Origin: Candidatus Altarchaeota archaeon
Lineage (GTDB): Archaea > Altiarchaeota > Altiarchaeia > IMC4 > QMZM01
Direction of reading: 5' to 3'
Assembly (NCBI GenBank): GCA_030633595.1
Contig: DAOVSE010000002.1
Location: 1 to 34,058 of the forward strand
DNA length: 34,058 nucleotides
Below are positions 1 to 34,058 of the stretch, piece by piece (within the stretch, counting starts at the first letter, position 1; the number at the start of each line of letters is the position of its first letter). The notes beneath the pieces were generated by a model, which had not been told where the DNA came from, ran no database searches, and was given only the letters and a program-made list of their open reading frames with translations. Both the position numbers and the translations under genes were made by a program.

Positions 1-12
1 CCCTTATGACAT

Positions 13-1023
13 TCATTCTATAACCCCCGTAGATTTTGCGAGTTCAATGGCCTTTTCTCTGGATAGACCACCTCTAAGAATTGTATATCTATCTCTTACC
101 TTATTTGCCATCATCAGGGCTTTAATTATATATTCATCGTCAATTTTTAACTCCTTTGAATTTGTTGGTGCTCCTGCAGTCTTCAGGGCCTTTTTTACCT
201 TTTCCCAGTCTGCATCATGGAGGTATGCTATCATTATGGAGCCTACACCGCACTGCTCACCGTGTAGGGCAGGTTTTGGACAGATCATATCCAATGCGTG
301 ACTGAATTGGTGTTCTGCCCCCGAGCAGGGTCTACTAGAGCCAGCTATCCCCATTGCAACCCCTGAGCTTATTAGGGCCTCAACGAGAATCTCAACCTGA
401 TTCCTGATCTTCTCGGCGTTGTACATAACTATCTGGGCACTCATCATCGACAAAGAAGCCGCATAATCCCCATAATACTCACCCGTTTCCTCGTGAGCTA
501 TCTTCCAATCCAATACTGCGGTATAATTTGAAATTGCATCCGCACAGCCAGCTGCCGTCAACCTTGGGGGTGCTCTCCTGATTATTTTGGTATCCGCAAT
601 GATCCCCAGAGCAGAATGGACCCTGATGGAGATTGGTTCTTTGCCCTTTAGAGAGACCTGTGGGGATGTTATGCCATCGTGTGAAGCTGCAGTTGGAACG
701 CTGAGAAAGGGAATTCCTGATTTATACGCACATATCTTTGTAAGATCTATAACTGTGCCGCCGCCAACGCCAACGACGTACCTGATGTTTTTCCCTTTTA
801 TTAGTTCAGTGGCTCTTTGTATATTCTGATCTATTGAATTCTCGGAGATATAAATTTCAGAATCTAGATCCGATTTAACCCTGTTGCCAGCGATTTCAGC
901 GGTATTTGAATCCGCGATTACCAGAGGATTTCCAGTAAGGCCCAATTCACGTATGACATCTCTGACACTATCTATTGCATTATCCCCCACGAGTACCTTT
1001 CGGGGGAGTTCGATATCTTTCAT
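13..1023 (-). CDS. egsA: sn-glycerol-1-phosphate dehydrogenase [NAD(P)+]
   Basis: 336 aa; GGGTVIDLTK nucleotide-binding stretch and PTAASHDGITSP motif typical of archaeal G1PDH; conserved His/Asp metal-site context (ALHGEQCGVGSI). Confidence 0.93.
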   Translation of the reverse strand: MKDIELPRKVLVGDNAIDSVRDVIRELGLTGNPLVIADSNTAEIAGNRVKSDLDSEIYISENSIDQNIQRATELIKGKNIRYVVGVGGGTVIDLTKICAYKSGIPFLSVPTAASHDGITSPQVSLKGKEPISIRVHSALGIIADTKIIRRAPPRLTAAGCADAISNYTAVLDWKIAHEETGEYYGDYAASLSMMSAQIVMYNAEKIRNQVEILVEALISSGVAMGIAGSSRPCSGAEHQFSHALDMICPKPALHGEQCGVGSIMIAYLHDADWEKVKKALKTAGAPTNSKELKIDDEYIIKALMMANKVRDRYTILRGGLSREKAIELAKSTGVIE

Positions 1024-1062
1024 TCTTAGATATTATACAACAGACAAATAAAAGAGAAACAG

Positions 1063-1356
1063 TTATAGAACAATGATTTGGGCATGCTTAACACCAGAAA
1101 CCACCAGAACGTGCTCTTTTTCTACAAATCCAAGATTTATCGCTTCTTCCACTACTTTATTGCCAGATAGATTTGCAATCGTAGCCTTAGATAGCAGATC
1201 AGGTAACTCTTTGATAGAAACGAGGTCACCTTCGTAAAAGCCTTTAGATACCTCGAGATGAACATCACCCTCCGAGAAGCTCTTCCCCAGAATTTCCTTA
1301 TCACAAACTGAAACTAAAATTTCGTTTTGACTCCTGCGAGTATTCACGTACATCAT
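1063..1356 (-). CDS. DUF424 family protein
   Basis: 97 aa, pattern ILVSVCDKEILGKSF...AINLGFV...VLVVSGVKHAQIIVL, next to aIF2-beta as commonly seen in Archaea. Confidence 0.75.
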   Translation of the reverse strand: MMYVNTRRSQNEILVSVCDKEILGKSFSEGDVHLEVSKGFYEGDLVSIKELPDLLSKATIANLSGNKVVEEAINLGFVEKEHVLVVSGVKHAQIIVL

Positions 1357-1363
1357 TTGTTCC

Positions 1364-1780
1364 CTACTTAATCTTCCTCAAAGGCCGCCATCCACCACAT
1401 GCCTCACACTTTATGATCTTTTCACCCGCGAGTTCCGTAAACTTCGTATCGGGACGTCCGCACTCGTGACAGAGAACATATTCTCTTGCATATTCATCTA
1501 CGCGCTTATTGATCATCTCCCTCCTCAGAACCCTGTTTATAATGACCCTCTTACCGTCAGATGTTATAAACGCCGCCAGCTCCTTCGATAAGTATGTCAT
1601 CAGATGCCTCGGTTCCCTCCCAAAGGTGTTGGCGATCTCATTGAAATTTCTTACTATCGTCTGATTGCCCTCAACAAAGGAATCAACCTTAGGTATTTCG
1701 AACCTTGAATGGTTCTTCAGTTTCTCGGGAAGTTTTTCCCATGCCCGGTCCAATAAGGTTTCATATTCGTAGGAAGTCAT
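1364..1780 (-). CDS. Translation initiation factor aIF2 subunit beta
   Basis: 138 aa; C-terminal zinc ribbon CHECGRPDTKF...CEACGGWRPL; typical eIF2B/eIF5 fold sequence. Confidence 0.95.
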   Translation of the reverse strand: MTSYEYETLLDRAWEKLPEKLKNHSRFEIPKVDSFVEGNQTIVRNFNEIANTFGREPRHLMTYLSKELAAFITSDGKRVIINRVLRREMINKRVDEYAREYVLCHECGRPDTKFTELAGEKIIKCEACGGWRPLRKIK

Positions 1781-1782
1781 TA

Positions 1783-2250
1783 TTACTCTGTTTCGGATTC
1801 TGGTTCCCCCTCAGTCGTAGGTATTTCATACGTGATGAATTTACGGTTAACATCCCTGATTAATGAATCGCAATCCTGCTTTATCTTCTCTAATGTTGCG
1901 ACGATCCTATGTCTTTCCTGCTCAACATCGTCGATCATCTCATAGGGTTCTATGGCTGTTTTAAAGTCGTCCAGCTCAACTACAGTATATTCGGATTCAT
2001 TTATCTTGCTGGTAACCTTCCTGCAGACCTTCTCCAGCCACAGATTCATCCCTGTCTTTACCCTGCGCCTTATCAATTTGTCACTATCCAGTTCATCCCT
2101 CATCAGCCTTACTATGGGAGCCATGGCGAAGGCGAATTCCCTTCCCTCGACTTCTTCCTCAGTTCCTTCTATTTCTTCTGTTTCTTCGGGTTCTTCGGAT
2201 TCTTCAATTTCTTCGGGTTCTTCTAGTTCAGTATCCTTTTTCTTAGCCAT
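1783..2250 (-). CDS. Probable histone-fold protein with acidic N-terminal tail and C-terminal helical extension
   Basis: 155 aa; residues APIVRLMRDELDSDKLIRRRVKTGMNLWLEKVCRKVTSKINESEYTVVELDDFKTAIEPYE match the helix1-loop-helix2(~27 aa)-loop-helix3 layout of archaeal histones; Glu-rich N-terminus. Confidence 0.6.
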   Translation of the reverse strand: MAKKKDTELEEPEEIEESEEPEETEEIEGTEEEVEGREFAFAMAPIVRLMRDELDSDKLIRRRVKTGMNLWLEKVCRKVTSKINESEYTVVELDDFKTAIEPYEMIDDVEQERHRIVATLEKIKQDCDSLIRDVNRKFITYEIPTTEGEPESETE

Positions 2251-2372
2251 TTTAATCCTTCTGTCTTTTGTTTTTGAGATTATACCAAGACTGTTAGGTA
2301 TTGGATTCCAGTCTAAAAAGCTGATTTTTCGAATCTTTTAAGCATGAAAAATAATAATTGTTATGCCACAGA

Positions 2373-2445
2373 GCTGGGGTGGCCAAGCTCGGTTAGGCAG
2401 TCGGCTGCAGACCGACCAACGGGAGTTCAAATCTCCCCCCCAGCT
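2373..2445 (+). tRNA. tRNA-Cys (GCA)
   Basis: 73-nt cloverleaf: acceptor GCTGGGG/CCCCAGC, anticodon stem-loop GTCGG-CTGCAGA-CCGAC (anticodon GCA), T arm GGGAG-TTCAAAT-CTCCC, discriminator T. Confidence 0.95.
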
Positions 2446-2449
2446 AAAC
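2430..2449 (+). repeat. tRNA-Cys 3'-end direct repeat, copy 1 (attL-like)
   Basis: AATCTCCCCCCCAGCTAAAC, identical to 4423-4442. Confidence 0.85.
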
Positions 2450-2554
2450 AACTAAGTTCAAATCCCCCATTTAAGGGCTAAGAACTAAATAATAAACGCT
2501 GTCGTATTTCCCTCTGGGAGGAATTAGCTGCTGTCTATTTCCCTGGAGGGGAAA

Positions 2555-2713
2555 ATGCCGAAAGACAATCAGAATAGAAAACAACTCGCTGTAACAATCA
2601 AGAACTTGATTGAGAGTGGATGGAAACAAAGCGAGATAGCTGAGAGTATGGGGTACAGGCATAAATCCTCGATTACGCATCTCAAAAGTGATTTCCCAGA
2701 ATTGTTTAGTTGA
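2555..2713 (+). CDS. Small HTH DNA-binding protein (52 aa)
   Basis: MPKDNQNRKQLAVTIKNLIESGWKQSEIAESMGYRHKSSITHLKSDFPELFS; strong SD (GGAGGGG) just upstream; HTH-like WKQSEIAESMGYRHKSSITHLK. Confidence 0.65.
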   Translation: MPKDNQNRKQLAVTIKNLIESGWKQSEIAESMGYRHKSSITHLKSDFPELFS

Positions 2714-2960
2714 AAGTTGAAAACATAGGGAATATATCTAAATAGTAGAGAAAGTTTTTTGATTGATTAATGCCGTAATTTGTTTATTAATACTGGGTTG
2801 GATTTTCAGAGAGTTTATAGGGTGTTCCGGTGCGAAACTAAGGCATAGGATATAGAATACCCAACATATAAACCCCTATGGAGATGGGGTTTTCGGTGTG
2901 GTAACTCTCTCTGTGCGACTTATATACTTTTTATAGATTAAATCCTATATTATAACTACA

Positions 2961-3008
2961 AAATGCCCCCTAGTATTCCCTATTTAAAGGGGATGCTAGA
3001 TGCTTTTT
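2961..3008 (+). ncRNA. Candidate short structured RNA, unit 1
   Basis: Stem CTAGTATTCCC/GGGGATGCTAG (11 bp incl. G-U) followed by TTTTTT; TATA-like TTATATAC upstream at ~2920. Confidence 0.4.
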
Positions 3009-3068
3009 TCTATTTTTCATTAACTAAAACCATATACCATTTTTATACTATAAATGTAATAATAATAC

Positions 3069-3113
3069 AAAATGAGCCCCAGCATTCCTACGGGGATGCT
3101 GGACGTCCTTCTT
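3069..3113 (+). ncRNA. Candidate structured RNA or 5' leader, unit 2
   Basis: 10-bp stem CCAGCATTCC-[TACG]-GGGATGCTGG with a cUACGg (UNCG-type) tetraloop, TATA-like element upstream, just before the NYN ORF. Confidence 0.4.
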
Positions 3114-3123
3114 ATCTTATACT

Positions 3124-3696
3124 ATGATGGAAAATACTTCTGTTTTTATTGATGGTGCTTATTTATCCAAGATTGTGGATCACTTCTTTGAAAAGCGACC
3201 ATCGTTTAGAATTGATAAATTAGCCAGTGAGTTGGCTAAACGAGAGAATTTATGGTGTGATAGCATCCACTATTATACCGCCCCCCCGTACCAAAGCCCT
3301 ACTCCGACTCCTGAGGAAATAAAAAAGAAAGGAGGTTACGACAAATTTGTTTATTGTCTAAGACAGATACCACATTTTTATGTGCATGAAGGCAGGTGCC
3401 AGAAATTAGATGATGGGTTTCATCAAAAAGGAGTAGATACTCTACTTACTATGGGTTTAATGAGTGCTACAACAGACGGTGATTATAGGAAAATTATTCT
3501 GCTTGCATGCGATACTGATTTTGTCCCTATCTTGAACAAAATAAGAAGAGACTATAAAATCAAAGTCATATTGTATTATTACTCAGATTTTGTGAGAAAA
3601 TCTAGGTTTTCCATGTCAAACTATCTTCTCACCGCTTGCGATAAAAAAGTCCTCTTAACGAAAGAGTATTTTCATGATGGTATTCTAGTTAAGTGA
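3124..3696 (+). CDS. NYN (PIN-like) domain ribonuclease, LabA/DUF88-like
   Basis: 190 aa; VFIDGAYL, KGVDTLLTMGLMSAT and IILLACDTDFVPIL acidic motifs of NYN nucleases. Confidence 0.8.
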   Translation: MMENTSVFIDGAYLSKIVDHFFEKRPSFRIDKLASELAKRENLWCDSIHYYTAPPYQSPTPTPEEIKKKGGYDKFVYCLRQIPHFYVHEGRCQKLDDGFHQKGVDTLLTMGLMSATTDGDYRKIILLACDTDFVPILNKIRRDYKIKVILYYYSDFVRKSRFSMSNYLLTACDKKVLLTKEYFHDGILVK

Positions 3697-3846
3697 TTAT
3701 TTCTCTTTAGCCTCTTCCAGCTCCAGATTCCCCCGCTCATTAAACATGACCTTCAACACTTGGCCTTTACTCCATTTCTTAGCTTCCACGATCTTTTTTG
3801 GCACGGTCAGATAGTATTGTCCTTTGTTGGTTTGCTGCAATTTCAT
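3697..3846 (-). CDS. AbrB/SpoVT-like DNA-binding protein (49 aa)
   Basis: MKLQQTNKGQYYLTVPKKIVEAKKWSKGQVLKVMFNERGNLELEEAKEK; swapped-hairpin pattern; ATG overlaps the stop of the upstream gene. Confidence 0.75.
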   Translation of the reverse strand: MKLQQTNKGQYYLTVPKKIVEAKKWSKGQVLKVMFNERGNLELEEAKEK

Positions 3847-4343
3847 TTTATTTTTGTAAGGTTATCCTTTGATTCGAGGCGCATGTCTGGTTTGCTCTGT
3901 ATGAGGTGTGTGATGTGTCTTATTCCAACATCATCAATGAGTTTAAATGCTAAAAGAGCTGCAAGAACCATTATAACAACCCCCCACCCATCTATGAATA
4001 CACCAATGCAACTGAGTACCATAGTCGCAACAACAGGTAGACCCACAGACAGAGAAATTTGAAGAAGGGACATTAGTACATCTCCTTTTCCATCCTTATT
4101 GAAACCCTCAGAGAGAGCATTTTCCGCTTCTGAATTCACATCAGCTATGACAAGAAGCACCTTTCGTGTATAATGCTCACTCTCCTCAAGGAGGTTCATC
4201 AGTATCGTTCTTTCACCTGCAAGTAGCTCAGAAGCAACCTGTACATCCATCTTGGTTAAATGACGTCCTCTGAAATTTTCTGCTCTTTTGTACCAGCGAT
4301 CTCTGTAATCTAAAACTTCTTTGGGGATTTCAGGCGTTTCCAT
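3843..4343 (-). CDS. Small protein with two predicted TM segments
   Basis: 166 aa; charged N-terminal ~95 aa, then two hydrophobic segments LLQISLSVGLPVVATMVLSCIGV / GWGVVIMVLAALLAFKLI. Confidence 0.6.
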   Translation of the reverse strand: METPEIPKEVLDYRDRWYKRAENFRGRHLTKMDVQVASELLAGERTILMNLLEESEHYTRKVLLVIADVNSEAENALSEGFNKDGKGDVLMSLLQISLSVGLPVVATMVLSCIGVFIDGWGVVIMVLAALLAFKLIDDVGIRHITHLIQSKPDMRLESKDNLTKIK

Positions 4344-4422
4344 CTTAATATTCCTATGAATTTATATAGTATTTAAAGGATAAAAACCAATAATTACCTA
4401 TAGGGATTTAGACATTTCAGTT

Positions 4423-4442
4423 AATCTCCCCCCCAGCTAAAC
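4423..4442 (+). repeat. tRNA-Cys 3'-end direct repeat, copy 2 (attR-like)
   Basis: AATCTCCCCCCCAGCTAAAC, 20/20 identical to 2430-2449. Confidence 0.85.
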
Positions 4443-4465
4443 TGCCACTGTCAGTTTACACTATG

Positions 4466-4540
4466 GTGCCATCTTCGCAAGCTCGATGGTACTGTTCTTT
4501 GTTTTTCTTTCGTGCACGTTTCTTTGTTAAAGAAAGGTGC
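4466..4540. repeat. Double-hairpin element DH-1
   Basis: GTGCCATC-ttcgcaagctc-GATGGTAC (4466-4492) plus GCAC-g-TTTCTTT-gtt-AAAGAAA-g-GTGC (4514-4540). Confidence 0.65.
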
Positions 4541-4564
4541 GTTCAGATAACTCCCCCCAGCTAA
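4541..4564 (+). repeat. Degenerate tRNA-Cys 3'-end copy 3
   Basis: GTTCAGATAACTCCCCCCAGCTAA resembles tRNA tail GTTCAAATCTCCCCCCCAGCTAA. Confidence 0.6.
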
Positions 4565-4615
4565 GCCTTTAGAAAAGGCTTAGGATTCCAAATTGAATTT
4601 GCATAGCAAATTCAA
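4561..4615. repeat. Double-hairpin element DH-2
   Basis: CTAAGCCTTT-aga-AAAGGCTTAG (4561-4583) and TTGAATTTGC-ata-GCAAATTCAA (4593-4615), both perfect 10-bp stems with 3-nt loops. Confidence 0.7.
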
Positions 4616-4634
4616 AGGGAAGGTAGAATTGATT

Positions 4635-4653
4635 GTTCAAATTCCCCCAGCTA
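4635..4653 (+). repeat. Degenerate tRNA-Cys 3'-end copy 4
   Basis: GTTCAAATTCCCCCAGCTA resembles tRNA tail. Confidence 0.6.
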
Positions 4654-4687
4654 CATGATTTTATTCCTGAATATGTAATATCCTATT

Positions 4688-6142
4688 ATGACATCCCAGA
4701 TAATGAAGATAGTGATCTTCCTGGGGGTTATTTTCATTCTAGCATTTGCACTATTTTCCCTGATATTTGATTTGTTTGTTTATCCTGAAACAGCAACTAC
4801 AATAACAATTCCAACCAGCACAAGCACAACTACAAGTATTGTAAGTACAACAACTACATCTACTACAACAACGCAGACCACAACTACAACAGCCACAACA
4901 ACTGCCACAAGCACGTCTACAACAATTACAGAGCTGATACTAAAGGGCGTGGAAACTGTTGAGTACTCTGGATATGGATTAAATTTGAACAATATTGTGT
5001 CTACCAGTGGAGGGGATAAGTATTTAATTAGCATAAAAACGCCCGATGGAGCTACTGACGAAGTAGAGTTTTACGATAAGTTCGTTATAGATAATCTTGA
5101 GTTTGGAATATTAGAAAGGTATGGTGGGCTTAGCGTGAAGATCTATGTAAGGGACTATGATATTGCTACTTCTAGGGCGCCAAAACATTCAAAGATAATC
5201 ACATTGGGTGGGAAAAACTTTTTCTTGTTTGAAAGAACATTTATAGACTATAAATTCAAGTTGCACGGTAGGAAATTACACATCCAGAAACCTAATGGAG
5301 ATACAGACTCTTATGACATGCCTGACAACGGGAGTATAGTAGTGGATGATCTTGAGATTGGCGCTCTTCAATACAGTTATCCTAGTGGTTATACAGCGAT
5401 CTATATAAAATCATCATATGATTTCGAATTTTCCAATTACCTGAAAAGTGGGACATACAATAATATTCATAAAACTTTCGGAATATCATCGGAGGGGATA
5501 GACCTACTTGAAAATCCAGCACATTATATGCAGGAGAGAGATGGACCATTTGTATATTCCGTCGATGTCGGTTATATCCCGATGCAGGATATTTATGAAA
5601 ATGAAACGCTTGTCGATCTTGAGTGGAGGGGAAAGATACTGTTTGCTGGAGAGGAATTCTATGTTATGGATATTGAGGATGATACCATATATCTGGTAAA
5701 AGGCACGATAAGAGGGATAAACAATCTAAGATTTTCTAGTTCGTACTCAGGATATGAATTCAAGGCAAAGGGGTTATCATATAACCCTGAAGGTGACATA
5801 TCCAATATGTCCCTACTGATTCAAGATCCCGATGATCAAGAATCTTGCATTGTTTTGTATCCTAATCAGATCTCAATAATAGATGAGTATATCAGAATAC
5901 AGCCAATAACTGCATATAAGGAGAGAGGGGTTATAAGAGCGGATATATTCATATACGATCTATTCCCATTGGCCGTGTTGCAGAACGGTCAATCCATTCC
6001 ACATAAACCACAGTGGATAATTAAATTTGGGACAGTAGAACAACCATTCGGTGAAGATATGAATGTTGAAGAATACGAAAATATCACTAAAGGTCAAAGG
6101 CTCTTGGCAAATATTACCATCATACGACGTGAAAGGGTATAG
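4688..6142 (+). CDS. Secreted/anchored protein with N-terminal TM and Thr-rich stalk
   Basis: 484 aa; N-terminal hydrophobic helix then ~45-aa Thr-rich linker and beta-rich ectodomain. Confidence 0.65.
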   Translation: MTSQIMKIVIFLGVIFILAFALFSLIFDLFVYPETATTITIPTSTSTTTSIVSTTTTSTTTTQTTTTTATTTATSTSTTITELILKGVETVEYSGYGLNLNNIVSTSGGDKYLISIKTPDGATDEVEFYDKFVIDNLEFGILERYGGLSVKIYVRDYDIATSRAPKHSKIITLGGKNFFLFERTFIDYKFKLHGRKLHIQKPNGDTDSYDMPDNGSIVVDDLEIGALQYSYPSGYTAIYIKSSYDFEFSNYLKSGTYNNIHKTFGISSEGIDLLENPAHYMQERDGPFVYSVDVGYIPMQDIYENETLVDLEWRGKILFAGEEFYVMDIEDDTIYLVKGTIRGINNLRFSSSYSGYEFKAKGLSYNPEGDISNMSLLIQDPDDQESCIVLYPNQISIIDEYIRIQPITAYKERGVIRADIFIYDLFPLAVLQNGQSIPHKPQWIIKFGTVEQPFGEDMNVEEYENITKGQRLLANITIIRRERV

Positions 6143-6315
6143 GTCTTCTTTGCATTAGCTTAAATCCAGCAAATCCGAGAACTCTGATCTATTTTACCAC
6201 TTAAATTTAGTGCCCCCAGAGGGGTGCAGCGATTCTACCTGTGGTTTATATACCCGTTTTGCACATAATCTAACAGATTAAAAGTGGACACTACAAAAAA
6301 AACTACGGTTTATGC

Positions 6316-6912
6316 TTGTTTTTTTTAAGGAAAATGAGGAGATTTAGACTTATTGTTGATGGAAATATAACTGGTGTCAGATATAGAGATTATGTACAAA
6401 AAACAGCATTAAAACACAAGCTTAAAGGATCTGTTGAAAACATGAAGGACAGGACAGTAGAAATACTATGTGAGGGGAGAGATAAGGACATTCACAACTT
6501 TATCAAAAAACTAAAAAATGCTGAGGGAAAGGAGAAGTGGCATATTGAGGGCTACCCTAATGCTGAAGTAGATAAAGTTCAGGTCATAGAGGAGAAGCCA
6601 ACAGATAAATTCACAACATTTGAAATAAAACACGGTAGTATGGAGGAGGAACTAGGTGATCAGATGGGTGCATCATATAATATTTTGCTCGATTACGCTT
6701 CGTCTATAAGAAAAATAGATGAAAAATATGGTGTCATATCTGTAAATATGGATATGTCAGCCAAGGCTATAAACCCACTTAGTAAGACATTAGAAAAACT
6801 TACTGCCACTCTTGAGGAGGATAGGAAAGCTATGAAATCCGATCGGGAGATGATGAAAAAACTAGCCACTAAGATGGAAAAAAGCATAGTGGTTCTTTCT
6901 AGTAGACGGTAA
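6316..6912 (+). CDS. Acylphosphatase-like domain fused to C-terminal coiled-coil
   Basis: 198 aa (start possibly 6334); VDGNITGVRYRDYVQ...LKGSVENMKDRTVEILCEG matches acylphosphatase motifs; heptad-rich C-terminus. Confidence 0.65.
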   Translation: MFFLRKMRRFRLIVDGNITGVRYRDYVQKTALKHKLKGSVENMKDRTVEILCEGRDKDIHNFIKKLKNAEGKEKWHIEGYPNAEVDKVQVIEEKPTDKFTTFEIKHGSMEEELGDQMGASYNILLDYASSIRKIDEKYGVISVNMDMSAKAINPLSKTLEKLTATLEEDRKAMKSDREMMKKLATKMEKSIVVLSSRR

Positions 6913-7001
6913 TATCCTACTTCGTTTCTTCCATCCCCTACCCTTAATATTTAACCCCCCAATCCATATTCTCTTATCAGCCAAATTTGGAAGGTGTCAG
7001 A

Positions 7002-7565
7002 ATGCTTGCGGTAGTAACTGGAATTCCTGGGACCGGGAAGACGACCGTTGCCACGAGGGCGATGGACATTCTTCAAGATGAGGGAATTAAGTATGAGATG
7101 GTGACATATGGTGATGTTATGATCGATATTGCAAAATCAAGGAAGATAGTTGAGAGCAGGGATGACATGCGAAAATTGGATTCAAAAACTCAGAGAGAGA
7201 TTCAGGAGTCAGCAGCCAAGAGGATTTCGGAGATGGAAGGCAATATCCTGGTTGATACCCACTGTACAATAAGTACGCCAAATGGATATCTTCCCGGGCT
7301 TCCGGAATGGGTTCTGAGAAAATTGAAGCCGGATTGTATTATTCTTGTGGAAGCTAAGTCGGAAGAGATTGCAAAGAGGAGAATGGGTGACAAAAGGAGG
7401 AGCAGGGATGAGGAAATGAAAGAAGGCATTGAATTACATCAGATGATGAACAGAAGTTTTGCTGCCGCTTATTCTGTATTAACGGGGGCAACGGTAAGGG
7501 TTATAAATAATCCACAGGGAAAGATTGACAAAGCTACAAGGGAGATGATAGAGGTTTTGAGGTAG
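7002..7565 (+). CDS. adkA: Archaeal-type adenylate kinase
   Basis: P-loop GIPGTGKTTV, archaeal AdkA layout; start chosen at MLAVVTGIPG; followed by DUF106 and L34e. Confidence 0.92.
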   Translation: MLAVVTGIPGTGKTTVATRAMDILQDEGIKYEMVTYGDVMIDIAKSRKIVESRDDMRKLDSKTQREIQESAAKRISEMEGNILVDTHCTISTPNGYLPGLPEWVLRKLKPDCIILVEAKSEEIAKRRMGDKRRSRDEEMKEGIELHQMMNRSFAAAYSVLTGATVRVINNPQGKIDKATREMIEVLR

Positions 7566-7566
7566 A

Positions 7567-7986
7567 ATGATCGAAATTACTGAAGCGGGATATACGATAG
7601 CGCTAATATCCACGGGGCTTGCAATCATGAGCGCACTGGTAAGGAAAGCCGTATTAGATCAGGAGAAGATGAGGGAGACAAAAGAGAAAATAAAGAAACA
7701 TCAGGAGGAGATGAAGAAAGCGACAAAATCAGGGGATACAAAAAAGCTTCAAAAATCACAAGGAGATATGATGAAGCTTACAATGGAAAATTTAAAGCAT
7801 TCATTTAAACCCATGCTCATTACATTTATCCCATTCATACTGGTTTTCTCGTGGCTGAGAGATCAATACAGTTCAGCGGGTACCGTAGCTTCATTAGCCG
7901 GATTTGATTTGGGATGGTTCTGGTGGTATCTCATATGTGCCATGGCCGTTTCATTAGTTATAAATAAAGTCTTAAAGGTGAGTTAA
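7567..7986 (+). CDS. DUF106/EMC3-TMCO1-like membrane protein (YidC/Oxa1 superfamily)
   Basis: 139 aa; TM segments with cytosolic coiled-coil QEKMRETKEKIKKHQEEMKKATKSGDTKKLQK and archaeal gene-order context. Confidence 0.85.
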   Translation: MIEITEAGYTIALISTGLAIMSALVRKAVLDQEKMRETKEKIKKHQEEMKKATKSGDTKKLQKSQGDMMKLTMENLKHSFKPMLITFIPFILVFSWLRDQYSSAGTVASLAGFDLGWFWWYLICAMAVSLVINKVLKVS

Positions 7987-8358
7987 ATGGTCGCGCCAAG
8001 ATATAGATCGAGATCTAAGAAAAGAAGGCAGGTGAGAATCCCTGGAGGGAAGACGGTAATCCGTTATAAAAGAAAAAAACCTAGCAGAAACCATTGCGGG
8101 AGGTGTGGAAAGCCCCTCTCAGGAGTGCCGAACTATATCCCTTCAGAGATGGGGAAACTCGGTAAGAGCAAGAAGATTCCAGAGAGACCTTATGCGGGTG
8201 TTCTGTGTAATGAATGTGTTGAAAGACTATTCAGGTATAAGACGAGATTTGAGGTAAGGTTCAAGTATCCGGAATTTAAGGATATGGAACTGAAGAGGGA
8301 CCTGACCATAGAGAGATTTTTACCTGCAACGTGGTGGAATGGTCTGCAGAAGAAGTAA
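7987..8358 (+). CDS. rpl34e: 50S ribosomal protein L34e with C-terminal extension
   Basis: RYRSRSKKRRQVRIPGGKTVIRYKRKKPS...CGRCGKPLSGVP...RPYAGVLCNECV. Confidence 0.93.
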   Translation: MVAPRYRSRSKKRRQVRIPGGKTVIRYKRKKPSRNHCGRCGKPLSGVPNYIPSEMGKLGKSKKIPERPYAGVLCNECVERLFRYKTRFEVRFKYPEFKDMELKRDLTIERFLPATWWNGLQKK

Positions 8359-8598
8359 TTATTTCTTCTTTTTACGTTCGCTTTTATCGACTGGTTCTTT
8401 AACTAGAAGATAGGCAACTGCAGCAATGACTACGATTATTGCCAGAGTGACTGCTGTTTTTCCTTCCAGGTTAAGCTCTATTCCATAATCTTCCAAGAAG
8501 CTCCAGATCGCTGATGTTATGCTAATGAGAAGAAGTCCGCCGAAGAACAGGATACCAAGAAGGATGAGAAAGAGGTTGAGTAGATCTCCTAATTTCAT
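8359..8598 (-). CDS. Small membrane protein (79 aa)
   Basis: Two hydrophobic segments and Lys-rich C-terminus. Confidence 0.5.
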   Translation of the reverse strand: MKLGDLLNLFLILLGILFFGGLLLISITSAIWSFLEDYGIELNLEGKTAVTLAIIVVIAAVAYLLVKEPVDKSERKKKK

Positions 8599-8627
8599 GT
8601 ATATCTATTGGAAGGGGGTATAATAAT

Positions 8628-9722
8628 TCAGCCCTTGGGTCTTAAACCCCGTCTGGTTTCATGCAGGATGGTATCGTATAAATCAATATCTTTTTTTGAG
8701 ATATGATGGATCAGTTGCTTGGCACACCAATCTGCCAGTTTCTTTTTTATTCTTGCATCCAAGTGGGCCAGATACAGCGGCAGGGGATAGCCGTATTGCT
8801 TTGATCCCTTTGAGAGTTGTACGATCAGGGATATGATTTTGTCGAAATCATGCTCCCAATCAGGAACATCTACGCGTAGAGGATTAGAAAGATGTGTTGG
8901 TTGGACATAGACGGTCGGGAATGAAGCGATCAGGGTCGATGTTAATTTATCATCAGATTCAAAGCGAGACTGGGGGGTGAATTCGACAGTGCGATACATC
9001 TCGTTTTTTTTCAATATACGCAAAATGCAGGAATCCGTCATGAACCTTGGGAATTTTATGTCGTACTTGATTGCAAGATAGTTTGCAAAGAGCCTGGATT
9101 TACTGTCTTCGGAAACCCCCAGAACATGGACTGAGTTCTTCTTGCAAAGCTTCAAGAGTCGGACAAATTTTTTCCGGTATATCGGATATTCATCGCATTC
9201 TATGGGTTTTTTCCTTGAGTTGACGTACAATGAGCCGTCCAGAAATAGATACTCTGGAGAGTGATCTTCCACGCATTTTAGAGCAACGTCAAACTCCATT
9301 GCCCCCCGCAGAAGCTCAACCCTCTCTTTCGTATATTCATCATAATCGAGGATGTTCATATCTAAATCCCTGACGAATTTCTCACCGTTTCCTGAATCCT
9401 TGTCTAAAATCAGACCGGATGCCCTGATGAAATAAATTGCCGCCCCCAGAAGCTCTCTTATGCCCTCCCCGCCATCAACGAAACACATCCTGGCTTTTAT
9501 CCCTTTTTTGGGCGATTTCAACGGCAGGATCAAACCCTTGTCGGAGATCTTATCCCGGACTTTATCAATCTGCAGCTTGTAGCTTCTGAGATCATCGGAT
9601 ATCCTGTCCCTGCAATTTTCATAGCGTTCTAACCAGAGTGAGTAGTGACCCATGTTTCCTAATAGATATATTAACCTGCGGCTTTTTATACCTTGAATAT
9701 CTAAATATTTACAATATTTCAT
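8628..9722 (-). CDS. nurA: NurA-domain 5'-3' nuclease
   Basis: 364 aa; MCFVDGGEGIRELLGA and YLFLDGSLYV acidic motifs; VLGVSEDSKSRLFANYL. Confidence 0.75.
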   Translation of the reverse strand: MKYCKYLDIQGIKSRRLIYLLGNMGHYSLWLERYENCRDRISDDLRSYKLQIDKVRDKISDKGLILPLKSPKKGIKARMCFVDGGEGIRELLGAAIYFIRASGLILDKDSGNGEKFVRDLDMNILDYDEYTKERVELLRGAMEFDVALKCVEDHSPEYLFLDGSLYVNSRKKPIECDEYPIYRKKFVRLLKLCKKNSVHVLGVSEDSKSRLFANYLAIKYDIKFPRFMTDSCILRILKKNEMYRTVEFTPQSRFESDDKLTSTLIASFPTVYVQPTHLSNPLRVDVPDWEHDFDKIISLIVQLSKGSKQYGYPLPLYLAHLDARIKKKLADWCAKQLIHHISKKDIDLYDTILHETRRGLRPKG

Positions 9723-9746
9723 ATATTCGAAAAATAGTAAATATCA

Positions 9747-9793
9747 AGAAATTTCCTTCAGAAATTTCTACTGTCCTGTAATTAAAATTACAG
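9747..9793. repeat. Double-hairpin element DH-3
   Basis: AGAAATTTC-cttca-GAAATTTCT (9747-9769) and CTGTAATT-aa-AATTACAG (9776-9793), between divergent nurA and the regulator gene. Confidence 0.6.
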
Positions 9794-9803
9794 TACATCC
9801 AGA

Positions 9804-10328
9804 ATGTCTAAGATAACAGACGATGTTAAGGCCGAAATTACTAACGGTTATATGAGCCTCTGTGAGAGCTTCGGGATCAATCCAACGGTCGGAAGGATTT
9901 ATACCGTTATTTTTTTCTCAGACAAAGCGCTTGGATTGGATGAAATAGCTGCCGAGACAGGTTATAGCGTCTCTACGATCTCTAAGTCTATGAATATCTC
10001 GGAGAATATATTCGATATCAGGAGATTCAGAAACCCCGGGAGCAAGAAGGTGTATTTCGAATGTGAGCATTCTGCAATAGCAGCTATAAGAAAGGCATTT
10101 TTCGAGGTTTTGGGGAAGAATATAGAGGATATGGCAAGGATTATAGATGGGTGCGAGATAAAATTAAGAGAGGATGAGAGCGAGAAATCAAGGGCTTATC
10201 TGAGAAACGTCCAGAAGCTGAAGAAGGATTATGAGGCTATAAACAGATTGCTTGAGCTCATGTCAGGGCCCTATAAATTCGATGAATCCAAGATTGTTAA
10301 AGATCAAGAGAATGGAACCCAAAATTGA
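9804..10328 (+). CDS. GbsR/MarR-family winged-HTH transcriptional regulator
   Basis: 174 aa; SLCESFGINPTVGRIYTVIFFSDKALGLDEIAAETGYSVSTISKSM. Confidence 0.8.
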   Translation: MSKITDDVKAEITNGYMSLCESFGINPTVGRIYTVIFFSDKALGLDEIAAETGYSVSTISKSMNISENIFDIRRFRNPGSKKVYFECEHSAIAAIRKAFFEVLGKNIEDMARIIDGCEIKLREDESEKSRAYLRNVQKLKKDYEAINRLLELMSGPYKFDESKIVKDQENGTQN

Positions 10329-11001
10329 AACTGAACCGATCATAGAACTCAGAGATGTCTGGAAGATCTACAAGATGGGCGACGTGGAGGTTCCGGCATT
10401 GAGAGGACTTACTATGAAGGTGTACCCATATGAGTTTGTAGCCATAATGGGATCCTCAGGATCTGGGAAAAGCACAGCAATGAACATGGTAGGCTGCCTT
10501 GACGTACCTACCCGAGGAGAAATCTACCTAGACGGAGAGGACATCTCCAAGCTCGATGAATCAGACCTCGCCCAGATTCGTGGAAGGAAAATCGGTTTCA
10601 TATTCCAGACATTCAACCTCATGCCCGGCCTAACAGCGATAGAGAACGTGATGCTGCCGATGACCTTCCAGGACATTCCAAGGTATCAGAGAGAGAAAAG
10701 GGCAAAGAAACTGCTGGAGGAGGTTGGTTTGGGAGAGCGGATGTATCATAAGCCAACCGAGCTTTCAGGGGGAGAGCAGCAGAGGGTCGCTATAGCAAGA
10801 TCCCTGGCAAATAATCCCGAGGTTATTTTGGCTGATGAGCCCACTGGAAACCTTGATTCAAAAATGGGGAAAGAGATAATGGAGATGCTATCAAAACTAC
10901 ACAGCGGTAATGGGAAGACCATTGTCATGGTAACACACGATGAGAGCCTTTCAAGGTACGCTGATAGAATAATCCATCTCAGAGATGGTAAAACAATATG
11001 A
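10312..11001 (+). CDS. ABC transporter ATP-binding protein (MacB/LolD-like)
   Basis: Walker [10 protein letters not shown], signature [15 protein letters not shown], Walker [14 protein letters not shown]; start at ATG 10312. Confidence 0.95.
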
Positions 11002-11014
11002 GGAGGTATTTAAA

Positions 11015-12322
11015 ATGAATATGAAAAAAATTTTTGTTATGGGAATTTTGATTTTTTGTTTTTTTGGAACCGTTAACGGAGACATAAGGTCAGAGATAAG
11101 GATTGATTCCATGATGTGGGATCCATCATATATAGAGGCGGGTGACGACGTTACAGTGTATATGAAATTCGTCAACCGTCCTATTGAGAGGACATGGGCC
11201 GTTCAAAACCCGGATAATATAGCGAGGGAAGAGAATCACGAAGTCTTTTATAAGGCAAAGCTTGAGCCGGCGGACGATCTCGCTGAGAAATACGTGATTA
11301 TCAAGAAAGACACAAAGAATGTCGGGCATCTCTTCATTGGAGAGAGCTGGACAACACCATTTGATATAAAAATAAGAGATAATGCGATAGCAACCTCTTA
11401 TAAGATGAAGTTCTCTGTCATGGAGACGGACATAGATGGAACAGATGAGGAAGTTGTAAAGTTCCATGAATTCGATCTCCCGGTCAGGGGGATGGTCAAG
11501 TTCGATGTTGACTCAGACAATACCGTGAGGTTAGGTAGTATAAGTGATGTAACAGTCAATGTCAAAAACGAGGGAGGGGGTAATGCGAAACATGTGATGG
11601 TTAAACTGGATCTTACAAGCCCCTTCACACCGGTAAGAACCTCTGAGTTGTATGTCGGGGATTTCATGGCTGGAGAAGATAAGGATATAACCTTCAAGGT
11701 TTCAGTGGACAGTGAAACAGAAGCTATGGTATACAAGATTCCGTTGACGATAAAGTATATCAATGCGAATGGATCAGAAAAACAGGTAAGTAAGGATATC
11801 GGAGTGAGGATAGATGCAACCCCCGATCTGACAATAGGCTTAGAAAGCGCGGATACCTTTACACAGGGAAGCAAAGGGGAGGTATCGATAGAAGTGGTAA
11901 ACGAGGGCTTCGTTGATGCAAAATTTGTAAAATTGACTCTTGAACCAACCGATGACTACACGGTGACCTCTATAAATGAATTTTACATCGGAAATCTTGA
12001 TTCAGACGATATCGAAACAGATGAGTTCACCATAGAGGTAAGTGATTCAGTGGACAAAGAAACAATACCCCTGAAGGTTAAATTGCAGTACAAAGGGGAT
12101 GGAAGTGACGCAAAGTATACACACGAGGGCACAGTCAACCTTAAGGTTCTTTCAAAAGAAGAGTATGCTGCGAAGTTTCAGGCAGACGGAGCCTCTTCGA
12201 TGATCTTCGGGCTATTGATGGCGGTACCAGTGCTCTTCATCGTAATATTGGTTGTGTGGTTCATCATTAAACTCCTTGGATTAGTTACCGGCTTCCTGAA
12301 CAGGAAACTCTTCTCCAAGTAA
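11015..12322 (+). CDS. Secreted COG1361/CARDB-like ectodomain protein with C-terminal TM
   Basis: Signal-like N-terminus, repeated DLTIGLESADTFTQGSKGEVSIEVVNEGFVDAKFVKLTLEP modules, C-terminal TM; SD AGGAGG upstream of ATG 11015. Confidence 0.75.
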   Translation: MNMKKIFVMGILIFCFFGTVNGDIRSEIRIDSMMWDPSYIEAGDDVTVYMKFVNRPIERTWAVQNPDNIAREENHEVFYKAKLEPADDLAEKYVIIKKDTKNVGHLFIGESWTTPFDIKIRDNAIATSYKMKFSVMETDIDGTDEEVVKFHEFDLPVRGMVKFDVDSDNTVRLGSISDVTVNVKNEGGGNAKHVMVKLDLTSPFTPVRTSELYVGDFMAGEDKDITFKVSVDSETEAMVYKIPLTIKYINANGSEKQVSKDIGVRIDATPDLTIGLESADTFTQGSKGEVSIEVVNEGFVDAKFVKLTLEPTDDYTVTSINEFYIGNLDSDDIETDEFTIEVSDSVDKETIPLKVKLQYKGDGSDAKYTHEGTVNLKVLSKEEYAAKFQADGASSMIFGLLMAVPVLFIVILVVWFIIKLLGLVTGFLNRKLFSK

Positions 12323-12358
12323 TTTCCTGTTGTCTTTAATTTTTTAACTGAGAGGAGA

Positions 12359-13576
12359 ATGATTGCGGATTATCTTAAGCTAGCAATAGATGGGATCATG
12401 CATAGAAAGCTCAGAAGCTGGCTGACCATGGTGGGAATATTTATAGGTATTATTGCCGTCGTTGCACTTATTTCTCTTGGTCAGGGATTACAGAAGGTCA
12501 TTGATGAACAGTTCGAGATGGTTGGCGGTGATAGAATCATTGTAACTCCCGGAGGGGGAACATTTGGAGCTATTGGAGGAAGCTTTGTCTCGGCCAAACT
12601 ACACAAAAGCGACCTCGACGTTATAGAGAAGGTGAGGGGTGTTGATTCCGCAGTAGGTGTTATAATTGCAACCGGAAACGTAAAGGCAGATGACAAACGG
12701 ATAGTTGTTTCCATCTTTGGAGCACCAACCGATCCGAAATATCAAAAGCTGTTAAGACAGATTGATTTCTTTGCTGTGGATGAGGGCAGGTACCTTAAGG
12801 AGGGGGACAAATACAAGGCACAGGTGGGGGTTAGAACACGTGACTTCTTTGATACCGATATTGGCGTAGGGGATAAAATAAAGTTAGAGGGGATAATGTT
12901 CGATGTTGTAGGAAAAAACAAGAAGACAGGAAATCCTTTTCATGATAGTAAGATAACAATACCAATTGAGACGGCACAGGAGTTGTTCAACAAAAGCGAT
13001 GAATATTCATCAATCATGATCAAGGTTGAAAAGGGCTCTGATATAGATGAGGTTGCTGAAAACATTAAAGAGAAGCTACGGAGGCATAGAGGTGTGAAAG
13101 AGGATGAGGAGGATTTTACTGTTGAAACCGCTGAAAATGTTGTAGGGGTATTTAAAGACGTCTTTAGTCTGGTGACTGGCTTTCTGGCAGGTATTGCCGC
13201 AATTTCGCTTTTTGTGGGTGGAATCGGGATTATGACCACAATGTATACCTCGATTCTTGAGAGAACACATCAGATAGGCATAATGAAAGCGGTGGGGGCG
13301 AGAAATTCAGACATACAGCTTATGTTCCTTATAGAGTCAGGAATGCTCGGTCTTGTTGGAGGGATAATAGGTGTAATTCTTGGTTTACTTCTGAGCAAAT
13401 TCGCGGAATATCTTGTTGTGAATTACGGTGGCATAGATATCTTCAGAGTGTATGCCTCCCCCGAACTTATCATAGGCGCTTTGTTATTTTCATTCCTTGT
13501 TGGTTGTTTTTCAGGTTATCTGCCGGCCAGGAGGGCATCGAAAATGCATCCCGTGGAGGCTTTAAGACATGGATGA
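12359..13576 (+). CDS. ABC transporter permease, MacB/FtsX family (1)
   Basis: 405 aa; MacB core N-terminus and FtsX C-terminus GIMKAVGARNSDIQLMFLIESGMLG...YLPARRASKMHPVEALRHG. Confidence 0.93.
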   Translation: MIADYLKLAIDGIMHRKLRSWLTMVGIFIGIIAVVALISLGQGLQKVIDEQFEMVGGDRIIVTPGGGTFGAIGGSFVSAKLHKSDLDVIEKVRGVDSAVGVIIATGNVKADDKRIVVSIFGAPTDPKYQKLLRQIDFFAVDEGRYLKEGDKYKAQVGVRTRDFFDTDIGVGDKIKLEGIMFDVVGKNKKTGNPFHDSKITIPIETAQELFNKSDEYSSIMIKVEKGSDIDEVAENIKEKLRRHRGVKEDEEDFTVETAENVVGVFKDVFSLVTGFLAGIAAISLFVGGIGIMTTMYTSILERTHQIGIMKAVGARNSDIQLMFLIESGMLGLVGGIIGVILGLLLSKFAEYLVVNYGGIDIFRVYASPELIIGALLFSFLVGCFSGYLPARRASKMHPVEALRHG

Positions 13577-13645
13577 ACCCTTTACTTTACAAAGTCAATA
13601 GATTAAAATGAATAAGTGGGAGGTAATAAAGGAGTAATCAATTCA

Positions 13646-13701
13646 GACCTATCTTCGCTAACGCTCGATAGGTCCTTTGATGAAACTTTAATAAAGTTTC
13701 A
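13646..13701. repeat. Double-hairpin element DH-4
   Basis: GACCTATC-ttcgctaacgctc-GATAGGTC (13646-13674) and TGAAACTTT-aat-AAAGTTTCA (13681-13701), directly abutting the ATG of the next gene. Confidence 0.65.
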
Positions 13702-14913
13702 ATGATTGAGGATTTTTTCACACTCTCGATTAGGAGTATAAGAGGCAGGGGAATCAGGAGCTGGCTGACTATGCTGGGGATCTTTGTGGGGATAGCGGCT
13801 ATTGTATCATTAATTTCCTTAGGAGAGGGCCTGGAGGATGCCCTAACTGAACAGTTTGAGTTGTTGGGTAAGGATATAGTCTATGTGATCCCGGGAGGGA
13901 TGGTTGAAATGCTTTCCGGTGGAACGGCATCACTAAACGACCACGATCTTGATGTGATAATGGATGTTCGTGGCGTTGATCAAGCAGGTGGTATGATGGC
14001 CAAGTACGCTAAGGTAAAATTCAAGGATGAAGTGATATATGCCTTTGTTGCAGGCCTAGACCCAGGGACTCAGGAGATCATGCTGGAAAGTAGTGGAATG
14101 AAAGTCCTGAGGGGACAGAAGAAATTCAGGGAAAACGACAGGTACAAAGCTCTCATAGGCTACGAGTACTGGGCAGGTAACGTCTTCGACAGGCCAGTGG
14201 GGGTAGGTGATAGATTCACCTTAAACGACAAAAAATTCGAGGTAGTTGGTGAGGTGAGCAGGGTAGGTAACCCAGAGGATGACAAAAATATATATATTCC
14301 AGCGAAGACGGCACAGGAGCTCTTCGACATCAAGGACGAATACTTGACTGCTATTGTGAAAGTTAAAGCAAACTATGAAACAGACGATGTCGCAGAAGAC
14401 ATAGAGGAAGCACTAAGAAAGGATAGGGGCCTTAAAAAAGGGGAGGAGGACTTCCAGGTTCAGAGCTTGGAGCAGATGATGGATACCACCTCTATTGTTT
14501 TAGATGCTGTGCAGTGGGTTGTTGTTGCAATAGCGTTAATCTCGCTCTTTGTGGGAGGCGTAGGGATAATGAATACCATGTATACTTCAGTTCTTGAAAG
14601 AACTCAGGAGATTGGTGTCATGAAGGCTGTGGGGGCGAGAAATTCTGACATATTGCTTCTGTTTCTCATAGAGTCAGGCACCATTGGGATGGTTGGAGGT
14701 GCTGTAGGTTGTTTGATTGGGGCATCTATAAGTAAAGGTTTTGAGTATATTGCTGTAACGCAATTTGACATAGTCTTGATTAAGGCAAGCATCACCCCGG
14801 AGCTTATTCTTGGGGCTTTAGCATTCTCTTTTCTGGTAGGTAGCATCTCGGGCGTTCTTCCTGCAAGGCAGGCCGCTAAATTAAAGCCTGTGGATGCATT
14901 GAGGTATGAGTGA
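13702..14913 (+). CDS. ABC transporter permease, MacB/FtsX family (2)
   Basis: 403 aa; similar to permease 1; C-terminus VLPARQAAKLKPVDALRYE. Confidence 0.93.
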   Translation: MIEDFFTLSIRSIRGRGIRSWLTMLGIFVGIAAIVSLISLGEGLEDALTEQFELLGKDIVYVIPGGMVEMLSGGTASLNDHDLDVIMDVRGVDQAGGMMAKYAKVKFKDEVIYAFVAGLDPGTQEIMLESSGMKVLRGQKKFRENDRYKALIGYEYWAGNVFDRPVGVGDRFTLNDKKFEVVGEVSRVGNPEDDKNIYIPAKTAQELFDIKDEYLTAIVKVKANYETDDVAEDIEEALRKDRGLKKGEEDFQVQSLEQMMDTTSIVLDAVQWVVVAIALISLFVGGVGIMNTMYTSVLERTQEIGVMKAVGARNSDILLLFLIESGTIGMVGGAVGCLIGASISKGFEYIAVTQFDIVLIKASITPELILGALAFSFLVGSISGVLPARQAAKLKPVDALRYE

Positions 14914-14975
14914 ATTAGATCAGGATTGAGGGAGGGGTCAGGATATACCTAAAACTGGGGGGGAGCCCCCCCCGC

Positions 14976-15000
14976 GGTTTGGATGCGCTGAGATATGAAT
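14976..15000 (+). pseudogene. MacB permease 3'-tail remnant A
   Basis: GGATGCGCTGAGATATGAAT, 19/20 identical to 16321-16340; matches end of the permease gene (DALRYE). Confidence 0.55.
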
Positions 15001-15062
15001 GGAATTCCATCGTATGAATTAGTAGAGGGTGATATTAATCTGTTTATTTTGAATAGATAAAC

Positions 15063-16202
15063 ATGAAGGATATAATCATAGTCTCCGTGTTTATAGTACT
15101 TAGCGGTGTGGTTGCGATGGAGATAGGTATTATCACCGCTATCGCAGAGTTAATGGCGGGTATACTCGTCCAGCTAATGCTCGAGCAGGGTATGGTATCA
15201 TTTCAAACCCCCGAGATGATAGGGGTCCTCGCCAACATAGGACTATTGACGTTAATGTATATTGCCGGCCTGGAAATAGACTTTGATTTGCTGCGAACAA
15301 AATTTAAGAAGAGTATTATTATGGGGACGTCGTCCTTTATTTTCCCTTTCACAGCAATATTAATCCTGGCAACCTATGTTGTTCCACTATTCCTTCCCAT
15401 AAATAGCAACCAGGCACTTTTATCTGCAATCATAATATCATCGACCTCTGTTGCAATAATATATCCCATATTAAAGAAGAGGAGTGGGGGAGAGTTGGGT
15501 GAGGAAGAGCAGTTGATGCTTGGAGCGGCTATGATAGGGGAATTATTTACCATATCCATCTGGACTGTTTTCTTCTCGACACTGTCATGGGTGCTTATCG
15601 CATTCATTATCTTCCTGCTTATCTTCACTTTCCTGTTCCCTTATCTCGGCAGAAAGATATTCTCTCGATTCAAGGGGAATGTATCAGAGTTTGAATTTAA
15701 ATTAATTCTATTGCTGATACTTGTGATTGCAGTGTTCTCTGAAAAAGCAGGGATAGAGGCAGCAGTTATAGCCTTCTTGGTGGGGGTTGTCACCTCAGAA
15801 CTTGTAATTGAACACGAGAAGCTGTATGACAAACTGAATGGTATAGTATTTGGATTCTTTGCCCCGATATTCTTTTTCAATGTAGGTTTGAACATCGAAA
15901 TTACGTATCTAATTCATGACCTTTGGGCGCTTCTGCTCTTAGTTTTGTTGGTTTTAGTAGGATTTGCTGCCACATATTCAGGTGTTTATCTCGCTGGAAG
16001 ATTTATTGTACCAGACATTTCAGGATATACTGCAAAATTATTTAACTCAAACCTAACCATCGGAGTGGTTATCTCCATCTTCGGATATGAATCAGGCATC
16101 CTTACTCAGGGAATTTTTTGTGTTTTAGTGGGAGCGGTTTTATTAATGACCCTGATCTCATCCTTCATGGTCAGGCAGAGGGTTGTGGATATTGAAGGGT
16201 GA
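15063..16202 (+). CDS. Cation:proton antiporter, CPA2/KefB-like
   Basis: 379 aa polytopic; LANIGLLTLMYIAGLEIDFDLL and FFAPIFFFNVGLNIE motifs. Confidence 0.88.
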   Translation: MKDIIIVSVFIVLSGVVAMEIGIITAIAELMAGILVQLMLEQGMVSFQTPEMIGVLANIGLLTLMYIAGLEIDFDLLRTKFKKSIIMGTSSFIFPFTAILILATYVVPLFLPINSNQALLSAIIISSTSVAIIYPILKKRSGGELGEEEQLMLGAAMIGELFTISIWTVFFSTLSWVLIAFIIFLLIFTFLFPYLGRKIFSRFKGNVSEFEFKLILLLILVIAVFSEKAGIEAAVIAFLVGVVTSELVIEHEKLYDKLNGIVFGFFAPIFFFNVGLNIEITYLIHDLWALLLLVLLVLVGFAATYSGVYLAGRFIVPDISGYTAKLFNSNLTIGVVISIFGYESGILTQGIFCVLVGAVLLMTLISSFMVRQRVVDIEG

Positions 16203-16271
16203 TAATATTTAAGGAAAAAGTCAAGTGATAGCAAGATAATAGATTGAGATAACAGATTTACTTTATATGGT

Positions 16272-16342
16272 GCATCTCCAGTGTACTCCTCACAAGGCAG
16301 GCCACTCAAGTGAAACCGGTGGATGCGCTGAGGTATGAATAA
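16272..16342 (+). pseudogene. MacB permease 3'-tail remnant B
   Basis: 71 nt ungapped, ~53/71 identical to the last 71 nt of the 13702-14913 gene; reads ...SSVLLTRQATQVKPVDALRYE*. Confidence 0.75.
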
Positions 16343-16391
16343 AATCTGGCACATTTTTTACTACAAGACCATATTATATACCTGATAAACG

Positions 16392-17348
16392 ATGCCGTTT
16401 TCGATCATAATCCTCTTACAGTTTCTGGGTGCATGCATAATCTTGGTAATCAGCGCGGAGCTCTTAGCGAAGGCTCTTCTGAGGATAGCACAATACTACA
16501 GGTTAAGTGAATTTGTTATCGGATTTATGGTTATAGCATTTGCAACCACCATACCAGAGTTATTCATCGGTATTACCTCCGCATTGAATCAGAATTCTGC
16601 CCTTGCATTGGGTAATGTCATCGGTGCAAACATAATAGATCTAACACTGGTTATTGGAATCGTTACGATCCTGAGAGGCGGTATCAAGATAGAGACCAAG
16701 GCGGTAAGGACAGATACCTTATATATGTTTTTCATCGTTATGCTGCCATTAATCCTGATGTTAGACCAGAAGATATGTAGGTTAGATGGCTGTATTCTGT
16801 TGATAGCATTTCTCCTGTATGTTCTAAGGTTAATTACGCAGGAAAAGAGATTTAAAGAAAAGATGGAGAGAGTACCCAAAAAAGAATTCATTCTGGATAT
16901 AATGATCTCATGTATTAGCATCGTATTCCTTTTCTTTAGCTCCGGTTTAGTCGTAGAATATGCCTCTGAACTGGCGATGGAGCTTGTGGTGCCTCCAATT
17001 TTAATCGGATTGTTTTTTATATCATTCGGAACTACTCTGCCGGAATTGATGTTCGAGGCCAAATCCATTTTAACGAGACATAGATATATGGCGCTGGGCG
17101 ATCTGATAGGTAACGTCGTTGCCAAATCCACATTGGTTCTGGGCATAACTGCAATAATCTATCCGATAGAGGCGAATTTCATATTATTCCTGACGAGTTC
17201 CTTCTTTATGTTAATTGTTGCATTTTTATTCACGACATTTATAGATGTTGAAAAACACATACTGGTACAGGAGGGCATAGCATTAATAATCCTGTATATC
17301 CTCTTTATAATTGTCGAATTCAATATAAGATTACTCGGGATTTCATAG
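16392..17348 (+). CDS. Na+/Ca2+ exchanger family (CaCA) membrane protein
   Basis: 318 aa; two repeats: GFMVIAFATTIPELFIG...NVIGANIID and GLFFISFGTTLPELMFE...DLIGNVVAKS. Confidence 0.9.
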   Translation: MPFSIIILLQFLGACIILVISAELLAKALLRIAQYYRLSEFVIGFMVIAFATTIPELFIGITSALNQNSALALGNVIGANIIDLTLVIGIVTILRGGIKIETKAVRTDTLYMFFIVMLPLILMLDQKICRLDGCILLIAFLLYVLRLITQEKRFKEKMERVPKKEFILDIMISCISIVFLFFSSGLVVEYASELAMELVVPPILIGLFFISFGTTLPELMFEAKSILTRHRYMALGDLIGNVVAKSTLVLGITAIIYPIEANFILFLTSSFFMLIVAFLFTTFIDVEKHILVQEGIALIILYILFIIVEFNIRLLGIS

Positions 17349-17359
17349 GATGTAAGGGG

Positions 17360-17530
17360 ATGATGAAGATCAAAAATTGCTACGGATGCGGTGGCTGTGT
17401 AGCTGTATGCCCTACAGGAGCGATAACTCTTGAGAGTGAAGTAGAGATAATAACCGAGAAATGCATTAAATGCGGAAAGTGTGAACTTGTCTGTCCTGCT
17501 GGTTTAATCACGATAGAAAATGAAAGATGA
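17360..17530 (+). CDS. 2[4Fe-4S] ferredoxin (56 aa)
   Basis: MMKIKNCYGCGGCVAVCPTGAITLESEVEIITEKCIKCGKCELVCPAGLITIENER; two CxxCxxCxxxCP motifs; overlaps the start of the reductase. Confidence 0.93.
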   Translation: MMKIKNCYGCGGCVAVCPTGAITLESEVEIITEKCIKCGKCELVCPAGLITIENER

Positions 17531-18689
17531 ATATGATGTAATTGTTATTGGTGCCGGTCCTGCCGGCTCTACTGCAGCGAAATTTGCGGCAGAAAAGGCA
17601 GATGTTTTGGTTGTGGATAAGCATCGTGAGATAGGTTCCCCCAAGAGATGCGGTGAGGGTCTCGGACTAAAAGCGTTTGAAAAATTTGAAATTCCCTTGG
17701 ATAAGAGATTTGTCAATAAAGAGATGTGTGGTGCAGTAGTCTATGCCCCGAATGGTAGTAAAGTAGAGATAGAATACGATGGAATTTATGGGTATATAAT
17801 CGAGAGAAAGATCTTTGATAAATTTCTCGCCACAGAGGCCTCAAGACAGGGAGCAAAGGTTCTGGCCGATACAGAGGCTTCTCTGCTAAAGGAGAACGGA
17901 AGAATCATTGGTGTCAGAATAACACATCAGAGAAAGGAAAAAGAGATTAAAGCGAAGATCATTGTAGCCGCAGATGGCGTTGACTCCCAGATAGCTAGGC
18001 AGGCTGGTATTGATACAACTATAAACCTCGCGGATATAGGTTCCTGCTTTGAGTACGAGATGTCCGGGATAGAGATCGAAAACCCGGAGATGATCCACAT
18101 GTTTATGGGAAACAAATTAGCACCAAAGGGATATGTATGGATATTCCCGAAGGACGATGACAGAGCAAATATAGGTATCGGAATCTCTGGGACAGAGAAA
18201 AGAACGGCAAAATATTATCTGGATAGATTCATTAAATCAAGACCCGGATTAGAGAAGGGAAGTATCATAGAAGTTAATGTAGGTTGTGTCCCCGTTGGCG
18301 ATTTTTTACGAGAACTGGTCAGGGATAACCTGATGGTGGTTGGCGATGCGGCGAGGCAGGTAAATCCAATTCACGGTGGCGGAATATGTGAGGCTATGTT
18401 GGCTGGAAAACTGGCAGGGATTAAGGCAGGAAAGGCCATAAATTCTGGAAATTTGGAAATGCTTAAGGAATACGAAACTGAATGGTTTTCAACAGAGGGT
18501 AAAAAGCTGGAAAAAATCCTGAAGGTTAGACATTTCGCAGAAAAACTCGGGGATGAGGACATGAATTATCTCGCTAAGGTCTGGAACGGCGATGACCTGG
18601 TTAGAATATCCGGGGGGGAGTACAGTATAGCATTTAAAAAGATAATCAAACACCCGAGACTCCTGGGATTACTTAAGAATTTTGTATAG
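17520..18689 (+). CDS. Geranylgeranyl reductase family protein (digeranylgeranylglycerophospholipid reductase-like)
   Basis: 389 aa; FAD motif VIGAGPAGSTAAKFAAE, VGDAARQVNPIHGGGICEAMLAG. Confidence 0.9.
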   Translation: MKDEYDVIVIGAGPAGSTAAKFAAEKADVLVVDKHREIGSPKRCGEGLGLKAFEKFEIPLDKRFVNKEMCGAVVYAPNGSKVEIEYDGIYGYIIERKIFDKFLATEASRQGAKVLADTEASLLKENGRIIGVRITHQRKEKEIKAKIIVAADGVDSQIARQAGIDTTINLADIGSCFEYEMSGIEIENPEMIHMFMGNKLAPKGYVWIFPKDDDRANIGIGISGTEKRTAKYYLDRFIKSRPGLEKGSIIEVNVGCVPVGDFLRELVRDNLMVVGDAARQVNPIHGGGICEAMLAGKLAGIKAGKAINSGNLEMLKEYETEWFSTEGKKLEKILKVRHFAEKLGDEDMNYLAKVWNGDDLVRISGGEYSIAFKKIIKHPRLLGLLKNFV

Positions 18690-18716
18690 ATTTCTGGATG
18701 AATTTTAAGAGATAAA

Positions 18717-18827
18717 ATGACGAGGTGGAGATGTACTGTATGCGGGCATAGTCATGAAGGAGATGAACCACCAGAGGAATGTCCCGTCTGTGGCGCTCCG
18801 AAAGAAAAGTTTGAGCGGATAGAGTAG
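18717..18827 (+). CDS. Rubredoxin-like mini-protein (36 aa)
   Basis: MTRWRCTVCGHSHEGDEPPEECPVCGAPKEKFERIE; two CxxCG knuckles as in the rubrerythrin C-terminal domain. Confidence 0.8.
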   Translation: MTRWRCTVCGHSHEGDEPPEECPVCGAPKEKFERIE

Positions 18828-18912
18828 AAATTTTATAGGCTAAAGTAGGCAGTGGGATGGTACATCTACTCCTTCCAATGTTCATTCCGCAGATATAAAG
18901 ATGGAAAAGTGA

Positions 18913-19227
18913 CTACTCCGCCTTTTTCATGGCCTTCTCCAGCTTGCCTATCTTCTTTTCCAGTTTTCGCAGGTCCTCTTTGGATGCCACGTTTATCCCC
19001 TTTAATGTTTTCTTGACCTCTTTGTCAATTCTCTTCGTCAATTCATTTCCCTGTTCTTCCGATCTCTTCAGGAGATCTTTAACCAGGGTTTTCCCCTCAT
19101 CCTGACTGAGTTCACCCTTTTTAACCAAATCGTTTGCTAACTCCTCAGCCTTTTCCTTCGTAAGTGCGGCAATTCCAATTCCCAGCAGACCAATCTTTCG
19201 TATGTATTCTTTCATAGATATCACCAA
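18913..19227 (-). CDS. Phasin-like coiled-coil protein
   Basis: 104 aa, helical/charged; KEKAEELANDLVKKGELSQDEGKTLVKDLLKRSEEQ typical of phasin-superfamily proteins beside ABC1 kinases. Confidence 0.65.
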   Translation of the reverse strand: MVISMKEYIRKIGLLGIGIAALTKEKAEELANDLVKKGELSQDEGKTLVKDLLKRSEEQGNELTKRIDKEVKKTLKGINVASKEDLRKLEKKIGKLEKAMKKAE

Positions 19228-19257
19228 TTAATTTATATTATTGATTGAAAATAAAAA

Positions 19258-20916
19258 CTAAAACCTCCCACTCCGGAGTATCGATATCACCAAACCCATT
19301 CCCAGGATTCCTGCAATGATAAACCCCAAGATGCCTATTACAGGCAGTTCGAATAACAGAGGACCCTTGCCGGTAAGCATTATTACCGAGGAACCGACGA
19401 TTATTGCGGAGATGATTAGACTTACAGAGAGTCTATTGCTAACTAAATCCAATTCGGCTATAACCTTGTTCAGACCCTTATGCTCCAGATCTATTAACAA
19501 TTTACCCCTCTCCAGCTTGGACAGTATCTGATTCAATCTTCTGGGTAAAAGCATCATTAGTTCATTAAATTCGGATATATTCTCTATGAATCTACCTATT
19601 ATCCTCCTTGGATGTACCCTCTCCGCAACTAATGATTCAACAAAGGGTTCAGATATCTCGGTGAGATTGAAATCGGGATTCAATTCTCTACAGATTCCCT
19701 CCGTGGTTACTAGGGCTTTAATCAATAGGGCGAAATTTGCAGGTATCCTTATCTTATGTTTTAATGCGGTTTTCATTATCTCGTTCATTATTACGGAGAT
19801 GTTAACCTGTTTTAATTCAGTTCCATAGTATTTCTCTATGAGCTCTGCTATGTCATCTTTAAATTCGGGAATGGATGTTTCATCACCCACTATTCCGATA
19901 TCCAGAAATTCGTCTATAATTCTGTTCGTATCTCTCTGTATTATGGCAATGAACAAGCTTGCCAATTTCTCTTTCATGTAATCATCGACTCTGCCCATGA
20001 TCCCGAAGTCCATGAAGGCAATTACTTTGTTATTAATTACAAAGATATTCCCTGGATGTGGATCTGCATGGAAGAATCCATCGATTAGGATCTGCTTCAT
20101 GTAAGATTTGGCTATATTCTCGGATAGATTTTTTCTGGCCTCATCCCCTATTTCTTCGCCTATGTCACTTATTTTAGTCCCTTGAATGGATTCCATGGTC
20201 ATGATTCTCTTACTGGTGAGTTCCCAGTAAACCTTGGGTATATAAACCTCTTCAGAATCGGCAAAATTTCGAGCAAATTTCTCCGCATTTCTTCCCTCAA
20301 CCGTAAAATCTAATTCCTTTCTTATCGTCTTGGCAAATTCCTCCACTATCCCCACTGGATCATACAATCTGCTCTCTGATATGTGTTTTGTAATTAATCG
20401 GGCGAGATTAAACAGAATGTCTAAGTCTGCCTCAATTGTAGCCTCAATTTCAGGGCGCTGAACCTTCACAACCACACCCTTCCCATCCAAAACAGCAGGA
20501 TGTACCTGAGCGATAGATGCCGCAGCTACAGGATCTCTATCAAATGAATCAAATAGTTCTTTTATGGGGGCCCCAAACTCCTTTTTAATCTCTGACTCGA
20601 CATCGTCATATCCAAAACCCGGAACCCTGTCCTGGAGCTTTTTAAATTCCTCAACGAGATCCATTGGAATTAGATCGGGTCTCATCGACAGAATCTGACC
20701 AAATTTGATGAATGTTGTTCCCAATTCCTCCAGAACGAGTCTGGCTCTAACTGGAACAGGTATTTTAACCACTTCCTCCCTTGGCTTTTTCCACGGATGA
20801 AGTTTCAATTCCAGCCGCTCTACCAGATGACCGAAGCCATGTTTAATTAAAACATTGGCTATCTGTCTGCTCCTCTGGATGCGTTTGAATCTTCTATGTA
20901 TTTTTCCGAACAACAT
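19258..20916 (-). CDS. UbiB/ABC1/ADCK-family atypical kinase
   Basis: 552 aa; LGTTFIKFGQILSMRPDL, AAASIAQVHPA, GFFHADPHPGNIFV, FMDFGIMGR. Confidence 0.93.
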   Translation of the reverse strand: MLFGKIHRRFKRIQRSRQIANVLIKHGFGHLVERLELKLHPWKKPREEVVKIPVPVRARLVLEELGTTFIKFGQILSMRPDLIPMDLVEEFKKLQDRVPGFGYDDVESEIKKEFGAPIKELFDSFDRDPVAAASIAQVHPAVLDGKGVVVKVQRPEIEATIEADLDILFNLARLITKHISESRLYDPVGIVEEFAKTIRKELDFTVEGRNAEKFARNFADSEEVYIPKVYWELTSKRIMTMESIQGTKISDIGEEIGDEARKNLSENIAKSYMKQILIDGFFHADPHPGNIFVINNKVIAFMDFGIMGRVDDYMKEKLASLFIAIIQRDTNRIIDEFLDIGIVGDETSIPEFKDDIAELIEKYYGTELKQVNISVIMNEIMKTALKHKIRIPANFALLIKALVTTEGICRELNPDFNLTEISEPFVESLVAERVHPRRIIGRFIENISEFNELMMLLPRRLNQILSKLERGKLLIDLEHKGLNKVIAELDLVSNRLSVSLIISAIIVGSSVIMLTGKGPLLFELPVIGILGFIIAGILGMGLVISILRSGRF

Positions 20917-20998
20917 AACCCCCCGCTAATAATTCCAATATATAAATTATTATATATCCGCTCCCTGATATATGAATAAAATTATAGATCTTAGAATG

Positions 20999-21961
20999 GA
21001 CATCTCGGTCATAATTCCCACCTGGAATGAGGAAAGATGTATCGAATCGTGCTTAAAAGCGATTAGATTCCAAGAGACCAGAGCGGAATATGAGATTATC
21101 GTCTGCGATGCGAAGAGTGATGATAAAACCGTGGATATAGCCAAAAAATATGCGGATAAGATTGTTGCCATAGACATTCACAGCCCCGGAATTAGCAGGA
21201 ATACAGGAGCAAAGCAAGCTGCTGGGAATTACCTGGTATTTGTGGATGCAGATACGATTCTGTCAAAAAATTACTTAGAGAGGGTCATGGAAAAATTTAA
21301 AGACCCCGAACTTCTGGGTTTCAGTGCGGGTTTTATATTTTCAAGGAGAACCGAAAAGTTAATCTTCACTGAAAAGATAACAAATTCCTATCTCAGTTTT
21401 AGGGACAAGGTTACTTTGACAACGTTAGTTGGATTTAACCTCGCTGTAAGGAAAAAGGCATTTAATACCATAAATGGCTTCAGAGATGTCCCACTTGAGG
21501 ACGGGGAATTCAGCATCCGCCTGAGGAAACTGGGGAAGATTAGATACTTTACGGATTTTTACGTTATCACCTCGTCCAGAAGGCTCGAGGAGATGGGCTT
21601 ACTGGGAACGATAAAATACTATCTCGAGATGGACCTCGCGAGGAGGGATCCGAAGATCGGTAAACTATTGTTGTATAATGGATACGTGAAATGCAAGGTG
21701 GATGACCTTCTATTGCAAGAAGAGTTTGCAAGAATTTTCAGCTCCAAGGTATCTTTTTCGGAAATGGACATCACGATCAGAGATTACATCCAGAGGAAGT
21801 CAGATGATCTGCTTGAAATTATGCACAAAACGACGAGGGAGCAATTTGCAAGAAAAATTACCGAGATTTCAGAATCGATAGCTGAGTTAAAGTTAAGGGC
21901 AAAGATAAGTAAAATGGATGTTGACAGAGCCATTAAATTAGTTAAGGGGAGGATCAAATGA
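20999..21961 (+). CDS. Glycosyltransferase family 2
   Basis: ISVIIPTWNEERCIESCLKAIRFQ, VDADTILSKNY; ORF opens at 20972, start likely 20999. Confidence 0.85.
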   Translation, partial: DISVIIPTWNEERCIESCLKAIRFQETRAEYEIIVCDAKSDDKTVDIAKKYADKIVAIDIHSPGISRNTGAKQAAGNYLVFVDADTILSKNYLERVMEKFKDPELLGFSAGFIFSRRTEKLIFTEKITNSYLSFRDKVTLTTLVGFNLAVRKKAFNTINGFRDVPLEDGEFSIRLRKLGKIRYFTDFYVITSSRRLEEMGLLGTIKYYLEMDLARRDPKIGKLLLYNGYVKCKVDDLLLQEEFARIFSSKVSFSEMDITIRDYIQRKSDDLLEIMHKTTREQFARKITEISESIAELKLRAKISKMDVDRAIKLVKGRIK

Positions 21962-22005
21962 ATCGAAAAACCCGAGACTTCTGGGATTACTTAAGAAGTT
22001 AGTAT
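21961..22005 (+). pseudogene. Geranylgeranyl-reductase 3'-tail remnant
   Basis: CCCGAGACTTCTGGGATTACTTAAGAAGTTAGTATAG vs gene end CCCGAGACTCCTGGGATTACTTAAGAATTTTGTATAG (3 mismatches); reads NPRLLGLLKKLV*. Confidence 0.75.
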
Positions 22006-22107
22006 AGTGGCGGCTGTCACCCACTTGACTACTTCTGTTTACTATAACCATAGAGACAGAAAAGGTTTAATATCTTTTTAATCTCCCGCACAAAATATAT
22101 ATCCAAG

Positions 22108-23190
22108 ATGACAGGTAGTGTAGCCAAAAGAGATAAGCGTTACTGGTTGGTCTTCGGGATCATATCGGTGGGTCTTTTGTTGTACATGATTTTTCCCTTC
22201 ATTGACGTAATCATTTATGGCATCTTCATTTATTATATCACAAGGCCGGTCTATGAGCGCATTAATAATAGAATATGTAGTAAGAATATCTCCGCTACAC
22301 TCGCCCTTATCATTTTCGTCCTTCCGGTGATACTAATTCTTGTATATGCGATCAGTGTAGCCTCCCATGAATTGATGAGGTTCCTTGAGGGGGTAGATTA
22401 CACGATTCCAAGCGAATATTATCTGGGCAATATATTAGAGGAATTGAGCTACTTGGGTCAAAAAATGACGCCCCAGCAGATCTGGGAATTGATAATAACG
22501 AACAAAGATCTCACAGGCCTTCTAATCCTGCCACTGGAAAGCCTAGCTAAGCCGTTAGAAAGCTTAGTTAATCTGGGTTTGAAGCTATTCTTTATGTTTA
22601 CAATAGGATTCTATCTACTAAAGGATGGTAAAAGGCTCAGGGAATGGCTCCTTGGATCATCCCTTAAAGTGGATAATGAACTTTCTAAAAGATTCCTTGA
22701 CTCCGTAGACAAAGATCTCCACAGAATCTTCTTCAGCAACATCCTTATCGCGATGCTTACCTCAACGATAGGAATCACCCTGTTCTATATACTGAATCTC
22801 CTCGCACCAGAACATCTTGCAATCCCCTACCCATTTCTCATGGGATTACTATGTGGAATAGCAATATTCATCCCGGCGATAGGCATAAAGATTGTCTTGG
22901 TTCCACTGTACATCTACATTATAGCCCAGGCGTTCCTGAGCGGTATATTGCTCAGTTCATTAGGGTTCATTTTGATTTCCATAGTCTTGGTCTTTCTGTT
23001 TGTCGATATTTCCCCGGACATAGTCTTAAGACCGATCATAAGCTCCAGAGTTATTCACCCTGGTGTGATAATCCTTTCTTATCTATTTGGAGTTATGGTA
23101 TTTGGTTTCGTTGGGCTGTTCCTAGGACCCATGATAGTCGTTGTAGTAACAAATTTTATGGCAATTGTTTTCCCCAGGATACATAATTAG
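22108..23190 (+). CDS. AI-2E family transporter / PerM-like permease
   Basis: 360 aa; YYITRPVYERI, IGFYLLKDGKRLREWL, PFLMGLLCGIAIFIPAIG. Confidence 0.85.
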   Translation: MTGSVAKRDKRYWLVFGIISVGLLLYMIFPFIDVIIYGIFIYYITRPVYERINNRICSKNISATLALIIFVLPVILILVYAISVASHELMRFLEGVDYTIPSEYYLGNILEELSYLGQKMTPQQIWELIITNKDLTGLLILPLESLAKPLESLVNLGLKLFFMFTIGFYLLKDGKRLREWLLGSSLKVDNELSKRFLDSVDKDLHRIFFSNILIAMLTSTIGITLFYILNLLAPEHLAIPYPFLMGLLCGIAIFIPAIGIKIVLVPLYIYIIAQAFLSGILLSSLGFILISIVLVFLFVDISPDIVLRPIISSRVIHPGVIILSYLFGVMVFGFVGLFLGPMIVVVVTNFMAIVFPRIHN

Positions 23191-23229
23191 CTCTGTTTTA
23201 TTTACGCTAATTCAAATTTTTAACCCAGA

Positions 23230-23412
23230 ATGGCTTCGTTCAACTTGGTTAGGAAAACCGAAAGCCTGTGTCCCAAAGGGAATTTTGATGTTGAAAGAGT
23301 AGAGAGGTACGTCATACACTACCCCCTACCTGACGGCAAAATAGTACCCTTTTGCCCCTACAACAATATCCATAGAAGAGAGCTTAAAAGGAAATACTCA
23401 GTACCTATGTAA
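23230..23412 (+). CDS. Small hypothetical protein (60 aa)
   Basis: MASFNLVRKTESLCPKGNFDVERVERYVIHYPLPDGKIVPFCPYNNIHRRELKRKYSVPM; not overlapped by another ORF. Confidence 0.45.
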   Translation: MASFNLVRKTESLCPKGNFDVERVERYVIHYPLPDGKIVPFCPYNNIHRRELKRKYSVPM

Positions 23413-23452
23413 ATGAATTAAAAACCCTGGTTCTAATAATTAAAACCATAGA

Positions 23453-23566
23453 ATGGTCAAAAAGGAAAATCTCTCAGAGTGGTATCACAACAGCCTTTTC
23501 TTTAGAAAAGAAAACGCTGGCGAAAAGAAAGGGAAATCACTTCGTGATTTCTATCAAATGAGGTGA
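23453..23566 (+). CDS. Upstream ORF copying the ProRS N-terminus (37 codons)
   Basis: MVKKENLSEWYHNSLFFRKENAGEKKGKSLRDFYQMR*; nt 23462-23490 identical to 23583-23611 of proS. Confidence 0.45.
   Translation: MVKKENLSEWYHNSLFFRKENAGEKKGKSLRDFYQMR
23491..23551. repeat. Double-hairpin element DH-5
   Basis: CAGC-c-TTTTCTTT-aga-AAAGAAAA-c-GCTG (23491-23519) and GAAATCAC-ttc-GTGATTTC (23533-23551). Confidence 0.7.
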
Positions 23567-23573
23567 AAAACAA

Positions 23574-24968
23574 ATGCCTGCTAAGGAAAATCTCTCAGAG
23601 TGGTATCACAAGATTCTTGATGATGCTGAGATCGTAGATTCCAGATATCCGATAAAGGGTATGCCGGTCTATAGAAAGTGGGGCCTGTTCATCATCAGGG
23701 AGATGCAGAGATATCTTGAAAAGATGTTGGATGAGAGCGGTCACGAACCAACACTTTTTCCGGTTCTAATCTCAGAGGATACATTAGGGAAGGAAACGAA
23801 GCACATAACCGGCTTTGAGGAACAGGTGTTCTGGGTAACTCATGCAGGAACCAATGAACTGGAAAGAAGACTTGCGTTGAGGCCCACATCAGAAACCCCC
23901 ATCTACGAGATGTTCAAGCTCTGGATCAGATCACACACAGATTTACCTTTAAAGGTTTATCAGAGCTGTACGGTCTACAGATATGAGACAAAACATACCA
24001 GGCCTTTAATTCGTGGTAGAGAATTCCTCTGGAACGAGGGTCACTCCGCCCATGTAGATAAGAAAGATGTCAAAAGAAATATAAAAGAGATTCAGAAGAT
24101 CTACAGTAAATTGATTAAAGAGCTACTATGCATCTCCTTTGTCATAAATAAAAGACCAGAGTGGGACCGCTTTCCCGGCGCAGTTGACACCTATGCATTC
24201 GATACGCTGATGCCAGACGGAAAAACCCTACAAATAGCAACCATGCACAATCTTGGGCAGAATTTCTCCAGGGTCTTTGAAATCACATATGAAACCGAGA
24301 CAGGGGGGCATGAACATGTCTACCAGACCTCCTACGGCCCCAGCTTCGGTAGACTCCTGGCAGCTGTAATCTGCATCCATGGAGATGATAAAGGCCTTAT
24401 TTTACCCCCGAGGATCGCCCCACTGCAGGTAATAATCATCCCGATAGTCTTCAAGGAGTCGGACACAGGAAAAATTATGAAATATGCAGAAGAGGCCAAA
24501 GAGAGATTAAACTCCCTTGGCATACGGGCGGAGATAGATAGTGGAGAAGAAAGACCAGGCGCAAAGTTCTATCACTGGGAGATGAAGGGCGTTCCCCTAA
24601 GGCTAGAAATAGGCCCAAGGGATCTGAAAGAAAAGAAGATAACCGTAGTGAGACGTGATACTGGGGAGAAATCACAGATAAAATTTGGGGAAATCGACAG
24701 GATTGAAAAGATATTCGATGACATCTCCGAGAGTTTAAGGAAAAGGGCAGAAGGGAAATTTGAAGGGAGATTATTCAAGGTCAATAAACTAAAAGATGTT
24801 GAAAAGTACGTGGGTAGGGGTATTATCAGCCTGGGTTGGTGTAACAAAAAAGAGTGCGCCGAACGGATTGAGGAACATGCCGACATTCTATGCTCCGATG
24901 AAAATCCAATGAAATGCATAATCTGCAACGGCCCCGGAAGGGAGGTAAGAATTGCTAGGACGTATTGA
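23574..24968 (+). CDS. proS: Prolyl-tRNA synthetase (archaeal/eukaryotic type)
   Basis: 464 aa; LRPTSETPIYEMFKLWIRSHTDLPLKVYQ, RGREFLWNEGHSAH; SD GAGGTGA upstream. Confidence 0.96.
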   Translation: MPAKENLSEWYHKILDDAEIVDSRYPIKGMPVYRKWGLFIIREMQRYLEKMLDESGHEPTLFPVLISEDTLGKETKHITGFEEQVFWVTHAGTNELERRLALRPTSETPIYEMFKLWIRSHTDLPLKVYQSCTVYRYETKHTRPLIRGREFLWNEGHSAHVDKKDVKRNIKEIQKIYSKLIKELLCISFVINKRPEWDRFPGAVDTYAFDTLMPDGKTLQIATMHNLGQNFSRVFEITYETETGGHEHVYQTSYGPSFGRLLAAVICIHGDDKGLILPPRIAPLQVIIIPIVFKESDTGKIMKYAEEAKERLNSLGIRAEIDSGEERPGAKFYHWEMKGVPLRLEIGPRDLKEKKITVVRRDTGEKSQIKFGEIDRIEKIFDDISESLRKRAEGKFEGRLFKVNKLKDVEKYVGRGIISLGWCNKKECAERIEEHADILCSDENPMKCIICNGPGREVRIARTY

Positions 24969-25048
24969 GGGGGGGGTGTCATATTCACATTTATATTCAC
25001 AGTTATATACATATTTATATACATAATCGAAAATATTAGATTATAAAA

Positions 25049-25216
25049 ATGCCTGTTATGAAGAGGAAACAAATGGAAGGCCCCTCAGGAGGGGCTGGTT
25101 TAATTCGCTATTTCGATGTTGATGAGGGCGGTCCAAAGCTTGACCCGAAGCTCGTGATCAGCATCGTTGTCGCGATAATAATTCTGGAGATAATGTCTGC
25201 AGTTCTGCTCGGTTAG
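25049..25216 (+). CDS. Preprotein translocase subunit Sec61-beta/SecG (archaeal)
   Basis: MPVMKRKQMEGPSGGAGLIRYFDVDEGGPKLDPKLVISIVVAIIILEIMSAVLLG; single C-terminal TM. Confidence 0.92.
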   Translation: MPVMKRKQMEGPSGGAGLIRYFDVDEGGPKLDPKLVISIVVAIIILEIMSAVLLG

Positions 25217-25233
25217 ATTCACTTCGTGAATTT
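25215..25233. repeat. Single hairpin with TTC loop at the sec61-beta stop
   Basis: AGATTCAC-ttc-GTGAATTT, same loop and near-same stem as DH-5 second hairpin. Confidence 0.6.
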
Positions 25234-25315
25234 TTATGGTTTGTGTTTTAGTCGGTCACAAGTTGTGGCGTGCACCAGCGCTTAGTTACACTTAACAAAA
25301 ATTAGATTCTATGCA

Positions 25316-25383
25316 GTGTCATCGAGTGAGCGTAGCGAACGAAGATGGCACCTGTTTTGATCAAACTTTTCTTAAAAGTTTGA
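25316..25383. repeat. Double-hairpin element DH-6
   Basis: GTGTCATC-(20 nt)-GATGGCAC (25316-25351) and TCAAACTTTT-ctt-AAAAGTTTGA (25361-25383), just 3' of the SRP RNA. Confidence 0.65.
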
Positions 25384-25384
25384 T

Positions 25385-25657
25385 GGTGAACGCGTCCGGA
25401 AGTGGAAATATCTCCAGGATACTGGCTGCCTGAGTTCCTTCTCGTTTCCGCTACCCCACCAGCACCACTCTTTATAGTTAGGGCTGCTCCCGCCAAGGCC
25501 TGACCCGATTCCTACAGAGAGCGATCCGGCGAGACGAAAATTCATAGTTGAAAACCCAGACCAATACCCAGTTGATAGATCGCCTCCCAGACTTCGACCT
25601 CCCCGTAAGGACGATTTGAGATTACAGAGAACGCCCAACCCTCCGGCCTAGTTCACC
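25385..25657 (-). ncRNA. Signal recognition particle (7S) RNA
   Basis: On minus strand: GGTGAACTAGGCCGGAGGGTTGGGCG...TCTGTAA (Alu domain), GGGTCAGGCCTTGGCGGGAGCAGCCC (helix 8), GTGCTGGTGGGG (helix 6 region); ends GGTGAAC/GTTCACC pair. Confidence 0.92.
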
Positions 25658-25786
25658 GTTAGAATATGGAATTTTATAGCTAAATATTGAAAAACCCTTA
25701 AAATTCGTTCAGAATAGCCTCGAAATCTATCATATATTTATATGCGAAAAGACTATATTGTTATCTATAATTGTAATTAATCGAGA

Positions 25787-26875
25787 ATGGATTCTATAGT
25801 CAATGCTGCGGTACAGCACGGACGGTTGGAGAGGAGGATTAATGATGAATTTGAGGGAGTTGATCATCTTAAAATTGTGGTCCTTGGTTCTGGGGGAGCA
25901 GGGAACAATACAGTGAACAGATTACAGCATATTGGTATAGATGGAGCAGAGTTGATGGCAGCAAATACTGATAAGCAGGATTTAAAGAAATTAGATGGAA
26001 ATATTACGAAGATTATGATCGGTGCGAAGCTGATGCGCGGTTTGGGAGCGGGAGGTTTCCCGGAGCTTGGGGAGAAAGCCGCTGAAGCGAGCCGTCACGA
26101 GATTGCAGATTTACTGGCAAACACCCATCTTTTATTTTTAACAGCGGGAATGGGCGGCGGAACCGGAACGGGTTCTGTACCCGTTATTGCAGAAATTGCC
26201 AAGGAGGAGGGAGCAATAGTCGTAGCAATTGTGACATTCCCATTTGAGCTTGAGAGGGCAAGACTGGACAAAGCAAGGAGTGGTATTGAAAAATTAAGAA
26301 AGGTCGCTGATACAGTAATAATAATAGATAACAATAAACTGGTAGAATATGTCCCTAATTTGCCACTGGATAAGGCCTTTTCCGTAGCGGATGAGGTCGT
26401 TGCCAGAGCAGTTAAGGGTATTACTGAAACGATAATGGAACCGAGTTTGGTAAATCTCGATTTTGCCGATATAAAGGCGGTACTCGACAGAGGGGAGGTA
26501 GCGGTTATATCTGTGGGGGATGGAGAGGGTCCCGACAGGGTGGAGAAAGCGGTTGAAAATACCCTGAAACAGCCCTTGCTTGATGTTGACTACAGTGATG
26601 CCTCTGGAGCCCTGATCCATATCACTGGTGGAGAGGATATGACCCTGGGAGAAGCAAACAGAGTCGGACAAATGATAACCAGGGAGCTTCAACCAGAAGC
26701 AACAGTAACGTGGGGCTCAAGAGTAGATCCAGCATTGCATGATAAGATAGAGGTAATTGCCATAATAACGGGTGTGAAGTCCCCAAACATACTCGGTTTA
26801 GGAAAATCAACTGGCGGTGCATTTGTGTATACTGAGGAGTTTCATAACTGGGCAGGCGGCATAAACGAGATCTGA
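25787..26875 (+). CDS. ftsZ: Cell division protein FtsZ
   Basis: 362 aa; tubulin signature [24 protein letters not shown]. Confidence 0.97.
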
Positions 26876-26876
26876 A

Positions 26877-27428
26877 TTACTTTTTCATCTCTTTCGTAAC
26901 ATCAAACACCCTGATGGCGAGGTTTTCAACTGTAGAAATGCCCAGATCGTCTTTCAGAACATCCCCGGGAGTTCTGCCGACTGCAATTCCGCCGAAGTGA
27001 GCGGTTTTTTTATCTGAAACAACAATCATCTCATGCAGTAACATCCAGTTATGTATCTGCGTACAAACATGTTCCTGTCCGCCATTCCTGCTCCCGCCCA
27101 CTGCGATAGCACCACCGACCTTTCCGGATAACCTGTAATTGCCCCTTCTAAGAGGAAAGGTTCTGTCGAAGAGGGATTTCAATTTTCCGGAAACCGAGGC
27201 AAAATATGTCGGAGACCCAATTATGATAGCATCTGCAGACTTCATTGCATCGAGAATTTCATCGACATCATCTTCTGTAGATTCCAGCCAGTAATTAATC
27301 TTTTTCTCAGCTAATGAAACAAAAGCTGTCTCTGCGCCCCTTTTCTTGCATATGTCAAGAGCCCTTCTGATTAGGATCTCCGTATTTCCTCCTTTCCTGG
27401 AAGACCCACTTATACCGAGAATTTTCAC
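26877..27428 (-). CDS. NADPH-dependent FMN reductase / iron-sulfur flavoprotein-like
   Basis: ILGISGSSRKGGNTEILIRRAL, IIGSPTYFASVSGKLKSLFDR. Confidence 0.85.
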   Translation of the reverse strand: MKILGISGSSRKGGNTEILIRRALDICKKRGAETAFVSLAEKKINYWLESTEDDVDEILDAMKSADAIIIGSPTYFASVSGKLKSLFDRTFPLRRGNYRLSGKVGGAIAVGGSRNGGQEHVCTQIHNWMLLHEMIVVSDKKTAHFGGIAVGRTPGDVLKDDLGISTVENLAIRVFDVTKEMKK

Positions 27429-27437
27429 ATATATGAT

Positions 27438-27965
27438 TTAGGAAAGTGAGTTTATAAGATTATTCAGATCCAGTATGCGTTTGACTGCTGGATGCCCTTC
27501 ACCCAATTCTTTTTTGATTCTCTCTATTGTCGTTTCTATCGGAACTACCGATGATTCCTCAATGAGATTATCTGCGTGAGCTACCACCTTTTCCTCCAGT
27601 GTTTCTGGCAGATAGTCCCCCTCTGGAAGTCCAAGGGATTTGGCCTCCTCCCTTGTTAAGCCAGCACCTATATGTGTTTCACAAACCCTCGCGAATTTTT
27701 CAAGTTTCAGCCTTCTCAGGATCCTTGCACCCTCGATGCCGTGTCTAATTCCGTGAGTTTTGCATCTTCCAATATCGTGGAGTAATGCGGCAATTTCTAC
27801 AAAATCTACATCGATCTCGTAACCATTATCCCTTATTTTTTGAGCAATCTCTTTGGCAAATTTAGAAACAGCGAGCATATGGGATATGACCCGTTCATCA
27901 CAGCCCTCTTCCCGTAAAAGTGACAAAGCCTCAGACCGACCTAAGGAAATTGTTGATCTTTGCAA
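27438..27965 (-). CDS. HD-domain phosphohydrolase
   Basis: AALLHDIGRCKTHGIRHGIEGARIL, VVAHADNLIEE. Confidence 0.85.
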   Translation of the reverse strand: MQRSTISLGRSEALSLLREEGCDERVISHMLAVSKFAKEIAQKIRDNGYEIDVDFVEIAALLHDIGRCKTHGIRHGIEGARILRRLKLEKFARVCETHIGAGLTREEAKSLGLPEGDYLPETLEEKVVAHADNLIEESSVVPIETTIERIKKELGEGHPAVKRILDLNNLINSLS

Positions 27966-28434
27966 TTTCAGTCTCTATCTCACTGATCTCTTTGGAATTA
28001 TCAAAGGCTAGATAAGGTTCATTGCACTCAGGGCATATAAAATCGGTATTTGTTGCCTTTTCAAAAGAAACCCGCGAACACGAACACTTGAAGATCATAC
28101 CGTTTTTCTCCTCGTTCAGCGTCTGATAAAGACCGTCTAGCCTGTTTTGCAGATAATTATTGATATATTCCATCACCTTATTGTCACGCTTTTTCCAGAG
28201 GTAGGTATACCAGCCAGTCTTCTTATTTTTTGTACGCTCATATTCTACCAGGCTTTTAACATGTAGATCATTTAGAAGGGTTCTAACAATCGTTTCCTTA
28301 ACGTTCAATTCAGCTGCTAGTTCTTCATCGCGTTTTGGTTCAGAAAGTTTTTCTATAACGGTGACGTGATCCTTACTCATAGATTCAGCCAAGATATTAA
28401 CTAGTAATTCATTGTCCATGTTAATCCCGCTCAC
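27931..28434 (-). CDS. tfe: Transcription factor E (TFE-alpha)
   Basis: N-terminal winged HTH DEELAAELNVKETIVRTLLNDLHVKSLVEYERTKNKKTGWYTYLW and C-terminal zinc ribbon FKCSCSRVSFEKATNTDFICPECNEPYLAFDN. Confidence 0.93.
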   Translation of the reverse strand: MSGINMDNELLVNILAESMSKDHVTVIEKLSEPKRDEELAAELNVKETIVRTLLNDLHVKSLVEYERTKNKKTGWYTYLWKKRDNKVMEYINNYLQNRLDGLYQTLNEEKNGMIFKCSCSRVSFEKATNTDFICPECNEPYLAFDNSKEISEIETEIAKINNFLRSV

Positions 28435-28470
28435 CCCTCAACTTAATATATATAGATTGAGTGAATAAAT

Positions 28471-28950
28471 ATGCATATGTTCGAATATTTCTCAGAGATC
28501 GCAAATGATGTCATTGAGTCAAATGGGCTTTGGGGCATATTCATCATCGCAACCTTGGAATCCTTTATATTCCCTGTGCCTACTGCAATAATAATAACGG
28601 CCGGGACCGCTCTGAACTTGGATCCCTTCTCAGTTGTGATATTTGCAACAATTGGTTCGGTTATCGGTGCCGTAATTGGCTATTTTTTAGGCATGAAGGG
28701 AGGCAGACCCGCATTGATCTGGTTATTTGATGAGAAAAAGATCAATAAAGTCGATAGATTATTCGAAAAATACGGTGTTTATGCCATAGGAATTGCCGCC
28801 TTTACCCCCTTACCCTTTAAGATATTTACGATATCGGCAGGAGTTGCAAGGATGAACATCGTCGCTTTCATATTAGTTTCCATACCCTGCAGATTCCTGC
28901 AGTTTCTGCTCTTCGCTCTGTTCGGGAACTGGCTGTCTGGGTTTCTGTAG
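28471..28950 (+). CDS. DedA/VTT-domain membrane protein
   Basis: ATLESFIFPVPTAIIITAGTAL, GAVIGYFLGMKGGRPAL, PLPFKIFTISAGVARM. Confidence 0.85.
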   Translation: MHMFEYFSEIANDVIESNGLWGIFIIATLESFIFPVPTAIIITAGTALNLDPFSVVIFATIGSVIGAVIGYFLGMKGGRPALIWLFDEKKINKVDRLFEKYGVYAIGIAAFTPLPFKIFTISAGVARMNIVAFILVSIPCRFLQFLLFALFGNWLSGFL

Positions 28951-28960
28951 AAACTTTCAT

Positions 28961-29140
28961 TAATTTTTGGTCGAGGTTTTTTAAAGCTCGAACGTTGACG
29001 GAAAACCTGATTAAATTTTTGGTCGAGGTTTTTTAAAGCTCGATGACGGAAAACCTGATTAAATTTTTGGTCGAGGTTTTTTAAAGCTCGATGACGGAAA
29101 ACCTGATTAAATTTTTGGTCGAGGTTTTTTAAAGCTCGAA
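28961..29140. repeat. Tandem repeat, four copies, 48-52 bp period
   Basis: TTTTTGGTCGAGGTTTTTTAAAGCTCGA x4 (GGTCGAGG at 28969, 29021, 29069, 29117) separated by (ACGT)TGACGGAAAACCTGATTAAA. Confidence 0.95.
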
Positions 29141-29152
29141 ATTCTATCAAAA

Positions 29153-31207
29153 CTATTCCTCTAGGTCCTCCCACTCCCCATCAAGGGCTTCCCAGTCTTC
29201 TAGCAGAACTCCCTCTCCTGCCCTCTTGCCCTTCTTCTTTCCCTTTCTCCCCTTGGGTGCCTTGGACCTTACAAAAATCGCAACTATTAAAAAGATTATC
29301 ACTAAGAAACCAACAAGTATTGCAGGGTTAGATAGTAGAGAAATTATGTCAGATTCCTCCGGTAGGGTGGTTGTGGTTGTAACAGTGAGGGTAGTTGTTG
29401 TGGTAGTTGTTGTAGCGTTCTTTTCTAGCAATATCCCCTCGACTATTGCCATTGAATAATCACATCTTAATAAGCCATCTGAATCGTTAATCTCCGCATA
29501 AATATCCCTCGCATTATTTAAATATTTTTTGGTCGATTCGTAATCCCTAACATTGTAATAGAGTAACGCCCTTGCATACTGGGAATCTGCCTCAGCCCTT
29601 CGATTATCGTTTAATCTCTCAGTGATATCCTCAAGTAATGAATCGCACTCTGAGACACCAGAAGAGAAATCTGCTTCAAGATATAATTGCCTCGCCCTTC
29701 CAAGGTAACTCTTTGCCTCTTGATACCTAGTTAATTCATAATTTTCCTTACCCAAGGCATAATATCTATCCGCACTCTGCTTCTTAACGAATGTTCCAAT
29801 TATCTCATACTCATAAACCATTCTATTTGATGTGGCTATTAGATCCTCGTAGCTATTATCGTCTAAATATGTAGAAAATATTCTATTGATGCCCCTAACA
29901 ACCAGTTTGTTGTACTTAAATTGACCGCTCCAATCGAGCTGACCGCTGTCGTCAATCACATACAGAATACCTTCAGATATCAGCAATATTTCATTAACTC
30001 CATGCTCATCAAGGGTTTTCATATACATCGCACTGATAGACGATTTTGGTTTCATTCGATACATCCATAACTCCTTGCCTTCTCTGTTGATGACCCCAAC
30101 GCCTGATATGCCAGAACTTGAATTTCTAAAACCAACGATTATCTCATCATTCCAATCGTTGTTTATATCCAGGACGTATAATTTCTTAACATCACCCCGA
30201 GCTTCATAACTGGCCTGTACATGGCCAGTATAATTAAAGACATATATCTTATTTCCAGAACCAACGATAATTTCTTCATCCCTATCATGATAGAAATTAG
30301 AAATGTCTGCATTCCAGAATGTATCTTCAATCTCTGACATATATGATTTTGACAGTAGATCCCCAGACTTATTGAATATAACAATGCTACCATTTACCAA
30401 GGATGACTCTGAGAAATTCCATCCCTTGTCTGTAGTTTCTTCCCATTCACATTCCATCCACGTCTCATTTCGATTACACTCATTGCTTTCATCATCCCAG
30501 AAACATCCGGGACAGGTACATTCAGCTTCAGTATAATAAGTATGTTTAATCTCCCACTCTGTCCAACAATGTCTATGTCTGTATACAATGTCAGTATATC
30601 TCTTAAAGTAATTGTTTTGATATCCCCCAGATACAACTATAACCTCATCCTTATCATCGCCATTAATATCGCTAATGATTATCGACCTCACCCACAGGTC
30701 AACTTCATCCCATCTGTTAATCTTTCCCCCATCTATAACATAGAAACTACCCTTGCTTTTAAGCACCTTATACAGCAGATCTTCTTCCTCTGGGATTCCG
30801 TCATACATGGAATAAAGTTCACTCTGATTTAGCTCTTTTGTCTCCATCCATCCCAAACCCAAGAGAATTTCATCCTCATCATCCTCGTCTATATCCTCCA
30901 TCTCAATCTCATAGATCTCGCCGGGCGTTTGTATGGTATATCTTTCGGTCAGGTTCCCGTTCCTATCGAGTATATATAAAGTATCGCCGGATGCAACGAG
31001 TACAACAGATCTGTTGTTTATCTTTCCTACGGTTAGAGCAGTGATATCATCGTCTACAGAGTATCTCCATTTAGGTATAATGTCCTCATCACCTAGGAAA
31101 GTCTGGGCGGAGGGAGAATTTATCAACAAAATCGTAAACATAAAAAATACTGCTATTGGTATAAGCCTGTTTTCAGACGTTTTCAGGAGATTGTATAATT
31201 TCACCAT
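29153..31207 (-). CDS. Surface protein: FG-GAP/propeller-like repeats, TPR-like region, Thr-rich stalk, C-terminal TM and basic/acidic tail
   Basis: 684 aa; IEDIDEDDEDEILLG, ISDINGDDKDEVIVVSG, LDINNDWNDEIIVG repeats; TPR-like YYALGKENYELTRYQEAKSYLGRARQLY; TTTTTTTLTVTTTTTLP; C-terminal TM. Confidence 0.75.
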   Translation of the reverse strand: MVKLYNLLKTSENRLIPIAVFFMFTILLINSPSAQTFLGDEDIIPKWRYSVDDDITALTVGKINNRSVVLVASGDTLYILDRNGNLTERYTIQTPGEIYEIEMEDIDEDDEDEILLGLGWMETKELNQSELYSMYDGIPEEEDLLYKVLKSKGSFYVIDGGKINRWDEVDLWVRSIIISDINGDDKDEVIVVSGGYQNNYFKRYTDIVYRHRHCWTEWEIKHTYYTEAECTCPGCFWDDESNECNRNETWMECEWEETTDKGWNFSESSLVNGSIVIFNKSGDLLSKSYMSEIEDTFWNADISNFYHDRDEEIIVGSGNKIYVFNYTGHVQASYEARGDVKKLYVLDINNDWNDEIIVGFRNSSSGISGVGVINREGKELWMYRMKPKSSISAMYMKTLDEHGVNEILLISEGILYVIDDSGQLDWSGQFKYNKLVVRGINRIFSTYLDDNSYEDLIATSNRMVYEYEIIGTFVKKQSADRYYALGKENYELTRYQEAKSYLGRARQLYLEADFSSGVSECDSLLEDITERLNDNRRAEADSQYARALLYYNVRDYESTKKYLNNARDIYAEINDSDGLLRCDYSMAIVEGILLEKNATTTTTTTTLTVTTTTTLPEESDIISLLSNPAILVGFLVIIFLIVAIFVRSKAPKGRKGKKKGKRAGEGVLLEDWEALDGEWEDLEE

Positions 31208-31249
31208 ATAAGATATTTACATTTACTTATTTAATTCATATAGGTTAAT

Positions 31250-33925
31250 ATGAATGAGAAACCATGGGCAGTTGAAGTCGATGACATTATCAAGCAAGTG
31301 AAGACTTCAAGAGATGGGTTGAATGCTAGTGAGGCTGAAGGAAGGCTTTCAAAATTTGGATCAAATGAGATAACGAAGAAGGGGGGGACAACACCACTGC
31401 AGATATTCCTTGAACAGTTCAAGAGTTTTCTTGTGATTATCCTGATATTTGCTGCAATCATTTCTGCAGGGATAGGTATCTCCCGAGGTTCTGAAGAGGA
31501 TATCTTGGAGGCTCTCGCAATCCTTCTTGTCGTTGTTTTTATTGCAATTACCGGTTTCATTCAGGAATACAGGGCTGAAAAGGAGCTATTGGCATTGAGG
31601 GATATAGTATCTCCTACTGCATTGGTAATTAGAAACGGAAAAAAGGAGGAGATACCGGCGAAAAACCTTGTTCCGGGAGATGTTATCCTGATAGAAGCGG
31701 GAGACAGAATCCCTGCAGATTCCCGGCTCTTGAATGTAATAAATCTAAAGGTTGATGAGGCCTCCCTGACCGGCGAATCCATACCTGTGGAAAAGGAAAT
31801 TTCGATTCTTAAAGCAGACACTACCCTTGGAGATAGAAAGAACATGATATTCATGGGGACTAACGCCACATATGGAAAAGCCACCGCTGTTGTTATAAAT
31901 ACTGGAATGAAAACTGAGCTGGGTAAAATTGCAGAAAAAATTCAGACCATGGAGAAGGAAAAAACACCATTACAGATGCGTTTAGATATGGTCGGGAGGC
32001 AGATAGGTTTAATAGTAATTCTGCTATGTGCGATAATATTTTTTGCAGGTACACTTGGAGGGAGAGATCCAATCTTTATGTTCCTGGTCGCTGTTGCCCT
32101 GGCAGTTGCAGCAGTTCCGGAGGGACTTCCCGCTGTTGTTACAGTTACTCTGGCGAGGGGGATGAGACTCATGGTAAAAAGAAACGCAATTGTGAGGAAA
32201 CTGACAGCAGTTGAAACCCTTGGTTCTACGGATATTATCTGCTCCGACAAGACCGGAACCCTGACAAGAAATGAGATGACGATAAGGAAGCTCTTTATTA
32301 ATAACAGGAATATAGATGTCACCGGGGGAGGATACAAGCCAGAAGGGGAATTTCTTATCGATGGAAAACGAATAGATTCCAAGACAGAGGAACTTCAATT
32401 ATTATTCAGAATAGGTACTCTCTGCAATAATGCGTCCCTGGAGAAAACCGGCAGTGGGTGGAAGATCACGGGTGATCCGACGGAGGCAAGTCTGATTGTT
32501 GCAGCATCCAAAGCAGGAATAGGACAGAGCCAGGTTAGTGAGAAATTTCCAAGGATTGCGGAATTGCCCTTTGACTCTGTAAGGAAGAGGATGACAACCA
32601 TACATAAGACTCCTGAAGGTGGAAGGATTGCCTATGTCAAAGGTGCTCCGGATGTCATTCTAACACTTTGCAGATACATCTATGACAAAGGAACTGAGAG
32701 GGAGCTAACGATAGAAGATAGAGAAAAAATTCTCTCTATGAATGACATATTTGCGGGAAATGCGCTAAGAATTCTTGGTGCTGCCTATAAAAGGCTTGAT
32801 CACATGGAGGATTTTACCGAGGATTCAGAAAGGGACCTCGTTTTTGTTGGTTTGTTGGGAATGATCGACCCTCCAAGGGAGGATGCAAAGAAGGCTATTA
32901 ATATTTGTAGAAAGGCGGGCATAAAATCCGTAATGATTACAGGAGATCACAAGCTTACAGCCATCGCAGTAGCAAAGGAGATGAATATGTTCAGGGAGGG
33001 TGACATGATTTTAACTGGTGTAGAGCTGGAAGAGATTTCAGATGAGGACCTTGAAAAGATAGTAGAAAATGTTATCATTTATGCCAGAGTCTCCCCGGAG
33101 CATAAACTGAAGATAGTAAAGGCTTTGAAGAAAAAGGGTCACATTGTTGCCATGACAGGTGATGGTGTTAACGATGCTCCTGCTCTGAAGAAGGCGGATA
33201 TCGGAGTCTCTATGGGCATTACTGGGACGGATGTCACAAAGGAGGCAAGTGATATGGTCCTTACCGATGATAATTTTGCCTCTATCGTTTCCGCAGTAGA
33301 GGGGGGTAGAGGGATTTACGATAACATAAAATCATTTATAAAATATCTGCTCTCATGCAACATAGGTGAGGTAATGACGATATTCATTGGGGTGATGACC
33401 CTGCCTAGATTACCTTTACTTCCGTTACAGATCCTGTGGATGAACCTATTGACGGACGCCGCACCGGCCCTAGCCCTGGGCTGGAATCCAGCAGATCCCG
33501 ACATCATGAAGAGAAGACCCAGAAATCCGAAGGAACATATAATCACAAAGGATACATTGATGAGATTCATAGGTGTTGGGGTATTGATGTGTGCTGGAAC
33601 CTTGATTATATTCAATCATTATCTAGATATTAATGGGGAAAAGGCGCAGACTATGGCATTTACCACTCTTGTCATGTTCCAGATGTTCTATGTCCTTAGC
33701 TGCAGGTCGGAGAGGTTTCCATTCTTCAAGGTAGGGGTTCTCTCTAACAGGTATTTGATAATCGCAGTAGCATTCTCAGTACTCATGCAGATTGTAGTAG
33801 TAAATTTACCGTTCTTCCAGACAATTTTTGGAACAGTAACTTTAAGCATTGAAGAATGGCTTTTGGCTATTATAGTTTCATCTACTGCATTTTTTATTCC
33901 CGAATTTTTGAAATATAGGAAATGA
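31250..33925 (+). CDS. P-type cation (Ca2+-like) ATPase, P2A/ SERCA-PMR1 type
   Basis: 891 aa; DKTGTLT phosphorylation motif, DEASLTGES, MTGDGVNDAPALKKADIG, PEGLPAVVTV. Confidence 0.95.
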   Translation: MNEKPWAVEVDDIIKQVKTSRDGLNASEAEGRLSKFGSNEITKKGGTTPLQIFLEQFKSFLVIILIFAAIISAGIGISRGSEEDILEALAILLVVVFIAITGFIQEYRAEKELLALRDIVSPTALVIRNGKKEEIPAKNLVPGDVILIEAGDRIPADSRLLNVINLKVDEASLTGESIPVEKEISILKADTTLGDRKNMIFMGTNATYGKATAVVINTGMKTELGKIAEKIQTMEKEKTPLQMRLDMVGRQIGLIVILLCAIIFFAGTLGGRDPIFMFLVAVALAVAAVPEGLPAVVTVTLARGMRLMVKRNAIVRKLTAVETLGSTDIICSDKTGTLTRNEMTIRKLFINNRNIDVTGGGYKPEGEFLIDGKRIDSKTEELQLLFRIGTLCNNASLEKTGSGWKITGDPTEASLIVAASKAGIGQSQVSEKFPRIAELPFDSVRKRMTTIHKTPEGGRIAYVKGAPDVILTLCRYIYDKGTERELTIEDREKILSMNDIFAGNALRILGAAYKRLDHMEDFTEDSERDLVFVGLLGMIDPPREDAKKAINICRKAGIKSVMITGDHKLTAIAVAKEMNMFREGDMILTGVELEEISDEDLEKIVENVIIYARVSPEHKLKIVKALKKKGHIVAMTGDGVNDAPALKKADIGVSMGITGTDVTKEASDMVLTDDNFASIVSAVEGGRGIYDNIKSFIKYLLSCNIGEVMTIFIGVMTLPRLPLLPLQILWMNLLTDAAPALALGWNPADPDIMKRRPRNPKEHIITKDTLMRFIGVGVLMCAGTLIIFNHYLDINGEKAQTMAFTTLVMFQMFYVLSCRSERFPFFKVGVLSNRYLIIAVAFSVLMQIVVVNLPFFQTIFGTVTLSIEEWLLAIIVSSTAFFIPEFLKYRK

Positions 33926-34058
33926 ACGAATTAGGTCTAAGGAAGAACTGGGTCTACGAAACGATTATAACAACCAGTAGAGATGGAAGGGTGAATGCAG
34001 CACCGATGGGGATATGGACGGATGATTTTGAAATAATTAGTCTCGATGTATATAAAAC
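33922..34058 (+). CDS. DUF447-like flavoprotein, truncated by window end
   Basis: MNELGLRKNWVYETIITTSRDGRVNAAPMGIWTDDFEIISLDVYK; ATGA overlap with the ATPase stop. Confidence 0.7.
   Translation, partial: MNELGLRKNWVYETIITTSRDGRVNAAPMGIWTDDFEIISLDVYK

Follow-up and report, generated by a model that had tools for sequence, protein, structure and literature searches.

In the window, i.e. the whole stretch of 34,058 nucleotides of Candidatus Altarchaeota DNA that was analysed, two hairpin units lie directly before a gene for a NYN nuclease, and comparison with related archaeal loci points to an undescribed pair of the RNA-antitoxin kind, made up of the nuclease and a putative hairpin RNA. A type III-like module, with the NYN nuclease as toxin and the hairpin RNA as its antitoxin, is proposed here with modest confidence, from the sequences and from analogy with known systems. 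The proposal derives from an RNA gene with promoter- and terminator-like parts, the RNase gene behind it, the strict pairing of the two, their joint divergence, the patchy spread and an RNA that outlives the nuclease gene. No description of a module of NYN and hairpin RNA was found in the open-access papers searched, and Rfam 15 recognizes only the tRNA-Cys in the window region and no family in 17 related loci.

Hairpin units and nuclease gene of the window

Unit 1 (2963..3009, forward strand) opens with an AUG-CC-CCC lead-in, followed by a 12-bp hairpin at 2970-2999 (stem 2970-2981/2988-2999); 3' of the stem is CTTTTTTC, which contains a T-run at 3004-3009. A TATA-like element, TTTTTATA at 2928..2935 (+), lies approximately 30 nt 5' of the AUG at 2963; it is recognized by sequence and by the family-wide logo, with a BRE/TATA match weaker than in most family members. 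Unit 2 (3072..3120, +) has the lead-in AUGAGCCC, a 10-bp stem (3079-3088/3093-3102), a UACG loop at 3089-3092 and a T-rich 3' side, and by sequence and logo its TATA-like element, TTTTTATA at 3040..3047 (+), is at the family's conserved position. Common to both units are ACAAAATG and the hairpin. The initial annotation had described a duplicated TATA-plus-hairpin unit with covarying stems, the first copy ending in a T run and the second running into the nuclease gene, and all of this is borne out: the units are 109 nt apart, start to start, one U-A pair is replaced by C-G and one U-G by C-G with pairing kept, and 21 nt separate the end of the unit 2 hairpin from the NYN start at 3124. When folded, unit 1 (2963-3010) reaches -18.7 kcal/mol (z -4.6) and unit 2 (3072-3110), with its cUACGg-looped hairpin at 3079-3102, reaches -18.9 kcal/mol (z -3.8); no dinucleotide shuffle folds as well as either. 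No further copies of the hairpin were found in the window's own genome.

The nuclease gene (3124..3696, +) encodes a NYN (LabA/PIN-like) protein of 190 aa. The open reading frame matches the Pfam NYN profile at 6.3e-12 (46.6 bits, against a cut-off of 24.2), and the AlphaFold2 model, based on 28 aligned homologs, has a pLDDT of 95 and a pTM of 0.90. The closest solved structures are VPA0982 (PDB 2qip; Foldseek E 2.5e-8) and the NYN domain of MARF1 (E 6.9e-7). With hardly any exceptions, 56 near-full-length NYN homologs retain the acidic residues that correspond to D10, D105, D130 and D132, and given this conservation the protein is likely to be an active nuclease. Profile score, PIN-like fold and acidic residues together are those of the NYN ribonuclease family. 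In three related loci (L067 2431-3288, L030 663-1420 and L041 879-1452) the NYN sequence is interrupted near one place, before or around a YYTAPPFQS motif: L067 has an in-frame insert there, and L030 and L041 have breaks. Is this an insertion hotspot, or decay? Either would account for it.

A family of hairpins and its association with NYN genes

A protein search with the window NYN gave six archaeal relatives with 46-57% identity. In five of these, 21-58 nt separate a UACG hairpin from the NYN start downstream of it. The sixth, L014 from Micrarchaeota, seemed to have none when the six loci were first viewed, which is ruled out: its hairpin lies just 3' of the NYN gene, on the other strand, and has a TATA and a T-rich end of its own. 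The initial annotation had proposed a search for hairpins near homologous NYN genes, their absence being what would speak against its idea, and they are indeed present. In L012 and L013 the stem is CTGGTGTTCC/GGGACGCCAG in place of CCAGCATTCC/GGGATGCTGG; both partners are changed in several pairs, yet pairing is kept throughout. A gap-free MAFFT alignment of the first six sequences has 100% of stem cells paired and three pairs with changes on both sides. Starting from six loci, covariance models R1, R2 and R3 were built successively, and R1 scores unit 1, which was left out of its building, at 40.3 bits. The models led to 76 aligned hairpins, in which 99.0% of 720 stem cells are paired and two-sided changes occur in 8 of 10 pairs. 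The 117 double-change cells were reached by 0 of 500 shuffles, a count inflated by the fitting of this alignment to the model, but the gap-free six-sequence set shows the same pattern.

Conserved across the family are the promoter, the AUR-NN-CCC lead-in, the stem and an AUG that closely follows it. The loop varies (UACG, UUCG, GCAA, GAAA and longer ones). Thus the UNCG-class loop noted earlier is there in unit 2, but it is not a conserved part, and a UNCG loop was rejected as the functional core. With the consensus AUR-NN-CCC-stem-AUGA and a TATA at -32, further members can be found from sequence alone. A subclass (L029, L066, L079, L087, L090/L091 and L128) has a second small hairpin, e.g. 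CAATC-TTCG-GATTG, between TATA and main hairpin.

Hairpins beside homologous NYN genes occur in Diapherotrites, Micrarchaeota, Pacearchaeota, other Nanoarchaeota-like genomes and Thermoplasmata-type archaea. The distribution is patchy: R2 finds hairpins in 48 of 379 genomes in the phylum of L016, and R3 in 4 of 92 genomes of the Micrarchaeota phylum and 1 of 19 of the Diapherotrites phylum. The phylum of L013, with R3 hits in 2 of 344 genomes, both already known, serves as a specificity control. Within the window's own phylum the protein search found no NYN homologs, but the RNA model finds a hairpin in genome G018, after which come ATGATGGAAAAAAC and a stretch of N, so the absence of NYN there is partly a matter of assembly. 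Searched with the units at the DNA level, the window's family gave only short, weak and mostly AT-rich matches.

How strict is the pairing of hairpin and nuclease? A NYN match adjoins 65 of the 76 hairpins, mostly on the same strand and with the NYN start 3-90 nt downstream. Conversely, in the 379 genomes of the L016 phylum, every close NYN gene (protein score of at least 180 bits) has a hairpin (51/51): 47 were recognized by R2, and the other four, which are diverged, by R3 run unfiltered (26-34 bits) and by visual inspection. The covariation over 76 hairpins, the fixed promoter and this near-perfect co-occurrence strongly support the earlier suggestion that a gene for a structured small RNA is linked to NYN. 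Divergence of the NYN and of the hairpin are correlated (Mantel r 0.53, 0/5000), a correlation that joint vertical descent would produce as well. Of the more distant NYN genes, 4 of 24 match the hairpin model; 14 distant genes were examined, 13 have a strong hairpin within 130 nt upstream, and 12 of these hairpins beat every control window of their own locus. The principle of hairpin plus NYN therefore seems to reach beyond this sequence family. Distant genes at L133-L137 are preceded by a different hairpin type, ATATACCCCCYAGGTTTGCACYGCAACCCTRGG and close variants, then a T-run.

A number of hairpins are found apart from an intact nuclease gene. Some precede broken NYN frames (L030, L038, L041, L048, L077) or NYN fragments only (L054, L058, L082, L087), others have no NYN (L029, L032, L057, L066, L078, L088), and one (L018) runs up to an assembly gap. 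Isolated hairpins still have a promoter and a T-run. Hairpins thus persist beside broken or absent NYN genes, and a close NYN without a hairpin was not seen (0/51), an asymmetry that is typical of antitoxins and that compares differently ascertained sets. Orphan hairpins have MNT-HEPN pairs as neighbours at L066 and L078 and a DUF3368 remnant at L032. A functional link to the MNT-HEPN modules was considered and set aside: at least L078 has a TATA-like element between hairpin and MNT gene, and hairpin and MNT-HEPN are therefore read as neighbours in toxin-antitoxin islands.

Predicted transcription and possible role of the hairpin RNA

Outside the modelled columns, the promoter logo has a BRE AA at -36/-35, TTTATAAA at -32..-25 and then TAA-N-AT, with positions counted relative to the conserved AT of the lead-in. 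General archaeal promoter spacing fixes the start of transcription relative to TATA, and so transcription would begin at AUR or within a few nt of it, i.e. at or near 2963 and 3072. The stem is followed by AUGA and then usually by a T-run; a T-run of at least four within 22 nt of the stem is present in 59 of 76 hairpins, against 22% of random 22-mers. The window would then carry a small noncoding RNA gene in duplicate, in tandem and with an archaeal promoter for each copy; the transcripts would end in the T-run past the hairpin. The predicted product is an RNA of approximately 45-50 nt, 5'-AUR-NN-CCC-hairpin-AUGA-U-tract, and read-through would yield the NYN mRNA. By binding the NYN protein, the hairpin RNA may restrain the nuclease, in the manner of type III toxin-antitoxin modules. 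What the sequences themselves show is the structure with its covariation, where the promoter lies, the T-run, the adjacency, the NYN fold and the conservation of acidic residues; from these we infer the transcript ends, the toxicity of NYN and its neutralisation by direct RNA binding.

Loci differ in layout. In class I the hairpin is followed by the NYN start. In class II (12 hairpins) the 5' end of the NYN frame takes in both hairpin and TATA, the latter being read as KIYK-like residues; with one exception an ATG is found 45-54 nt upstream, sometimes with a Shine-Dalgarno-like sequence. Class III is convergent, with the hairpin gene on the strand opposite to NYN (L014, L027, L040, L048); hairpin sequences are identical in three of these four loci, so the class represents only two lineages. 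In L043 (970-2115), a HEPN-domain frame passes the hairpin without a stop into the NYN frame.

Could the hairpin act only in cis, as a leader or attenuator that with its T-run ends most transcription, or that NYN binds or cuts, giving a self-limiting nuclease with no role for the RNA in trans? An attenuator-like hairpin and T-run directly before NYN on the same strand in most loci would fit, and an antitoxin RNA of Clostridioides difficile, RCd22, works in cis besides trans (PMC12373285). This similarity counts against the antitoxin reading, as a cis-only leader would look much the same at most loci; so does class II, where the hairpin, being inside the NYN frame, must be translated too. But the NYN mRNA cannot carry the hairpin at the convergent loci, which argues that the RNA is a separate small molecule and not only a leader; the class II start codon lies 5' of the hairpin's own promoter, so that this promoter would serve the RNA and not the gene start; and isolated hairpins keep promoter and T-run. 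A purely cis-acting role, the chief alternative to the antitoxin, is considered unlikely. Among the roles listed in the initial annotation (guide, substrate, autoregulatory leader or RNA antitoxin), the antitoxin fits best, and the leader suits most loci but fails at the four convergent ones.

The two other roles on that list fare less well. As a cofactor or guide, the RNA would belong to a ribonucleoprotein defence effector, as the subunit by which NYN is targeted to, or activated against, foreign RNA. Strict pairing with joint divergence, the conserved single-stranded AUR and AUGA flanks and a weak match of NYN to the PADLOC defence candidate HEC-09 (2e-4) are in keeping with this, but there is almost no unpaired sequence beyond these flanks for a variable guide, and a CRISPR-like array or other effector genes were not seen beside the window copy; we regard such a role as improbable. 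It is more doubtful still that the hairpin is a natural substrate or decoy mimicking a cellular RNA cleaved by NYN. This would account for the tight sequence conservation and the RNA-protein pairing, and could be compatible with the antitoxin model as a binding mode. However, no Rfam family matches, and the likeness of the UACG loop to what we take to be helix 14 of 16S rRNA was rejected, as it is lost in most members. Does the conserved AUG instead open a leaderless reading frame (MxP[SG]xPTGxxD...) for a small protein? The idea was attractive on six loci, where the frame is kept; AUG is present in 56 of 73 distinct hairpins, and changes between the two window copies are mostly at third positions. 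Yet among 63 class I/III rows, 11 have no ATG (ATA or ATT in its place), 14 have frame-breaking lengths and 13 run into a stop within 12 codons, and substitutions of S/I/M/L by G/V/T/P track base pairing and not the peptide. The leaderless peptide was rejected on these grounds, and only a very slight chance is given to a small protein.

The putative antitoxin RNA can be compared with established systems. Type III modules have a structured noncoding RNA upstream of an endoribonuclease gene, and the sequences here show the same, the four convergent loci excepted. A single promoter with a terminator between RNA and toxin would agree with the logo and with the 59 T-runs, and class II and convergent loci deviate; as for an antitoxin in tandem repeats, the window and L069 have two copies each and most loci have one. 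ToxIN, CptIN and TenpIN likewise have an RNA upstream of an RNase gene with a terminator between, but combine ToxN-type toxins with pseudoknot antitoxins in 34-50 nt repeats (PMC5086642); here a single simple hairpin is joined to a nuclease with a NYN/PIN-like fold, so the module is not of their kind. The AbiF-RCd22 system of C. difficile, which is type III-like and has a HEPN toxin and an abiF-motif RNA acting in cis and in trans, is similarly built of promoter, hairpin motifs and terminator, then a nuclease-type toxin gene, and compensatory stem mutations keep RCd22 function, which matches the covariation of the archaeal hairpin (PMC12373285). Unlike the NYN module, it is bacterial, its RNA is approximately 100-130 nt and its toxin is HEPN/Abi_2; no sequence relation was found (no Rfam match), and the NYN module lacks the HEPN/Abi_2 toxin and abiF RNA motif that define the AbiF type. 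VapBC and MNT-HEPN modules also have RNase toxins in archaeal genomes, and MNT-HEPN or DUF3368 remnants adjoin three orphan hairpins, but the antitoxins of these modules are proteins.

The NYN domain also occurs in other settings. A CRISPR-associated NYN of Bacteroides fragilis is a Mn-dependent, nonspecific ribonuclease of single-stranded RNA and proposed to trim crRNA, not to act as a toxin, which counts against a toxin reading of NYN; it differs in its type III CRISPR locus, where no partner hairpin RNA gene is described (PMC11346440). The LabA/DUF88-like VPA0982 and the MARF1 NYN domain have the same fold as that predicted for the window protein. We know of no small RNA gene associated with LabA/DUF88-like NYN proteins or MARF1 NYN. 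RNA antitoxins are, to our knowledge, known mainly from bacteria and with few toxin folds. If true, the pairing of NYN and hairpin RNA across DPANN-type archaea would add a toxin fold and an RNA family, and would constitute a characteristic RNA-based module of archaea, with a simple and directly testable pair. A bolder proposal, made tentatively and with some doubt, is that there are undescribed, widespread archaeal modules in which NYN subfamilies each have a cognate hairpin RNA, forming orthogonal antiviral or addiction pairs that arose independently of ToxIN and AbiF, possibly with the RNA as specificity subunit rather than inhibitor.

The tRNA-Cys island

The module is carried by an island at 2430..4442, bounded by direct repeats (2430-2449 and 4423-4442, 20/20 identical), each an exact 20-nt match to the 3' end of tRNA-Cys; degraded copies lie at 4547 and 4639. 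The earlier description of an integrated island holds for the window; it is not general, as among 60 related loci, each of a few kb, ARAGORN finds only four with tRNAs, and tRNA islands were dropped as the general setting. The stretch 2372-4655, with the tRNA-Cys and the copies of its 3' end, is read as the outcome of several integrations at a single tRNA; an integrase gene was not seen between them. Other open reading frames of the island encode an HTH-like protein of 52 aa (2555-2713; phrog_2339, 3e-4), a weakly MazE/AbrB-like one of 49 aa (3697-3846, reverse strand) and one of 166 aa with hydrophobic stretches and no Pfam match (3843-4343, reverse strand). Elsewhere in the window, 4688-6142 and 29153-31207 encode membrane-anchored proteins with long Thr-rich stretches.
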